Source: Bradyrhizobium sp. WSM3983
Lineage (GTDB): Bacteria; Pseudomonadota; Alphaproteobacteria; Rhizobiales; Xanthobacteraceae
NCBI RefSeq assembly: GCF_000473045.1
Contig: NZ_AXAY01000003.1
Coordinates: forward strand, 1 to 64,000
DNA length: 64,000 nt
Direction of reading: 5' to 3'
Shown here: positions 1 to 64,000 of the stretch, in pieces
Layout: every line of letters begins with the position of its first letter
Position numbering within the stretch: position 1 is the first letter of the stretch
Translations under genes and position numbers: made by a program
The notes under the pieces: generated by a model
Databases searched by the model: none
The model's input: the letters and a program-made list of their open reading frames with translations, nothing else
Told to the model about the DNA's origin: nothing

Positions 1-90
1 CTGCCGTTGCGACAATGAGCGAACGCACACATCCACCTTGTCCTTGGCCACGTCGATACCGGCGACAACGACATCGTTTTGTGCCATCAT
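1..90 (-). CDS. IS110-family transposase, N-terminal fragment cut by window edge
   Basis: The reverse strand encodes 30 residues starting MMAQNDVVVAGIDVAKDKVD and running off the left edge. The hydrophobic strand followed by GIDVAKDKVDV is the hallmark start of IS110/IS1111 DEDD transposases, in which the first Asp is a catalytic metal ligand. A good ribosome binding site (GGAAGGGAGTGG) lies just upstream; the start may be either of two tandem ATG codons (90 or 87). These enzymes move the element by a RuvC-like, site-specific mechanism. Whether the gene is intact cannot be told from here. Confidence 0.8.
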   Translation of the reverse strand, partial: MMAQNDVVVAGIDVAKDKVDVCVRSLSQRQ

Positions 91-303
91 CCACTCCCTT
101 CCTTGCTCGGTTCGGGCTCAAAGCCCATGCAACTGTTCGGGTTGAGGAAGACACCGGATCTGTCCCTCGCTCCCCGACAGGCTCAAGGCCTTCGAGCACG
201 AACGGGCTCAGATCCAGCGACGGGCGGTTGGTCAGAACCGCCCGTTCGCACATTCTGGCAGATTTTCCGGACACAAGAGCGCGACATAAGCCGTCAAACC
301 ACT

Positions 304-415
304 GCGCGGGAAGGCCGGATGTTTGGCTTCACCTGTATGCCGCTGTGCAGCTCTTCGTAGCGCATCTTCGCACAGTGGACCGCGGGTGCCAGCCGGCACC
401 CGGCCTTCCCTGCGC
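304..415. repeat. Hairpin-forming dispersed repeat downstream of the IS110 fragment
   Basis: Arms gcgcgggaaggccggatg (304-321) and its near-complement at 397-415 form an imperfect inverted repeat around a loop of about 75 nt. The surrounding 250-600 resembles, from memory, a non-coding segment that recurs in Bradyrhizobium genomes and yields spurious ORFs with GKAGCRLAP-like strings. A second perfect 10-bp inverted repeat sits at 220-229/236-245. I see no credible gene between 91 and 725. Copy number cannot be judged from this window. Confidence 0.45.
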
Positions 416-725
416 CCTCGTCAACTTCGACGGCGGCAAGTGCCGCAAAGCTCGGGCACCGACGTGCCGCGAGGACTGAAAGCGTGTCCGCAATTGCAGA
501 TGCCAATGGGACGATGAAGCTTACGCACGTCTTGCTTGCGGGAGGCTTGCCGGAGAGATCCAAACGATGCGGCACTTGGACGCAAAGCGACACCTAAGGT
601 TGTCGCCCAGAATCGCAGTAATGAATTGTAACAATGTTTCTGTGCTGGCATGAGGCCAGCCCCTGCCTTGCGACCCGGCAATGATTGACGGACGTCCAGG
701 ACCGCCGAGCCGTCAGGAATTCCCC

Positions 726-2795
726 ATGGTGTCCACCTATTTTGGCTATAGCTACGTCGCGCGCAATCTCGCACAGACCCTGACGCGGGTGGCGCAGCAA
801 TCGGACGTATCGCGCGATGCCGCCTATTACAAAGCCAACATCGGCAAGGTGCACACCGTTGACGATCTGATGAACGACTATCGCCTGTATCATTACGTCA
901 CGAAAGCCTATGGCCTGGAAGACATGGCCTATGCCAAGGCTTTCATGAAAAAAGTGCTGCAAAGCAATCTCTCGGACGCAAAGAGCTTTGCCAACACGCT
1001 GATCGACAAGCGCTACCGCGATTTTGCCGCGGCATTTTCCTTCGGTGGCGGTGAAACGAAGGTTGCGCAATCGGGCGACCAGACCGACGATATCATCGAC
1101 CTGTACACGGCGGCCATGAAGAGCAATGTCGATGCCGTCGCCGCCGATACGAGCTACTACAACGCCACGATCGGCAGCGTGACCAGTGCCGACCAGCTTC
1201 TCAACGACGATCGCCTTCGCAACTACGTCGCCTCGGCATTCGGGATCGATCAAAGCAAATGGCCGCGTGACACGATCAAGCAGGTCCTGTCCAGCGATCC
1301 ATCCGATCCGAACAGCTACGTCAACGTCACGTTCTCGTCTCAGCTGAATGGCCTGAACGCCCAGCTTGCGCAAGCCAAATCAGATGCAACCGACGCCAGT
1401 TCGAAGATCGCCGACTACACGGCGCAACTGTCGCAGCCCGGCGCCGACGTCAATCAGCTGAATGTGCAGATATTGGTCGAAAGATATCGCCTGCAGTCGG
1501 CCGTGAGCAGCATCTCCAGCACCAACGACGCCATCACGACGTCCGGACGGTTCATGAATCTGGCCGGCGCGTTCGAGTTTTCCGCCGACGGATCGCTTCC
1601 ACCGGGGACACCTGCGCAGACTGCCGCAAATCTCACCAGCACGACCCAGAGCTTTGACGACAGCAAGTCGGCCGTCTATGCGGCGGCAAGCCCGTTGCAG
1701 GAAGCCCTGGTCATCGGGCAATTCAGAAAATTCATCCCCAATGTGACGTCACTCCAGACGCTCGTGTCCACGCCGGGCGCGTATAATTTTGCACTGGCGG
1801 CCGTCGGCCTCGATCCCACACAAGTCTCGCAGTCCACTGTGAAGGCTGTCCTTGAAAGCGACCTCAACGATCCCAAGAGCTACGTCTATACGCTCAAGGA
1901 CGATCGATACGTCAAGCTCGCGCGCGCGTTCAACTTTGACGCAAAAGGCAATCTGACGACGCCCCTGGCGGCGCAGGATTCGGCGGAAGTCCTCGATATT
2001 GCGAAGGATTACGTTATTGCGAAACTGAAATCTGCAAGCAAGCAGGACCAGGCGAAAGTCAAGGCTCAAGCGCAGAAGGACGCGACGGACTATCAACAAT
2101 CGATCGGCGACATCAGCAGCGTTTCCGACCTGCTCGCAAACAAGAAGATGGTCGACTTCATTCTGGTCGCCAAGGGTCTGGACCCCGCGAAAGTGACCAC
2201 CGCCTATCTGAAGAAGATCTTCGCCTCTGATCTGAACGATCCCAAGAGCTTCGCAAACACGGAGAGCGATCCTCGCTTTGCCGAGATCGCAGCATCGTTC
2301 AATTTTGACAGCAAGGGCAACGTCGCGCGTCTTCCGATGATCGGTCCGCAAAAGCGCGATCAATTCCTGGCAACGCAAAAGAACTATCTCGAGCAAAGCC
2401 TGGAGCAGCAGCAGGGCGATACGAATCCCGGAGTCCGCCTTGCGCTGTATTTCCAGCGCAAGGCCGGGGAAATCACCTCCGCCTATGACATCCTTGCCGA
2501 CAAGGCTCTTTCGGAGGTGTTCAGGACCACCTACGATTTGCCTGACCAGATGGCTTCAATGCAGATCGATCAGCAAGCCAAGATCGTGGAAAAATACCTC
2601 AATCTTAGAGATCTCGGGGATCCCACGAAAGTTGCGAAGCTGCTGAGCCGCTTCTCGGCCATGTATGACGCGAAGAACGCCAGTCAGACCTACTCGCCCG
2701 TGCTCGACCTCTTTCAGGGATCGAGTTCAGGGACATCAGGCTTCAGTGAATCGACATATTTGGCCATGGCAAAAATGCGCGCCAGCCCGTGGTGA
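726..2795 (+). CDS. DUF1217-repeat protein (689 aa)
   Basis: This large soluble protein is built from repeated DUF1217 units. Four are easy to see, starting near residues 33, 142, 330 and 453, with a weaker fifth near 574. Each follows the pattern YY..NIG.V.S.DDLL.D.RL..YV...GLD, then K.VL.SDL.DPKS..NT..D.R, then A.AFNF. Unit 2 is interrupted by a likely coiled coil (about residues 210-275). No signal peptide or membrane segment is visible. ATG 726 (MVSTYFGYS) is preferred to an in-frame start 45 nt upstream because AGGAAT lies just before it and the DUF1217 pattern begins there. DUF1217 proteins occur in rhizobial flagellar gene sets, but no flagellar gene is near, so the role is unknown. 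It stands alone beside the IS110 fragment. Confidence 0.85.
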   Translation: MVSTYFGYSYVARNLAQTLTRVAQQSDVSRDAAYYKANIGKVHTVDDLMNDYRLYHYVTKAYGLEDMAYAKAFMKKVLQSNLSDAKSFANTLIDKRYRDFAAAFSFGGGETKVAQSGDQTDDIIDLYTAAMKSNVDAVAADTSYYNATIGSVTSADQLLNDDRLRNYVASAFGIDQSKWPRDTIKQVLSSDPSDPNSYVNVTFSSQLNGLNAQLAQAKSDATDASSKIADYTAQLSQPGADVNQLNVQILVERYRLQSAVSSISSTNDAITTSGRFMNLAGAFEFSADGSLPPGTPAQTAANLTSTTQSFDDSKSAVYAAASPLQEALVIGQFRKFIPNVTSLQTLVSTPGAYNFALAAVGLDPTQVSQSTVKAVLESDLNDPKSYVYTLKDDRYVKLARAFNFDAKGNLTTPLAAQDSAEVLDIAKDYVIAKLKSASKQDQAKVKAQAQKDATDYQQSIGDISSVSDLLANKKMVDFILVAKGLDPAKVTTAYLKKIFASDLNDPKSFANTESDPRFAEIAASFNFDSKGNVARLPMIGPQKRDQFLATQKNYLEQSLEQQQGDTNPGVRLALYFQRKAGEITSAYDILADKALSEVFRTTYDLPDQMASMQIDQQAKIVEKYLNLRDLGDPTKVAKLLSRFSAMYDAKNASQTYSPVLDLFQGSSSGTSGFSESTYLAMAKMRASPW

Positions 2796-2878
2796 TGGCT
2801 CGACGTATCCGCTGCGACGGCACAACAGGAAGGCCTGACGGTTGATGCGGATGGATCGTGGCGCCTTGCAGACGACGT

Positions 2879-2912
2879 GCCGTGAGAATGCTGAGGCATG
2901 TCCTCTCACGGC
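2879..2912. terminator. Possible terminator hairpin
   Basis: GCCGTGAGA (2879-2887) and TCTCACGGC (2904-2912) are a perfect 9-bp inverted repeat with a 16-nt loop. It lies between the convergent DUF1217 gene and PPC-domain gene. There is no T-tract, so termination is only suggested. The rest of the 254-nt gap shows nothing else. Confidence 0.4.
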
Positions 2913-3049
2913 TCGAATGAAGAACGATGAAGCCTTCGGCCAAAGCCACATCAAGCCGCGTCGGCCGGCCTGGCCCGTCGAGCGATTTCCGCGCGGCGCA
3001 GGCAGGTTGATCGTCCGATTGGCCTTCCGCGCCATTGCGGGGGCGGAGG

Positions 3050-3910
3050 CTACTCCAAGACCTCCAGTACCAGCTCCATCGTCATCAGCACGGGATTGTC
3101 GCCGCGGACCAGGCGGCCCTCGGCGATGCCGCCGGTGTAGTCGATCAGGGCGACGTCGAGCGCAGCCTCCGGCACGCCGGACGTGGCAGGCGCAATCGTC
3201 CCGGCGGTTATCGCGAGCTCCGTGGCAAACGGGTCGGTCACGCCGCCATGGGTGAAACGCGCGCCGATGGTCGAACCGACGCCGCCATGGATTTTTGCGC
3301 GCGCAATGCCATGAGCCTTGCAAAAGGCTTCGAGGCAACCGGCAAAATCCTGGTTGGGCCGCAGCCGCAGCGCAAAGGAGCGGCTGGCCGTGCGCGCGCC
3401 GGTGCTCGCGGCGGCGACCGGCCCGAACAGCTGGAAATTGGTCTCGGGGTCGGGCTCCGCCGTGAACATCGCGCCATCGATGCCGAAGGCCTGAACCTCG
3501 AACGGCTCGGCGACGACAGTCTCGTCCGGCAGCATGTGGCCGCCGCTCGCCTTGCCGTCCGCCTCGGTCCACAGCCCGTGGCAATGAAAGAACGGCGCAC
3601 CGTCGCGCATGCCGAGCGTCATGCTGCCGAGCCTGGTGCGCGTCACGCCCGCGGGCCGGTACGTATCGCTGTAGAAGGCCGCGTTCGCGCCGGTCTTCGA
3701 CAGCGCCGGCATCACGTAACCGAACGAACCGAGCGCGCCGTGGCCGAAATTCAGCACGCCGCCGGCAAAACCTTCCGCCGCGAAACCGCGCCGCGCTGCT
3801 TCGAGCAGCGGCAGCCCCGCTTGAAGCGTGAACGCGAAGGCGCGCCCCCTCGCTTCCACCCATTGGATGCGCTCAGTGACGGGCGCGCCCGGCTGCTTGA
3901 TACTCCGCAT
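3050..3910 (-). CDS. PPC/DUF296-domain protein, duplicated domain (286 aa)
   Basis: The protein carries two PPC (DUF296, PCC) folds in tandem. The first, about residues 40-165, has the typical FFHCHG...GGHMLPDETVV core. The second, about 175-286, has the parallel IHGGVGSTIGARFTHGG segment and ends ALIDYTGGIAEGRLVRG. PPC domains form trimers; stand-alone bacterial versions have no settled biochemical role, and there is no AT-hook here. The gene begins 9 nt after the stop of the upstream acyl-CoA synthetase gene on the same strand, so the two are almost certainly one operon and may act in one acyl-CoA pathway (inference). No signal peptide is visible. Confidence 0.8.
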   Translation of the reverse strand: MRSIKQPGAPVTERIQWVEARGRAFAFTLQAGLPLLEAARRGFAAEGFAGGVLNFGHGALGSFGYVMPALSKTGANAAFYSDTYRPAGVTRTRLGSMTLGMRDGAPFFHCHGLWTEADGKASGGHMLPDETVVAEPFEVQAFGIDGAMFTAEPDPETNFQLFGPVAAASTGARTASRSFALRLRPNQDFAGCLEAFCKAHGIARAKIHGGVGSTIGARFTHGGVTDPFATELAITAGTIAPATSGVPEAALDVALIDYTGGIAEGRLVRGDNPVLMTMELVLEVLE

Positions 3911-3919
3911 GACCCGCGC

Positions 3920-5527
3920 TCAGCCCGTCTTGGTCTTGTCGAGATCGAGCAGCCCGCGCGCCTCGAGCTCGTCGCGCACCATGCGCTTCGGCACCTTGCC
4001 ATAGCCGGATTTCGGCAGCGCCTCCCAGAAGAAGAACCGCTTCGGCATCTTGTAGCGCGGTACCTTCGGCAGCAGGAATGCCGCCATCTCGGCTTCGCTC
4101 ACGGGCTTCGCGCCGTCGCGCGCAACGCAGACGGCGATTCCCACCTCGCCCCAGGTCGCATCGGGCACGCCGAGCACGGCGACCTCACCGACCGCAGGAT
4201 GCGTCAAGATCTTCTCCTCGATCTCGCGCGGATAGATGTTGGAGCCGCCGGAGATGTACATGTCTGAGGCGCGGCCCGTGATGTAGACAAACCCCTCCTC
4301 GTCCATATGCCCGAGATCGCCGGTGCGGAACCAGCCGTTGCGGAACGCCTTCGCATTGGCTTCGGGATTATCGTAGTAGCCGGCGAGCACGGCGGGCCCG
4401 ATCACGCAGATCTCACCGCTCTGGTTGGCCTTGAGCTCGCGGCCCTCGTCGTCCTGGATCGAGACCTGCATGCCGGTGCGCTCAAAGCCGCAGGTGCCGA
4501 TTTTCGCATGAGGGCCGTCCTCGGGATCGTGCAGCGCCGCCGGCAGCACGGTGATGTTGCCGGTGACCTCGCCGAGACCAAAATACTGCACGATGATCTT
4601 GCCGAGCTTCTTCAGCGCCGCCTTCTGGTCCTCGCGATACATCGGCGCGCCGGCATAGATGACGTGGCGCAGCGAGGAATGATCGTATTTGTCGGCGGCG
4701 GGATGCTCGACCATCATCTTCAAAATCGTCGGCACCGTGAAGAGATTGCATACCCGATGCGCAGCGATCAGGCGGAACGCCTCGTCGATGTCGAACTTCT
4801 CGGTCGGCAGCAGCACGGTGCAGACGCCGCGCGCGGTCTGCACCAGCTGATGCACGCCGGCGCCATGCGACAGCGGCGCCACCACCAGCGACGCATCGGC
4901 CTCCGTCACACCAGGCGTGAGGTCAGCGAGATGATTGGTGACGACAAAGCCCATCTGGCCGTGTGTCAGCACCGCAGCCTTGGAGCGGCCCGTCGTGCCC
5001 GAGGTGAAGAAGAACCAGCAGGGATCGTCGTGCTCGACGGCAACGTTCTCGACCACTTGACCTGCCTGCGAGGCGACAGCGTCGGCCACCGACCTCTCGC
5101 CGAACGAGGCCTTGCCGTCGATGCTCCAGGTGAATTCCAGCGCGCCGCCGTTCACAGCCGCCGCGTGCTCGGGAAAATCGACATGGCACAGAAACGCCTT
5201 CGCGCCGGAGGCCTGCGCGAGGTAGGCCACCTCGTCGGGCATCAGGCGGAAATTGGTGGGCACCCAGACCGCGCCGAGCCGGAACGCCGCAAACATCGAG
5301 AAGAACATCTCGTCGCCATTCTTGGAATGGACGAGGATGCGGTCGCCCTTGACGATTCCGCGCGCGGCAAGTGCCGCCGCCAGCGCGGAGACCTGCGCAT
5401 CGATCTCGCGCCAGGTCCAGGATTTGTCACCCCAGACGAAACCTGGGCGCGATCCATGCCGCCGCGCATTCTGGGTCAACATATAAGCGAGATTCATGAC
5501 GCGGCGGGACATGCGGAGCGGCTGCAT
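3920..5527 (-). CDS. Acyl-CoA synthetase (AMP-dependent synthetase/ligase), 535 aa
   Basis: This ANL-superfamily enzyme adenylates a carboxylic acid and transfers it to CoA. The ATP-binding P-loop FTSGTTGRSK starts near residue 173. Downstream are the YFGLGEVTG motif, the GYYDNPEA...GWFRTGDLG hinge and a C-terminal PKSGYGKVPKRMV segment with the catalytic lysine. Length is normal for the family. ATG 5527 has AGAGGAAG just upstream; an internal ATG at residue 11 is possible. The acid is not evident; overall style resembles fatty-acid or aromatic-acid CoA ligases. It is the first gene of a two-gene unit with the PPC-domain gene. Confidence 0.92.
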   Translation of the reverse strand: MQPLRMSRRVMNLAYMLTQNARRHGSRPGFVWGDKSWTWREIDAQVSALAAALAARGIVKGDRILVHSKNGDEMFFSMFAAFRLGAVWVPTNFRLMPDEVAYLAQASGAKAFLCHVDFPEHAAAVNGGALEFTWSIDGKASFGERSVADAVASQAGQVVENVAVEHDDPCWFFFTSGTTGRSKAAVLTHGQMGFVVTNHLADLTPGVTEADASLVVAPLSHGAGVHQLVQTARGVCTVLLPTEKFDIDEAFRLIAAHRVCNLFTVPTILKMMVEHPAADKYDHSSLRHVIYAGAPMYREDQKAALKKLGKIIVQYFGLGEVTGNITVLPAALHDPEDGPHAKIGTCGFERTGMQVSIQDDEGRELKANQSGEICVIGPAVLAGYYDNPEANAKAFRNGWFRTGDLGHMDEEGFVYITGRASDMYISGGSNIYPREIEEKILTHPAVGEVAVLGVPDATWGEVGIAVCVARDGAKPVSEAEMAAFLLPKVPRYKMPKRFFFWEALPKSGYGKVPKRMVRDELEARGLLDLDKTKTG

Positions 5528-5705
5528 GGGGCTTCCTCTTCGACGGCAGACGGCGCGCTCGCCGTCCGATTATTGCGGCCCATTTATCGTCATCAAGAGC
5601 GGCCTCGCAAGGCCGCTAACCGGGTGTCATCCATGCGCGCGTTCAAGGAATTTTAAACATGATCGGCGCAACCTGCATCAGTTCTCGCATACAGAGTGCC
5701 GCATC

Positions 5706-6020
5706 ATGGTCAAAGCGCCCGTCGTTTTCCTGCTCACGCTGGCGCTGACCGGGTGTGCTGTGGCCCCGCAAGCGCATCTCACCTCCGATCCAGCCTTCAG
5801 GCCCGCGCGCTACGCCTGGGATGGCGCCGGAGAGGATCCCGATCGGCAGCGTTCCATTCCCGAGCCCGCGCGCGCAACTCGCATGGCTGCCCGGCCCGAG
5901 CGCGACGGCATCGACGCCGAGCAGGACGCCAAGGTCAATCGCTCGCTGGTCATCTGCCAGGGCTGCCTCCGCCCGCAACAACAGCCGGAAGATTCGCGGC
6001 TCGCCAAGGCGGCGGATTGA
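5706..6020 (+). CDS. Small lipoprotein (104 aa)
   Basis: MVKAPVVFLLTLALTGCAVA is a lipoprotein signal peptide with lipobox LTGC (Cys at residue 17). The mature part is short, polar and Arg/Pro-rich, with a CQGC pair near residue 83. No domain is recognised. The export signal and clean coding frame make a real gene likely. It probably attaches to the inner or outer membrane. It lies about 90 nt upstream of the frameshifted DUF3828 gene on the same strand. Confidence 0.7.
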   Translation: MVKAPVVFLLTLALTGCAVAPQAHLTSDPAFRPARYAWDGAGEDPDRQRSIPEPARATRMAARPERDGIDAEQDAKVNRSLVICQGCLRPQQQPEDSRLAKAAD

Positions 6021-6111
6021 ACCGAACGGCTGTTGTGCCGGTCTACTGAGATACCTCGCCGACATGGCCATTCCGGCCTATCGTCGCGTGCCATCATCTC
6101 AGGGACGATCC

Positions 6112-6628
6112 ATGCTCACCCGCCGCAGCCTCATCGCCGCCTCTCTCTTCGCAGCCATCACGCCCGCCTTCGCTCAGGCGCCGGCCCCCAACGACCCCGC
6201 AGGCCATTCTGACTGCGATTTACACCCGCGCTGCCAAGGGCAAGGGCGATGGCGGCGCCGCCTTCGTCACCGAAAACAAGGCGGCCAAAGCAAAATATCT
6301 CTCCAAGGCACTGATCGCGCTGTGGGCCAAAGCGGACGCGCATACGCCGAAGGGCGACGTCGGGCCGATCGATTTCGATCCTGTCACCAATTCGCAGGAA
6401 CCCGACGTGAAGTCGTTCAAGGTTGACGCGGAGAAGGCGGAGGCCGACAAGGCGAGGCTCGCGGTGACCATCACCGGCCACCGCAACGACCGCAAACCCG
6501 CCGACCAGATCGTGCGTTACGACTTCGTGCGCGAGGCCAACAGCTGGAAGATCGACGACATCAAGGGCTCCTCCGACGGCGAGGCCTGGTCGATCCGCAA
6601 GGTGCTGACGGATGCGCTGAAGAGCTGA
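6112..6628 (+). pseudogene. DUF3828 exported protein gene, broken by a +1 frameshift
   Basis: ATG 6112 opens a signal peptide (MLTRRSLIAASLFAAITPA) and runs well through codon 30 (...PNDPA at 6199-6201). From there the original frame becomes Arg/His-rich nonsense, while the +1 frame is open from 6203 to the stop at 6628. It reads AILTAIYTRAAKGKGDG and ends IVRYDFVREANSWKIDDIKG, a typical DUF3828 C-terminus. One extra G in the GG at 6202-6203 explains the break. Removing it gives a ~171-aa exported protein. The change may be a real recent mutation or a sequence error. The remaining code shows no further damage. Confidence 0.8.
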
Positions 6629-6639
6629 CCGGAGACATC

Positions 6640-6915
6640 ATGAGCGACGTCATCAACAACAGGGCGCATCACCGCTACGAACTCGAGGTGGAGGGCCACC
6701 TCGCGACCGAGCATTACAAGCTCGACGGCAATGTCATCACGTTCGAGCATACCGATGTGCCGAAGGAACTCGGCGGCAAAGGCGTCGGCTCAAAACTGGT
6801 GCAAGGCGCGCTCGACCAGGTCCGCGCTAGCGGCCTGAAGCTGATCCCGCAATGCCCGTTCGTGAAGGCGTGGATCGAGAAGCATCCGGACTATGCGGAT
6901 CTTGTGAAGAGATGA
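6640..6915 (+). CDS. Small GNAT-type N-acetyltransferase (YidJ/CG-type, 91 aa)
   Basis: Only the core of a GCN5-related acetyltransferase is present, as in the PF14542 family. The strand-turn ITFEHTDVPKEL is followed by the acetyl-CoA pyrophosphate-binding loop GGKGVGSKLVQGAL (about residues 46-60) and the terminal PQCPFVKAWIEKHPDYADL. The substrate is unknown; family members are short single-domain proteins. It starts 11 nt after the DUF3828 frame ends, so the two are probably co-transcribed. A closely related paralogue lies at 8587-8874. Confidence 0.88.
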   Translation: MSDVINNRAHHRYELEVEGHLATEHYKLDGNVITFEHTDVPKELGGKGVGSKLVQGALDQVRASGLKLIPQCPFVKAWIEKHPDYADLVKR

Positions 6916-6920
6916 GAGCA

Positions 6921-6950
6921 CAGGCCCGCCGCCCGTACCTGGCGGGCCTG
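6921..6950. terminator. Bidirectional terminator hairpin
   Basis: CAGGCCCGCC (6921-6930) and GGCGGGCCTG (6941-6950) are a perfect 10-bp GC-rich inverted repeat with a 10-nt loop. It lies between the convergent GNAT gene and SPW-repeat gene. No clear T-tract follows on either strand. Confidence 0.6.
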
Positions 6951-6964
6951 CCGATATCTACGGC

Positions 6965-7363
6965 TTATTGACCGTGCCTCAGCATATCCTGGTCGCTCAG
7001 ATCCCAGTCCTGCCAGAGCTGGAGCACCCCGAGCAGCACCACCACCGCGCCGAGACTCGTGTGGTAGAGGCGGAGAAAGCCTTCACCGGAATAGCCGAGG
7101 GCATAGGGCGAGGCGATGAGCCACAGTCCGACGACGATCGTCGTCACCTCTTGCCACCGCTGCAACGCTACATATTCGAGCTGGCTAAGGCCAAATACGA
7201 CCAAGCCGATGGCGACCGTGTTCAAGACGACCATCTGATGTCCGGCCGTCACCGCTTCGTCGTGGATGGGAAACCATGGCGAGGCGGCGATCAGGGCGCC
7301 GAGCAGCATGCCGCACCAATCTTCCCATGTTCGATGAGTATTCAAGAAACCAAAGTCCGACAT
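6965..7363 (-). CDS. SPW-repeat membrane protein (132 aa)
   Basis: The protein has four hydrophobic segments arranged as two related halves, each with the SPW-type motif: AASPWF near residue 27 and IASPYALGY near residue 83. This matches the SPW repeat family (PF03779) of small inner-membrane proteins of unknown function. The N-terminus has THRTWEDW before the first membrane span, as is common in the family. A strong AGGAGGGT ribosome binding site lies just before ATG 7363. The gene is a single unit, convergent with the GNAT gene. Confidence 0.88.
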   Translation of the reverse strand: MSDFGFLNTHRTWEDWCGMLLGALIAASPWFPIHDEAVTAGHQMVVLNTVAIGLVVFGLSQLEYVALQRWQEVTTIVVGLWLIASPYALGYSGEGFLRLYHTSLGAVVVLLGVLQLWQDWDLSDQDMLRHGQ

Positions 7364-7546
7364 CGTACCCTCCTACAAAAGAGGCATACGTCAGCGGCTG
7401 GCGACCATGACACTCCGAATGTCTAGCGACCCGCCGGCCGCATTCGGGCGTATGTCCTGATGAAGGACGTGGGAACCACCTTGGAACTTGCAAGAGCGGC
7501 CTTGAGGATTATTTGGAGTCGCGGCGCGATGCTAACTCTTTCGGCG

Positions 7547-8482
7547 CTACAGCGCGCCCAGCTTCTGGAGCGCATCGCGCGCCGTCGGCAGGCCCGGTTT
7601 CAATTCCAGCGCCTTCTTGAAATCGGCAATCGCACCCTGCTTGTCGCCGAGCCGCATCCTGGCCTGGCCGCGATTGTTCCAGGAGAGCACGTCGGTCGGA
7701 TCGTATAGCAGGGCCTTGTCGTAATCGGCGAGGCCGCCCTTGTTGTCGCCGAGGTAAAGCCGGATCATGCCGCGATTACGCCAGCCGCGCGCATCGGTCG
7801 GTGCGACGCGGATCGCCTCGCCATAGTCGGCGGCGGCGCGGTCGAGCTGCTCGCTGTCGCGATAGACGTTGCCGCGGTCGATATAAGCGAGCAGATCGGG
7901 CGCGAGCTTGATCCGCATGGTGTAGTCGGCGAGCGCATGCGCGGTGTCGTGCTTGCGGGCATAGACGTAGCCGCGATTGGCATAGGCCATGGCATAGCTG
8001 GGATCGCGCTTGATCGCGGCGTCGAAATCGGCAAGGGCGCCGTCGATGTCGCCCTTGTTGTAGCGAGACTCGCCGCGGTTGCTGTAGGCCATCGCCAGCG
8101 ACGGATCGAGCTTGATGGCCTGGTCGTACTCGGCAATGGCGCGATCATAGTCGTGCTTGAAGCTGTAGACGCGGCCGCGATTGTTGAAGGCGCAGGCGTA
8201 GGTCGGATCGAGGCGCACCGCTTCGTCGAGGTCGGACAGCGCCGCATCGAGTTCGCGCTTCTCGGTCAAGCCATGCCCGCGGTTGCAATAGGCGCCGGCG
8301 AGCCTCGGGCCGGTCTCGCTCGTGGTATCGATCACGGTCGAGCAGGCCTTCACCCGCTCGTCCGGCGTGCTGGCCAGTCCCACACAGGCCTCCCAGGCCG
8401 GACCGCCTTCGGCTGCGGCCGGGACGGGCGCTGTCAAGACGCCTACGACGAGCAAGGCTATGAGGCTGAGCGGGACACGCAT
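7547..8482 (-). CDS. Exported TPR-repeat protein (311 aa)
   Basis: A signal peptide (MRVPLSLIALLVVGVLTAPV, cleavage after AAA) leads into an almost continuous array of tetratricopeptide repeats. About seven 34-residue units are visible, with phrases such as YCNRGHGLTEK, AFNNRGRVYSFK, AYSNRGESRYNKGD and SWNNRGQARMRLGD. Such proteins are periplasmic scaffolds for protein-protein contacts; the partner is unknown. The gene is a single unit, with about 180 nt to the next gene downstream. Confidence 0.9.
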   Translation of the reverse strand: MRVPLSLIALLVVGVLTAPVPAAAEGGPAWEACVGLASTPDERVKACSTVIDTTSETGPRLAGAYCNRGHGLTEKRELDAALSDLDEAVRLDPTYACAFNNRGRVYSFKHDYDRAIAEYDQAIKLDPSLAMAYSNRGESRYNKGDIDGALADFDAAIKRDPSYAMAYANRGYVYARKHDTAHALADYTMRIKLAPDLLAYIDRGNVYRDSEQLDRAAADYGEAIRVAPTDARGWRNRGMIRLYLGDNKGGLADYDKALLYDPTDVLSWNNRGQARMRLGDKQGAIADFKKALELKPGLPTARDALQKLGAL

Positions 8483-8586
8483 TTTGCAGATATCTCCCCT
8501 GCGGCAACCTCCCTTGGTCGTACCTTGGCAAGGCAGGGTTCAGGCGCCTAGATCAGGGAATAAGCATCGCTTCGGAAGGATCAGGG

Positions 8587-8874
8587 ATGGCGGCATCGGT
8601 ACGTGACAACAAGGACAGGAGCCGCTTCGAGCTTGATGTCGGCCAAGAGGCCGGTCATGAGCTCGCCTTCGCCAATTACCGGCTGACGCCGTCGGCTATC
8701 ATCATCACCCACACCGAGACGCCGCGCGCACTGCGCGGTCGCGGCATTGCGTCCGAGTTGATCAAGGGTGCGCTCGATCTGATCCGCCGCGACGGCAATA
8801 AGGTGATCGCGGGCTGCGGCTTCGTCGTCGATTATCTCGACAAGCATCCCGAGGATGCGGATCTCGTTGCCTAA
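8587..8874 (+). CDS. Small GNAT-type N-acetyltransferase (CG-type), paralogue of 6640-6915 (95 aa)
   Basis: This has the same minimal PF14542-type fold as the protein at 6640: IIITHTETPRALRGRGIASELIKGAL supplies the last core strand and acetyl-CoA loop, and it ends CGFVVDYLDKHPEDADLVA. Substrate is unknown. It is transcribed alone, divergent from the TPR gene and convergent with the DUF3597 gene. ATG 8587 follows GGATCAGGG, an acceptable ribosome binding site. Confidence 0.88.
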   Translation: MAASVRDNKDRSRFELDVGQEAGHELAFANYRLTPSAIIITHTETPRALRGRGIASELIKGALDLIRRDGNKVIAGCGFVVDYLDKHPEDADLVA

Positions 8875-8881
8875 CGCAAAA

Positions 8882-8903
8882 GGGCCCGCGAGATCGCGGG
8901 CCC
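8882..8903 (-). terminator. Intrinsic terminator
   Basis: GGGCCCGCG (8882-8890), loop AGAT, CGCGGGCCC (8895-8903) form a perfect 9-bp stem. Read on the minus strand it is followed by TTTT, giving a good Rho-independent terminator for the DUF3597 gene. It may also serve the convergent GNAT gene. Confidence 0.75.
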
Positions 8904-8928
8904 CCTGGCGTCGACCGATGCTCGTCGG

Positions 8929-9348
8929 TCAGTGCCTGATTTCAGGCGGCAGCTTGCCGCCATTGGCGGCGAGCTTGGACATCACCTGCTTGTGCAGCCA
9001 GACGTTCATGCTGGCTGAGTCGTTCGTGTCGCCGGTGTAGCCAAGCTCCTTGGCGAGATCCTTGCGCGCGGCAAGACTCGAATCGACGTCGAGCGCCTTC
9101 ATGAGGTCGACGATCGAGGTTCGCCATTCCAGCTTCTCGCCCTTGTGCGCGGCGACGGCCGCGTCGACGATCGCAGCAACATCTACCGTTGCCGCAGGCG
9201 CGGCAGCCGGCGCAGACGCTGGTGCCGATCCGCTCGGTGCGGCCCCTGCAGGCGCAGGCGCGCTGCTCGCGGGTGCGCCGCCGGCGGGCGCAGCGGAAGC
9301 CGGATGGCTGCCGAAGATTGCGCCCATGATTTTCCCGAAAATGCTCAT
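8929..9348 (-). CDS. DUF3597 protein (139 aa)
   Basis: The N-terminus MSIFGKIMGAIFG is followed by a ~40-residue Ala/Pro/Ser/Gly linker (about residues 15-55). The C-terminal DUF3597 domain has VDVAAIVDAAVAAHKG, WRTSIVDLMKALDVDSSL, ARKDLAKELGY and a SMNVWLHKQVM helix. The domain looks like a small helical bundle, possibly LysM-like; its function is not known. The start at 9348 is chosen because GGGGAG lies 5 nt upstream and because family members begin MSIF. It is probably cytoplasmic. Confidence 0.88.
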   Translation of the reverse strand: MSIFGKIMGAIFGSHPASAAPAGGAPASSAPAPAGAAPSGSAPASAPAAAPAATVDVAAIVDAAVAAHKGEKLEWRTSIVDLMKALDVDSSLAARKDLAKELGYTGDTNDSASMNVWLHKQVMSKLAANGGKLPPEIRH

Positions 9349-9680
9349 GTCTGCTCCCCGAAAAGGATCCCGTTGGAAGGCCCTGAGTGGGCACTTATAG
9401 ACGAAGTTACGTCGTTGCGCCCGCGAAGTTCCGCGAACCACAAACAGCATCAGCTTATCTGCGGCGAAATGACGACCGGATGACGTCATCGAGGTTGCAT
9501 TGCGGCATCGAAATTCACCCAAGCGTGAGGGACAGGACTCGGAAATGGGCGTACGTTTGTCGCTCAGCGCGCGATGCCATCCGGAATTCGCGTCGGGTTG
9601 GACTCGCGCAAGTCAGAAGAGCGGCCGCTTGCGCCGTTGCCGGCGCCGAATTCGGCTGCATGGCAAGGGAGCTAGCGACC
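9349..9680. other. Intergenic, no gene recognised (332 nt)
   Basis: This divergent spacer between the DUF3597 and DUF2189 genes shows no convincing small ORF, hairpin or repeat. It should hold both promoters, but no clear -35/-10 pair could be assigned by eye. Confidence 0.4.
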
Positions 9681-10583
9681 ATGGCCACGTTCTACCAGGG
9701 CAATGTCCCCACGGTGGGCCAGACCGCAGATGCGGCTGGACCGGTAATCCGAACCATCCAACTTTCCGACCTGCACGACGCGCTCAAGCGCGGCTGGGAA
9801 GACTTCAAGGCGGTTCCGAGCCACGCCATCGTCCTCTGCGTGATCTATCCGGTGCTCGGCCTCGTGATCGCGCGCGTCGCAATGGGCTATTCGGTGATAC
9901 CGCTGTTGTTTCCGCTGGCCGCGGGCTTCGCCCTGATCGGACCGTTCGCAGCACTCGGCCTCTATGAGCTCTCGAGCCGTCGCGAACGCTATGAAGAGGC
10001 CAGCGCCTGGGATGCCATGGACGTGCTGCGCTCGCCCTCCTTCGGTGCCATGCTCGGCCTCGGCACGCTGCTGCTCGCATTGTTCGTGACCTGGGTCGCG
10101 ACCGCGCAGGCGATCTATGTCGCGGCGTTCGGCTACGAGGGCGTGACGGGAATCTCGGACTTCGTGACGCGCGTGCTGATGACGTCGCAGGGCTGGTGGC
10201 TGATCGTGATCGGCTGCGGCGCGGGCTTCCTGTTTGCGCTCGCCGCGCTCTGCATCAGTGCCGTATCATTCCCGCTGATGCTCGACCGCCATGCCGGCGC
10301 TCTGGAAGCGATGGTCACCTCACTGCGCGTCGTCGCCAAAAACCCGGTGCCGATGGCGGCCTGGGGCCTGATCGTGGCGGTGCTGCTGGTGCTCGGAACG
10401 ATCCCCGCATTCCTCGGGCTTGCCGTCGTCATCCCCCTGCTCGGCCACGCCACCTGGCATCTCTACCGCAAGGTCATCGTCTCCGAGCCCGGCGCGCGGC
10501 CGGTGCCGCCCCCGCCGCAGCGTCCGCGCAAGCCGGCGGCCGATTTCCCCGCCAATCTCTTCCCGTGGCGGAATAGGGAGTAG
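9681..10583 (+). CDS. DUF2189 integral membrane protein (300 aa)
   Basis: After a ~45-residue cytoplasmic N-terminus containing IRTIQLSDLHDALKRGWEDF, there are about six membrane segments in pairs (near residues 52-72, 76-100, 127-150, 170-195, 200-225 and 250-275). The start of the domain (DL..AL..GW.DF...P) and the short ELSSRRERYEEA loop are typical of DUF2189. Function is unknown. The C-terminus is Pro/Arg-rich. ATG 9681 is selected over an in-frame ATG 21 nt upstream because AAGGGAGC lies at the right distance. A strong hairpin follows at 10607-10645. Confidence 0.88.
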   Translation: MATFYQGNVPTVGQTADAAGPVIRTIQLSDLHDALKRGWEDFKAVPSHAIVLCVIYPVLGLVIARVAMGYSVIPLLFPLAAGFALIGPFAALGLYELSSRRERYEEASAWDAMDVLRSPSFGAMLGLGTLLLALFVTWVATAQAIYVAAFGYEGVTGISDFVTRVLMTSQGWWLIVIGCGAGFLFALAALCISAVSFPLMLDRHAGALEAMVTSLRVVAKNPVPMAAWGLIVAVLLVLGTIPAFLGLAVVIPLLGHATWHLYRKVIVSEPGARPVPPPPQRPRKPAADFPANLFPWRNRE

Positions 10584-10606
10584 GATGGACGCCTGACGAT
10601 CTCGTT

Positions 10607-10645
10607 GCAGCCGATCCCGTCCGGGTCCCGGGCGGGATCGGCTGC
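10607..10645 (+). terminator. Strong hairpin after the DUF2189 gene
   Basis: GCAGCCGATCCCG (10607-10619) and CGGGATCGGCTGC (10633-10645) form a perfect 13-bp inverted repeat, and the 13-nt loop contains a further CCGGG/CCCGG pairing. Only TGTCAT follows, so the T-tract is weak. It lies between two same-strand genes and probably terminates or protects the upstream transcript. Confidence 0.6.
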
Positions 10646-10727
10646 TGTCATACGCCTTGCTTTGGCCGCGGTTACAATCGACATTGCCGGCGCCGGTCAT
10701 GCCACTTCACGGAATCAATTTACTCGA

Positions 10728-11552
10728 ATGACCCTGACGATTTCTCGTCTCGCTCTCGCAGCCTTCGCCCTCTCAGCGTCAATCCTGTCCGCCGAACCCG
10801 CGCTCGCTGCGGTCGCCTGCGGCTCGGGCAATTTCGACGCCTGGCTCGCCGACTTCAAAGCCGAGGCCGCGGCCAAGGGCATCTCGCAGCAGGCCATCAC
10901 CGCCGGACTTGCCGGCGTGACCCTGGACCAAAGCGTGCTGAACCGTGACAAATCGCAAAAGGTCTTCACCCAGACCTTCGAAGAGTTTTCCGGTCGCATG
11001 GTGCCACCGCGGATGACACGCGGCTCCAACATGATGAAGCAGTACGGCTCGGTGCTGTCGCGCATCGAGCAAACCTATGGCGTGCCGGGCGAGGTGCTGG
11101 TCGCGATCTGGGGTCTTGAGACAGATTTCGGCGTCAACACCGGCAAGTTCGCGACGATCCGCTCGCTGGCGACGCTGGCCTATGATTGCCGGCGCGCCGA
11201 CCAGTTTCGCGCCGAGTTGATGGATGCGCTGCGCATCGTCCAGCGCGGCGATCTTGCGCCAGCCGACATGAAGGGCGCCTGGGCCGGCGAGCTCGGCCAG
11301 ACCCAGTTCATGCCGTCATCCTGGATGAAATATGCCGTCGATTTCGACGGCAACGGCAAGCGCGACCTGCTGCACAACGCGCCCGACGTGCTCGCCTCCA
11401 CCGCCAACTATCTCGCCGGTTATGGCTGGCAGAAGGGCAAGGACTGGCAGCCGGGCAGCCCGAACTTCGCGGTGCTCCAGCAGTGGAACAAGAGCGAGGT
11501 CTATTCCAAGACGGTGGCCTATTTTGCCACCCAACTCGCCCACGCCCCTTAA
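10728..11552 (+). CDS. Lytic murein transglycosylase, MltB/SLT3 type (274 aa)
   Basis: This periplasmic enzyme cleaves peptidoglycan glycan strands to 1,6-anhydro-muramic acid ends. The signal peptide is MTLTISRLALAAFALSASIL with AxA cleavage near residue 28. The catalytic glutamate is in IWGLETDFG (about residue 131), and the family motif GQTQFMPSSWMKYAVDFDGN lies near residues 192-211. The domain ends with the STANYL..GW helix. It lacks the C-terminal peptidoglycan-binding domain found in some relatives. ATG 10728 is preferred because the signal peptide starts there. Confidence 0.92.
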   Translation: MTLTISRLALAAFALSASILSAEPALAAVACGSGNFDAWLADFKAEAAAKGISQQAITAGLAGVTLDQSVLNRDKSQKVFTQTFEEFSGRMVPPRMTRGSNMMKQYGSVLSRIEQTYGVPGEVLVAIWGLETDFGVNTGKFATIRSLATLAYDCRRADQFRAELMDALRIVQRGDLAPADMKGAWAGELGQTQFMPSSWMKYAVDFDGNGKRDLLHNAPDVLASTANYLAGYGWQKGKDWQPGSPNFAVLQQWNKSEVYSKTVAYFATQLAHAP

Positions 11553-11576
11553 GGCACGCCTGGACACAAAACGCGT

Positions 11577-11603
11577 AGGGCCGATCGCCTCGCGACCGGC
11601 CCT
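11577..11603. terminator. Terminator hairpin between convergent genes
   Basis: AGGGCCGATCGC (11577-11588) pairs with GCGACCGGCCCT (11592-11603) with one mismatch and a 3-nt loop. It is followed by CTCTT on the plus strand. It probably ends the transglycosylase transcript. Confidence 0.6.
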
Positions 11604-11627
11604 CTCTTGGATTGCGTTTACCTACCC

Positions 11628-11663
11628 TTTACTTGCCCGTTTACTTGCCCGTTTACTTGCCCA
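11628..11663. repeat. Three tandem 12-bp repeats over a stop codon
   Basis: TTTACTTGCCCG occurs at 11628-11639 and 11640-11651, and TTTACTTGCCCA at 11652-11663. On the minus strand this is the last codons and stop of the small exported protein gene, so Gly-Lys-stop occurs three times in the same frame. Confidence 0.9.
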
Positions 11664-11916
11664 TGGTGGCTTGCATCGCCTTGTTCAGGTGCATGCCGCA
11701 CGCACCCATTTTGCCGTTGAGCATCGCGTCCTGCGCAGCCGTGATCTCCTTCTCGGCGACGAACTTGATGTCGCCGTCAGCCATGTTCTCGATCGCGGCC
11801 TCCGTCTTTTCCAGATTGGCCCCGCTGCAGCCACCCACGCTGTGCTTGGCGGCCTGGGCCGGAGCGACGGCGAATGCGACGGCGGCAATTGCGATAACCC
11901 CGAGTAACTTCGTCAT
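11653..11916 (-). CDS. Small exported protein (87 aa)
   Basis: A signal peptide (MTKLLGVIAIAAVAFAVAPA, cleavage after AQA) is followed by a ~64-residue mature helical protein with two cysteines, one in GGCSGANL and one in GACGMHLNKAM, that could form a disulfide. I recognise no named domain; similar short periplasmic proteins are common in Bradyrhizobium. The ribosome binding site GAAGGAAAG precedes ATG 11916. The stop codon lies inside a triplicated 12-bp repeat. The gene is monocistronic and convergent with the transglycosylase gene. Confidence 0.8.
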   Translation of the reverse strand: MTKLLGVIAIAAVAFAVAPAQAAKHSVGGCSGANLEKTEAAIENMADGDIKFVAEKEITAAQDAMLNGKMGACGMHLNKAMQATMGK

Positions 11917-12587
11917 GATGTTACTTTCCTTCTCTTGTTCTTGCGACAGACCCAGCGACATTGCCGGAATCTGCAACATGACTTTGCTGCCGACGCGGCA
12001 ACTTGCCGCAATAAATTTCCCGCGAGAATTGCGTGATGTTGCGTGCTGCGCAGAGCCGCATGCGAAATTTCTGATTTTCATTACAACTTTGTAATCCGCA
12101 CCTGCACGCTCAGCGTGTGTGCGGCGCACCTTGGAATGGGGTCCACAAGCCTGACGGTCCCATCTCACTGCGAGCTGCTGAGACCTGCTTGGCGCCTTTT
12201 GGCCTTCCCTCACTCCGGACAGAAAAGATGAATTTATATTCATATTTATAAACAACAATTCATGCGATTCGCGCATGCCCGACTTGGGCCTACAAGCTGT
12301 CGAGAGGTCTTGAAGGTCACGGGAATGTAACTAATTCCCGGGACGAACGGAACTGCAAACCAGATCGGTAAATCCGTGATTTTGCGGGCATTTATTGCAT
12401 ATCACGACGAGTTTCGCCTAGCTGTTGGGCAGGACCGCCGACAGGTTAATCGTCTCTTACCGATGCCATGCGTTCTTCGCTTAGCTGCATCGCAACATCG
12501 GAACTTTCGCAGTGCACCACTCTCACCTATATTCATTTCAACGATGACGCCCGGGCAAGGGCTGAATCGAACTACAGGAGACTACCA
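11917..12587. other. Long AT-richer intergenic region (671 nt)
   Basis: No convincing gene is seen. Between about 12226 and 12262 the base composition drops sharply (stretches like atgaatttatattcatattt), very unlike the surroundings. Such a patch suits a promoter or DNA-bending site for the divergent genes on either side. I could not define a specific operator. Confidence 0.4.
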
Positions 12588-12740
12588 ATGCTGCTCTCGC
12601 TCATCCGCATGATCCAGGCTTTCCGGGACTATCAGCGCAATGTTGCCGAGCTGTCCCAGCTCAGCGATCGCGAACTGGCCGACATCGGCCTCGATCGCTC
12701 GGACATCCCGCGCGTTGCCGCCGGTCAGTATCAGGGCTGA
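12588..12740 (+). CDS. DUF1127 small protein (50 aa)
   Basis: A 50-residue Arg-rich protein with the DUF1127 pattern: FRDYQRNVAELSQLSDRELA then DIGLDRSDIPRVAAG. Short DUF1127 proteins in Alphaproteobacteria have been linked to RNA turnover and to phosphate or carbon metabolism. CAGGAG lies 6-11 nt before ATG 12588. A clear terminator follows at 12774-12792, so it is a single-gene transcript. Confidence 0.9.
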   Translation: MLLSLIRMIQAFRDYQRNVAELSQLSDRELADIGLDRSDIPRVAAGQYQG

Positions 12741-12773
12741 TATCGTTCAGCCCTTAACCGGACGAACCGATAG

Positions 12774-12792
12774 CGCCCGCCTCGTGCGGGCG
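12774..12792 (+). terminator. Terminator after the DUF1127 gene
   Basis: CGCCCGC (12774-12780), loop CTCGT, GCGGGCG (12786-12792), followed by TTGT. This is a compact 7-bp stem placed correctly to end the DUF1127 transcript. Confidence 0.6.
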
Positions 12793-12866
12793 TTGTCGCA
12801 TCCGGTGGCAGAAAACTCGATCTCGGCGATTCCACTGACCGCGGAAAAGCGCTACCTGTCCGCCCC

Positions 12867-14294
12867 ATGACAGGACCCCTATCCAATATTGTGCACGTCA
12901 TCGGCGCCGGCCTTGCCGGTTCCGAAGCCGCCTGGCAGGTGGCAAAATCAGGCGTACCCGTGGTGCTGCACGAGATGCGGCCGGACCGCATGACCGAGGC
13001 GCACCGCACCGACGGGCTCGCCGAGCTCGTCTGCTCCAATTCATTCCGCTCGGACGACGCTGCCAACAACGCGGTCGGCCTGCTCCATGCCGAGATGCGC
13101 CGCCTCGGTTCGCTGATCATGCGCGCGGCCGATGCCAACCAGGTCCCTGCCGGCGGCGCGCTCGCCGTCGACCGCGACGGCTTCTCGGCCGCCGTCACCA
13201 AGGCGCTGAACGACCATCCGCTGATCGAGATCGCCCGCGGCGAGATCGCAGGCCTGCCGCCGGCCGACTGGAGCAACGTGATCGTTGCGACTGGCCCCCT
13301 CACCTCCGCGCCTTTGGCCGACGCTATCCGCGAGCTGACCGACGAGAACGCGCTCGCCTTCTTCGATGCGATTGCGCCGATTGTGCATCGGGAATCCATC
13401 GACATGTCGGTGGCCTGGTTCCAGTCGCGCTACGACAAGGTCGGCCCCGGCGGCACCGGTGCCGACTACATCAACTGCCCCATGACCAAGGAGCAGTATG
13501 ACGGCTTCGTCGCCGCGTTGATCTCAGGCGAGAAGACCGAGTTCAAGGAGTGGGAGACCAACACGCCCTATTTCGACGGCTGCCTGCCGATCGAGGTGAT
13601 GGCGGAGCGCGGCCCCGAGACGCTGCGCCACGGCCCGATGAAGCCGGTCGGCCTCACCAATCCGCACGATCCCGCGACGAAGGCCTATGCAATCGTGCAG
13701 CTGCGCCAGGACAACAAGCTCGGCACGCTCTACAACATCGTCGGCTTCCAGACCAAGCTGAAATATGGTGAGCAGCAGCGCATCTTCCGCACCATTCCGG
13801 GGCTGGAGAAGGCCGAATTTGCCCGCCTCGGCGGCCTGCATCGCAACACCTTCCTCAATTCGCCAAAACTGCTCGACGGCCAGTTGCGCCTGCGCGCGCA
13901 GCCGCGGTTGCGCTTTGCCGGTCAGATGACGGGCTGCGAAGGCTATGTGGAGTCCGCCAGCGTCGGCCTGATCGCCGGCCTCTATGCCGCAGCCGACGCG
14001 CGCGGCGCAACCCTGGCGAGCCCGCCGGGCACCACGGCGCTCGGATCCCTGCTCGGCCACATCACCGGCGGCCATATCGAGATCATCGAGCCGGGCACGC
14101 GCTCGTTCCAGCCGATGAACATCAATTTCGGCTTGTTCCCGCCGCTCGCGACCGCACCGACGAAAAAGCCCGACGGCACGCGTCTGCGCGGCAACGAGAA
14201 AACGGTGGCCAAGAAGCAGGCGATGAGTGCCTTGGCGCTCGCCGACCTCGATCGCTGGATCGCCGATCATTTGCGCATTGCCGCAGCCGCGTGA
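12867..14294 (+). CDS. trmFO: Folate/FAD-dependent tRNA (uracil-54-C5)-methyltransferase TrmFO (475 aa)
   Basis: TrmFO makes ribothymidine at position 54 of the tRNA T-loop, using 5,10-methylene-tetrahydrofolate as methyl donor and FADH2 as reductant. The N-terminal FAD-binding [15 protein letters not shown] lies near residues 9-23, with family signatures VVLHEMRP and [12 protein letters not shown] (Cys near 56). A second conserved Cys is in [11 protein letters not shown]. The FAD-contacting [14 protein letters not shown] segment and the NINFGLFPP motif lie toward the C-terminus. Length is normal. The gene is followed after 7 nt by the kinase-like gene, so the two form an operon. Confidence 0.96.
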
Positions 14295-14301
14295 GTTTTC
14301 G

Positions 14302-15396
14302 ATGAGTCTCCCGAAAGACGACGCCGCGGTGCTCTCGGCGCGCTGGACCGAGGGCGTGCTGCTCAAGCGCGACGTGTTCTCGACCGTCGAGCGCGGCCGC
14401 TTCCGCGCTGACAGCGGCGAGGTCGACGCGGTGCTGCGCCGGCTCGATGAAGTCCCGTGGTGGTCGTTCCTCCTCGCGCGCCATCTGTTCGCCCGCGAGA
14501 AGCATGCGTTGGCGCTCGCCAAGGGCCTCAACGTCGGCCCCGAACTGCTATGGGCTGGCCGCCGCGCTCTGGTGCGCGGCTTCGTGGACGGCGTCGCGCT
14601 GCATCTGGCAAAGCCTCATGGCGATCTCGCCTATTTCCAATCGGCCAAGGCAGCACTGCGCCGCCTGCGCCGCGCCGGGATCTGCCACAACGATCTCGCC
14701 AAGGAGCAAAACTGGCTGGTCGGCCGTGACGGCCTTGCCTATGTGACCGACTTCCAGCTCGCCGCCTGCTTCAACCGGCGTGGCCGGCTCTATCGCATCC
14801 TCGCCTACGAAGACCTCCGCCATCTGCTCAAGCACAAGCGCTCCTACGCACCCGAGGCGCTGACGCCGCGCGAGCGAAAGATGCTGGCGAAGAAGTCCTT
14901 CGCCGCGAGCCTGTGGCTCGCCACCGGCAAAAAGGTCTATCGCGCCATCACGCGCGGCCTATTCAACTTCACCGACCGCGAGGGCGGCGGCCGCCGCCTC
15001 GTCAATGACGCGCCGGTGCTGGCTGCGCTGATCCGACAGAACCCCGCGGTGCGCGACACCGCCATCGTCGCCTTTGCCGACCGCCGCTCCGGCGTCGGGC
15101 TCTATGCGTTCGTGGAAGCGGATCAGGCCGCGCTCGAGGACCAGCTCCGCAACGAGCTCACCGCTGCGAAGGGGCCGAAGCCGCCGGAACATATCCAGGT
15201 CGTCCATGCGCTGCCGCGCGACACCAGCGGCAAGCCGCGCACCGAGATCCTGCAACTGGTCGCCATGAACCAGCTCGACCTGATCGAGCCGATGATGAAG
15301 AACGACCAGGACCGCGCCTTCCTCAAGGACATCCTGGAGCAGCGCAAGAACCTGCGCGACCGCTTCAACTTCGAGGCGGACCTGCCCACCAGTTAG
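14302..15396 (+). CDS. Kinase-like protein fused to a lone ANL-type C-terminal domain (364 aa)
   Basis: Residues about 20-210 look like a reduced protein-kinase fold: RRALVRGFVDGVALHLAKP, a catalytic loop HNDLAKEQN (about 130-138, matching HxDLxKxxN) and DFQ in place of DFG near 150. Residues about 250-345 resemble the small C-terminal domain of acyl-CoA synthetases (AMP-binding_C): NPAVRDTAIVAFADRRSGVG, then HIQVVHALPRDTSGKPRTEI, which includes the usual SGK catalytic-lysine segment. No adenylation N-domain is present. No membrane segment is seen. It sits 7 nt after trmFO. Kinase activity is plausible but not shown; the substrate is unknown. Confidence 0.75.
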   Translation: MSLPKDDAAVLSARWTEGVLLKRDVFSTVERGRFRADSGEVDAVLRRLDEVPWWSFLLARHLFAREKHALALAKGLNVGPELLWAGRRALVRGFVDGVALHLAKPHGDLAYFQSAKAALRRLRRAGICHNDLAKEQNWLVGRDGLAYVTDFQLAACFNRRGRLYRILAYEDLRHLLKHKRSYAPEALTPRERKMLAKKSFAASLWLATGKKVYRAITRGLFNFTDREGGGRRLVNDAPVLAALIRQNPAVRDTAIVAFADRRSGVGLYAFVEADQAALEDQLRNELTAAKGPKPPEHIQVVHALPRDTSGKPRTEILQLVAMNQLDLIEPMMKNDQDRAFLKDILEQRKNLRDRFNFEADLPTS

Positions 15397-15472
15397 ACTA
15401 AGGGGCGCGCTGCGCCATGAAGCGTCCACAATGCCGGGGGAGAAGCCGGGGATTGCACTGGCTTGGGGAACG

Positions 15473-16048
15473 ATGGATCGCTGGGGGACCATGAGGCGCC
15501 GCGCGGCCCTGCTGATCGCAGGTCTCATGCTGCTGGCGGCCGCGCCGGTGATGGCCGCGGAGTCCCCTGCCGAACAGATCTCCGGCTTCCGGCTGAAACA
15601 CCGTGAGGGCCGCGTCGTACGCGACACAACGCTCGACCGCATCGCGATGGACCAGGCGCGCGCGATGGCGGCCAAGGACGATCTCAGCCACGACGCCCTC
15701 GGCCCGTTCAACAGGCGCGTTGCCCCGTCTGGCGCGGGCCGCGCTGCCGAGAACATTGCCTATGGCTACGACAACTTCGAGAAGACGCTCGGTCAGTGGA
15801 TCGAATCCTCGGGTCACCGCAAGAACCTGCTGCTGCACAACGCCTCCCGCGTTGGCATTGCGAGCGCGAGGAACGCCAGCGGCAAGCGCACCTATTGGGC
15901 GATGGTGATCGCCGGCGACTACGAGCCGAAGCCGGGCAAGCGCAAGAAGGACAGTGAGCCGCTGGTGGTCGTGAAACGCGAGGTCGCGCCCGCCAGCAAG
16001 CCCAAATCCAGCAATTGCCATGTCAAGCTGCTCGGCCTCTGCATCTGA
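15473..16048 (+). CDS. Exported CAP-domain (SCP/PR-1-like) protein (191 aa)
   Basis: A signal peptide or single N-terminal membrane segment (RRRAALLIAGLMLLAAAPV) precedes a CAP domain of about 115 residues. Visible CAP signatures are ISGFRLKHREG, a DLSHDALG histidine turn, AENIAYGYDN, and WIESSGHRKNLLL. Bacterial CAP proteins are usually secreted or periplasmic; their substrates are poorly known. The Lys-rich tail ends with a possible disulfide pair (NCHVKLLGLCI). Starts at 15431, 15473 or 15491 are possible; 15473 is chosen for GGGGAACG upstream. Confidence 0.85.
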   Translation: MDRWGTMRRRAALLIAGLMLLAAAPVMAAESPAEQISGFRLKHREGRVVRDTTLDRIAMDQARAMAAKDDLSHDALGPFNRRVAPSGAGRAAENIAYGYDNFEKTLGQWIESSGHRKNLLLHNASRVGIASARNASGKRTYWAMVIAGDYEPKPGKRKKDSEPLVVVKREVAPASKPKSSNCHVKLLGLCI

Positions 16049-16127
16049 GACAAAGCCGGGCCTGTTCCTCGCTTGCTCACCTCGTTCGGCGCGTCTAATC
16101 CATTTCGCAGGATCGCGAGAAGGAGAG

Positions 16128-17312
16128 ATGCGCGTGATCGACATCGATCGGATACGTGCCGACACTCCGGCCGCCTCTCGGCTGGCGTACCTTCACAACG
16201 CGGGAGCGTCTCTGATGCCCACGGCCGTCGTCGCGGCGATGAAGCGTCATATCGATCTGGAGAGCGAGATCGGAGGCTATGCCGCCGCCGACCGCGAGTC
16301 CGACCGGCTTGACGCGGTCTACGGCTCGGTGGCGCGCTTGCTGAATGCCGCGCCGGACGAGATCGCGCTTATGGAGAACGCGACAGTCGCCTGGCAGATG
16401 GCGTTCTATGCGCTGCCGTTTCGCGCCGGCGACCGGACCCTGACCGCCGAGGCGGAATACGCCACCAACTATGTCGCCTTTCTTCAGGTTGCCAAGCGCA
16501 CCGGCGCGGTCATCGACATTGTGCCGAGCGATGCCAGCGGCGAGCTCGACGTCGAGGCGCTCGCACGCATGATCGATGACCGGGTGAAGCTCATCGCCAT
16601 GACCTGGGTTCCGACGAATGGCGGGCTGGTCAATCCCGCCGCGGCTGTCGGCAGGATCGCGCGCGCACGCGGCATCCCCTATTTGCTTGATGCCTGCCAG
16701 GCGGTCGGCCAGATGCAGGTCGACGTCGAAACGATCGGCTGTGACATGCTGTCCGCCACGGGCCGCAAATTCCTGCGCGGCCCGCGCGGCACCGGCTTCC
16801 TTTACGTCCGCCGGTCGTTGCTGCAGCAGCTTGAGCCGCCGATGATCGACCATTTCGCGGCGCCCTGGGTCTCGCGGGACCACTATCAGCTTCGTGACGA
16901 TGCCCGTCGGTTCGAGACCTGGGAGAACAATTACGCCGCCCGGCTCGGGCTCGGCGCTGCCATCGATTACGCCCTTGCAATCGGCCTCGGCCCGATCGAG
17001 CAGCGCTGCCGCCTGCTGGCGGACCGTCTCCGCAACGGCCTCGGCGCCATCAGCGGCATCACCATTCGCGACCTCGGCCGTGCGCCGGGCGCGATCGTCA
17101 GCTTCACGATGGAGGGCCGTGAGGCGGACGCGATCGTCAGCAGCGCCGCCGCAGCCGGCATCACCATCGGCGCCTCGGATCCGTCGAGCACCCGTATCGA
17201 TGCCGAAGTCCGCGCGCTGCCACCCCTGGTGCGGGCATCTCCGCATTATTACAACACGGACGCCGAGATCGATCGGCTGATCGCCCTCCTCGCGGGTCTG
17301 GCGCCGCGATAG
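16128..17312 (+). CDS. Class V aminotransferase-fold PLP enzyme (394 aa)
   Basis: The fold matches class V aminotransferases such as cysteine desulfurases and isopenicillin-N epimerase-like lyases. Visible features are LHNAGASLMP near the start, LMENATVAWQMAF, IAMTWVPTNGGLVNP, the Asp that holds the PLP ring (YLLDACQAVGQM), and the Schiff-base lysine in SATGRKFLRGPRGTGFLYV (about residue 214). The usual desulfurase catalytic cysteine loop is not evident, so an aminotransferase, epimerase or C-S lyase is more likely; the substrate is not determined. AGGAGAG directly precedes ATG 16128. Confidence 0.88.
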   Translation: MRVIDIDRIRADTPAASRLAYLHNAGASLMPTAVVAAMKRHIDLESEIGGYAAADRESDRLDAVYGSVARLLNAAPDEIALMENATVAWQMAFYALPFRAGDRTLTAEAEYATNYVAFLQVAKRTGAVIDIVPSDASGELDVEALARMIDDRVKLIAMTWVPTNGGLVNPAAAVGRIARARGIPYLLDACQAVGQMQVDVETIGCDMLSATGRKFLRGPRGTGFLYVRRSLLQQLEPPMIDHFAAPWVSRDHYQLRDDARRFETWENNYAARLGLGAAIDYALAIGLGPIEQRCRLLADRLRNGLGAISGITIRDLGRAPGAIVSFTMEGREADAIVSSAAAAGITIGASDPSSTRIDAEVRALPPLVRASPHYYNTDAEIDRLIALLAGLAPR

Positions 17313-17338
17313 CATGGCGCCGGACCCACGGCGTGGAC

Positions 17339-17800
17339 CTAGGCTCTTGTCGTCAATGCCGACAACTGGTCGGTGTCGAAGCGGGCGCGCAACTCGCTGA
17401 TGGCTTTCGCATCCGGCGGTCCGCTGGCGGTCAACTTGGCCAACTCCTCGAAATAACGCTCGTGCCCCGGCGGAGAAACCGTCATGAGCACGCGGGCGGG
17501 CTTGTCGCTGACATTGGTGATGTTGTGGGGAACGCCCGGAGGAATGAAGAGGTAGGTCCCCGGCGTGGCCCGGACAACCTCTTCGCCGACGTGCCACTCG
17601 CATTCGCCTTCAAGCATGTAGAAGGTCTCTTCCTGCACACGATGAACGTGCCGGCCCGTAGCGAACCCGGCCGGAATCGTCCAATCGAACATGCTGGTGT
17701 GCCGGGTGTCCTCCCCCGTCACCAGAAAGGCCATCGGCTGGCCGCGCAGCATCACCCCCTTGGTTTCGCCGGGTCTGCGGATGAGCGGCTTTGCGTTCAT
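17339..17800 (-). CDS. Cupin-domain protein (153 aa)
   Basis: A single beta-barrel cupin. Motif 1 is GRHVHRVQEETFYMLEGE, with two His and a Glu as likely metal ligands (about residues 49-66). Motif 2 is PPGVPHNITNVSDKPARVL with the final His. A helical tail includes GHERYFEELAKL. Proteins of this kind include small dioxygenases, isomerases and sugar or quercetin-binding cupins; the specific role cannot be told. ATG 17800 is chosen because GGAGG lies 5 nt upstream. It is convergent with the class V enzyme gene, 26 nt apart. Confidence 0.88.
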   Translation of the reverse strand: MNAKPLIRRPGETKGVMLRGQPMAFLVTGEDTRHTSMFDWTIPAGFATGRHVHRVQEETFYMLEGECEWHVGEEVVRATPGTYLFIPPGVPHNITNVSDKPARVLMTVSPPGHERYFEELAKLTASGPPDAKAISELRARFDTDQLSALTTRA

Positions 17801-17926
17801 GTGATCCTCCATGACTGGTCGCTGCATTGCGCGGCAACGGCACCATCATGGTCCGCCTGCCCCCGGGAGTAGCGAAGGAGTGCGGAAAACATTGCAAAAA
17901 ACCTGCGAAATGTGCCTTCTTTGGCG

Positions 17927-19468
17927 ATGGCCGCGATCCTTGAATTTGGTCCCTTCCGCCTCGACGCCGATGCAGGGATTCTTTTCCGCGGGGCCGAGCC
18001 GACCCCGCTCGGCCGGCGCGCAGTGCTGCTGCTGGGCCTGCTGGTGCAGCGCGCCGGCATGCCGGTATCCAAGGATGCCCTGATCGAGGCGGCATGGCCC
18101 GCCCAGGCGATTGAAGACAGTAACCTCACTGTCCAGATTGCGGCTGTCCGGCGCACGCTGGCGGACGCCTCCGCAGAGGCACAATGGATCGAGACACTGC
18201 CACGACGCGGCTATCGCTATGTCGGTCCGGCGGTCACGGCATCCGACACGGACCGGTTATCCGCGCCATCGCTGACGTTGCCCGACAGACCATCAATCGC
18301 GGTGTTGCCCTTTGCGAACCTGGGCGCCGATGCAGAGCAGGACTATTTTGCCGACGGAATGGTCGATGACATCATCACCGGCCTGTCCCGCATCAACTGG
18401 CTGTTCGTGATCGCGCGAAATTCCACATTCACGTACAAGGGCCGAGCGGTCGACATGAAACAGGTCGGCCGCGAGCTCGGTGTGCGCTACGTGCTGGAAG
18501 GCAGCATCCGGAGGACCGGCGGCAATGCGCGCATTACGGGGCAGCTGATCGACGCGTCGACCGGCATGCATGTATGGGCCGAGCGCTACGACCGCCAGTC
18601 CGCAGATATTTTCGCGCTTCAGGACGACATTGCCATGTCGGTCGTCGGCGCCATCGCACCAAGCCTGCGCCGCGCCGAAATCAACAGGGTCAAACGTAAG
18701 CGACCCGATAGCCTCGATGCCTATGACCTCGTCCTGCGTGCCCAGTCGGATGTTGATTCCGGCATGCCGGAGCAGGTGACGCAGGCGCTGGTATTGCTCG
18801 AACGTGCGATCGCGCTCGAGCCCTCCTATGCACTGGCGCACGGCAATGCTGCGATGTGCCATCATTGCCTGTTCCTTCGCGCTGGCTTGCGGGAGGCCAG
18901 CCGGGCAGACTCGATCCGACACGCACGTTCGGCCATTGCCCACGGGCAGGATGATGCGATTGCCCTCACGCTGGCAGGCTTTTCCATTGGCATGGATGGA
19001 CACGATCGCTCCGCCGCCTTCACCGCCCTCGACGCTGCGCTTGCGATCAGCCCGTCGTCGGCGCTGACCTACATCCTCGGCAGCGTCATGCTCGGCTGGG
19101 GCGGCGATGCCGACCGCGCCATCGAATGGAGCGAGCGCGGCATGCGGCTCAGCCCGTTCGACTCCTGGACCTTCGCCGCCTTCGATGCGCAGGCGATCGG
19201 GCATTTCCACCGCGGCCGGTACGAGGAGGCTTGTCGCGCCGCTTACCGCGCCGTTCAGGCCAATCCCCGCCACAGCATTACCCACGTGCAACTGGCCGCA
19301 GCGCTCGCAAAGCTAGGCCGATTGCAGGAGGCGAGAACGACCGCGGCCCGAGTGCTGGAGTTACACCCGACCTTCCGCTACGGCCGTCAGTTCCAGGGCG
19401 TCAATTGCGCTCCGGCGCTGGCAGCGTCGCTTGGCGAGGCGCTTCGCAGCGCGGGGCTGCCGGAGTAA
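17927..19468 (+). CDS. Winged-helix (OmpR/CadC-type) regulator with TPR sensor region (513 aa)
   Basis: Residues about 5-100 form an OmpR-type DNA-binding winged helix (FGPFRLDADAGILF, SKDALIEAAWPA, QIAAVRRTLAD, WIETLPRRGYRYVG). A middle segment of about 120-260 (RPSIAVLPFANLGADAEQDYF, DDIITGLSRINWLFVIARNS, VRYVLEGSIRR) is the TolB-like domain often found in adenylate-cyclase/TPR regulators. The rest is a TPR array ending near residue 500. No transmembrane segment is seen, so unlike CadC it is probably cytoplasmic. The target genes are unknown. It is divergent from the cupin gene. Confidence 0.88.
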   Translation: MAAILEFGPFRLDADAGILFRGAEPTPLGRRAVLLLGLLVQRAGMPVSKDALIEAAWPAQAIEDSNLTVQIAAVRRTLADASAEAQWIETLPRRGYRYVGPAVTASDTDRLSAPSLTLPDRPSIAVLPFANLGADAEQDYFADGMVDDIITGLSRINWLFVIARNSTFTYKGRAVDMKQVGRELGVRYVLEGSIRRTGGNARITGQLIDASTGMHVWAERYDRQSADIFALQDDIAMSVVGAIAPSLRRAEINRVKRKRPDSLDAYDLVLRAQSDVDSGMPEQVTQALVLLERAIALEPSYALAHGNAAMCHHCLFLRAGLREASRADSIRHARSAIAHGQDDAIALTLAGFSIGMDGHDRSAAFTALDAALAISPSSALTYILGSVMLGWGGDADRAIEWSERGMRLSPFDSWTFAAFDAQAIGHFHRGRYEEACRAAYRAVQANPRHSITHVQLAAALAKLGRLQEARTTAARVLELHPTFRYGRQFQGVNCAPALAASLGEALRSAGLPE

Positions 19469-19480
19469 GCTTACACCCGC

Positions 19481-20725
19481 TCAGGTGCAGCGCGCGCTCA
19501 GTCCGGAGGCGCTGAGCTTCGCCATGACCTCGTCGAGATGCGCGCTGTCGCGGGTCTCGATGACGAGCTGAAGCAATGTCGCCTTGGCCGGCAAATCCGA
19601 GAAGGTCCGCTGGTGCGAGACCTCGATGATGTTGGCGCCGGCTTCCGCGAGCAGCGCGGCGACCGCAGCCAACTGGCCCGGCCTGTCAGGAATATCGAGC
19701 GAGAGCTGAGTCAACCGCCCCTCGCGCGCGAGCTCGCGCGTCAGCACCGAGGCGATCAGCCTTGTGTCGATGTTGCCGCCGCTCAGCACCAGCCCGACCT
19801 TCTCGCCAGCGAAGCGCGAGGGATCGGACATGATCGCCGCGAGGCCTGCGGCGCCGGCGCCCTCGACGACCGTCTTCTCGATCGAGATCAGGGTTGCGAC
19901 CGCGCGCTCGAGCTCGGCTTCGTTGACCAGCGCAATGTCGTCGACCAGATAGCGCACGATCTCCGTGGTGATCTTGCCCGGCGATTTGACCGCGATGCCT
20001 TCGGCGAGCGTATCGCCGCGCGCCGGCAGATTGCCGCCATGGATGGCGTTGTACATCGAGGGATAGAGCCAGGCCTCGACGCCCACGACCCGCAATGACG
20101 GCTTCAGCGATTTCGCCGCAATGGCGATGCCACTGATCAGCCCACCGCCGCCGATCGGGACGACCAGCGTATCGAGATCCGGCACCGCGTTGAGCATCTC
20201 CAGCCCGACGGTGCCCTGCCCCGCAATGACCAGCGGATCGTCATAGGGATGGATGAAGATCATGCCGCGGGCTTCGCCGTGGCTTCGCGCAAACGCAGCC
20301 GCCTCCTCCAGCGTCGCGCCAGTGATGACCACTTCGGCGCCATGATGCCTGGTGTTCTCGACCTTCACCATCGGTGTGCCCACGGGCATGACGATGGTGG
20401 CGGGAATGCCGAGGCGCTTGGCGTGATAGGCCACGCCCTGCGCGTGGTTTCCCGCCGACATGGCGACCACGCCGCGCGCACGCTCTTCCGGCGTCAGCGC
20501 CGTGAGCCGGTTCAGCGCACCACGTTCCTTGAACGAGGACGTGAACTGGAGGTTTTCGAATTTGAGCCAGAGGTCGCAGCCACAGATGCTGCTCAAAGTG
20601 CGGCTATAGCTACAGGGCGTCTCGACGACAGCGCCGCGGATCGTCTCGGCAGCCGTTTGAATGTCGCCAAGCGCGACCGGAAAGCCGCTCAGATCGGGGG
20701 ATACGGTTGGGGACAATTCAGCCAT
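19481..20725 (-). CDS. Threonine ammonia-lyase, biodegradative/ACT type (414 aa)
   Basis: A PLP enzyme that deaminates threonine (often also serine) to 2-oxobutyrate. The Schiff-base lysine is in TSSFKERGALNRL (about residue 62). Other conserved segments are VVAMSAGNHAQGVAYHAK, the phosphate-binding glycine loop VPIGGGGLISGIA, and VLSGGNIDTRL. The C-terminal ~75 residues form a single ACT domain (LSLDIPDRPGQLAAVAALL), as in the TdcB-like/IlvA short forms of Alphaproteobacteria. The ATG at 20725 (MAELSPTV) is preferred to one 42 nt upstream. Its gene ends 12 nt from the convergent regulator gene. Confidence 0.93.
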   Translation of the reverse strand: MAELSPTVSPDLSGFPVALGDIQTAAETIRGAVVETPCSYSRTLSSICGCDLWLKFENLQFTSSFKERGALNRLTALTPEERARGVVAMSAGNHAQGVAYHAKRLGIPATIVMPVGTPMVKVENTRHHGAEVVITGATLEEAAAFARSHGEARGMIFIHPYDDPLVIAGQGTVGLEMLNAVPDLDTLVVPIGGGGLISGIAIAAKSLKPSLRVVGVEAWLYPSMYNAIHGGNLPARGDTLAEGIAVKSPGKITTEIVRYLVDDIALVNEAELERAVATLISIEKTVVEGAGAAGLAAIMSDPSRFAGEKVGLVLSGGNIDTRLIASVLTRELAREGRLTQLSLDIPDRPGQLAAVAALLAEAGANIIEVSHQRTFSDLPAKATLLQLVIETRDSAHLDEVMAKLSASGLSARCT

Positions 20726-20770
20726 GGGACAGCATAGAGCATTTGGCCGGCCCGGGCGATAAGCCAACCG

Positions 20771-21634
20771 CTATTTGGTAAATTCCCGGGATCGTGAAGC
20801 CCGCCACAGCGTCCACAGCGTGCGCAGCCGCGACGCCGGCTGCGGCGCGAAGGGATTGCGCCTCGGCCGCGACAGGCGATCGAGATCGGCCCGTGCCTGG
20901 CTCAGCGGCAGGAACGCAGCCCGCGCCGACGGCGGCAGCTGCGCCAGCAGCGACGAGGCCGTCGCCAGATGATGTCGGGCTTCGCCCATGAGCTGATCCA
21001 GCACGGCATTCAGACTGGGCGTCTGTTTGCCGGCGAACACATCCTCGATGCCGCAGCCATGGCTGGTCAGGAATTGCTGCGGCAGGAACAATTGCCGATG
21101 GGACGAGTCCCGCGGCAGGTTCGCAATCACCTGCGCGATGCCCTGCGCCAACCCGGCGTGCCGCGCGAGGTGCTCGCTCGCATCCGAAGCTTCACCCATG
21201 ATCCGCGCCGCGAGCGCGAACAAGACCGAAGAGGTCGCCGCCAGATAGCCTTCAAGCGCCGTCATGGTCGGCATCGGATCGTTGTAGAGATCGAACTGAT
21301 GCTCGTCGACGAGCAGCGACAACGGCTCGACCGGCAGGTCAAAATCGCGGATCGCGCGCAGCAGCTCGGCCGCCACCGGATTGCCCTCGGCGCTGCCGTG
21401 AACAAGGCCCGAGAACAGATCGGTCCACCATTGAAAGCGGATCTCGCCGGGCAAGGGCTGGCTCACCTGGTCGCGGACCCGGACGATCTCGACATTGAAG
21501 GCGTAGAGCGCCAGCAGCGCCCGACGCTCGGCAGCGGGCACGAACAGCGTCGCGGCATAGCGCGGAAAGTCGTGGCTGCGCACCAGATCGGCGCAGAATG
21601 TCACGGTGTCGGGCGGCGTCGCAACGCTGCTCAT
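20771..21634 (-). CDS. Squalene/phytoene synthase-like protein, NDUFAF6 type (287 aa)
   Basis: The all-helical trans-isoprenyl synthase fold is recognisable from FPRYAATLFVPAAERRALLA, ALYAFNVEIVRVRDQVSQP, RFQWWTDLF and the LAQGIAQVIANLPRDSSHRQ region. The first aspartate-rich motif of true synthases (DxxxD) is replaced by VRVRDQVSQ, so prenyl condensation is unlikely. This matches the NDUFAF6-like branch, whose mitochondrial members assist respiratory complex I assembly. Its start overlaps the stop of the Mth938-like (NDUFAF3-like) gene by 4 nt. The bacterial role is inferred from homology only. Confidence 0.85.
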   Translation of the reverse strand: MSSVATPPDTVTFCADLVRSHDFPRYAATLFVPAAERRALLALYAFNVEIVRVRDQVSQPLPGEIRFQWWTDLFSGLVHGSAEGNPVAAELLRAIRDFDLPVEPLSLLVDEHQFDLYNDPMPTMTALEGYLAATSSVLFALAARIMGEASDASEHLARHAGLAQGIAQVIANLPRDSSHRQLFLPQQFLTSHGCGIEDVFAGKQTPSLNAVLDQLMGEARHHLATASSLLAQLPPSARAAFLPLSQARADLDRLSRPRRNPFAPQPASRLRTLWTLWRASRSREFTK

Positions 21635-22014
21635 GGCACGGCGATCAGCGCAGCCGCGACGCGGCGCCGTTCGCCGATCATGATGTTATAGGTGCGCACA
21701 GCGGGGCCCGTCTGCATCGTGTCCAGCACCACCCTCACCGCCTTCAGCGCCTGGCGCAGCTCCAGCGGCGGCAACCAGACCCCGGTTCCGGTCCCAACCA
21801 GAAGCGTGTCGATGCTGTTGGCGGCCGCGAAAACCCGATCCAGCGAATAGCGGTCGATCCTGGTGGGATCGGTCACGTCCCAGGCCCAGATCGCGTCAGG
21901 CAGGCACAGCAGCGAGCCCCTATGCGACATGCCGGCGAAGGCAAAGCCGCCCTTGCCGTAGGCCTCTATCGGCGCCGAGCGCGGGAAATGGGGAGCGTTG
22001 GGATCGCCGGCCAT
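21631..22014 (-). CDS. Mth938/NDUFAF3-like protein (127 aa)
   Basis: A DUF498 (Mth938-like) domain fills the protein: APIEAYGKGGFAFAGMSHRG, then IDTLLVGTGTGVWLPPLELR and RTYNIMIGERRRVAAALIAV. Eukaryotic relatives (NDUFAF3) are mitochondrial complex I assembly factors; bacterial roles are uncharacterised. Its stop overlaps the start of the NDUFAF6-like gene (ATGA), implying translational coupling. It follows secF on the same strand after 61 nt. I recall this order beside secDF-yajC being conserved in Alphaproteobacteria. Confidence 0.88.
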   Translation of the reverse strand: MAGDPNAPHFPRSAPIEAYGKGGFAFAGMSHRGSLLCLPDAIWAWDVTDPTRIDRYSLDRVFAAANSIDTLLVGTGTGVWLPPLELRQALKAVRVVLDTMQTGPAVRTYNIMIGERRRVAAALIAVP

Positions 22015-22075
22015 GAGCTTCGTCCGAATGAGCTATCTGCCCTCGCAAACTCATGCGAGGGGCCTGCGGTTCGGA

Positions 22076-23095
22076 TCATGCCTTATTTTTCTTCGCCGGC
22101 GGAGCCTCTTCCCTCGCATCCTCGCGATGCTCGCCGACGCCGAGATAGATCAGGATCGGCGCTGCGATGAAGATCGAGGTGTAGGTGCCGACCAGCACCA
22201 CGCCGAACATCATGACGGCCGTGAAGCTGTGGATGGCGTGACCACCGAACAGCAGCAGCGCCAGCAGCGCCAGGGTCACGGTGAAGTGGGTGATGATCGA
22301 GCGTGACAGCGTCGAGTTGATGGACTCGTTGAGCAGCTGCGGCATCGGCATCTTCTTGTAGCGCCGCAGCATTTCACGGATGCGGTCATAGATGACGACG
22401 GTGTCGTTGAGCGAATAGCCCAAAATGGTCAGAAGCGCGGCGATGCTGGTCAGGTCGAAATCGACCTGGCTGATCGACATGAAGCCGATGGTCAGCACGA
22501 TGTCGTGCACGTTGGCGATCATGGCGCCGAGCGCGAACTGCCATTCGAACCGGAACCAGAGATAGATCAGGATCGAGACGATCGCGAGCATCAGGCCAAG
22601 CATGCCGAAAGCCAGCAACTCGCCGGAGACGCGCGGGCCGACCACTTCGACGCGGCGATATTCGAAGGAATCGCCGAGCGCCGTGCGGACTTTTTGCACG
22701 GCTTCCTGCTGTGCGGCGTCGCCACCCGGCTGCTCCGCAACACGGATCAGGACGTCCGCGGGACCGCCGATTTGCTGGATCTGGACTTCGCCCAGGCGCA
22801 GGCCATCCAGTGTCGTGCGCATCGCCGCGATGTCGGCGGTGCCGGACTTGGCCCGCACCTCCAGCAGCGTGCCGCCGCGGAAGTCGATGCCGAAATTCAG
22901 GCCGTGGCTGAAGAACAGCGTGATGGCGACGATCGACAGCGCCGCCGAGATCGGGAAGCTGATGCGACGGAAGCGCGTGAAGTCGAAATGCGTATCATCA
23001 GGGACGATGCGCAGCGACGGCAGCAGGCCGAACACCGAGACGACGGTGAGGACAGCAATGAGGATGCCGAGCCCGATGAGAACAATGTGTGTCAC
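22076..23095 (-). CDS. secF: Protein translocase subunit SecF (339 aa)
   Basis: SecF works with SecD in the inner membrane to use the proton gradient to pull secreted proteins through SecYEG. Visible are the first membrane segment near residue 50-65, then the family motif FGIDFRGGTLLEV, a periplasmic domain of about residues 75-150, and five further membrane helices. The conserved GYSLNDTVVIYDRIRE (about 235-250) and the LNESINSTLSRSIITHFT region are diagnostic. There is an extra hydrophobic segment at the N-terminus, typical of alphaproteobacterial SecF. It starts 10 nt after the secD stop. Confidence 0.95.
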   Translation of the reverse strand: MTHIVLIGLGILIAVLTVVSVFGLLPSLRIVPDDTHFDFTRFRRISFPISAALSIVAITLFFSHGLNFGIDFRGGTLLEVRAKSGTADIAAMRTTLDGLRLGEVQIQQIGGPADVLIRVAEQPGGDAAQQEAVQKVRTALGDSFEYRRVEVVGPRVSGELLAFGMLGLMLAIVSILIYLWFRFEWQFALGAMIANVHDIVLTIGFMSISQVDFDLTSIAALLTILGYSLNDTVVIYDRIREMLRRYKKMPMPQLLNESINSTLSRSIITHFTVTLALLALLLFGGHAIHSFTAVMMFGVVLVGTYTSIFIAAPILIYLGVGEHREDAREEAPPAKKNKA

Positions 23096-23105
23096 GGTCA
23101 GGCTC

Positions 23106-24704
23106 CTAGATCGGCACGCTCTGCGGCCGCTTCCACCGCACCCACCCGGCCACGATCAGCCGGGTCAGCGTGAAGGCGGTGAACACCGTGGTGATGATGC
23201 CGATGCCGAGCGTCACTGCGAAGCCGCGCACCGGACCAGTACCGATATAGAACAGCACCGCAGCGGCAATGAAGGTGGTGATGTTGGAATCAAGGATGGT
23301 CGCGAGCGCCCGCTTGAAACCGGCGTCGATCGCCGAGATCGCATTGCGGCCGCCGCGCAGCTCCTCGCGAATGCGCTCGTAGATCAGCACGTTGCTATCG
23401 ACCGCGATGCCGACGGTGAGCACGATGCCGGCGATGCCGGGCAGCGTCAGCGTGGCGTTCAGCAGCGACAACAGGCCGAAGATCATCGCGACGTTAATCG
23501 CCACCGCGATGTTGGCGAACACGCCGAACAGCCGGTAGGTCAGCAGCATGAACACGATGACCATGATCGAGCCGACATAGGCCGCAAGCTCGCCCCTCTC
23601 GATCGAATCCTGGCCGAGGCCCGGACCGACGGTGCGCTCTTCGACCACCGTGAGCGGCGCCGGCAGCGCGCCGGCGCGCAGCAGCACGGCCAGATCGTTG
23701 GCGGACTGGACGGTGAAATTGCCCGAGATCTGCCCCTGCCCGCCCGTGATCGGCTCGCGGATCACCGGTGCCGAGATCACCTCGTTGTCGAGCACGATCG
23801 CGAACGGCAGACCCACGTTCTCCTGCGTGGCCTGCGCGAATTTGCGGGCGCCGGTGGAGTTGAAGCGGAACGAGACGATCGGCTCGTTGGTGCGCTGGTC
23901 AAACCCGGTCTGCGCATCGGTGAGCTCGCCACCCGACACCAGCACCTGCTTCTTGACGACGTAGGGCACCTTCGGCGAGCTCTGGCTCATCAATAGCTCG
24001 GAGTCCGGCGGCAGTCCGCCCTTCTGCGCCTGGTCCGGTGGCACCGAAGTGTCGACCATGCGGAATTCCATCTTCGCGGTCTTGCCGAGCAGCTCCTTCA
24101 GATGCGTCGGATCCTGAAGGCCGGGGACCTGTACCAGGATGCGGTCAGTGCCCTGGCGCTGGATCACCGGCTCGACAGTGCCGAGCTCGTTGACGCGGCG
24201 CTCGACGATCTGGATCGACTGCTCGATGGTCTTGCGCATGCGCTCGACCATGGCGGGCTGCGACAGCGCCAGGCGGATCAATCCGCCGCCGGCATCGGAG
24301 ACGTCGAGGTCGCGCTGGCTGCTCGACCCGAGCAGGCCGCCAATCGGCTGCGACAGATCACGCAGCTTGGTCAGCGCGGCCTGGAGATCGGTGTCCTTGA
24401 CCCGGACCTCGACGGTGTCGCCGCGTGTCACGAGGCCGGTGTAGCCGATCTTGGCCTCGCGCAGCGAGCGGCGGACATCGTCGCGGACCTGGTCGAGCTT
24501 TTCCTTCTTGACGTAGTTGGCATCGACCTCGAGCAGCAGATAGGAACCGCCCTGAAGATCGAGGCCGAGCACGAGCCGGCGCTGTGCCCAGGCGGGCCAG
24601 GTCTTGACCTGCGCTTCGGGGAAGAAGTTCGGGACCGCGCAAAGGCACACGATCAGCGCCGTCAGGATAATCCCGAGCGCCCTCCACCGCGTGAAATACA
24701 ACAT
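23106..24704 (-). CDS. secD: Protein translocase subunit SecD (532 aa)
   Basis: This is the partner of SecF. The N-terminal membrane segment is followed by LVLGLDLQGGSYLLLEVD, a large periplasmic domain including VNELGTVEPVIQRQGTDRI and VQVPGLQDP, and the carboxy-terminal six-helix RND-like bundle. The latter has LPGIAGIVLTVGIAVDSNVL and IYERIREELR, with conserved charged residues for proton coupling. Length is normal for Alphaproteobacteria. secD lies between yajC (60 nt upstream) and secF (10 nt downstream), the usual order. Confidence 0.96.
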   Translation of the reverse strand: MLYFTRWRALGIILTALIVCLCAVPNFFPEAQVKTWPAWAQRRLVLGLDLQGGSYLLLEVDANYVKKEKLDQVRDDVRRSLREAKIGYTGLVTRGDTVEVRVKDTDLQAALTKLRDLSQPIGGLLGSSSQRDLDVSDAGGGLIRLALSQPAMVERMRKTIEQSIQIVERRVNELGTVEPVIQRQGTDRILVQVPGLQDPTHLKELLGKTAKMEFRMVDTSVPPDQAQKGGLPPDSELLMSQSSPKVPYVVKKQVLVSGGELTDAQTGFDQRTNEPIVSFRFNSTGARKFAQATQENVGLPFAIVLDNEVISAPVIREPITGGQGQISGNFTVQSANDLAVLLRAGALPAPLTVVEERTVGPGLGQDSIERGELAAYVGSIMVIVFMLLTYRLFGVFANIAVAINVAMIFGLLSLLNATLTLPGIAGIVLTVGIAVDSNVLIYERIREELRGGRNAISAIDAGFKRALATILDSNITTFIAAAVLFYIGTGPVRGFAVTLGIGIITTVFTAFTLTRLIVAGWVRWKRPQSVPI

Positions 24705-24763
24705 CGACTGGACCTGTCAGATCAGGAGATTTGCAGGAAACTTATAAAGACTCGCGGACGCGC

Positions 24764-25132
24764 TCACTTCGCCGTGGCGTCGTCCTTGGCGCTTTCCTTC
24801 GCGCTGTCCTTGGCCGGCTCGCCCTTGGCGCGCACGCCGGAGATCATCGACCGCATCTGGCGCACGCGCACACCGTCGGAAATCTCGAACTCGATCTGGT
24901 CGTCATCGACCACTTTGGTCACCTTGCCGACCAGGCCACCCGAGGTCACGACGGTGTCGCCGCGGCGGATGTTCTTCACGAGCTCGGCGTGGTCCTTCAC
25001 CTTCTTCTGCTGCGGACGCAAAATCAGGAAGTACATGATCACGAAGATCAGGGCGAACGGCAGCAGCGACATCAACATGCTGTTGGTGTCACCGGCGCCC
25101 GCAGCCTGGGCATACGCAGGAGTAATGAACAT
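24764..25132 (-). CDS. yajC: Preprotein translocase accessory subunit YajC (122 aa)
   Basis: A short inner-membrane protein of the SecDF-YajC complex. One membrane helix (SLLPFALIFVIMYFLILRPQ, about residues 23-42) is followed by the cytoplasmic QQKKVKDHAELVKNIRRGD and VVTSGGLVGKVTKVVDD, the standard YajC signature. The C-terminal ~20 residues are a low-complexity Lys/Ala/Asp tail. It is the first gene of the yajC-secD-secF cluster and is divergent from the DUF815 gene, with about 180 nt of shared promoter region. Confidence 0.95.
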   Translation of the reverse strand: MFITPAYAQAAGAGDTNSMLMSLLPFALIFVIMYFLILRPQQKKVKDHAELVKNIRRGDTVVTSGGLVGKVTKVVDDDQIEFEISDGVRVRQMRSMISGVRAKGEPAKDSAKESAKDDATAK

Positions 25133-25311
25133 TCGGACGATCCTCGTGGAAACGGGGGAAGCCGGTCAGGCCCTTACGGCGACCGGTTCGGTCAAATTCG
25201 CGCGGACTATAGCGGCCATTGCCCCAATTGCAACGCTGCCAGACTGTCGATTTGGTCATCTTGCGGCCGGCCGTCAGGCCCGATAAGGCTGCATTCTCAG
25301 GAACTTCGGAC

Positions 25312-26328
25312 ATGCCCCAAAAACCAAGCAAAAGCCCGGCCGGCAAAGGCCCCCGTACCCCTGCCACGAAGCCCGCCGAGGTCGCGGCAAAACGCCCCAA
25401 GGCGGTCTCAAAGGCAGCCTCCAAGGCCACAACCAAGGCCACACCCAAGGTCGCCTCGGACCCTTCCCAGGAGCGCATCGTCCGCGCGCTCGAGACTATT
25501 GCGGCGCACCTTGCCGCCCAGGGCAAGCCGGCCGCCGAACGCGAGTCGTTCAAACAGGCGGACGCCTATGTCTGGCACCCCGACGGCCGCCTTGCTGCGG
25601 TGCCGCAGGTCAGCCGCGTCGAACTGTTCCTGCTCAAGGGCGTTGACCGGATGCGCGACATCCTGATGGAGAACACCGAGCGCTTCGCCAACGGCCTGCC
25701 CGCCAACAACGCCCTGCTCTGGGGCGCGCGCGGCATGGGCAAGTCGTCGCTGGTGAAGGCGGCGCATGCCAGCATCAATGCCGACCGCAAACCCGCCGAC
25801 AAGCTCAAGCTGATCGAGATCCATCGCGAGGACATCGAGAGCCTGCCGGCGCTGATGGAGCAGCTGCGCGCCTCGTCCTTCCGCTTCATCGTGTTCTGCG
25901 ACGACCTCTCCTTCGACGGCAATGATGCGTCCTACAAATCGCTCAAGGCTGTGCTCGAAGGCGGCATCGAGGGCCGGCCCGAGAATGTCATCCTCTACGC
26001 CACCTCCAACCGCCGCCATCTGCTCGCGCGCGAGATGATCGAGAACGAGCGCTCGACCGCGATCAATCCCGGCGAAGCGGTCGAGGAAAAAGTCTCGCTG
26101 TCGGATCGCTTCGGCCTCTGGCTCGGCTTTCACCGCTGCAGCCAGGACGAATATCTCGCCATGGTGGGCGGCTATTGCAGCCATTTCGGCATCAAGCTCG
26201 ACGACGAGACGCTGGAGCGCGAGGCACTGGAATGGTCGACCACGCGCGGCTCGCGCTCGGGCCGCGTCGCCTGGCAGTTCGTGCAGGAGCTGGCGGGACG
26301 GCTCGGCGTGAAGCTGACGGCGAAGTAG
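25312..26328 (+). CDS. DUF815 AAA+-like ATPase (338 aa)
   Basis: The first ~50 residues are a Lys/Ala/Pro-rich low-complexity tail. The ATPase core has Walker A GARGMGKSSLVKA (about residues 138-150), a Walker B-like FIVFCDDLSFDG (about 198-209), and sensor region ILYATSNRRHLL, ending with SLSDRFGLWLGFH, all typical of DUF815. Family members are cytoplasmic ATPases without a settled function. The neighbourhood (yajC-secDF on one side, nlpD-pcm-surE on the other) is conserved in Alphaproteobacteria as I recall, but gives no firm role. Confidence 0.9.
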   Translation: MPQKPSKSPAGKGPRTPATKPAEVAAKRPKAVSKAASKATTKATPKVASDPSQERIVRALETIAAHLAAQGKPAAERESFKQADAYVWHPDGRLAAVPQVSRVELFLLKGVDRMRDILMENTERFANGLPANNALLWGARGMGKSSLVKAAHASINADRKPADKLKLIEIHREDIESLPALMEQLRASSFRFIVFCDDLSFDGNDASYKSLKAVLEGGIEGRPENVILYATSNRRHLLAREMIENERSTAINPGEAVEEKVSLSDRFGLWLGFHRCSQDEYLAMVGGYCSHFGIKLDDETLEREALEWSTTRGSRSGRVAWQFVQELAGRLGVKLTAK

Positions 26329-26354
26329 CGAGAGCTGCAACTCAGCTCACAACC

Positions 26355-26454
26355 GTCATTGCCCGCGAAAGCGGGCAATCCAGTATTCCAGAGACGATTG
26401 TGGTCGATCGAGAGGCCGCGGCGTACTGGGCGCCCGGTCGAGCCGGGCGACGAC
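26355..26454. repeat. Copy 1 of a ~100-bp palindromic dispersed repeat
   Basis: The stretch begins gtcattgcccgcgaaagcggg and contains atccagtattccagagacg and ccgcggcgtactgg. It is clearly homologous to 32012-32111. Each copy carries internal complementary arms (for example cccgc-gaaa-gcggg). It lies between the convergent DUF815 and nlpD-like genes. The 3' part of this copy is diverged. Confidence 0.85.
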
Positions 26455-26481
26455 ACCGTGGTTGTGGAAGCTAAGTGGCTC

Positions 26482-27870
26482 TCACGCCCCGTTCAGGAAT
26501 TGAAGCGGGTCAACCGGGCTCGATCCCTTGCGGATCTCGAAGTGGAGCTGCGGCGACGCCACCTCCCCGGATTGACCCGACTTGGCAATGACCTGACCGC
26601 GCTTGATAGGATCGCCGCGCTTCACCAACAGCTCACTCGCATGGGCATATGCGGTGACGTAGCCGTTGGAGTGCCGAACCAGGACCAGATTGCCGTAACC
26701 TTTCAATTCGTTGCCGGAATAGGCGACGACGCCGTCTTCAGCCGCCTTGACCGGCGTCCCCTCGGGCACCGCGACATTGATGCCGTCATTGGACTTGCCG
26801 TTGGTCTTGGCGCCGTAGCTCGTGATCACCTTGCCGCGCACCGGCCAGCGGAAGGTCGGCAGCGAACTGGTGGTCTCCGCTGCTTTCGCCGGCGTCTCGG
26901 TGGCCTTCTCTTCGATATTGGTGGTGGCCTGGGCCAGGCGCGCGCTCTGCGCCGGGGTAGCGATTGCAGCCATCTTGGTGGCGGGTGCCGGAGCGGCCGC
27001 GACCGGCTGCAGCGCCGCCGTCACGGGAGCCGCCGCGACCGGCGCCGGAGCAAGCGGCGCGGCGACCGCCGCGGTCCTGGCGCCAGGCACGGTCAGCTTG
27101 GTGCCGAGCTTGAGCTTGGCCGAAGGCGCGAGACCATTGGCGCGGGCGAGCTCCGCCGCGGAGATATGGTTCTTGCGCGCGATGCTGGCGAGCGTGTCGC
27201 CGTGATTGACGAAGTGGGAGCTGGACGGCGCGGCCACCGCGGCAACTGGCTTCGGCGCCATGACGGGAGCCGCAGCAACTGGAGCCATGACCGGTGCGGG
27301 AGCGGCGGCCGTTGCACCGGGATGCGGAATGATCAGCTGCTGGCCGGGCGAGAGCGCGCGCGGCCCCTTGTAACCGTTAGCGGCCATGATCGCCTGCGGC
27401 GTCACGTGATAGCGCTTCGCGAGCACGTCGAGCGTGTCGCTGGTGCCGACGATAATCTTGGTCCCGCCAGCCGGCTGGGTGGCCACGACCGAGCGCTGCG
27501 GCACGGTGCCGGTAGCTTCAAGCCGCGGCTGGGCCGGCGGCGTGTAGGAGCCGAGGCCGCGACCGCCTCCGGAGACGCCCCCACCCGCTGCAACCGGATA
27601 GGATTGCGGTGCGGTGACCGCCGGCGGCAAGGACTGGGACTGATAATAACCGGGCTGGGTCTGCGGCCGCGCATATTGCGGCAGCTCTCGCTGCGGCGGC
27701 GGGGCCTGCTGGACCGAACCGGTCGATTCAGAGAAGGGATTGGAGAAGTTCGACTGGGACAGCCGCGACTGCATGTCGGCACTGCACCCTGCGAAGCTGA
27801 AGGAAATCAGCGCCAGCACCGCGACCTGCGGTACGCGGCGCGAGTAAAGCAACTCGGCGACAACAGACAT
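26482..27870 (-). CDS. NlpD-like lipoprotein with two LysM domains and a degenerate LytM domain (462 aa)
   Basis: The lipoprotein signal ends in lipobox FAGC (Cys 29). Two LysM peptidoglycan-binding domains (VGTSDTLDVLAKRYHV near 150 and VNHGDTLASIARKNHI near 225) are separated by Ala/Pro-rich linkers. The C-terminal ~120 residues form an M23/LytM domain. Its zinc ligands are missing: the HxxxD position reads NDGIN and the HxH position reads QLH. It is thus probably an amidase activator, as E. coli NlpD is, rather than an enzyme, acting in septal wall splitting at the outer membrane. It lies 110 nt after pcm in a surE-pcm-nlpD order. Confidence 0.9.
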   Translation of the reverse strand: MSVVAELLYSRRVPQVAVLALISFSFAGCSADMQSRLSQSNFSNPFSESTGSVQQAPPPQRELPQYARPQTQPGYYQSQSLPPAVTAPQSYPVAAGGGVSGGGRGLGSYTPPAQPRLEATGTVPQRSVVATQPAGGTKIIVGTSDTLDVLAKRYHVTPQAIMAANGYKGPRALSPGQQLIIPHPGATAAAPAPVMAPVAAAPVMAPKPVAAVAAPSSSHFVNHGDTLASIARKNHISAAELARANGLAPSAKLKLGTKLTVPGARTAAVAAPLAPAPVAAAPVTAALQPVAAAPAPATKMAAIATPAQSARLAQATTNIEEKATETPAKAAETTSSLPTFRWPVRGKVITSYGAKTNGKSNDGINVAVPEGTPVKAAEDGVVAYSGNELKGYGNLVLVRHSNGYVTAYAHASELLVKRGDPIKRGQVIAKSGQSGEVASPQLHFEIRKGSSPVDPLQFLNGA

Positions 27871-27979
27871 GGTTACTCACTCGTACGCAACAGAACTGGT
27901 CTTTTAAGTAAACACGCACCGAGTAAATAACGGCTTAACCCTCCCAATAAGATGTTGGATGTGCAGCCAATCCGGAGTT

Positions 27980-28630
27980 CTACAGCTCCCGCGCCACGCC
28001 GGGCAGCGCGGGCACGAAACGGACCTCGACGAGTTCCTTGCGGTCGATCCCGGCTTCGGTCCGGCTGAGACGGATCAGCGTCTGCACGCCCTGATGCGGG
28101 CCAACCGGCGCGATCAGGATGCCGCCGACCTCGAGCCGCTCGATCAAATTCTCCGGAATCTGCTCCACCGCGGCGGTGACGATGATGCGGTCGAACATGC
28201 CGATGTTCGGCGGCAGATTGAGGCCGTCGCCAAGCATCACCTCGACATTGTGATAGTCGAGCTTTTCGAGCCTGGCGCGTGCGGCATCAGCAAGCCTGCG
28301 GTAGCGCTCGACCGTCAGCACCTCGCGCGTCAGCCGCGACAGCACGGCGGCCTGATAGCCGGAGCCGGCGCCGATCTCGAGCACGCGGTGGCTCTTCTGG
28401 AGCTGAAGCTGCTCGGTCATGTAGGCGACGACGAAAGGCTGGCTGATGGTCTGTCCGCAGGCGATCGGCAGCGCGCTGTCACGATAGGCGCCGTCGCGAT
28501 CACAGGCCTCGACGAACAGCTCGCGCGGCACCTCCTCCATGGCCCGCAGCACGGTCTGATCGCTGATGCCGCGACGCCTCAGCGTGAGCTGAAACATCAT
28601 CTTTTCCGGCGGGTACTGATTGGAGGTCAT
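27980..28630 (-). CDS. pcm: Protein-L-isoaspartate O-methyltransferase (216 aa)
   Basis: This enzyme repairs isoaspartyl residues in aged proteins by SAM-dependent methylation. Signatures are the substrate loop [20 protein letters not shown] (about residues 51-70), the SAM-binding motif [18 protein letters not shown] and VEMLGDG-like [12 protein letters not shown], followed by [17 protein letters not shown] and the GGILIAPVG strand. Length is typical. The gene lies in the surE-pcm-nlpD order, but a plus-strand response regulator gene separates it from surE. Confidence 0.95.
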
Positions 28631-28868
28631 CGCTGCTTATGTCGTCTCGTGGGGTCGCGGTCGATGGCTTTGCGCAGATGCCCAGAGCCAGAATCTTGTT
28701 CCTGCTTAGGAACCCATGATAACCTTCCAGCGCAGCATTTGACCACAAATCGGCTTGCAACAGAGGAGCCGTCACGGCCATTTTCAGGTGGCAGTTGGCC
28801 GAAACGCGCATTGCGTCGATTCGTGTTATCTGCGAACGTTTTCGGGAATGGGCAAGGACTCAACGACA

Positions 28869-29240
28869 ATGACCGCGACGGGGCCTTCGGGCCGCTCTGT
28901 ATTCCTCGTCGAAGACGAGGTGATGATCAGGATGATGGTCGCGGATATGCTCGAAGAGCTCGGTTACAAGGTCGCGGCCGAAGCGGGCGATATCACCGAG
29001 GCCCTGCGGCTCGCCCAGGCGATCGAGTTCGACATCGCCATCCTCGACGTCAACGTCAACGGCAAGGTCATCTCGCCGGTCGCCGATGTCATCAAAGCCA
29101 AGGGCTGCCCCTTCATCTTCGCGACCGGCTACGGCTCATCGGGCCTGCCCGAGCAATATCGGGACCGGCCGGCGCTGCAGAAGCCGTTTCAGCTCGACGC
29201 GCTCGGCAAGACCATCGAAGCCGCCCTTCGCGGCGGCTAG
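28869..29240 (+). CDS. Single-domain response regulator (CheY-like), 123 aa
   Basis: The protein is one receiver domain with no output domain. Acidic pocket residues lie in FLVEDEVM, the phosphoacceptor Asp is in IAILDVNVNGK (about residue 58), the switch Thr is in FATGYGSSG and the conserved Lys in LQKPF. Similar stand-alone receivers in Bradyrhizobium act in phosphorelays or motility, but the partner kinase is not nearby. It is transcribed opposite to the flanking surE and pcm genes. The start could also be ATG 28848; 28869 is chosen for its AAGGA element and the clean domain start. Its stop is 3 nt from the surE stop. Confidence 0.9.
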   Translation: MTATGPSGRSVFLVEDEVMIRMMVADMLEELGYKVAAEAGDITEALRLAQAIEFDIAILDVNVNGKVISPVADVIKAKGCPFIFATGYGSSGLPEQYRDRPALQKPFQLDALGKTIEAALRGG

Positions 29241-29243
29241 CTG

Positions 29244-30011
29244 CTACTTTAGCGTCGCGCTCAGCTCTTCGGAAAATGCTTCATTGGTGCGGTCGAGCCG
29301 CAGCGGCGTGACCGAGACGTAGCGCTCGCGCAGCGCCGCGAGGTCAGTGCCCTCTGCGGGAGTGTCCATCATCGCGGCACGTTCGAAACCGATCCAGAAA
29401 TAGGGATTGTTGCGGCCATCCCTGCGCTCATCGATCCTGAGGAAGCCGAGATTACGCTTGCCCTGGCGCGTCACGCGAATGCCGAGCACGTCCTCCGGCG
29501 CGCAGGACGGGAAGTTGACGTTGATGACGGTATCCTTCGGGATGCCGGCCTTGATCACCTTGCGCAAGATGTCGGGCCCGAATTTGCGCGCGGTGTCCCA
29601 CGGCGGCCGCTCGCGCGTCTCGACGCTGAATTCCTGCGACAGCGCGAATGACGGGATGCCCAGGATGGTGCCTTCGAGCGCGCCGGCGATAGTGCCGGAG
29701 TAGACAACGTCCTCGGCAACGTTGCGGCCCTTGTTGACGCCGGAGAGCACGACATCGGGGAGCTCTGCGCCGAGGATATGGCGCGCGCCCATGATGACGC
29801 AGTCGGTCGGCGTGCCGCGCACCGCAAAGTGCCGCGGTCCGACTTCGCGCAGGCGCAGCGGGTCGTTCAGCGACAGCGAATGCGATACGCCTGACTGGTC
29901 GAGCTCGGGCGCGACCACCCAGACGTCGTCGGACAGCGCGCGTGCGATCTCCTCCACGACCTTGAGGCCGGGAGCGTGGATGCCGTCGTCATTGGTGCAG
30001 AGAATGCGCAT
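29244..30011 (-). CDS. surE: 5'/3'-nucleotidase SurE (255 aa)
   Basis: SurE is a metal-dependent nucleoside monophosphatase. The N-terminus MRILCTNDDGIHAPG carries the paired Asp metal ligands. WVVAPELDQSGVSHSLSL, VRGTPTDCVIMG and VVLSGVNKGRNVAEDVVYSG are all diagnostic. Length matches the family. Together with serS upstream and pcm and nlpD downstream it forms the widespread surE-pcm-nlpD neighbourhood, thought to support stationary-phase survival. Confidence 0.96.
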   Translation of the reverse strand: MRILCTNDDGIHAPGLKVVEEIARALSDDVWVVAPELDQSGVSHSLSLNDPLRLREVGPRHFAVRGTPTDCVIMGARHILGAELPDVVLSGVNKGRNVAEDVVYSGTIAGALEGTILGIPSFALSQEFSVETRERPPWDTARKFGPDILRKVIKAGIPKDTVINVNFPSCAPEDVLGIRVTRQGKRNLGFLRIDERRDGRNNPYFWIGFERAAMMDTPAEGTDLAALRERYVSVTPLRLDRTNEAFSEELSATLK

Positions 30012-30144
30012 GCCGGTTGTCGATTCCTGGAGTGAGGTCAGGCCGTCTTATCCGGCTGGGACCGATCAGGCAAACCGGCATCAGAGCAGACCTCACCCGT
30101 AATCCCTGTTCATTGCCGCAGCGCAGCAATTGATCCCACTCGCT

Positions 30145-30570
30145 TTAGCGGCGGACGCGCCATTGCGGCAGGAAGCGCGCGAGCTTGCCCTCCGCGCGCA
30201 ACTGCATCGCGGGCACGACTGGGCTGACGACCGCTGTCTCAATCACACCGAGCGCCTTCAGCTGCGCAACGAACGGGGCCGACACGGGTGTCTCTGGAAA
30301 GCGCTCGCGCGCGACCGTCACCGCTTTGTCAAAATCCTCGATATTGACACCCGGCTTGTCTCGCCGGCTTTGCACATGGGTGTCGTCCCAGAGCCGCGCG
30401 ATGTCGATGTCCAGCACGCCACGCAAGCGCTGATCGACGGCCTGGATGCCGGCACCGGTCACCGCCCATTGTCGGCCGACCCAGAAGATGTCGCGGTGCA
30501 AGGCCATAAACGGTCGGTTCGCGTTGACGGTGGACGGCAGGATAACCGGCCGCCCGATCTTCGCAACCAA
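30145..30570 (-). CDS. Conserved hypothetical protein between serS and surE (141 aa)
   Basis: No domain is recognised. The sequence is soluble, with an aromatic cluster (FMALHRDIFWVGRQWAVTG, about residues 21-39) and a basic C-terminus (ARFLPQWRVRR). I recall similar genes at this position in related genomes, but cannot name a function. It begins 31 nt after the serS stop on the same strand, so it probably belongs to the serS-surE transcript. Confidence 0.65.
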   Translation of the reverse strand: MVAKIGRPVILPSTVNANRPFMALHRDIFWVGRQWAVTGAGIQAVDQRLRGVLDIDIARLWDDTHVQSRRDKPGVNIEDFDKAVTVARERFPETPVSAPFVAQLKALGVIETAVVSPVVPAMQLRAEGKLARFLPQWRVRR

Positions 30571-30601
30571 ACGTTTCTGCGTTTTTGGGAAGCAACGCGC
30601 C

Positions 30602-31975
<1,374 letters not shown>

Positions 31976-32011
31976 TCAACGGTTCACATTGGTGCGTCTC
32001 CTAGCATGGCT

Positions 32012-32111
32012 GTCATCGTCCGCGAAAGCGGGCGATCCAGTATTCCAGAGACGACGGTGATTCCTCGATATGCCGCGGCGTACTGGATTCCCCGCTTTCG
32101 CGGGGAATGAC
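32012..32111. repeat. Copy 2 of the ~100-bp palindromic dispersed repeat
   Basis: This copy starts gtcatcgtccgcgaaagcgg and ends cccgctttcgcggggaatga, so its two ends are complementary. The centre contains atccagtattccagagacga and ccgcggcgtactggattc. It lies between serS and tatC, 19 nt from the tatC stop codon, and could act as a terminator or mRNA-stabilising structure. It is homologous to 26355-26454. Confidence 0.88.
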
Positions 32112-32130
32112 GCCGGTGGATTTGGCCGCC

Positions 32131-32943
32131 CTACTCTGCCGGATTGGCCGGCGTCGACACGTCGGTGCCGGTGTTCGCCTGCGAGGCTGCCGCCTTCTTC
32201 TCCACCATCGAGACGGCGATGATCGAGCCCTCGTAGAGCGCCAGCAAGGGAATCGCGAGCGAGCACTGACTGAGCACGTCAGGTGGCGTCAGCACGGCTG
32301 CGATGATGAAGGCGACCACGATGAAGTAACGCCGTTTCTCGCGCAGCATCTTCGAAGTGACGATGCCGATCCGCCCGAGCAGTGTCAGGATCACCGGAAG
32401 CTGGAAGGCGATGCCGAAGGCGAAGATCAACGACATCATCAGCGACAAATATTCGCCGACCTTGGGCAGGAGCTGAATCTGCGCCGTCTCGTCACTGCCG
32501 GCCTGCTGCATGCCGAGCGAGAAGCGCACCAGCATCGGCAGCACGACGAAATAGACCAGCGCCGCGCCGAGCACGAAGAAGAACGGGGTTGCGACCAGAT
32601 ATGGCAGGAAGGCCTGCTTCTCGTGCTTATAGAGGCCGGGCGCGACGAACTTGTAGATCTGCGTCGCGACGATCGGGAACGAGATGAATCCAGCACCGAA
32701 CAGCGCGAGCTTGAGCTGGGTGATGAAATATTCCAGCAGCGCCGTGTAGATGAATTTCGAATTGTCGGCGCCAGCGACCCACACGAACGGCCAGACCAGC
32801 ACGTTGTAGATCTGCTTGGCGAAGAAGAAGCAGAAGATGAAGGCCACTCCGAATCCGAGCAGCGCCTTGATCAGCCGCGACCGCAGCTCGATCAAATGGT
32901 CCATCAGCGGGGCTTTGCTGGCCTCGATATCGGCGTCGCTCAT
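32131..32943 (-). CDS. tatC: Sec-independent translocase subunit TatC (270 aa)
   Basis: TatC is the six-helix inner-membrane receptor for twin-arginine signal peptides. The N-terminal [20 protein letters not shown] matches the conserved cytoplasmic signal-binding surface. Further signatures are FFSYTAL-type regions ([20 protein letters not shown]), the [20 protein letters not shown] span and [10 protein letters not shown] polar Ala/Thr-rich tail ends the protein. Its ATG overlaps the tatB stop by 4 nt (ATGA), consistent with coupled translation of the tatABC operon. Confidence 0.96.
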
Positions 32944-33470
32944 GACGCTTTGGCGTCCTTGATCGCTTCGGGCGCGGTGTCTTGAGTAATGGCGTCCTGG
33001 GTAACGGCGTCCTGCGTGACCTGCGCCTGCTCGACCTCGCGGGTGATGGCGAGCGGCTCGTTCACGGCGGAATGTGCTTCCGCCTCCGCGAAGGTTTCAG
33101 GCGTCGGGGCCTCCGGTGTCGTCGGAGTCGCTGGCGGTTCAACAGCAGTCGTCGCGGGCGTCTCAGCCGGCTTATCGAGCGCATCGACGCGAAGCGCGCC
33201 GCTGACGTCCTTCTGCAGCGAGGTCATCAGACCGCCGCCGGTGAAGCCGGAGGCGGCTTCCTTGACCTCGTCAAAGCTCTTCTTGAGGTCGGCCATTTCG
33301 GCCTCGCGCATGGCTTCCTGGAACTGGCCCTGGAATTCGGCGGCCATCTTGCGGGCCTTGCCCATCCATTGGCCGACCATGCGCAGCACGCCCGGCAGCT
33401 CTTTCGGGCCAATGGCGACCAGGGCCACGACCCCGATCAGAACCAGTTCACTCCACCCGATGTCGAACAT
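32940..33470 (-). CDS. tatB: Sec-independent translocase subunit TatB (176 aa)
   Basis: A single N-terminal membrane helix ([20 protein letters not shown]) is followed by the [20 protein letters not shown] amphipathic helix, typical of TatB. A helical region follows to about residue 90 ([17 protein letters not shown]). The last ~80 residues are Pro/Thr/Glu-rich with repeated VTQDA-type units. TatB binds the Tat substrate with TatC. It overlaps tatC by 4 nt and follows tatA by 88 nt. Confidence 0.95.
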
Positions 33471-33558
33471 GACGTCTTCCGTTCACGCGAAGCCACGACC
33501 GGCCCGATCCCTCACGCGCAGGATCGGGGCCGTTTCCCGCGTCTCGCGTGCTCCTGGC

Positions 33559-33792
33559 TCAGACGGCCTTGCTGCCGACGTCGGACCGTGCCGCAGTCGG
33601 CGCGGCATTGTGCTCGATGGATTTCGAGGGCTCCTGCTTCTCGGCGGGCTTGTCGTCGTCCTGCATGCCCTTCTTGAAGGCCTTGATGCCCTGCGCCACG
33701 TCGCCCATCAGATCCGAAATCTTGCCGCGGCCGAACAGCAGCAGGACCACTGCGATCACCAAGATCCAGTGCCAAATGCTAAGTGAACCCAT
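33559..33792 (-). CDS. tatA: Sec-independent translocase subunit TatA (77 aa)
   Basis: TatA oligomers form the conducting part of the Tat system. The short N-terminal helix [20 protein letters not shown] and the [20 protein letters not shown] hinge and amphipathic helix are characteristic. The polar tail is short. ATG 33792 is chosen because TatA proteins begin MGSxSIWHW. The gene is 168 nt downstream of scpB, where an operon promoter may lie. Confidence 0.95.
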
Positions 33793-33960
33793 CCTGCAAC
33801 CCTCCAAACGCGCATGGCCGGGACCCCGGCCGATCTTGACCGGAACGTAGGCTTCGCAGGCCTCAAAAACAAGGACCATGGCAGCGCCAATTCGCTGTTG
33901 GCACTACGCAATCTTGCTAGTGTTAACTCGTCGCAGGAGGCCCGCCAAAGGGCCGAAGGA

Positions 33961-34713
33961 TCACTCCTCGCTTCCGCCCTCGCCGCCCTCATTGCCGCCT
34001 TCCGGCGGTGTTTCGGGCTCGACCGCCGGCGCCAGCGCCAGATCGAGGTCCTCACCGGGTTCCAAGGGATCCTCGTCCTCGCGGAGCTGCGGGTCATCCG
34101 ACGGCGTCGGTACACTGAATCCGGTCGGCAGCCGCGAATCCAGCAGGCCCGTGCCCTTCAGCTCCTCCAGCCCCGGCAGATCGCCGAGCTGTTCCAGGGT
34201 GAACTGCGACAGGAAATCCTCGGTGGTTCCAAAGGTCAGCGGACGGCCGGGCGTCTTGCGACGGCCGCGCGGCTTGATCCAGCCGGTCTCCAGCAGCACG
34301 TCGAGCGTGCCCTTCGAGGTGACCACGCCGCGGATCTCCTCGATCTCGGCCCGCGTCACCGGCTGGTGATAGGCGATGATCGCCAGCACTTCGATGGCCG
34401 CACGCGACAGGCGGCGGGTCTCGGTGCTCTCGCGCGTCATCAGCCAGGCAAGATCGCCGGCAGTGCGGAAGGTCCATTTGTTGGCCACCCGCACGAGGTT
34501 CACGCCGCGCAAGGCGTAGTCGGCCTGAAGCTGCTCGAGCGCAGCCTTGACGTCGACCCTCTCGGGCATGCGCTTGGCCAGCGTCGCCGTATCCAGCGGT
34601 TCATTCGAAGCAAACAGCAGCGCTTCCAGCAGCCGCAATTCTTCGGGACGTGCCTGGGACTCGTTCTCCATCGGCTCGGCCTCTTCTACCCGCACTTCAG
34701 CCAGGCTTGCCAT
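33961..34713 (-). CDS. scpB: Segregation and condensation protein ScpB (250 aa)
   Basis: ScpB is a winged-helix dimer that, with ScpA, bridges SMC heads during chromosome condensation. Two winged-helix domains are visible: LRLLEALLFASNEPLDTATL through FRTAGDLAWLM, and RLSRAAIEVLAIIAYHQPVT through IRGVVTSKGTLDVLLETGWI, followed by GRPLTFGTTEDFLSQFTL. The last ~50 residues are acidic and Pro/Gly-rich and probably disordered. ATG 34713 has GGAGA upstream; an in-frame GTG at 34734 lies at the scpA stop. scpB follows scpA at once. Confidence 0.94.
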   Translation of the reverse strand: MASLAEVRVEEAEPMENESQARPEELRLLEALLFASNEPLDTATLAKRMPERVDVKAALEQLQADYALRGVNLVRVANKWTFRTAGDLAWLMTRESTETRRLSRAAIEVLAIIAYHQPVTRAEIEEIRGVVTSKGTLDVLLETGWIKPRGRRKTPGRPLTFGTTEDFLSQFTLEQLGDLPGLEELKGTGLLDSRLPTGFSVPTPSDDPQLREDEDPLEPGEDLDLALAPAVEPETPPEGGNEGGEGGSEE

Positions 34714-34734
34714 GGCAGCTTCTCCTTCTTGCAC

Positions 34735-35574
34735 TTAACCGACCGGCGCGTCGGGCGCAGGAGCTGCGTCCACGACCGGTTTCGGGCGCCCCTTCCGGAA
34801 ATAGATGGGCGCAAACGCCTCTTTCTGGTTCAGCTCGAGCTGACCTTCACGCACGAGCTCGAGCGCGGCGGCGAAGCTGGAGGCGAACACCGTCGCGCGC
34901 TGTGTCGGATCGGCGACGTGACGGACCAGGAAATCATCGAGAACACCCCAATCGTCCTGTTCGCTGATACTGCCGACGAGCCGCTCCAGCGTGGCGCGCG
35001 CCTCGGCGAGCGACCACACGGTGCGCTTGGCCAGATGCACGCTCGCCAGCACGCGCGACTGGCGCTGTGAGGCATAGGCCGTGAGCAGGTCGTACAGCGT
35101 CGCCGTGTATTTCGGATGCCGGATCTCGGCGATCTGCTCGGGCTCGCCGCGCGGGAAGATGTCCCGCTGTAGCTGCGGCCTGTTCATCAGCCGGTTGGCG
35201 GCTTCGCGAATGGCTTCCAGGCGGCGCAGACGGTTGGCGAGCGCAGTTGCCATTTCCTCGGCGCTGGGCCCCTCCGCGCTCGGCGGCTCCGGCAGCAGCA
35301 GGCGCGACTTCAGGAAGGCCAGCCACGCCGCCATCACGAGATAGTCGGCGGCAAGCTCGAGCCGGATCTTTCGCGCAGCTTCGATGAAGTGAAGGTACTG
35401 GTCGGCCAGCGCCAGGATCGAGATCTTGGCGAGATCGACCTTCTGCTGCCGCGCCAGCGCGAGCAGGAGATCGAGCGGGCCTTCATAGCCCTCGACGTCG
35501 ACCACCAACGCCGGCTCGCCCTCGGCCAGCTCTGCGGGCCGCCCGGTTTCAAACGATAGGATTTCTGCGGTCAT
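34735..35574 (-). CDS. scpA: Segregation and condensation protein ScpA (279 aa)
   Basis: ScpA is the kleisin of the bacterial SMC complex. The N-terminus VEGYEGPLDLLLALARQQKV and DLAKISILALADQYLHFIEA are highly typical, followed by LAADYLVMAAWLAFLKSRLL. The C-terminal winged helix (about residues 190-260) binds the SMC head. Its ATG overlaps by 4 nt the stop of the decayed nagZ gene upstream, a relic of coupled translation. Order nagZ-scpA-scpB-tatA is typical of Rhizobiales. Confidence 0.95.
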   Translation of the reverse strand: MTAEILSFETGRPAELAEGEPALVVDVEGYEGPLDLLLALARQQKVDLAKISILALADQYLHFIEAARKIRLELAADYLVMAAWLAFLKSRLLLPEPPSAEGPSAEEMATALANRLRRLEAIREAANRLMNRPQLQRDIFPRGEPEQIAEIRHPKYTATLYDLLTAYASQRQSRVLASVHLAKRTVWSLAEARATLERLVGSISEQDDWGVLDDFLVRHVADPTQRATVFASSFAAALELVREGQLELNQKEAFAPIYFRKGRPKPVVDAAPAPDAPVG

Positions 35575-36018
35575 GCGGATGCCGTGGTTACGGTCAATGC
35601 GTCCAGTTCCGCATTGTCATTGCTGTGAAGCGTCGCGTCGCAGCCGGCCGCGAACATGGCGCAAATTCGCTCGGTGACGCCTCCCGCCAGCGCATTTCTC
35701 GTCGACGTGTCATCACTCATTAACAAACCCTGGAACTCGACTCGCGCAGCGAATCACCTGAGCGATCATTGTTGCAGAAGTCGTCACTAGATGGGCGGGG
35801 TCGGCAGCGCCATCCACGGGAATGCTGAGATCAGCAAGATAGGCGGCAGTCAGGCACGGTAGAGCCAATTCCCTAGCCGGAACTGTGGCTTGGGTCGAAC
35901 TCTCGAGGCTATGACTGAGGCGAATGACGCCGCATAGGCGTCCGGCACGGACAAATGCCCGCTCAGCGGCGGTCAGTTCCGTTCCGGATACGCCGGTATT
36001 GAAGGCCCGCGTGCTCAT
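35571..36018 (-). pseudogene. nagZ: Decayed nagZ (beta-N-acetylhexosaminidase) gene
   Basis: Only ~450 nt remain of a gene normally about 1 kb. Start 36018 gives MSTRAFNTGVSGTELTAAER, the usual NagZ N-terminus. The frame then joins LTAAYLADLSIPVD (mid-protein) directly to DPAHLVTTSATMIAQVIR (C-terminal third), so the catalytic regions between are deleted. At 35736 a one-base shift leads to FQGLLMSDDTS and LAGGVTERICAMFAAGCDAT, ending at a TGA that overlaps scpA. NagZ recycles peptidoglycan by removing GlcNAc from anhydro-muropeptides. The position between the SPOR gene and scpA is the normal place for nagZ. Confidence 0.85.
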
Positions 36019-36063
36019 AGGGCCGATTAACCTTGCCCCGGGAGGGGGTCAAGGAAACGGCCG

Positions 36064-37623
36064 CTAATTCCTCTGGACGAAGCAGGACGGCAGGCCAGCC
36101 GACTTCAGATTGTTGCAGGCCTGCACCGCCTCGTCGGCCGAGCCATACGGTCCGGCGAAGGCGCGGTAGACGATACCTTTGCCCTTATCGGTCAGATCGA
36201 CGCGCTTGATAACTGGCGAGCGGCCGCCGAGCACGCTGCCATATTTGCTCTGCAGCACCCGGTAGGACGCGGCGGCGCTATCCTCGCTCTGCTGCGAGGA
36301 GACCTGCACGACGTAACCGCCGCCACTGGGCGCAGGTGCAATTTGGGTCGGATTGGTCGCGGCCATACGCTGCGGCGGTTCGGCCGGCGCGGCCTGCGGC
36401 GCCAGCGAGAGCGGCTGGTTGGCACTGGCATTGGCCGAGGTCGGCGGCGTGCGCGGCGCGGCCGGTGCGGCGACCGGCTTCGGCGGCGCGGCCGGCTTGG
36501 CCGCTGACTGTGCGGCGGCCTGTGGCACGGCGCTGTCGGTCTGGTCGCCCTTGACAGCCACGGTCTTGATCGAGCGTGGCGCGCTGTTCGGCATCGTCCC
36601 GTTGCTCGGGGTCGGACCGGCATTCGACGGCGGAATGGCGGACGGCGACACGCTCGCAACCGGCGGCGGGTTCGCATTCTGGTTCAGCGGCGGAAACACC
36701 ACGCGCGGACCAGCCGCCTTGGCGTTGACGTCGACGGGCGCTTCCTCGCGCGGCACGATCTTCTCGCTGCCGTCGCCGCTCACCATGCGGTCGGGCACCT
36801 TGGCCGACGAATCCGAGGGCGCCGGCACGATCTTGGTCGGCGTGTTGTCGGCCTTGATGATCGGCGGCTCGCCACTGCGGGGCGATCCGATATAGGTCTT
36901 GTAGGCAAAGGCAGCGCCAGTTCCGACCACGGCCAGCGCGAGGATCGCAGCAACGGTCATCATGCCGCCGCGCGACTTCCTGGGCTCGTCGAGTTCGGCC
37001 TCGGGATAGTCGCTCTGGAACGCGTAAGGGTCGTCCGGATAGGCCGGCTCACGCTGAAAATCTTGCTCGCCCGACTCGAGCCGCCCGTAGAGTGCATCAT
37101 CGTAGCGCGCCGGATCGGGCTGCTCGTACGGCGCCTCGTAGGCTTGGTCCAGGGCCTGCTCCTGATGGTAGGCCTGATGCTGGTAAGCCTGATCCTGATG
37201 GGCGCGGTCCTGATAGGCCTGCGGCTGATGAAACTCAGGCTCCGGCGCAGCCGGCTGGGCCGAATAGCGGTGCAACGGATGAACGGGATTCACGGCGACG
37301 GGGTAGTCAGGCTCGGGCGCCGGCTGCGGTTGCACGTTGGCGCGCCGCATCCATGAGGGCGGACCCGGCTGCGGCGCAGCGGACTGCTCGGCGTAGTCCT
37401 GCTGATAGTCGTCCTGCGAATAATCGTCGTCCTGATAGGTTTGCGCAGGCGCTGGCGCTGCTGCCGGCCGCGCGCCCGGGCGGCCCTGCGCTGCGAACGG
37501 ATCGGTCTGTCCGATCAGACGGGCGAGCTCGGCCAAAGGATCGTTTTCCGCCTTCCCATGCTGGTCAGCGCCGCGACCATAGTCGTCGGAAGGAAGAGGT
37601 CTGTCGTAATTTCGATCGGCCAT
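36064..37623 (-). CDS. SPOR-domain membrane protein (519 aa)
   Basis: A polar cytoplasmic N-terminus of ~220 residues contains a Gln/Tyr/Ala/Asp-rich stretch of degenerate short repeats (AYQDRAHQDQAYQHQAY, about residues 130-175). One membrane helix follows (GGMMTVAAILALAVVGTGAA), then a Pro/Ala-rich periplasmic linker, and a C-terminal SPOR domain (GGYVVQVSSQQSEDSAAASY through PYGSADEAVQACNNLK). SPOR domains bind denuded glycan at division septa. The family is usually found between argS and nagZ. Here it follows argS by 139 nt and precedes the decayed nagZ. Confidence 0.92.
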   Translation of the reverse strand: MADRNYDRPLPSDDYGRGADQHGKAENDPLAELARLIGQTDPFAAQGRPGARPAAAPAPAQTYQDDDYSQDDYQQDYAEQSAAPQPGPPSWMRRANVQPQPAPEPDYPVAVNPVHPLHRYSAQPAAPEPEFHQPQAYQDRAHQDQAYQHQAYHQEQALDQAYEAPYEQPDPARYDDALYGRLESGEQDFQREPAYPDDPYAFQSDYPEAELDEPRKSRGGMMTVAAILALAVVGTGAAFAYKTYIGSPRSGEPPIIKADNTPTKIVPAPSDSSAKVPDRMVSGDGSEKIVPREEAPVDVNAKAAGPRVVFPPLNQNANPPPVASVSPSAIPPSNAGPTPSNGTMPNSAPRSIKTVAVKGDQTDSAVPQAAAQSAAKPAAPPKPVAAPAAPRTPPTSANASANQPLSLAPQAAPAEPPQRMAATNPTQIAPAPSGGGYVVQVSSQQSEDSAAASYRVLQSKYGSVLGGRSPVIKRVDLTDKGKGIVYRAFAGPYGSADEAVQACNNLKSAGLPSCFVQRN

Positions 37624-37762
37624 CGTGATGATGCGTCCCTTCGGGAAAGCCGCGCGCCCCTCGACCAAGGCACGGCTTTCGACCCACAAGGCTTTCAACC
37701 AAATCTAAGCGATCCGGCTTCTGCCGGTTACCCCAAATTTCCCTTAAGTAGTTCGCCCCAAA

Positions 37763-39553
37763 CTACCGCATCTCGTCCGGAGCATGGACGCCGAGGATGG
37801 CGAGGCCCGATGCCAGGACGGAGACGACGCCCTGGACCATGGCCAGCCGCGCCTTCGTTAGATCTGCATCATTATTGATAATGAAGCGTAAATAGGGCAA
37901 ATCGCGCCCCTTTGTCCAAAGTGCGTGAAATTCGCTCGCTAAGTCATAGAGATAAAAGGCAATACGGTGCGGCTCGTGCGCTGCTGCGGCAGCTTCCAGC
38001 GTGCGCGGATAAATTGCGAGGCGCTTGAGAAGATCGAGTTCCACCGGGTCGGACAGCCGTTCCACGGCCGACTCACTGAGCCAGGCGATCCGCTTGCCCG
38101 AATCCTCCGGCAGTTCCGGGAACACTTCGGTCCGCGCGTTGCGGAAAATCGAATGGCCGCGGGCGTGGCCGTATTGAACGTAAAACACCGGGTTGTCGCG
38201 CGATTGCTCCATGACCTTGGCGAGGTCGAAGTCGAGCACCGCGTCGTTCTTGCGGTAAAGCATCATGAAGCGGACGGCGTCCTGGCCGACTTCATCCACC
38301 ACCTCACGCAAGGTGACGAAGTCCCCGCTCCGCTTGGACATTTTCACCGGCTCGCCGTTGCGTAGCAACTTCACAAGCTGGACGATCTTGACGTCGAGCG
38401 CCCCCTTGCCGGAGGTGGTCGCCTTAACTGCCGCCTGCATGCGCTTGATGTAGCCGCCGTGATCGGCGCCCCAGACGTCGATCATCTCCGCAAAGCCACG
38501 GTCGAACTTGTTCTTGTGGTAGGCGATGTCGGAGGCGAAGTAGGTGTAGGAATTATCCGACTTGATCAGCGGTCGATCGACATCGTCGCCGTAGGCGGTC
38601 GCCTTGAACAGCAGCTGCTCGCGGTCTTCCCAGTCCTCGACCGGCGCGCCCTTCGGCGGCGGCAGGCGACCTTCATAGATGTCGCCCTTGGCCTTCAGGA
38701 AATCGATGGTCTCGGCAACCTTGTTGTTGCTGGTCTCGATCAGCGAGCGCTCCGAGAAGAACACGTCGTGACGGATGTTGAGGGCGGCAAGATCGTCCTT
38801 GATCTCGTCCATCATCATCGCGATCGCCTTGGCCCGCACCGTCGGCAGCCATTGCGCCTCGCTCATGGCGAGCAGCTTGTCGCCATGCTCCTTCGCGAGC
38901 GCTGCACCCACCGGCTTCAGGTAGTCGCCGGGATAGAGGCCTTCAGGGATCGCACCGATGTCCTCGCCGAGCGCCTCGCGGTACCGCAGGAAGGCTGAAC
39001 GCGCGAGCACGTCGACCTGCGCGCCGGCGTCGTTGATGTAATATTCGCGGGTGACGTCGTGGCCGCCGAACTGAAGCAGGCTCGCCAGCGCGTCGCCGAA
39101 GACTGCGCCACGGCAATGGCCGACATGCATCGGTCCGGTCGGATTGGCCGAGACGAATTCGACGTTGACCTTGGAGCCGCCGCGGACGCGGCCGTAATCG
39201 GCGCCCTCGCGCAGCACCGTCCGCAGCGCCTCCGCCCAGGCGGCGGGCTCGAGCGTCAGGTTGATGAAGCCGGGACCGGCAACGTCGACCTTGGCGATCA
39301 GCGCGTCGGCGCGGAGCCGCTCGGCGATCTGCTCGGCGAGGTCGCGGGGCTTTGCCTTTGCCTCTTTCGCAAGCACCATGGCGGCGTTAGTCGCCATGTC
39401 GCCATGGGAGGCGTCACGCGGCGGTTCGACCACCACGCGCGAGAAATCGATACCCTCGGGCCAGTTGGCTTCCGCCGCGAGCGCGCGGCAGGCGGCGTGC
39501 ACGCGTGCGAGCACGTCGGCGAACAAATGCGATGCTGAGGATGTGTCGGGCAT
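37763..39553 (-). CDS. argS: Arginyl-tRNA synthetase (596 aa)
   Basis: A class I synthetase that charges tRNA-Arg. The N-terminal Add-1 domain recognises the D-loop. The HIGH signature is [20 protein letters not shown] (about residues 134-155). The KMSKS loop is [14 protein letters not shown] (about 390-403), with [10 protein letters not shown]-type helices and the DALR anticodon-binding domain at the C-terminus, ending [13 protein letters not shown]. Length is normal. It starts 9 nt after the dgt stop, so the two are co-transcribed. Confidence 0.96.
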
Positions 39554-39562
39554 GGCCGCCGC

Positions 39563-40771
39563 CTAACGCAAATCCGGGGTCGAGTCAAAGAGCCGCTGAT
39601 GCTCGGTCAGGGCGAAACGGTCGGTCATTCCGGCAATGAAATTGCCGATCCGGCGCGCCCGGTCGCCCTCGTCGTCCGCCTCCGCCCCGACCAGCCATTC
39701 CGGCGGCAGGTCGGCCGGCGACGTCAGGTACTTTGCGAACAAATCGAACAGGATCTGTTCCGCCTCCGCCATCACCCGCATCACCCGCTTGTGGCGGTAC
39801 ATGTGCCCATAGAGAAATTGCTTGATGGCGGCCTCTTCCTCGGCAACCCCGGCGGGGAACGCGATCAGCGCCCGGCTCTGCTGGCGCACGTCCTGGGCCG
39901 ATTGCGGCCTGACAGCAGCAATGTTCTTCTGGGCTTCCGCGAACACCGCTCCGATCAGATGCGAGATCAGCTCGCGCACCAGCTCAGCCCCGCGCCTGAC
40001 GTCTTCGAGATCGGGATAATGCGCCGAGGTCTCGGCGATGATCTCTGCGGTGAGCGGCATGACCTTGAGATCGTCGAGGTGGAACAGGCCGGCGCGCAGG
40101 CCGTCGTCGATGTCGTGGGCGTCGTAGGCGATGTCATCGGCGATCGCAGCAACCTGGGCCTCCAGCGAGGCGAAGCTCCACAATTCGAGGTCGTAGGTCT
40201 TGATATAGTCGGCGATGCCGACGGGGACGCCATGCTCGCGATAGCGCCCGACCGGCGCGCCGCTGCGATCGGTCAGCGGACCGTTGTGCTTGACGATGCC
40301 CTCGAGCGACTCCCAGGTCAGGTTCAGCCCGTCGAACTCGGGATAGCGGTGCTCCAGCGAGCCGACGACGCGGAGCGCCTGGGCATTGTGGTCGAAGCCG
40401 CCAAAATCCTTCAGACAGGCATCCAGCGCCCGCTCGCCGGCATGGCCGAATGGCGGATGACCGAGATCATGGGCGAGCGCCAGGGTTTCCGTGAGATCTT
40501 CGTCGAGCCCAAGCTGGCGCGCCAGCGCGCGGGCAATCTGCGCCACCTCCAACGAGTGGGTCAGCCGGGTGCGGTAGTGGTCACCCTCATGGAACACGAA
40601 TACCTGGGTCTTGTACTTCAGGCGGCGAAACGCGGTCGAATGGATCACCCGGTCGCAATCCCGCCGGAACGGGCTCCGGGTCCGGCTCGGCGGCTCTGCG
40701 ACCAGCCGGCCGCGGCTGCGATCGGGGTCGCAGGCATAGGGCGCGCGGGGGGCTGCCATTCCGACGGACAC
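39563..40771 (-). CDS. dgt: Deoxyguanosinetriphosphate triphosphohydrolase-like protein (402 aa)
   Basis: An HD-domain enzyme hydrolysing dNTPs to deoxynucleoside and triphosphate. The metal-binding residues are seen in [20 protein letters not shown] (first His) and [19 protein letters not shown] (HD pair, about residues 104-122). [20 protein letters not shown] near the N-terminus and [19 protein letters not shown] (the later Asp) are further signatures. Length fits the dGTPase type 2 group. It heads the dgt-argS-SPOR-scpAB block and is divergent from erpA. Confidence 0.95.
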
Positions 40772-40835
40772 GACGAATTTAGTCCCTATCCATTTGATTC
40801 TGCGTATCCTTGCACTTAACTATGCCGGACGTGGG

Positions 40836-40881
40836 ATACCAAATGAGTTGGCCAAGTGAATCTGCCAAGTGAATTTGGTAT
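40836..40881. promoter_or_regulatory. Inverted repeat with nested direct repeats between dgt and erpA
   Basis: ATACCAAAT (40836-40844) and ATTTGGTAT (40873-40881) are a perfect 9-bp inverted repeat. Between and overlapping the arms, GCCAAGTGAAT occurs twice (40851-40861 and 40864-40874). It lies 27 nt before the erpA start in the divergent promoter region, so an operator is likely. It does not match an iron-regulator box I can recognise. Confidence 0.5.
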
Positions 40882-40907
40882 GACCGCGGACCAATCGGAG
40901 ACGAGCA

Positions 40908-41237
40908 ATGACGACTGCTGTGACCATCAGTGACCGCGCCGCGCGCCGGATTGGGGAGATCCTCAAGGGCGAAGGCACAGGCGCGATGCTGCGCATCTCG
41001 GTCGAGGGCGGCGGCTGCTCCGGCTTCCAGTACAAGTTCGACATCGACCGCGACCGCACCGATGACGATCTCGTCATCGAGCAGGAGAATGCGGTGGTAC
41101 TGGTCGATTCCGCTTCCCAACCGTTTCTGGCGGGGTCGCAGGTGGACTTTGTCGACGATTTGATCGGCGCCTCGTTCCGCGTCAACAATCCAAACGCGAC
41201 GGCGTCCTGCGGCTGCGGGACCAGCTTCTCGATCTAG
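40908..41237 (+). CDS. erpA: A-type iron-sulfur cluster insertion protein ErpA/HesB (109 aa)
   Basis: An Fe-S carrier that passes clusters to apo-enzymes. The three conserved cysteines are in EGGGCSGFQYKF and SCGCGTSFSI at the C-terminus. Length is normal. It is divergent from dgt and has its own regulatory repeats upstream. The last 84 nt of the gene have a decayed second copy at 45954-46035, with 24 nt perfectly conserved. Confidence 0.95.
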   Translation: MTTAVTISDRAARRIGEILKGEGTGAMLRISVEGGGCSGFQYKFDIDRDRTDDDLVIEQENAVVLVDSASQPFLAGSQVDFVDDLIGASFRVNNPNATASCGCGTSFSI

Positions 41238-41592
41238 CCCAACTCAGAATCTGAAAAACAACCCCATGCACAGTAGCCGATGGCGCGCTTCGGCTTTTTC
41301 GAAAACCCATTTGACGCGTCGGGCAAAACAGGGATAATATATGATCATCGCGAGGTCCCCCAAGGACGGGGAGCTCGGCCAGACTCGCGCGCCGCGTCCG
41401 ACACAACCTGAAGCCCGAAGGAGCACCTGCCGCACCCCTAATCCCTTCGAGAAAATTCGAATCTCGTCAGCGGCGCCATTTCGGTACACGCTATTCCCAC
41501 CAAAATCAGCCGACTCTGCGATCAACCTAGTTCAGTTGTCGAGTTGAGTGCACTATCACCGAAATGTCCGGGGCTCTCGATCGCGGCGCTGG
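41238..41592. other. Intergenic after erpA, no gene recognised (355 nt)
   Basis: No convincing ORF, tRNA or hairpin. The composition is somewhat AT-richer than the core genes nearby (for example gggataatatatgatcatcg near 41331-41350). It is the left edge of the accessory block that begins after erpA. Confidence 0.4.
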
Positions 41593-41826
41593 CTACTCGG
41601 CGGGCTGCAGCGTCTGGCCGCGACGCATGATGCGCTCGTGCATCTGCCGGATCATGCGGCTGGCGGTGGTCTCGAACAGGCAGGGAATGACAGCGTGCAC
41701 CAGCGCCGCCAATGCAGCGCCGAACAGGCGCGCCGCGAAGCCGAGCGCGAACAGGAAATGCTCGCCATAGGATTCATCGACGCTGTGCGGATGGGACAGA
41801 AACAGCCGGTGCAGGGTGGATTGCAT
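41593..41826 (-). CDS. DUF6356 small membrane protein (77 aa)
   Basis: The protein begins MQSTLHRLFLSHPHSVDESY, which is typical of the DUF6356 family, followed by one or two hydrophobic segments (EHFLFALGFAARLFGAALAA, LVHAVIPCLF) and a basic tail (ASRMIRQMHERIMRR). It is an inner-membrane protein of unknown function. It is divergent from the Lrp-type regulator gene. Confidence 0.8.
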   Translation of the reverse strand: MQSTLHRLFLSHPHSVDESYGEHFLFALGFAARLFGAALAALVHAVIPCLFETTASRMIRQMHERIMRRGQTLQPAE

Positions 41827-41955
41827 GCGGGGCTCCAGGGGGCGCGGTTCGCTTGCAATCCCTAGCGGAGTCGGGCCAAGAAGATGTCCCAAATATCACA
41901 CGATATGTCCTAGATCGGTTGAATTTGGACGATGATTTAGTGCATTATTGGGATA

Positions 41956-42432
41956 ATGGATGAAACGGATTGCAAACTCCTCAACCTGATACAGCATGAC
42001 GCTGCCCTGTCGCTGGACGAGCTTAGCGAACGGGCGGGACTTTCCCGCAATGCCTGCTGGCGCCGCATCAAGCGGCTGGAAGATGAAGGCATTATCAAGA
42101 GCCGCGTGACACTGCTCGATGCAAGCCGCATCAACGTCGGCCTGACCGCGTTCATCGCGCTGCGCACGACCGAGCACAGCGCAAGCTGGCTCGAGCAGTT
42201 TTCGAACGCTGTGCGCGACATTCCCGAGATCATCGGCGTCTACCGGATGACCGGCGATGTAGATTATCTGCTGCAGGCCGTCATCCCGGATGTTGCCGCC
42301 TATGACAGGCTGTACCAGCGCCTGATCGGGAGGATCACTCTCGCGGACGTGTCGTCGTCATTCGTCATGCAAGAGATCAAGTCAACGACGGTGCTGCCGC
42401 TCGACTATGCGCCGGAGCGGGTGAAGCCGTAA
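41956..42432 (+). CDS. Lrp/AsnC-family transcriptional regulator (158 aa)
   Basis: The N-terminal helix-turn-helix (CKLLNLIQHDAALSLDELSE, AGLSRNACWRRIKRLEDEGI) is followed by a RAM effector domain of about residues 70-150 (LTAFIALRTTEHSASWLEQF, DIPEIIGVYRMTGDVDYLLQ). These regulators respond to amino acids and often control a neighbouring divergent gene. The divergent DUF6356 gene is the closest candidate. Length is typical. Confidence 0.92.
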   Translation: MDETDCKLLNLIQHDAALSLDELSERAGLSRNACWRRIKRLEDEGIIKSRVTLLDASRINVGLTAFIALRTTEHSASWLEQFSNAVRDIPEIIGVYRMTGDVDYLLQAVIPDVAAYDRLYQRLIGRITLADVSSSFVMQEIKSTTVLPLDYAPERVKP

Positions 42433-42536
42433 CATCCGGCGGGGCCACGGTGCCTCCTCTAGATTGTCGCTCCCGCGCTATAAGAGGCATCTGGGATAAG
42501 GGCCAGATGGCGGTCCGTTGGCTGCTGCCCTTTCAT

Positions 42537-43169
42537 TCATTCCAGAAAGTTCGGATCTCGCGAGGACGCGCCAGACATGGTCCCGCACGCGAGCAGCAGA
42601 AGCTGCAGGCCATCGCTGCCGGTCCGGACACCGCCCGCCGTGGTCCAGAAGGGCACCAAATTCACGATAATGTAGTAATATTGGACGAATGCGATCGGAC
42701 CGACATAATCGTGCCCGGGGTCCGGCACGACTACCGAACGGATCGCGCTCACGAGGACGATCAGCACGACATTCCCCAGCACTCCGCCGAGGAGAAAGAG
42801 CAGCCTCGAAAGCCTGTTGACGATGGGTTGCGGATAGCACTGCACGAAGCCCGCACAAGGCACCGCACGCAGCTCAAATCGGGTTTCGCCTATTCGGCCG
42901 CGCCATAGCACTGGGCCGATGCCGATCGACACCAGTTGGACTGGAGCTGACAGCAGCACAGCGCACAGCATATGTCCAAATTCGTGGCACGCGATACCGG
43001 CCGCCAGCCCGACGGCCGATGTAGCGAGGACGGCGGGAATCCTGTAGTCGCGAGTCAACACCCATACGCAGATCAGAACGGTTGCAAGACAAAGTAAAGC
43101 GACAAGCACGACCCATCGGGCCAGACTGTCCGTCGGCTCATGCACTGCGGCCGTCCTTGCTTCCCGCAT
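42537..43169 (-). CDS. Site-2 protease-like M50 metallopeptidase (210 aa)
   Basis: A polytopic membrane protein with the zinc motif HEFGH (residues 62-66) inside a membrane segment (AVGLAAGIACHEFGHMLCAV). A C-terminal NLVPF...GSDGLQLL segment supplies the third metal-ligand Asp. Intramembrane site-2 proteases cut membrane-bound anti-sigma or regulatory proteins; the substrate is unknown. No PDZ domain is present. ATG 43169 is chosen for AGGAGA at good distance; in-frame ATGs lie 21 and 69 nt upstream. It ends about 100 nt from the convergent Lrp gene. Confidence 0.78.
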   Translation of the reverse strand: MREARTAAVHEPTDSLARWVVLVALLCLATVLICVWVLTRDYRIPAVLATSAVGLAAGIACHEFGHMLCAVLLSAPVQLVSIGIGPVLWRGRIGETRFELRAVPCAGFVQCYPQPIVNRLSRLLFLLGGVLGNVVLIVLVSAIRSVVVPDPGHDYVGPIAFVQYYYIIVNLVPFWTTAGGVRTGSDGLQLLLLACGTMSGASSRDPNFLE

Positions 43170-43521
43170 CGAACGTGTTCTCCTCACCATCAAAGCTGCC
43201 CAGATGACACGGTCGGCGCGAATCGATCGGGTCAGCATCTCGGTGACTGGTGTCTACTCAGTCGCTTTGTTTCAGAAAGCATTGTCCTAGCGCCTTGGAC
43301 GTTCTGAGTGCCCAATGGGTTCAACATTGGCCGCGCTGGGGACTTGCTAGGAAACCGGACCCCCTCCTGAAATCGAAGGCAGCGTCCGTGGCGCAAAGCG
43401 CCGGCAATTGCGGTTTTGCCGATTGCAGCGCACCGCTGGCTCCAGCATCATGGCGGCAGGGCGAAGCAATAGTGCCCATCTTCATCGGCTATGGCGCCAA
43501 TAGCGGTAGTAAAATTATCCA

Positions 43522-44424
43522 ATGCGCATGATCGATCGCCTGTTCTGTTGCCTCGTTCTATTCCTTGCAATCGCAGCCCTCCCCGTGCTTCCCGCGCACG
43601 CTGCCGAAACCTGCCCGTTCATCAGCGCCGACGAGCTCGCCGGTGCTATGCCGGCGCTCAAATGGTCACTGATTTCAAATCAGGACGGCCGCGGCTGCAT
43701 CTACCAGGGCGGGCGCGGCGACACGATGATGTTGACCGTGTTCCGCAATCCCGACAAGGACCGCGCCAAGGAATTGTACGCGACCTTCGTCAAGACGCTT
43801 GGCGAGCGCATGCCGCTTAACGCAGTTGCGGGGATCGGCGACGAAGGCCAGCGCGGGACGACCGCCGCCGACGTGCAGCGTCAGGAGGCGTCGGTCGTCG
43901 CCTTGTCCGGCGACTACATTCTGCAGATCGGCGTCTATCCGATCGGCCGGCGCGCCGACGACGCACTGCTCGGACCGCTCACCCAAGTCGCGCGCGTTGC
44001 CATCGCCAATGTGAGCAAGAGCAGCGAGCGGTTCGGCAATTGCGAGTGGCTCACTGCCGCCGATGCCGACGGTTTTCTCGACAAGAGCACACTGACGGTC
44101 CAGCGGACCGGCGCCGGCAGCTGCATGATGTTCGATCGCGAGGCCAACACCATGACAGTCGCGGTGATCGCGACCTCGCGCGACACGGTCATCAGCATGA
44201 TGAAACGCCCGGGCGTATGCAAGCACGTGGCGATCCCCGAGCTCGGCAGTGAAGCGTTCGGCGAGCACTCCTGCACCAAGGGCAACGGCAACGCCGTCAC
44301 CATCTATGTCTGGAAGAACGGCAGGCAGGCTTCGATCCTGTTCGCACCGGTCAAGCCGCATCCAGAGTCCGGCTCGGTCGAGCGCCTGAAGGCGGTCGCC
44401 GCGCGAGTCTATGGAAAACTGTGA
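43522..44424 (+). CDS. Exported two-lobed protein of unknown function (300 aa)
   Basis: A signal peptide (DRLFCCLVLFLAIAALPVLP, AHA cleavage) precedes two similar lobes. Lobe 1 is TCPFISADELAGAMPALKWS...GCIYQGG...MMLTVF, and lobe 2 is NCEWLTAADADGFLDKSTLT...SCMMFD...MTVAVI. Each has one Cys pair and the same strand order, suggesting an internal duplication. No named domain is recognised. It is probably periplasmic. It is transcribed away from the M50 gene and stands alone. Confidence 0.75.
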   Translation: MRMIDRLFCCLVLFLAIAALPVLPAHAAETCPFISADELAGAMPALKWSLISNQDGRGCIYQGGRGDTMMLTVFRNPDKDRAKELYATFVKTLGERMPLNAVAGIGDEGQRGTTAADVQRQEASVVALSGDYILQIGVYPIGRRADDALLGPLTQVARVAIANVSKSSERFGNCEWLTAADADGFLDKSTLTVQRTGAGSCMMFDREANTMTVAVIATSRDTVISMMKRPGVCKHVAIPELGSEAFGEHSCTKGNGNAVTIYVWKNGRQASILFAPVKPHPESGSVERLKAVAARVYGKL

Positions 44425-44635
44425 CGGCGCGTTACATCGCTGGCCATAGCTAAGGCGGATAGGATTGCTAGGCTGTGTACCCATAAACTCGGGGCGGGAG
44501 GGGACCAAGGCCGCGTCCGCTCTACTCCCACACCGATCAAGTTCGTGCGGCCGCGCATGTCGTCACAACGGGCCAGAATTGTCATTGTTGCCATAAATCA
44601 AGATTTCGCATCTTAAGGATTGAGTGGACTGTGGT

Positions 44636-45745
44636 TCAATCCCCCGCAAGCTTCTGTCCAACCGCATAGACCCTGCAATCGCCGCCGCGCGTATTGATCT
44701 TGCATTTCATCAAAGCAGGCTCGCGCGCCTCGACGCCTAAGCGGCCAAATCCAGTACCGCAGCCGCCGCGGGTGCTCACAGCAAAGGCCTTGGCATCATC
44801 GGGATTGGAGAGGTAGTCCGCGAACGCCTTCTGACAAGGGGCGATAGCCCCCGGCGGGATTGGCAGCTCAGCGAAGAACGGCGCCTCTATGACGGTCTTG
44901 GTCGGAAGACTTAGCTTCTCGAGGAAGGGTTCAACGAACGGAAACCAAGTATCTGCCGGCGCGAGCGCGACGGTATCGTGACCGTTCGATCCGAATGGAG
45001 GCAGCACGTGCAACTGCGCAGGCGCACCGCCAGCGCTGTAAGCAGCGAACATGCGCCGTGCCAAGTCAGGACCGTAGGATTGATCGTTCTCAGCATAGAG
45101 CCAAAGCACCGGGACACGGGCCGCGCGCCCCAATGCGGCTACTGTATCGACCAAATTATCAGGCGAGCAAGGTTGGCCAGGTGCTGAGAAACTGTGCCAA
45201 CCGCCATCAAAGTTCACGGTGCCAACTACCCCCGGCGTGTTCTGTGCGGCGACTGCCATCACCGAGAGCCCTCCAACAGAATGACCGAGCAAGACAACGT
45301 GCTCGGCGTCGACCCAGGGCTCATTACGCAGTGAAGCGACCGCGGCAATGATATCCTCGCCGGAAACGCGCACAGCGGGAAGATAGTCGCAGGCCTGCCG
45401 CAAATACTCGGAGAACCCGCCCCCGGATCGACCATAGCCACGACGCATGATCGAGACCACTGCATATCCTCGCTGGGCAAAGGCGACGGCCATCTTGCTG
45501 TAGCCGACCGGAGAGCGGTTGAGGATTTCACTGAAGAATTCATCGCCAAAGATGCCCGGCTGGCCGTGAGTGATCACGACGAGAGGAAATTTGCCGGGGC
45601 GATCAGGACGTATTACGAAACTTTCCAGCGACAATTTGTTGCCAGATATCACGACAGGCAACATCATATGCGCGCTCATTAACTGCCCGTCGCCCGCGCG
45701 GGCAGAGGCAGTGAACAAGATTAGAAGCAGGGCAATAAGGCGCAT
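44636..45745 (-). CDS. Exported alpha/beta hydrolase with Cys-rich C-terminal domain (369 aa)
   Basis: A signal peptide (MRLIALLLILFTASARA) is followed by an alpha/beta-hydrolase fold. The first strand and oxyanion region is PLVVITHGQPG, the nucleophile elbow is LLGHSVGGLSVMA (Ser about residue 158), the acid is in VLWLYAENDQSYGP and the His in GSNGHDTVAL. This is like dienelactone hydrolases. The last ~75 residues are a separate small domain with paired cysteines (GGCGTGFG, LMKCKINTRGGDCRVYAVG), resembling domains in other rhizobial exported proteins. The substrate is unknown. The start at 45745 is chosen by the signal peptide. Confidence 0.83.
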   Translation of the reverse strand: MRLIALLLILFTASARAGDGQLMSAHMMLPVVISGNKLSLESFVIRPDRPGKFPLVVITHGQPGIFGDEFFSEILNRSPVGYSKMAVAFAQRGYAVVSIMRRGYGRSGGGFSEYLRQACDYLPAVRVSGEDIIAAVASLRNEPWVDAEHVVLLGHSVGGLSVMAVAAQNTPGVVGTVNFDGGWHSFSAPGQPCSPDNLVDTVAALGRAARVPVLWLYAENDQSYGPDLARRMFAAYSAGGAPAQLHVLPPFGSNGHDTVALAPADTWFPFVEPFLEKLSLPTKTVIEAPFFAELPIPPGAIAPCQKAFADYLSNPDDAKAFAVSTRGGCGTGFGRLGVEAREPALMKCKINTRGGDCRVYAVGQKLAGD

Positions 45746-45953
45746 GGCGGTGCAAGCTAACACTGCGCATCCAAATTGTCAGCATCCGGCCGGGCGGTGC
45801 GAAATTCGTATTCGTGCACCGGGGTTAGCTCGACCGCAGCGGGTCATTTCGGCTTCAGCGGGGGGTGTCGGCACGTCAATGTCTGCTTTGCGGAGCAGGT
45901 ACGGCCCAGCGATATGGTGGCGAATGCCGATCTCGCCGTCCTAGCTCGATTTC

Positions 45954-46035
45954 GTCGACGACCTCATCGGCCCTCGTTCCGCGCAAAATTCCCAACACGA
46001 CGCCATCCTGGGGCTGCGGGACCAGCTTCTCGATC
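45954..46035 (+). pseudogene. Decayed second copy of the erpA 3' end
   Basis: 82 nt align with the last 84 nt of erpA (41151-41234). Two single-base gaps and scattered changes break the frame, but the last 24 nt (ggctgcgggaccagcttctc plus gatc) are identical. Upstream similarity fades within ~25 nt. The copy ends 11 nt from the stop of the histidine kinase gene. The surrounding 45746-46046 spacer shows nothing else. Confidence 0.8.
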
Positions 46036-46046
46036 CGATCGGCGGT

Positions 46047-48377
<2,331 letters not shown>

Positions 48378-48512
48378 TCGAAAAAACCTTTTCGGTATCA
48401 ATGGCCCAGGGCCGGCTTAAGCCGGGTTAATTTTGTGGGAGATTTTGCGGCGTCCTTGACGGGCGCGTTTGCAGTTTGTTCTAACCATGGCCCCTGCCCG
48501 GAGCCCGCCGAC

Positions 48513-49310
48513 ATGCCCATCAGAGTTGCCACCTGGAACGTGAATTCGGTCCGGCAGCGGATCGACCCCCTGCTGACCTGGCTGAAGGAGTGCCAGCCGG
48601 ACATCGTCTGCCTCCAGGAAATCAAATGTGTCGACGAGGCCTTCCCGCGGCTGGAGATCGAGGCGCTCGGCTACAACGTGGTGACGCACGGGCAGAAGAC
48701 GTTCAACGGCGTCGCCCTGCTCTCCAAGCTCAAATTCGACGAGACCAAGTCGGGACTCGCCGGCGACGACGAGGATGCACACGCCCGCTTCCTCGAGGGT
48801 GTGGTGACGCTCAAGCGCGGGGTTTTGCGCATCGCCTGTCTTTATCTGCCCAATGGCAATCCGGTCGGGACAGAGAAATATCCCTACAAGCTCAAATGGA
48901 TGTCACGGCTTCTTGAGTATTCGAAGGAGCGCCTTAAGGCCGAGGAGCCGCTGATCCTCGCAGGCGACTTCAACGTCATTCCGCACGCCCGCGACGTCCA
49001 CAATCCCGCGGCCTGGACCGAGGACGCCCTGTTCAAGACGGAGACGCGGGAGAGCTTCCAGTCCCTGCTCGGCCTCGGCCTGACCGATGCCTTGCGGGCC
49101 GTCACCGACGAGCCCGGGCTCTACACCTTCTGGGACTACCAGGCGGGCGCCTGGCAGAAGAACCAGGGTCTGCGCATCGACCATCTGCTGCTGTCGCCGC
49201 AGGCCGGCGATCGGCTCGCCAATGTCGGCATCGACAGCTACGTGCGGTCCTGGGAGAAGCCGTCGGACCACGTGCCGGTGTGGGCGGATCTGGATCTGGA
49301 GGCGGCGTAG
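48513..49310 (+). CDS. xthA: Exodeoxyribonuclease III (265 aa)
   Basis: A Mg-dependent AP endonuclease and 3'-repair exonuclease. Conserved parts are RVATWNVNSVRQRIDPLLTW, CLQEIKCVDEAFP (Glu metal ligand), FNGVALLSKL, ILAGDFNVIPHARDV (catalytic Asp/Asn), WDYQAGAWQKNQGLRIDHLL and SDHVPVWADL with the catalytic His. Length is typical. In relatives I recall xthA closer to erpA; here the accessory block and the kinase lie between. Confidence 0.95.
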   Translation: MPIRVATWNVNSVRQRIDPLLTWLKECQPDIVCLQEIKCVDEAFPRLEIEALGYNVVTHGQKTFNGVALLSKLKFDETKSGLAGDDEDAHARFLEGVVTLKRGVLRIACLYLPNGNPVGTEKYPYKLKWMSRLLEYSKERLKAEEPLILAGDFNVIPHARDVHNPAAWTEDALFKTETRESFQSLLGLGLTDALRAVTDEPGLYTFWDYQAGAWQKNQGLRIDHLLLSPQAGDRLANVGIDSYVRSWEKPSDHVPVWADLDLEAA

Positions 49311-49323
49311 CCGCCATTCAGGT

Positions 49324-49356
49324 GGTGGGCACGGCGCATTCGCGCCTTTGCCCACC
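49324..49356. terminator. Bidirectional terminator hairpin
   Basis: GGTGGGCA (49324-49331) pairs with TGCCCACC (49349-49356), and inside it GGCGC (49333-49337) pairs with GCGCC (49342-49346). It lies between convergent xthA and the exoR-like gene. I recall similar hairpins recurring between Bradyrhizobium genes, so it may also be a repeat family. Confidence 0.65.
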
Positions 49357-49370
49357 CGACAAGAGCGAAG

Positions 49371-50195
49371 TTACTCGTGGCGGCCCTGCACCCACTGTTC
49401 CAGCATTTGCAGGCACATGGCGCGGTCGTCGTCCGACGCCTTGGCGAAGGCGCGATTGTAGTTTTCCTTGATCCAGATCTCGTCGGTGCCGGCGCTGTCA
49501 CGCGCAAGCGTGAGCCACATCAGGCCGCGCGCGGCCTGTCGCGGCAGGCGGTCGCCGTTGAACAGCATCTGCCCGAGCAGCGCCTGGGCCTCGTGCTGGC
49601 CCTTCTGGGCGGCGAGGCCGAGCCAGCGCGCGCCGTAGCGGAAATCCTCGCGCGAGGCGTCCGGCGTCTTCAGATAGAGCCGGGCGAGGTCGTACTGGGC
49701 ATCCGCATTGCCGAAATAGGAGGCGGCATAGGAGAACATCTCCCGCGCCCGGTCCGGGTCGGCCTTGATCTTCGAATTCGGGATACCGCTCAGATAGTAG
49801 CGGCCGAGCGCAACAAAGGCGTTGGCCACGACCTGCGCCTGCGGCGCCGACGGGCTGTCCTCGGCATGCGCGTTCGCGATCCGGGTGAAATATTCGAAAG
49901 CGCGGACGTCATCCTGGGCCACGCCGTCGCCACTGGCGTACATGCGGCCGAGCTTCCACTGCGCGATGGGATGACCGCCCTCGGCGGCATATTGCAGGGC
50001 GCTGAGCGAGGTTTCCTGGGTCGCGACCGGCGGGGCCGCCTTGCGCACCGCGCCCGCAGCACCGGGCAAGGTGGTCACGACCGGAATGGTCGCATCCTTG
50101 GGGTTGACCGGCGCGCCGTCGAAGGCGAGCGCCGGCGCGGCCAACGCGGCAGCCCCTAACACAAACGCAACGATGGCACGCCTAGATGTCCGCAT
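49371..50195 (-). CDS. ExoR-like periplasmic Sel1-repeat protein (274 aa)
   Basis: A signal peptide (RRAIVAFVLGAAALAAPALA) precedes Sel1/TPR-like repeats, for example LQYAAEGGHPIAQWKLGRMY, AFEYFTRIANAHAEDSPSAP and AQYDLARLYLKT. The layout and phrases (alanine-rich start, YAAEGGHP, ASGDGVAQDDVRAFEYF) match ExoR, the periplasmic inhibitor of the ExoS/ChvI two-component system that controls exopolysaccharide and flagella in rhizobia. Its start lies 14 nt inside the end of ilvD in another frame, so translation may be coupled. No exoS/chvI genes are in the window. Confidence 0.78.
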   Translation of the reverse strand: MRTSRRAIVAFVLGAAALAAPALAFDGAPVNPKDATIPVVTTLPGAAGAVRKAAPPVATQETSLSALQYAAEGGHPIAQWKLGRMYASGDGVAQDDVRAFEYFTRIANAHAEDSPSAPQAQVVANAFVALGRYYLSGIPNSKIKADPDRAREMFSYAASYFGNADAQYDLARLYLKTPDASREDFRYGARWLGLAAQKGQHEAQALLGQMLFNGDRLPRQAARGLMWLTLARDSAGTDEIWIKENYNRAFAKASDDDRAMCLQMLEQWVQGRHE

Positions 50196-51906
50196 AACAC
50201 TGTTTCTCGTGCGCGCCGCCTGGATGGGTTACTGCCCCATCGACCGCTGGTCCAACCTGCTGAGCATATTTCCAGAGCGCACCCGACGTGTGATTAGTCG
50301 CGCGAGGGCTCCATTTGGTTTTGCGCTGGGCGAGCTCGGCGTCGCTCAATTTTACGTTAAGGATCCCAGCGACGGCGTCGATCTCGATGATGTCGCCATC
50401 CTGCAACAGTGCGATCGGACCGCCGATGGCAGCTTCCGGCCCGACATGGCCGATGCAGAAGCCGCGGGTGGCGCCTGAAAAGCGGCCATCGGTGATGAGC
50501 GCGATCTTGCCGCCCATGCCTTGCCCGGTCAGCGCCGCAGTGGTCTGGAGCATCTCCCGCATGCCGGGGCCGCCCTTGGGGCCCTCGTAGCGGATCACGA
50601 TGACTTCGCCTTCGCGGTACGTGCGGTTCTGGACGGCCTCGAAGGCGTCCTCTTCCCGGTCGAAGCAACGTGCCGGACCGGTGAACCTCAAGTTGGACAT
50701 TCCCGCGACTTTCACGATCGCACCTTCTGGCGCCAAATTACCCTTCAGACCGACCACACCGCCTGTGACGGTGATGGGCTTGTCTGCCGGGTGCACCACG
50801 TCCTGGTGCGGATTCCATTTCACGCTTTTGAGGTTTTCGGCGATCGTTCGACCGGTGACCGTAATGCAGTCGCCGTGAAGAAATCCGTTGTCGAGCAGCG
50901 TCTTCATCAGAAGCGGTATGCCACCTACTTCAAACATGTCTTTGGCGACATAACGGCCACCCGGCTTCAAATCCGCGACATATGGTGTCTTTTTGAAGAT
51001 TTCGGCGACGTCGAACAGATCGAACTTGATGCCGCACTCATGCGCTATCGCAGGCAAATGCAGTGCAGCATTGGTCGAGCCGCCGGAGGCCGCGACCACG
51101 GCGGCCGCATTCTCCAGCGCCTTACGGGTGACGATGTCGCGCGGCCGGATATTTTGGGCGATCAGGTCCATCACCTTCTCGCCCGCGGTCATGCAGAAGG
51201 CGTCGCGGATTTCATACGGTGCCGGGGCACCGGCCGAGTAAGGCAGCGCGAGGCCGATGGCTTCCGAGACGGTCGCCATGGTGTTGGCGGTGAACTGCGC
51301 GCCGCAAGCGCCCGCCGAGGGGCACGCCACGCGCTCGATCTCGTCGAGGTCCTCGTCCGACATGGCGCCGACCGAGTGCTTGCCGACCGCCTCGAACATG
51401 TCCTGCACGGTGACCTGCTGCCCGCGGAAATTGCCGGGCAGGATCGAGCCGCCGTAAATGAAGATCGAGGGCACGTTGAGGCGGACCATTGCCATCATCA
51501 TGCCGGGCAGCGACTTGTCGCAGCCCGCAAGGCCGACGAGGGCGTCATAGGCATGGCCACGCACGGTGAGCTCGACGGAATCGGCGATGCATTCGCGCGA
51601 CGGCAGCGAGGAGCGCATGCCGTCATGGCCCATCGCGATGCCGTCGGTGACGGTGATGGTGCAGAATTCGCGGGGCGTGCCGCCGGCGGATGCGACGCCC
51701 TTCTTCACCGCCTGCGCCTGGCGCATCAACGAGATGTTGCAGGGAGCGGCCTCGTTCCAGCACGAGGCAACGCCGACGAAGGGCTGGTGGATCTGCTCGG
51801 TGGTCAGCCCCATGGCGTAGAAATAGGAGCGATGGGGCGCGCGCGTCGGACCTTCCGTCACGTGACGGCTCGGCAGCCTCTGCTTGATGTTGGTCTTGGC
51901 GTCCAT
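50182..51906 (-). CDS. ilvD: Dihydroxy-acid dehydratase (574 aa)
   Basis: This Fe-S enzyme makes the 2-keto acids of isoleucine and valine from dihydroxy acids. Cluster and active-site segments are visible: VASCWNEAAPCN, LVGLAGCDKSLPGMMMAMV and ACPSAGACGAQFTANTMA. The IYGGSILPG and ATRGFCIGHVGPEAA segments also fit. Length is normal. It is the first gene of a unit with the exoR-like gene, which overlaps its last 14 nt. No attenuator was recognised upstream. Confidence 0.96.
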   Translation of the reverse strand: MDAKTNIKQRLPSRHVTEGPTRAPHRSYFYAMGLTTEQIHQPFVGVASCWNEAAPCNISLMRQAQAVKKGVASAGGTPREFCTITVTDGIAMGHDGMRSSLPSRECIADSVELTVRGHAYDALVGLAGCDKSLPGMMMAMVRLNVPSIFIYGGSILPGNFRGQQVTVQDMFEAVGKHSVGAMSDEDLDEIERVACPSAGACGAQFTANTMATVSEAIGLALPYSAGAPAPYEIRDAFCMTAGEKVMDLIAQNIRPRDIVTRKALENAAAVVAASGGSTNAALHLPAIAHECGIKFDLFDVAEIFKKTPYVADLKPGGRYVAKDMFEVGGIPLLMKTLLDNGFLHGDCITVTGRTIAENLKSVKWNPHQDVVHPADKPITVTGGVVGLKGNLAPEGAIVKVAGMSNLRFTGPARCFDREEDAFEAVQNRTYREGEVIVIRYEGPKGGPGMREMLQTTAALTGQGMGGKIALITDGRFSGATRGFCIGHVGPEAAIGGPIALLQDGDIIEIDAVAGILNVKLSDAELAQRKTKWSPRATNHTSGALWKYAQQVGPAVDGAVTHPGGAHEKQCYADI

Positions 51907-52348
51907 CGCGACCAGTTTCCTTGGCTAACCCTTGTCAGACCCGGAACATCAGACCCAAGATTTGAATCGACCTTGGGATTTCCTGCCGCCTGCAAGGGAC
52001 CAGCCCAGCCCCTGAAACATTCGAACGATTTTATTCATGTTCGGGTGTGGCCAAAAAGCGGCGCCGATGCGAACGGACTGCGATAACGGGTAAATCGCAC
52101 GGGAATGTTGCCGGGAGAGCACAATCGTGGCTCAGAGGACACGAAAAAGCCTACTCTATTACCTCGCGGAGATGACAATCCACAACTGGAGATTTTGTGA
52201 CAAAGGCGGCGCGCCCGATTTCTGGGCGATGACGCCCAAGCCCAACTGAGTCGGCGTTGACGCTGCTAATCCCGTCTTTCTCGAGAGCTTGTGAAGCATT
52301 CGGATTTTGCGGTCTTTTTGCGTTTGCCTTCTCGCCGCCTTGACTAAT
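51907..52348. other. Divergent spacer between ilvD and rcnR (442 nt)
   Basis: No convincing gene. A short open stretch near 52173-52249 and mild AT-richness near 52020-52140 are all I see. It must carry the ilvD promoter; that of rcnR overlaps the operator at 52349-52365. Confidence 0.4.
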
Positions 52349-52365
52349 ATAGGGTACCCCCCTAT
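52349..52365. promoter_or_regulatory. Likely RcnR operator
   Basis: ATAGGGTACCCCCCTAT has inverted ATAGGG/CCCTAT ends around a C-tract. RcnR/CsoR-type operators are short inverted repeats with a G/C tract in the centre. It lies 9 nt before the rcnR start and would let RcnR repress rcnRA. Confidence 0.75.
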
Positions 52366-52374
52366 CTTATTAAG

Positions 52375-52653
52375 ATGTCGCATACAATCAAGCACAAGTC
52401 GAAGCTCGTCGGCCGGGTCCGGCGCATCAAGGGGCAGCTCGAGGCCGTTGAACGCGCGCTCGAGCAGGAGATCGGCTGCGCTGATGTGCTGATGCTGGTG
52501 GCTTCCGTGAAAGGCGCGATCAGCGGTCTCACCACCGAGCTGCTGGAAGATCACATCCGCCATCACGTCGTGGATCCAGCGTACGAACAGGATCCGGAGA
52601 AGGCCAAGGGTGCCGCCGACCTTATCGATGTCGTCCGAACCTATTTGAAGTGA
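52375..52653 (+). CDS. rcnR: Nickel/cobalt-responsive repressor RcnR (92 aa)
   Basis: A CsoR/RcnR-family all-helical repressor that leaves DNA on binding metal. The four Ni/Co ligands known for E. coli RcnR all fall at the same positions: His3, Cys35, His60 and His64 (MSHTIKHK, IGCADVLM, EDHIRHHVV). This separates it from FrmR and CsoR relatives. The basic surface RVRRIKGQLEAVERALEQ binds DNA. It directly precedes and likely controls rcnA; its stop codon TGA (52651-52653) overlaps a possible GTG start of rcnA. Confidence 0.92.
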   Translation: MSHTIKHKSKLVGRVRRIKGQLEAVERALEQEIGCADVLMLVASVKGAISGLTTELLEDHIRHHVVDPAYEQDPEKAKGAADLIDVVRTYLK

Positions 52654-52658
52654 ACGAG

Positions 52659-53720
52659 ATGACCGACCTGTCTCACCTGCTCCAGCAGAGCAGCGCGCAT
52701 GCATGGATGTTCGTGCCCAGTGCGATCCTGCTCGGTGCCCTGCACGGTCTCGAGCCCGGGCATTCCAAGACCATGATGGCCGCGTTCATCATCGCCATCA
52801 GGGGAACCGTGCTCCAGGCTGTGCTGCTCGGCCTGTCGGCGACCATCTCCCATACCGCCATCGTCTGGGCGATCGCGCTGGCGGGATTGTCTTTCGGCCA
52901 GGAATTGTCCGGCGAACGCAGCGAGGCCTATCTGCAACTGGCGTCCGCCGTCATCATCATCGGCATCGCCGGCTGGATGGTCTGGCGCACCTGGCGGGAG
53001 CAGAATCACGAGCATGACCATCATCACCACGACGAGCCGCACCCCATCTCGTTGGCCGGCTTGCCGCTGCTGATCGAGGTGTTCGAAGGCGACGTGCCGC
53101 CTCACTGGCGGATCTGGAGCGAGACCGGCGCGCTTCCCGCAGCCCGCGACATCGAGGTGACCACGATCCGCGAAGACGGTACGGCCCAGACATTCGCGTT
53201 CGCCGCTTGCGATGGATACCTCGAAAGTGTCGAGGAGATTCCCGAGCCGCATGCGTTCAAGGCGCGTATCGCACTTGCCGGCGACTCCATCGAGATACTG
53301 TTTAGCGAGCACGATCACGACCACATGTATCTCGGCGAAGAGGACGACGCTCATGCGCGCGCCCACGCCGCCGACATCCGCAAGCGCTTTGGGGGACGCA
53401 ACGTGACGACGGCGCAGATCGTGCTGTTCGGCCTCACCGGCGGACTGATCCCCTGTCCCGCCGCGATCACCGTACTGCTGCTTTGTATTCAGCTGAAGCA
53501 GTTCAGCCTCGGCTTTGTCCTGGTGCTGTCCTTCGGCATCGGCCTTGCGATCACGATGGTGTCGGCGGGCGTTCTCGCGGCGCTCAGCCTGCGGCACGTC
53601 GAACGACACTGGGGCGGCTTCAGCCGCTACGCCCACCGCGCGCCCTATGTCTCGGCAGCCCTGATCGTCTTCGTCGGTCTGTACACCGGCTGGACCGGTC
53701 TGCACGAACTGGTCTCGTGA
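52659..53720 (+). CDS. rcnA: Nickel/cobalt efflux protein RcnA (353 aa)
   Basis: A NicO-family membrane exporter. The first helix ends in the metal motif HGLEPGHSKT (residues 29-38), and FGLTGGLIPCPAAITVLLL and LSFGIGLAITMV mark the C-terminal helices. A His-rich loop (EHDHHHHDEPH) starts near 115 and another follows near 220 (EHDHDHM). Between them is a ~100-residue domain (PLLIEVFEGDVPPHWRIWSE...FAACDGYLESVEEIPEPH) that makes the protein longer than E. coli RcnA. The start may also be the GTG at 52650, coupled to rcnR. Confidence 0.92.
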   Translation: MTDLSHLLQQSSAHAWMFVPSAILLGALHGLEPGHSKTMMAAFIIAIRGTVLQAVLLGLSATISHTAIVWAIALAGLSFGQELSGERSEAYLQLASAVIIIGIAGWMVWRTWREQNHEHDHHHHDEPHPISLAGLPLLIEVFEGDVPPHWRIWSETGALPAARDIEVTTIREDGTAQTFAFAACDGYLESVEEIPEPHAFKARIALAGDSIEILFSEHDHDHMYLGEEDDAHARAHAADIRKRFGGRNVTTAQIVLFGLTGGLIPCPAAITVLLLCIQLKQFSLGFVLVLSFGIGLAITMVSAGVLAALSLRHVERHWGGFSRYAHRAPYVSAALIVFVGLYTGWTGLHELVS

Positions 53721-53723
53721 CGA

Positions 53724-53749
53724 GCAGCGGCGCGGTATCCGCTGCTTTT
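53724..53749 (+). terminator. Intrinsic terminator of rcnRA
   Basis: GCAGCGG (53724-53730), loop CGCGGTAT, CCGCTGC (53739-53745), then TTTT. A classic Rho-independent terminator just after the rcnA stop codon. Confidence 0.8.
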
Positions 53750-53753
53750 CCGG

Positions 53754-54674
53754 TTAGCCTTTCGCGCTCGCAGTCTTGTCGAGCGCGGCACGCAGGCCCT
53801 TGGCGAGCTTGACCGCGTCGTCATTGGCCCAGAAGTGCATGAAGAACAGCCGTGGCTGCTCGTCCAGCATGTGGCTGTGCAACGCCGTCACCTCGATGCC
53901 ATTCGCCAGCAGCGCCGTAATCACCGGGTTCACCTCGTCACCCGACAGAACGAAGTCGCCGGTGATGGCAGCCTTGCCGTTGCCGGTTGGCTGGAAGTTG
54001 ATGCCGATCGCGACGCCCATCGCCCCGACGGGTGTGAGCGGCATGCCCTCCTGTGTGATCGGATCGCGACGCTTGACGTTGAATTGGTAGACGCCGCCAT
54101 TGGCCTGGCCCTTCGCGCCGATGATCTGGTCGAGCTTGGCTGTATCGAGATCGACGGCAGGCGGCGGATTGGCCGGTGCGGCAACGGTCAGCGGAGTCTT
54201 GCTCTCGGCGAGTGCATCGTGGATCGCAGAGGCCAGCTTGACGGGGTCCCCGTGTCCCGCGACATGCATGTAGAACGTCGCCGGGCTCGCACGCAGCAGA
54301 TGATTGTGCACGGCTGTGATCTCGAGACCGCTCGCGATCATCTTCGCCATCACGGGATTGATCTCGGTCTCGAGCAGCACGAGGTCGCCCATGACCATGG
54401 CGCCGCCATGGGAAGGCTTGAACGCCACCCAGCCGCCGAGGGCCAGCGCCGGCTTGATCGCGACCCCGTCCAGGGTCACAGAGAGATCGCTGCGCGGAAA
54501 CCCGTATCGGTGAACGTCATCCGAGACGGCGGCCTTGCGGCCGAGCGTTTGGTCGATCGCCTGCCAATTGACGTCTTCCGCCCGCGCCGGCGCGACGAAT
54601 TGCGCGGCGAGCGATGCTGGACCCACGACAGCGGCCAGCAAGAAGGCTGCGTGACAGATTGTTCGTAGTCGCAT
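53754..54674 (-). CDS. DUF1259 exported protein, duplicated domain (306 aa)
   Basis: A signal peptide (residues about 1-32, ending PARA) is followed by two DUF1259 (LppY/LpqO-type) domains. In each the order is a DxxLGRK/IIGAKG start, GVAIKPALALGGWVAFKP or MGVAIGINFQPTG, DLVLLETEINPVM or DFVLSGDEVNPVITALLANG, and a paired His motif (HNHLLRASPATFYMHVAGHG and HSHMLDEQPRLFFMHFW). The His pairs suggest metal binding, but the function is unknown. ATG 54674 is chosen because AGGAG lies 7 nt upstream. It is convergent with rcnA. Confidence 0.88.
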   Translation of the reverse strand: MRLRTICHAAFLLAAVVGPASLAAQFVAPARAEDVNWQAIDQTLGRKAAVSDDVHRYGFPRSDLSVTLDGVAIKPALALGGWVAFKPSHGGAMVMGDLVLLETEINPVMAKMIASGLEITAVHNHLLRASPATFYMHVAGHGDPVKLASAIHDALAESKTPLTVAAPANPPPAVDLDTAKLDQIIGAKGQANGGVYQFNVKRRDPITQEGMPLTPVGAMGVAIGINFQPTGNGKAAITGDFVLSGDEVNPVITALLANGIEVTALHSHMLDEQPRLFFMHFWANDDAVKLAKGLRAALDKTASAKG

Positions 54675-54949
54675 GGTCATTCTCCTGGTGTTCCTGCCCC
54701 AGGTCGAATCCGTTTTCGGCTCAGGCATTCGCAACCGTGCGCGCCGACGCATGCCGCGCGAGGCGAATGAGCCACTCTGTCGAACGAAACGGAGGTGTAG
54801 GAAATGGACATGCTGCGCCCTTGGTGATCAGGACGCGATGCTTGGGCATGTCGCCTCGCGGGGAGACCGCATATCCCCGATGGCTCGAATAGAAGCCCGG
54901 AGGTCCAAGCTGTCAACCGCGTGCAATCCGTGGCCCTTCGAAAAGATTT

Positions 54950-55127
54950 GATCGATCAAATGGAACGAAATCGATTGCGCCCGTCCCGCCCACCGCACAA
55001 AACAGCCGCTTCGTTCGCGTCTTCGAAGCCCTCGCCGCCGTCGGCATCGCGGCGCGACCGGCCATCTACGATGAAAGCTTCACTGATGCGGTCCGCGAGC
55101 AACTGCTTGCGGTCGACGGCGTGCTTG
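54950..55127 (+). pseudogene. N-terminal remnant of a Cj0069-family (ATP-grasp-like) gene
   Basis: In one frame the plus strand reads PPTAQNSRFVRVFEALAAVG then IAARPAIYDESFTDAVREQL and LAVDGVLV. I recognise this as the start of Cj0069-family proteins. Neither a credible start codon nor the remaining ~300 codons is present; the frame runs into the end of cbtA at 55130. It looks like a deletion remnant. Family assignment is from memory of the motif. Confidence 0.5.
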
Positions 55128-55129
55128 TC

Positions 55130-55939
55130 TCAAGCGCGCTGGTTTGCGCCGCGGCCGAAACGCGCGAACACCGCGCTGGTCAGACCGCCGAGCAAGGTCC
55201 AGAACACCAGGCTCGTCACCGTCACCGCCGTGACGAACTGATGCGTCAGCGACGACGGCACGTTGGTCTCGATGTTGGCGAGCTCCGGCGCGCCGATCAG
55301 ATGCGGCAGCGTCAGCAGGATTACGCCGGCGATTGCCGCCGGCACCGAGCGGCGGAAGGCAATCAAGGCGAGCCCGCCGGCCGTGGCCAGCACGGCGGCC
55401 AGCCACCAGATCTGGCGCGACAACAGCGGCGCGACAGGCACACCGGGGAGCTCGGGCGGCAGGCCGAGGCCGGGCGCAAGCGTAAAGACGGCAAAGCCCG
55501 CCAGGCCCCACAGCAGGCCTTCGTGCCAGGAGACGTTGGCCCCGGTGGCGCCGCTGCGCACGGCGAAGAAGCCAGCCAGCAGCAGGGCGAAGCCGATCGC
55601 GGTCAGGATATTGGCGGCGGCGGTATAGGCGTTGCGCTCAAAACCATCGCGCGGCTCCCATGCCCCGGCGCCATGGTCGTGGTCGCCGGCGCCATGGTCG
55701 CCGTGATCATGGGCGGCATGGTCATGATCTGCGTGGTCATGATCTGCGTGGTCATGCCCGGTCGTTGCGGGCTGCGCAGTGGCCGGAGCCTCATGCTGGT
55801 GCATCTCCGCCGCCTTCTCGAAGACTTCCGCCTTCAGAATCAGGGGGACGGTGCCGAACTGCTGGACGACAGTGACGATGAGACCGACGATGAAACCGGC
55901 AATGACCGACGCGAAGACGATCGAGCGAAATGTGCTCAT
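55130..55939 (-). CDS. cbtA: CbtA-family cobalt transporter (269 aa)
   Basis: A predicted inner-membrane cobalt transporter subunit. The first helix (RSIVFASVIAGFIVGLIVTV) is followed by a His/Asp-rich external loop of about residues 60-92 (GHDHADHDHADHDHAAHDHG), then AYTAAANILTAIGFALLLAG and about four more helices, including HEGLLWGLAGFAVFTLAPGL and LPPELPG. Both are CbtA signatures. The His loop is encoded by imperfect tandem DNA repeats. It starts 10 nt after the cbtB stop. Confidence 0.92.
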   Translation of the reverse strand: MSTFRSIVFASVIAGFIVGLIVTVVQQFGTVPLILKAEVFEKAAEMHQHEAPATAQPATTGHDHADHDHADHDHAAHDHGDHGAGDHDHGAGAWEPRDGFERNAYTAAANILTAIGFALLLAGFFAVRSGATGANVSWHEGLLWGLAGFAVFTLAPGLGLPPELPGVPVAPLLSRQIWWLAAVLATAGGLALIAFRRSVPAAIAGVILLTLPHLIGAPELANIETNVPSSLTHQFVTAVTVTSLVFWTLLGGLTSAVFARFGRGANQRA

Positions 55940-55949
55940 GCCACCCCGG

Positions 55950-56156
55950 TTAGTGGCAGGGGAACGCGTTCGAATGGCGGACGTCGTGGGCCGCGTTGTG
56001 GACGACGTCGATGTGCGAGAAGCCGACCATGCCGATCACGAACACGCCGAGCACCATGGCCATCAGAGCCTGTGACAGCCGTCCCACCTGGCCGGCGGCG
56101 ACCGGAAGCGTGACCTGGGCCGTGACCGGGGCGTTGGCGAGCTGGGATTGGCTCAT
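55950..56156 (-). CDS. cbtB: CbtB-family cobalt transporter subunit (68 aa)
   Basis: A single-helix protein (MAMVLGVFVIGMVGFSHIDV) ending in the CbtB signature HNAAHDVRHSNAFPCH. CbtB is the small partner of CbtA, often controlled by a cobalamin riboswitch, but none was recognised here. It follows a DUF1488-like reading frame by 2 nt, so the three genes probably share a transcript. It starts at ATG 56156. Confidence 0.92.
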   Translation of the reverse strand: MSQSQLANAPVTAQVTLPVAAGQVGRLSQALMAMVLGVFVIGMVGFSHIDVVHNAAHDVRHSNAFPCH

Positions 56157-56158
56157 GG

Positions 56159-56511
56159 CTATTCTCCATTGGCGATTTGCGCGTCTTCTAGCAGCTTCCG
56201 GGCGATGTCGCGACTGGTAAGATGCAGACTCGTCCCCGGCAAAATGCCCTTGCGGGCAATCTTGGCGCCGGCGGCGGCCCGAAAGGCGGCCTCAAACCGC
56301 CGGAAATAGCCGAGGCAGGCCTCCGGCGTGGGCTCGGCGCCGAGCAAGGTCCGGAAGGCGCCCCAGTGCACGGCGCAGATCGCGCCGTGTCCTGTGACGG
56401 GAAACACCAGCGACGCGATGTCATCGCGCCAATGGACCTCGTTGCTCAAGCGGTCGCGCGCCCCGCAAAACTTGCGAGCGCGAATGACACGGTCAGGTTG
56501 GTGAGGGCCAT
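56159..56511 (-). pseudogene. DUF1488-like gene with an apparent homopolymer frameshift
   Basis: ATG 56511, with CAGGAG 7 nt upstream, reads MALTNLTVSFALASFAG, then runs out of frame to a stop at 56446. The continuing frame, open to 56159, reads ARDRLSNEVHWRDDIASLVF then HLTSRDIARKLLEDAQIANG. Adding one base to the C4 run at 56461-56464 joins the two exactly. The joined ~118-aa protein resembles DUF1488, a small domain of unknown function. An uninterrupted GTG start at 56539 is an alternative but gives a poor N-terminus. It is just upstream of cbtB. Confidence 0.55.
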
Positions 56512-56568
56512 GGTGATCTCCTGGCGGCGACCCTACCACAGCTATCGACGAATTTCGCCCGCGCGCAA

Positions 56569-56790
56569 TCAGGCCGGGTCCCGCTCAGCGCGCGTCCTGA
56601 TCATGGCCCGCTCGCCGGCATCGACGAGCTGGCCGATGCCGGTGCGGCCTGTCAGCGCACACCGGATGATGTTCTCGGCGACCGAGCGGCGGAAGCCATG
56701 GTCCTCGCCGTCGGGGCGATGGCGGCAGATCCGGTCCAGCGCCAGCTTCATGTTGATGCGTGTGCGGGTGTCGAAATGCTCGCTGATCAT
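56569..56790 (-). CDS. Small hypothetical protein (73 aa)
   Basis: A short basic soluble protein with NMKLALDRICRHRPDGEDHG and RRSVAENIIRCALTGRTGIG. The sequence looks like a coherent helical domain, and I recall similar small proteins in Bradyrhizobium, but I recognise no named family. GAGG lies near the start. It is followed 29 nt later by the DUF1488-like reading frame. Confidence 0.5.
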   Translation of the reverse strand: MISEHFDTRTRINMKLALDRICRHRPDGEDHGFRRSVAENIIRCALTGRTGIGQLVDAGERAMIRTRAERDPA

Positions 56791-56874
56791 GCGCGCGGCC
56801 TCGGTGCGTTGGTATCGGGGCGGAAACGTCCGATGAACGGTCCAGTTCCAAAACGGGATCGAGCAATGAATGCC

Positions 56875-57132
56875 CTAAGTGCGCCCGCGCGGGCGTTGGG
56901 CCTGGGCCCAGGCCGCCGTCCCCTCGTGCGGGGGAATGTCGACGCGCTTGATCGGTAACAGCTGCCCGGACGCAGAGACGATTGCGGTCTCCTCACGGCG
57001 GCAGCGCGGGCAGACGAAGCGGACCTCGTGCGGCTGTGCCGACCAGTTCGCACGTTTGACATTGGCCGCCATCGGCCAAGCCGCACAATGCGAGCACGAC
57101 ACCAGAAACCGGCCGGGATCGAGCATACCCAT
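56875..57132 (-). CDS. Small zinc-ribbon-like protein (85 aa)
   Basis: Two CxxC knuckles (SCSHCAAW near residue 14 and VCPRCRREET near 41) spaced by about 24 residues make a likely zinc ribbon. The rest is short and basic with a Pro/Gln-rich end. No named domain is recognised. It might be a nucleic-acid-binding or metal-binding protein. It is on the strand of the cbt genes but 84 nt from the next gene. Confidence 0.6.
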   Translation of the reverse strand: MGMLDPGRFLVSCSHCAAWPMAANVKRANWSAQPHEVRFVCPRCRREETAIVSASGQLLPIKRVDIPPHEGTAAWAQAQRPRGRT

Positions 57133-57280
57133 TCCAAAGGACTCCGCGTCCTACTGCTCCTTCAATGATCATCTCATGGAAATCGTTCCGGTGCCGGAGC
57201 ACCGTCAGCGGTTTGGCTCTACCGGTTCCCCAATTGCGAACAGACTGAAATAAAGAAACCGCGGCCTTCGGGCCTTGCTT

Positions 57281-57493
57281 TCAGCGCGCGCCCTTGAGCG
57301 TGCAAGAGGTGGTGCAGGTCACCGTGTTGCCATGGTCGCACGACTTGCAGGCGGCAACGCACTGGTTCATGTCGCGGGGATTGTAGGAAGAGTAGCTGCG
57401 CATCGGGCAGAGCGGGGTCGAGCCCGTGACGTCCTGCTCCTGGTTGCAGGCAGCCGTCAGAAGCGCAAACAAGATGACCACCAACAGACGCAT
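57281..57493 (-). CDS. Small Cys-rich lipoprotein (70 aa)
   Basis: A lipoprotein signal peptide (MRLLVVILFALLTAACNQEQ; Cys 16 in LTAAC) leads to a short mature part with six further cysteines in CPMRSYSSYNPRDMNQCVA, ACKSCDHGNTVTCTTSC. The pattern suggests disulfides or a metal site. No named family. It stands alone between small genes. Confidence 0.7.
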   Translation of the reverse strand: MRLLVVILFALLTAACNQEQDVTGSTPLCPMRSYSSYNPRDMNQCVAACKSCDHGNTVTCTTSCTLKGAR

Positions 57494-57708
57494 GGGATGT
57501 CAACCATCGGACGAGCTACGTTCGCGGGCAATGTCGCATAGCAACCTTGCCCCAGGCATTCCCATCGCCAGGAATCGCAACGTACGATCCCTCGCGTCCC
57601 ATCGAGGATGCGTCTCAATTGTTAAGAAGGGATTGCGATCGCGCGCTATCCCGCAAGGACAGGGATGCCCGGCATCGTGCCTCGCTCCAACAGAAACCTT
57701 AGGCCATA

Positions 57709-57885
57709 TCAGGCTGCGGCCCTGGTCGCGATCGCCTGGCGCATGTCGACCGCGAGCTGACGGTACTGGTCCCCGAGCTTCAGGTAGAATTCGCGCTTCT
57801 TGCTGTCGGTAGCGAGCTTGGCAATCAGCTCGCATTCGGCGGTAAGTGTCTCGAACCGCTCCAGCCTGTCCTCAAGTTCTGTCAT
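57709..57885 (-). CDS. Small conserved hypothetical protein (58 aa)
   Basis: An all-helical protein starting MTELEDRLERFETLTAECEL with a continuous amphipathic pattern, followed by LATDSKKREFYLKLGDQYRQ. No domain name is known to me. ATG 57885 has GGGG before it; an in-frame longer start at 57972 would add 29 residues of less convincing sequence. It follows the cyclase gene by 105 nt. Confidence 0.65.
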   Translation of the reverse strand: MTELEDRLERFETLTAECELIAKLATDSKKREFYLKLGDQYRQLAVDMRQAIATRAAA

Positions 57886-57990
57886 TGGCGTATCCCCATC
57901 AAACGCCTCAAGGACAGCTAACGTAAGCCCGGAAATTAGGTCACGACGAACATCGTTATGAGATAAAAACAATTATTCGCGGGCGGACGG

Positions 57991-59727
57991 CTATTTGCTG
58001 TCCATCCTCCAGGCGCCGTCCCAATCAGCCGCGGGCGGATTGGTCTCGAACGCTGCGATGCGGCCGAGCATGGTGCGCGACGGGCCGTCGCCGGGGGCGC
58101 TTTCCAGCGCCGTGTTGAACGCGATGCGTGCGTCGTCGAAGCGGCACGCGCGATAGCCGGCAAGACCGTCGGCATAGTGCGCGCGCAGGCTCTCCTGCGA
58201 CGGAAGAAGCGCGCCTGCCCTGCCCAACACTTCGAACACCGGCTGCGGCACGCTCTGGCCGACCGCCGCAAGACGGTCGATCTCGCGCAATTCGAGCCGC
58301 GACCCGATCGCCTCTGCCGTGGCCTGCGAAATCAGGATGCGGGTACCGTAGAGCTTATTGACGGCCTCCAGACGCGAGGCGAGGTTCACCGCGTCACCCA
58401 TCACCGTAAAGCTCATCATCAGCTCGGAGCCGATGCTGCCGGTCAGCACCTCGCCGGTGGCGATGCCGATGCGCAAATCGCACGCCACCGGCATGGCACG
58501 GATGCCGAGCAGATCCGGCAATTGCTTCTGCAGCGCGGGCACCTGCTCGGCCATGTCGATGGCGGACAGCCCTGCGAGCAACGCCTGCTCGTCCTCCTCG
58601 ATGAAGGGCGGGCCCCAATAGGACATGATGGCATCGCCGATATACTTGTCGATGACACCGCGGTTGTTGCGGATCGGGCCGGACATGAGCGTGAAATAGT
58701 GGTTCATCACCTTGACGAGGCCGCGCGGGGTCATGCCCTCGCTCATCGAGGTGAAGCCGCTCATGTCGCAGAACATGATGGTCATCACCCGGCGCTGGCC
58801 CTCGATCGCGACTTCAGGCCGATCGATCAGGCCCTGCACCACCTTGGGATCGATGTAGCGGCCAAAGGTCTCGCGAATGCGCTCGTTGTGGCGCAACTGC
58901 TCGATCATGCGGTTGAAGGCCGCCGCGAGCTCGCCGATCTCGTCGTGGGTCGAGACGGTGATGTTCTTGTCGAAACGACCCGCCTCGACCTCGCGGGCCC
59001 CGGCAAGCAGCAGCCGCACCGGGCGCGTGATGCCGCTGGAGACGAGCAGCGCGAAGGCAAATCCGACGATCGCAGCAAGGAGCGTCACGATGCCCGAGAT
59101 GATGATCGCCTGACGCTGGTGGCCGATCACCTGCGACGTCGAGGCAAACACCTGCTTCAGCATGTCGGCGCGGATCGCATCGATCTTCTGGTTGAACTGG
59201 TCGCGGAGAACGTCGAGGTGTTCGAGCGTGCCGCGGGCCTCCGCCATCTGCTTGGCGTCGACCTGCTTGAGGAGCTTGGCGTGGTCCTCGTTCAAATCGT
59301 GACGCAGCTCAGTGACGGCGGTCTCGATGCGGGTCTCGATCCGTGCCAGCGCGGCATTGTCAGACGGCGTCCTGGTATCGTCGATGATCGCATTGATGAG
59401 GGTGCGCGCGCTCTCGACCTCCTCCTCGATCCTCCGGTCCACCGCTTCGAACTCGTGAAGGCGCGCCGTATAGGCCTCCTCGTCCGAGGGCGACTCCATC
59501 TTCGTCATGATCATGCGCCGCAGCGCCAGTGCCCGCTCCAGCGAGCGGATGTTGGCGCGCGCCAGATGCCCGTAGGCCGGGATGTAACGGTTGGTCAGCT
59601 CGTTCAGGAGGACGCCGACCTGACTCGACATCACCATCGACAGGATCGAGGTGACCAGCATCAGGACGATCAACCCGAGGGCGATGCCCACGATCTTGCG
59701 CCGGATCGACTGGTTGAAAAGCGGCAT
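57991..59727 (-). CDS. Membrane adenylate/guanylate cyclase with HAMP domain and TPR tail (578 aa)
   Basis: The N-terminal helix (RRKIVGIALGLIVLMLVTSI) and a second near residues 185-210 enclose a helical periplasmic sensor region. A HAMP domain follows (about 205-260: SSGITRPVRLLLAGAREVEA). The class III cyclase domain (about 290-480) has RVMTIMFCDMSGFTSMSEGM with the metal Asp, GDAIMSYWGPPF and the catalytic TVMGDAVNLASRLEAVNKLY. The last ~60 residues are TPR-like (YRACRFDDARIAFNTALESA). It makes cAMP or cGMP in response to an unknown signal. Confidence 0.94.
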   Translation of the reverse strand: MPLFNQSIRRKIVGIALGLIVLMLVTSILSMVMSSQVGVLLNELTNRYIPAYGHLARANIRSLERALALRRMIMTKMESPSDEEAYTARLHEFEAVDRRIEEEVESARTLINAIIDDTRTPSDNAALARIETRIETAVTELRHDLNEDHAKLLKQVDAKQMAEARGTLEHLDVLRDQFNQKIDAIRADMLKQVFASTSQVIGHQRQAIIISGIVTLLAAIVGFAFALLVSSGITRPVRLLLAGAREVEAGRFDKNITVSTHDEIGELAAAFNRMIEQLRHNERIRETFGRYIDPKVVQGLIDRPEVAIEGQRRVMTIMFCDMSGFTSMSEGMTPRGLVKVMNHYFTLMSGPIRNNRGVIDKYIGDAIMSYWGPPFIEEDEQALLAGLSAIDMAEQVPALQKQLPDLLGIRAMPVACDLRIGIATGEVLTGSIGSELMMSFTVMGDAVNLASRLEAVNKLYGTRILISQATAEAIGSRLELREIDRLAAVGQSVPQPVFEVLGRAGALLPSQESLRAHYADGLAGYRACRFDDARIAFNTALESAPGDGPSRTMLGRIAAFETNPPAADWDGAWRMDSK

Positions 59728-60049
59728 GGGGTGCGGGCAAAGGGCTGAATGGACGGCTGGGGAACTCAATACACCGGATTTTGGCCGGGAACACGCGCAA
59801 TCGAGCCGTTCTTGGCGCCGAGAGCCGCCCGCAAGCGTCGCGCGAGGCGCAGTCGTTAACAAAGGTTAAAACTCTGTTCTATCCCTCGTTGCACAGGTTC
59901 CCGTGCTCCATCCGTATTTTGCCGCATTGTTGCGGGAGCGTGAGGAATCCGAAACGATGCTGTGTCACCGTTTTTGACGTCGTTTTGATTCTCGAGCCGC
60001 AGACGATCGCGGAGTTTGGTTTGTACTGGTTTCGCAGGGGGACCACGGA

Positions 60050-62239
60050 ATGAACCAGTGCCTACGCTCGCTCGCGTGTGTCGTTGCCATGGCCGCACTT
60101 GCGCTCCTTCCGACGGAGCTGGCAGCGAAGAGCAAATCATCATCGCCGAAGAAGACGCATGAGGCCAAGGCCGGCAGCAAGTCCGGCAAGCAGCGGCACG
60201 CGGCATCCGGCAAGCACGGCAAACACGCCGAGGCCAAGCGCAAGTCGAAGAAGCAGGACGACGAGCCCGCGGACAAGCCCGCGCCGCCGGCGCTGACCGG
60301 CGACCTTGCCGCGCTGAAGGACGCGATCGACCTTGCACGCAAGGGCAAGACCGACGACGCCGCTGCGGCGCGCGACCGCATTGCCGATCCCGCCGGACAG
60401 AAGCTCGCCGACTGGTTCATGCTGCGCCATTCCGAGAGCACCGCGAATTTCAAGCGCTACGCCGCATTCCTCGCCGCCAATCCGGATTGGCCGAGCAGCG
60501 CCCTGCTGCGCCGGCGCGCCGAAGCGCGGCTGTGGCAGGAAAAGAGCGATGCGGCCACCGTGCACGCCTTCACGATGGATCGCCCAACCAGCGCCAAAGG
60601 CAATTTCGCACTCGCCCGCGTGCTGCTCGCCGAAGACGACAGCGACAGGGCCACGCGCCTCGTGCGTGAGGCCTGGCGCTCGGAGGAGCTGTCCGAGCGC
60701 AGTGAGGAGGATTCCTACGCAGCGTTCCGCGATCTCCTCACCGCTGAGGATCACCGCGCCCGCATGGACAAGCGCTTGGGCGCCAAGGACTATGCCGGCG
60801 CAAGGCGCACTGCAAAACGTCTCGGCGAGGATGCGCTCGCAATCGTCAAGGCCTGCGCCGCGGTGAACGCCAAGGAGGACAAGGCCAAGTATTATCTCGA
60901 CGACGTGTCAGCTGACGCGCGCCGCGATCTCGGCTATGTCCTCTGCCGCGCGCAATGGCATCTGCAGAAGGACCGCATCGACGACGCGGCTGAAGTGATC
61001 CTCGCTGCTGCGCCCGACACCATGGCGGCGCAGGATACCGATGCCTGGTGGCGTGAGCGTCGCCTGCTGGCGCGAAAACTGCTCGACCAGGGCAAATCCA
61101 GGACCGCCTATGACGTGGTGCGCGCGGCCGCAGTGCCGGCGATGGAGGTCTATCGCGTCGACTATCACTTCATGTGCGGCTGGATCGCGCTGCGCTATCT
61201 CGACGATCCCAAGACGGCGATGGCGCACTTCGCCGCGATCGACGAAGGCTCGGCCAATCCGATCGCGTTGTCGCGCGCACATTACTGGCGCGGCCGTGCG
61301 GCCGAGGAGATGGGCGCAGTCGCCGACGCGCGCATGAGCTACAGGGCCGCCGCGCGCTATCCCACGGCCTATTACGGCCAGCTCGCTCGTGCGAGGCTCG
61401 GCCTCGAGGGCATCGAGCTGCGCCCGCCTTCGCCCGTGCTGGCGTCTGCCGACGCCCCGCTCGCGGACGATCGCGTGCGCGCCGCCGAGATGCTGTATGG
61501 CATCGGCGAGCGCGACACGGTGTACTATTACGCCGAGGATTTTTCCAAGGAGAGCACCGACGTCGCCGCGCTCGAAGCGCTCGGGGAACTCGCCGGCCGG
61601 CGCAACGATGCGCGCGTCATGCTGGAGGTCGGCAAGTCGGCGCTGGCGCGCGGACTGGCGCTCGACCATTACGCCTTCCCGACCATCGGCATCCCCGAGC
61701 ATAAGCAGGTCGCACCCGCGATCGAGACCAGCGTGATCTATTCGGTGGCGCGCACCGAGAGCTCGTTCGACCAGCGCGACAAATCGGCTGCGAATGCCGT
61801 CGGCCTGATGCAGGTGACGCCGGAAGCCGGCCGCGACACCGCAAAGCGCTTCGGCGTGACCTATGATTGGGACAGGATGGTCTCCGACCCCGTCTACAAC
61901 ACCCAGATGGGCGCCGCCGAGCTCAGCGCGTTGCTGTCGGAATATCGCGGCAGCCAGATCATGACCTTCGCCGGCTACAATGCCGGCCGCGGCCGGGTGC
62001 GCGAATGGGTGCAGGCGCACGGCGATCCCAGAGATCCAAAGGTCGATCCGGTCGATTGGGTCGAACGCATCCCGCTGTCGGAGACGCGCAACTACGTTCA
62101 GCGCGTGATGGAGAACGTGCTGGTGTACCGCGCACGGTTCGAGGGCAGCGGTGCAGTCGCGGGCAAGAGCGACCAGCGCGTAGTGACGCAGGAAATCAGC
62201 GCAGCGGCCCCCGTGGCAGCCGCAGCACCCGCTCCCTAG
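60050..62239 (+). CDS. slt: Soluble lytic murein transglycosylase, Slt70-like (729 aa)
   Basis: A periplasmic peptidoglycan-cleaving enzyme. A signal peptide (CVVAMAALALLPTELAAKS) is followed by a Lys/Ser-rich linker of ~60 residues and a helical superhelix (about 80-550). The catalytic domain begins ETSVIYSVARTESSFDQRDK (Glu about 570), then SAANAVGLMQVTPEAG, MTFAGYNAGRGRVREWV and WVERIPLSETRNYVQRVMEN. Gene order beside a cyclase gives no extra clue. A strong hairpin follows the stop codon. Length is slightly above E. coli Slt70. Confidence 0.94.
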   Translation: MNQCLRSLACVVAMAALALLPTELAAKSKSSSPKKTHEAKAGSKSGKQRHAASGKHGKHAEAKRKSKKQDDEPADKPAPPALTGDLAALKDAIDLARKGKTDDAAAARDRIADPAGQKLADWFMLRHSESTANFKRYAAFLAANPDWPSSALLRRRAEARLWQEKSDAATVHAFTMDRPTSAKGNFALARVLLAEDDSDRATRLVREAWRSEELSERSEEDSYAAFRDLLTAEDHRARMDKRLGAKDYAGARRTAKRLGEDALAIVKACAAVNAKEDKAKYYLDDVSADARRDLGYVLCRAQWHLQKDRIDDAAEVILAAAPDTMAAQDTDAWWRERRLLARKLLDQGKSRTAYDVVRAAAVPAMEVYRVDYHFMCGWIALRYLDDPKTAMAHFAAIDEGSANPIALSRAHYWRGRAAEEMGAVADARMSYRAAARYPTAYYGQLARARLGLEGIELRPPSPVLASADAPLADDRVRAAEMLYGIGERDTVYYYAEDFSKESTDVAALEALGELAGRRNDARVMLEVGKSALARGLALDHYAFPTIGIPEHKQVAPAIETSVIYSVARTESSFDQRDKSAANAVGLMQVTPEAGRDTAKRFGVTYDWDRMVSDPVYNTQMGAAELSALLSEYRGSQIMTFAGYNAGRGRVREWVQAHGDPRDPKVDPVDWVERIPLSETRNYVQRVMENVLVYRARFEGSGAVAGKSDQRVVTQEISAAAPVAAAAPAP

Positions 62240-62241
62240 TT

Positions 62242-62268
62242 GGCGCCGCCGGGGCTGGCCGCGGCGCC
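62242..62268. terminator. Terminator hairpin between slt and the Cys-rich cassette
   Basis: GGCGCCGC (62242-62249) and GCGGCGCC (62261-62268) form a perfect 8-bp stem with an 11-nt loop, directly after the slt stop. It lies between convergent genes. Confidence 0.55.
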
Positions 62269-62314
62269 TGTGAGGTTACGTTGCTGCGGCTTCCACGCGA
62301 GTGCAGTCGCGCAG

Positions 62315-62668
62315 TCAGGTGTCACCTCCTTCCGTCGTGATCAGATCGCGACCGTCCAAGTATGCGCCGGTCAAGGCTCTCGCGAAGGCCCAGATCTGTG
62401 TCGTGCAGCTCCAGCACGAGACGGCACTCAGGACCGCCAACATCTCGATCATGTTCCCAGCGCCGTTCCAGGCGGCCGGCTCTCCGCGCCCAAGCATCGA
62501 CCACGGCATCAGCAGCGTCACGAGTTCGCCTCGGCGGTAGCAGTCATAGTCACAGTAGCGGCGCTGTGTCCGCACATGCCGGACATAGCCGGATCGGATC
62601 GACCGCGAGCATGTGCTGCACGTCGCCGCGCATGATGGGGGTTCGTGATTGACCAGCACGAAGTTCAT
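62315..62668 (-). CDS. Cys-finger protein C with hydrophobic C-terminus (117 aa)
   Basis: A C-x2-C-x18-C-x3-C finger (CSTCSRSIRSGYVRHVR... YCDYDCY, about residues 17-44) is followed by a hydrophobic segment (NMIEMLAVLSAVSCWSC, about 72-90). No named domain is recognised. The start FVLVNHEPP and the YCDY.CY motif are shared with the upstream gene, so the two are paralogues. Its ATG (62668) overlaps that gene's stop by 4 nt, implying coupled translation. It could be a membrane-anchored zinc-binding protein. Confidence 0.7.
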   Translation of the reverse strand: MNFVLVNHEPPSCAATCSTCSRSIRSGYVRHVRTQRRYCDYDCYRRGELVTLLMPWSMLGRGEPAAWNGAGNMIEMLAVLSAVSCWSCTTQIWAFARALTGAYLDGRDLITTEGGDT

Positions 62669-62853
62669 GAAGCCGCCCTCACGCGATCGTTCGCGAGGGC
62701 CTCGCAGAACAACGCGTAGCACTGATAATCGCAGTACGGCAGACGGGTCGCGATCTCGCGGAGATAGCTGCCGCTGATCGGCTCGCAGCACTGCATGCAC
62801 CACGCCTGCCGGAATGGGGTCCGGCCGTTCACCAGCACGAACGCGAATCTCAA
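62665..62853 (-). CDS. Cys-finger protein B, TTG start (62 aa)
   Basis: The protein is essentially a finger: FVLVNGRTPFRQAWCMQCCE, then YCDYQCYALFCEALAN (C-x2-C-x18-C-x3-C). The TTG at 62853 has GGGAGGTG 3-4 nt upstream, and its sequence TTGA overlaps the stop of gene A. That start gives MRFAFVLVN, matching MNFVLVN of gene C, so TTG is strongly preferred over an upstream in-frame ATG at 62919. No function is known. Confidence 0.72.
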   Translation of the reverse strand: MRFAFVLVNGRTPFRQAWCMQCCEPISGSYLREIATRLPYCDYQCYALFCEALANDRVRAAS

Positions 62854-63242
62854 GTGGCACCTCCCAAAGCGAAGCAGTAAACGCTGTCCAGCGGAGACAC
62901 TGCAGGTGGTGGAGCGCAAAGATGGTTTCGGCCGTCCGGATTATCCCTGTTTCGTTCCACTTTTTGCGGCGGGACCGGAATGTATCTTCCGTCCTCCCTG
63001 CGCCGTGCATAGATCTGGCCGTCGATGTACTTGATATCGGTCGGATAGCAGTCAGCGCTGTTGCAGCAGCTGAGGCTCGGATTGTCCGGCATGTGCCAGG
63101 TCGAATAGAATTTTTCGTGCAGCCGCTGATCCTGGGGTGGGTGCTCGCGATGAACGGCGCCGTGTCCCGTCTCCTGCGCCTGGACCGTCGCGGTGGAGCA
63201 GAAGAGAACGATCGAGCACAAGAGCTTGCATGGGCGGTTCAA
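62850..63242 (-). CDS. Exported Cys-rich protein A (130 aa)
   Basis: A signal peptide (CKLLCSIVLFCSTATVQAQE) precedes a mature domain with SCCNSADCYPTDIKYIDGQI and YARRREDGRYIPVPPQKVER, NRDNPDGRNHLCAPP and a final CFALGG. The cysteines suggest disulfides in the periplasm. I recall similar proteins across Bradyrhizobium but know no function. It is the first gene of the three-gene overlapping chain and ends in TTGA with gene B. Confidence 0.78.
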   Translation of the reverse strand: MNRPCKLLCSIVLFCSTATVQAQETGHGAVHREHPPQDQRLHEKFYSTWHMPDNPSLSCCNSADCYPTDIKYIDGQIYARRREDGRYIPVPPQKVERNRDNPDGRNHLCAPPPAVSPLDSVYCFALGGAT

Positions 63243-63297
63243 GACACGGGCTCCCAGGATCAGACCTTCGGAACGATGTCACCTCTCCAATTCAGCC

Positions 63298-63507
63298 TCA
63301 CGCGCACTGAGCCCGGAACAACCACCGACGGTCGCGTTCGCGGCGTGTGCGGAAGCGATCGACACACTTCTTGGAGCAGAGCGCGGTGCGCCACGAGTAG
63401 TAGCGGATCAAACCAAATTTGCTGCCACACACCCCACAGCCGTTGGCTGAAGAGCACCCTTTGGACCCGGATAGGCCACCCTCAGGAAGTGCCGATGTAT
63501 CGCACAT
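63298..63507 (-). CDS. Small Cys-finger protein D (69 aa)
   Basis: The core CGVCGSKFGLIRYYSWRTAL then CSKKCVDRFRTRRERD is a C-x2-C-x16-C-x3-C finger with a basic tail, like proteins B and C but in a different sequence context. Such small fingers might bind nucleic acid or zinc. GGGAGATAACA precedes ATG 63507. It lies 55 nt upstream of gene A on the same strand, so the four genes may form one transcript. Confidence 0.72.
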   Translation of the reverse strand: MCDTSALPEGGLSGSKGCSSANGCGVCGSKFGLIRYYSWRTALCSKKCVDRFRTRRERDRRWLFRAQCA

Positions 63508-63715
63508 TGTTATCTCCCTCGTTGTGTTGCTTGCGCTCTTGCTCGTTGGTTCCCTTCGAATTCGCGCGGGTAGCGGCTTGCCGCGATCGCTGCTGCGCGT
63601 CGAGAATTGCAGCCGCCTCGACCTTGGTTGTCCGCCTGTCGGTAAGACGCCCCGGCGGCAAGCTCGGACCAGGTTCTCGTACGCTCGCTGCGACTGACTG
63701 GTCCCGATTGGACAT
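63482..63715 (-). CDS. Possible small basic protein (77 aa)
   Basis: The segment RLTDRRTTKVEAAAILDAQQ followed by RSRQAATRANSKGTNEQERK resembles short helical proteins seen in Bradyrhizobium. It overlaps the start of finger gene D by 26 nt in another frame, and its ribosome binding site is weak. The C-terminus looks poor. It could be real, a fragment, or chance. Confidence 0.3.
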   Translation of the reverse strand: MSNRDQSVAASVREPGPSLPPGRLTDRRTTKVEAAAILDAQQRSRQAATRANSKGTNEQERKQHNEGDNNVRYIGTS

Positions 63716-64000
63716 GAGCCTAGCCCGCCGGGCACGAGGCGCTCAATTGTACGGAGGTAAACGGCCGACATGATTAGGAATGAAGGAGCTAAACCTAGGT
63801 TTATCCGTACTCGCCCGGGGCTCCTGCGCTGACTCATGTTCAACGAGACGGCGCACGATGCTCCGGCTGCACGGTCACCGTGAAAACCTTGCTGGCACGG
63901 CTGACTTGACGCGCCGCGATGGCCGGGGCGGCGATCGGTCCGTTCAAAGGCGAACCTCATAACGGCCATCCGACTGAGGCCGGAATTGCTCCTCTCGCGG
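63716..64000. other. Right-edge region, no gene recognised (285 nt)
   Basis: No convincing coding frame, RNA gene or repeat is seen up to the window edge. A small inverted element (aaacctaggttta, 63791-63803) is a 13-nt near-palindrome of unknown meaning. Confidence 0.35.

Follow-up and report, generated by a model that had tools for sequence, protein, structure and literature searches.

The four small genes D, A, B and C of Bradyrhizobium sp. WSM3983 probably (we would put it at about 0.6) form part of a genus-specific two-component regulon, the outputs of which would be treble-clef microproteins, a secreted cysteine-rich protein and anti-Shine-Dalgarno small RNAs (sRNAs). In the model that we favor, D-A-B-C forms a small operon, the leftward transcription of which is driven by an activator-type promoter with two boxes, located at about 63718-63800 of the window (the whole 64,000-nucleotide stretch that was analyzed, in which positions are given unless otherwise stated). 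When the divergently encoded sensor kinase is active, the phosphorylated response regulator R1 would bind the two boxes upstream of TTGAGC-N17-yTAG and turn the operon on. Translation of B is coupled to that of A through their overlap and an internal ribosome-binding site, while B, C and D, as zinc-binding treble-clef microproteins, may serve as protein or RNA adaptors in the signaling output, with A as the exported partner of these fingers. The same element would mark the remainder of a Bradyrhizobium-specific regulon, comprising stand-alone fingers, suhB/MmgR-type sRNAs and NYN-domain genes whose leader is sRNA-like.

Layout and conservation of the D-A-B-C cassette

All four genes lie on the reverse strand. 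Gene D (63298-63507) encodes a 69-aa protein in which a C-x2-C-x16-C-x3-C finger is followed by an Arg-rich helix, and its end is separated by 55 nt from the start of gene A (62850-63242), which begins with TTG and encodes a Cys-rich protein of 130 aa. Protein A is probably exported, judging by eye from its signal-peptide-like N-terminus, and has five Cys in its mature part. Gene B (62665-62853; 62 aa, C-x2-C-x18-C-x3-C) likewise starts with TTG, here inside the TTGA (62850-62853) that contains the stop of A, and a GGGAGG ribosome-binding site for B (62860-62865, reverse strand) lies within the last codons of A. Gene C (62315-62668; 117 aa) combines a B-like finger having the same x18 spacing with a predicted C-terminal helix, and its start overlaps the stop of B in an ATGA (62665-62668). 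In these respects, the preliminary description of this DNA was accurate: the coordinates of both 4-nt stop/start overlaps, the 55-nt gap, the C-x2-C-x(16-18)-C-x3-C fingers of B, C and D, and the FVLVN and YCDY-CY motifs common to B and C are as it had reported. Among the 598 stop-to-stop frames of the window that reach 60 aa, the Cys pattern occurs in four, namely the neighboring B, C and D and a single Cys-rich frame at another place, and the clustering of the three is thus not due to chance. The four Cys are invariant in each finger, in 36/36 aligned B/C sequences and 28/28 D sequences.

The junction between A and B is strictly maintained, with the 4-nt overlap and a GGAGG inside the last codons of A kept in 32/32 D-A-B-C loci. 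The TTG start of B, to which the preliminary description had drawn attention, is present but proves to be a local variant: over the 32 loci, the start codon is ATG in 18, GTG in 13 and TTG in 1, that of the genome studied here. The usual start of gene A among cassette loci is TTG or GTG. At the next junction, 17/32 loci have the 4-nt B/C overlap with a conserved N-terminus of C, and the conserved start of C lies about 40-70 nt 3' of the B stop in another 14/32; one locus (L143) has the ATGA with a broken C frame.

Median pairwise dN/dS over 31 cassette loci, calculated with our own implementation of a counting method, is 0.13 for D, 0.15 for A, 0.26 for B and 0.375 for C. A-D are genuine genes under purifying selection, and an antisense frame (62814-63773, forward strand) was for this reason set aside as a coding candidate. 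A codon-based gene caller called none of the four, whose codon scores are lower than that of any gene it called in the window, and thus their codon usage is atypical. Broken or truncated copies were observed of A (L133, L135 and L165), C (L136 and L143) and D (L122). Such copies, the odd codon usage and the presence of D on 20 plasmid records could suggest that the genes are relics of mobile or decaying DNA without a current role, but we consider this highly improbable in view of the purifying selection on all four genes and the strict conservation of overlap and promoter.

Distribution and the divergent sensor system

With a threshold of E<=1e-3, B has matches in 54 of 98 genomes of the genus, A in 51, D in 60 and C in 53. 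In a wider set of 297 genomes of the order, all three profiles match 6 genomes of the genus; outside it, the D profile yields two marginal matches (1.7e-4 and 7.2e-4), the A profile three weak ones and the B/C profile none. Relatives of D occur in 20 plasmid records, 19 of them from Bradyrhizobium, and a relative of B in one. The sole plasmid match outside Bradyrhizobium is a D relative with 63% identity on a Sinorhizobium chiapasense plasmid (NZ_CP133149.1, 54936-55148).

To describe the neighborhoods, we mapped 100 loci (L103-L202), of which 98 contain finger genes and two contain A alone; they were picked from the matches non-randomly (nearly all B/C matches, two D-A or A sets and, from two genomes, loci with D only). 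In 43/100 of these, cassette or finger genes are divergent to an R1-clade sensor kinase and a FixJ/NodW-type response regulator. The majority (35/43) represent one conserved site beside an SLT transglycosylase gene, and the other eight lie elsewhere (L113, L117, L119, L134, L137, L142, L167 and L173). The expectation that the genes would co-occur in relatives is borne out in part: 31 D-A-B-C loci are found at the SLT-adjacent site and one elsewhere, but many finger homologues are scattered as D-B pairs, D-C pairs and singles, mostly without A and without the sensor system. Six of the 10 mapped single-D loci (L105, L106, L126, L128, L129 and L130) contain, within the retrieved stretch, a gene for a related kinase or regulator, which was not counted as the R1-clade divergent type. 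In four loci, a further short stretch that matches A in its C-terminal portion lies upstream of D (L113, L142 and L167) or, where D is missing, of A (L134).

The intergenic region toward the kinase fills the remainder of the window (63801-64000, forward strand), with the called kinase start at contig position 64049, 49 bp past the window end. Domain searches of the proteins at our own-genome locus (L103) identify PAS, HisKA and HATPase domains in the kinase, a receiver and a GerE domain in R1, and a lone receiver in a second regulator, R2. The pairing of a HisKA/HATPase kinase with a receiver-GerE regulator is that of two-component systems of the NarL/FixJ type. The own-genome kinase (L103:9050-11032, 660 aa) lacks the DUF4118 domain that is present in its relatives at L110 and L137 (733 and 889 aa, respectively). 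In plasmid records, such regulators are annotated only as 'response regulator'.

Some A copies are broken, and 39/42 loci carrying A have the divergent R1-clade system. This almost exclusive placement beside the kinase is what would be expected if the cassette fed back on its own sensor system, with the fingers or exported A binding the kinase and setting its activity, and there is a precedent in the DUF1127 small proteins, which in Agrobacterium have the sensor kinase PhoR as a binding partner according to the accessible part of PMC12501420. We nonetheless think such feedback rather unlikely: fingers are also found without any sensor nearby, and the absence from the own-genome kinase of the N-terminal DUF4118 of its relatives leaves little for an exported partner to touch there.

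The two-box element, its candidate targets and its proposed regulator

In an alignment of the divergent region, we observe strongly conserved blocks. Two of these, with their starts 40 bp apart, are found again before fingers at unrelated loci, among them solitary D genes as well as C genes that lie far away from sensor genes. In the window, this two-box element spans 63742-63800 on the reverse strand (box 1, 63789-63800; box 2, 63742-63760), its box cores are 42 bp apart, equivalent to four helical turns, and we propose that it is a response-regulator operator. The promoter is predicted to be TTGAGC-N17-yTAG with the two boxes just upstream, an activator-type layout; here, the predicted -35 hexamer TTGAGC (63741-63746, reverse strand) is followed after 17 nt by the predicted -10 hexamer CTAGGC (63718-63723, reverse strand). 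Box 1 with the preceding ACAA presumably resembles the StyR and TodT boxes.

Searches with the pattern ACCTNNGTATNG-N28-TTACCTNCGTNCAATTGAG, allowing up to 3 mismatches and with the reversed pattern as the control, return three sites in the own genome (before the cassette, a single D gene and an NYN-domain gene of contig 7) and 108 sites in 40/60 genomes of the genus, with no control match in either case. Scanning the GTDB species collection for exact matches gives 77 sites, all in Bradyrhizobium-titled records, in a list that leans to cassette sites because the pattern was built from these. The spacing from the end of the element to a downstream TAG is largely fixed across the 77 sites, being 19 nt in 54, 18 nt in 8, 13 nt in 3 and 23 nt in 1; no such TAG was found in the scanned stretch at the other 11. 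Many finger loci (D-B, D-C and single) have neither the sensor system nor the element nearby.

The first recognized same-strand gene after the 77 exact sites is a finger in 53 cases (49 D and 4 C), an NYN-domain gene in 10 and something else in 14. In 11 of these last 14, a suhB/MmgR-type sRNA lies directly 3' of the element, and 7/8 scanned loci of this set pass the gathering cut-off of RF00519 (60.8-70.2 bits vs. 41). The sRNAs right after the element at these seven loci (L306, L314, L324, L329, L331, L345 and L372) come from several Bradyrhizobium species, and four further loci (L305, L315, L317 and L352) were counted by sequence likeness only. Like members of that family, the element-linked sRNAs carry a terminator hairpin and a CU-rich stretch that is unpaired. 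At L298, L359 and L361, no suhB/MmgR-type sRNA follows the element, and L298 has no match in the Rfam scan. The element at L361 precedes a D-type leader and then a group II intron, with no D within 2.5 kb. In the own genome, the four suhB-type matches all lack the element, and the sRNA part of the regulon is thus limited to other species.

The leader of the NYN-domain genes contains a CCUCCC stretch and a terminator-like hairpin that are common to 10 aligned sequences. It matches neither RF00519 nor any other Rfam family in L235 and L300, and the leader at L326 gives no match at E<=1. In the own genome, the element before the NYN-domain gene is at G000:C7:140046-140104 (L235, 6047-6105), and the leader there is a candidate sRNA absent from Rfam. 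Weaker element sites precede cysD-like, AcrB-like and receiver genes. Some of these precede AcrB-type pumps (L250 and L263), for which reason we considered the genistein locus BjG30 as a link; no such element is mentioned in the available portion of its report (PMC4070704).

The element tracks the clade of the R1 regulator. With an R1-clade cut that was placed once the gap in E-values (2.3e-88 vs. 6.2e-80) had become apparent, both are present in 40 of 60 genomes, the element alone in 0, the regulator alone in 3 (G004, G015 and G036, which have no site) and neither in 17 (Fisher p 2.9e-12, a figure that is inflated by shared descent). As a partial control, 11/17 genomes lacking both still hold a related regulator at E<=1e-50. 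The corresponding counts for finger genes and the element are 37 with both, 3 with the element only, 2 with fingers only and 18 with neither. Additionally, the sequence AEITVK precedes the recognition helix in 10/10 unlinked R1-clade regulators from element-bearing genomes, with S in place of its A in 8/8 controls. It is also found in 11/14 finger-adjacent regulators, but not in those of L106, L130 and L171, even though L171 has a good element. Near the 10 unlinked R1-clade genes, no element was found beyond weak matches with 5-6 mismatches in three. These three (L391, L396 and L397) lie about 1-2 kb from the genes.

The element-binding activator is, on these sequence grounds, most likely the FixJ/NodW-type R1 of the divergent sensor system. 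A doubtful but tenable alternative is that the element serves another regulator, with the sensor system a conserved neighbor only and the cassette controlled independently. Binding of R1 is something that we infer, 48/77 element sites have no sensor gene seen in their 8-kb loci (many of which are truncated), and the three linked regulators named above differ at the recognition helix; such independence sits poorly, however, with an R1-clade regulator in 40/40 element-bearing genomes vs. 3/20 without the element, and with the recurrence of the sensor system beside fingers at the eight loci outside the SLT locus.

A description of the element was not found in the open-access literature searched, a search in which the motif is not text-searchable and subscription papers were outside scope. 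A published FixJ consensus was likewise sought and not found in the accessible texts. The element is not shown in the available parts of studies based on ICA and transcription start sites (PMC10454721 and PMC4842269), of an sORF/sRNA study (PMC5082802) or of an sRNA survey (PMC3927594), and the accessible part of PMC12582566 adds nothing on targets.

Finger proteins and comparison with known systems

Searches of A-D against Pfam and NCBIfam gave no match over cut-off, and C and D stay below the gathering scores of zf-FCS (PF06467) and DUF2116 (PF09889) (10.9 vs. 22.4 bits for C and 12.3 vs. 26.8 for D). The predicted model of C has a mean pLDDT of 77.6, with about 83-89 by blocks in the finger region and a long predicted helix in the hydrophobic tail (residues 70-111). 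Foldseek ranks a C1 domain first (E 0.24), and entries for RING, MYND, HIT and LIM domains come next, none of these matches being significant. By VIA, the model of C aligns with Z up to 5.2 (46 residues, 2.0 A) to C1 domains and p44 of TFIIH, scores that may reflect a common arrangement, and matches two ribosomal chains, which we take to be L24e-like, at 21-23% identity. No other fold family stood out in its match list, where absence means little. For D, the model is of low quality (mean pLDDT 61), has a helix that begins at residue 46 and, at this low confidence, gives no PDB match. Profile comparison of D with B/C (hhalign) gives a probability of 21 and E of 0.001, with all four Cys in register. 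As for the proposed Cys4 site, the model of C is weakly similar to small zinc-binding domains.

The preliminary description had suggested a metal or redox module, in which the exported Cys protein and the Cys4 proteins would bind or move metal ions or thiols. The invariant Cys4 of each finger, the five Cys of mature A and the weak likeness of the C model to zinc-binding domains are compatible with this idea, whereas nothing found here points toward redox chemistry or toward metal handling as such, and the context is one of signaling. Four Cys of such spacing normally bind structural zinc, metal transporters and thiol enzymes do not recur among the called neighbors of 22 loci, and the shared promoter element instead links the genes to regulators and sRNAs; we thus regard such a module as decidedly unlikely. 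Elsewhere in the window (52375-56156), RcnR/RcnA-like and CbtA/CbtB-like genes (nickel or cobalt) were identified by eye.

Within the two-component regulon that we favor, an adaptor role for the fingers is suggested by analogy with the small proteins CcaF1 and DUF1127 of Alphaproteobacteria, which are tiny and bind RNA (CcaF1; PMC10253847) or a sensor kinase (DUF1127; PMC12501420). The likeness is functional only: judging from the accessible parts of these reports, B, C and D are unrelated to them in sequence, and Cys4 is absent from both. A bolder version of the same regulon, which we offer tentatively and with some doubt, is a private Bradyrhizobium riboregulatory switch, in which a NodW-like regulator would act through one operator on anti-Shine-Dalgarno sRNAs and on treble-clef proteins that in turn act on RNA or sRNA targets, with the cassette as its largest and most conserved output. 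If so, one signal would control translation as well as transcription.

For protein families that Pfam and NCBIfam leave unnamed, the proposed regulon provides a function-bearing context, and what was an isolated curiosity becomes a testable set of one regulator, one element and few targets. FixJ/NodW-kind sensor systems are numerous in rhizobia, and to our knowledge, few of those have known targets; an operator that is recognizable from its sequence alone makes this one directly checkable. If our reading is correct, two-component signaling would be joined to sRNA control in an agriculturally weighty genus.

Among known folds, the fingers are closest in pattern to the treble-clef zinc fingers (zf-FCS/MYM, DUF2116 and L24e-type), which have C-x2-C...C-x3-C with the last pair leading into a helix, as in the D and C models, but B, C and D reach no family cut-off and are genus-restricted. 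The kinase/regulator pair is probably similar to NodVW: NodVW/NwsAB and the FixLJ-type systems of Bradyrhizobium likewise combine a PAS kinase with a receiver-GerE regulator. Compared by domain layout alone, the system described here differs in its extra lone receiver, its divergent finger cassette and its two-box element. The element-linked sRNAs reach the family cut-off of the suhB/MmgR/AbcR group (RF00519; described in the accessible part of PMC7143759) but differ in being driven by a Bradyrhizobium-specific element, which those of the own genome are not. Finally, the two-box layout has a counterpart in StyS/StyR, where, in the available portion of PMC2442086, a regulator of the same broad kind has a site near -40 and a second one farther upstream. 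StyS/StyR controls catabolic genes in Pseudomonas, whereas the targets here, if R1 binds as we infer, would be fingers and sRNAs.
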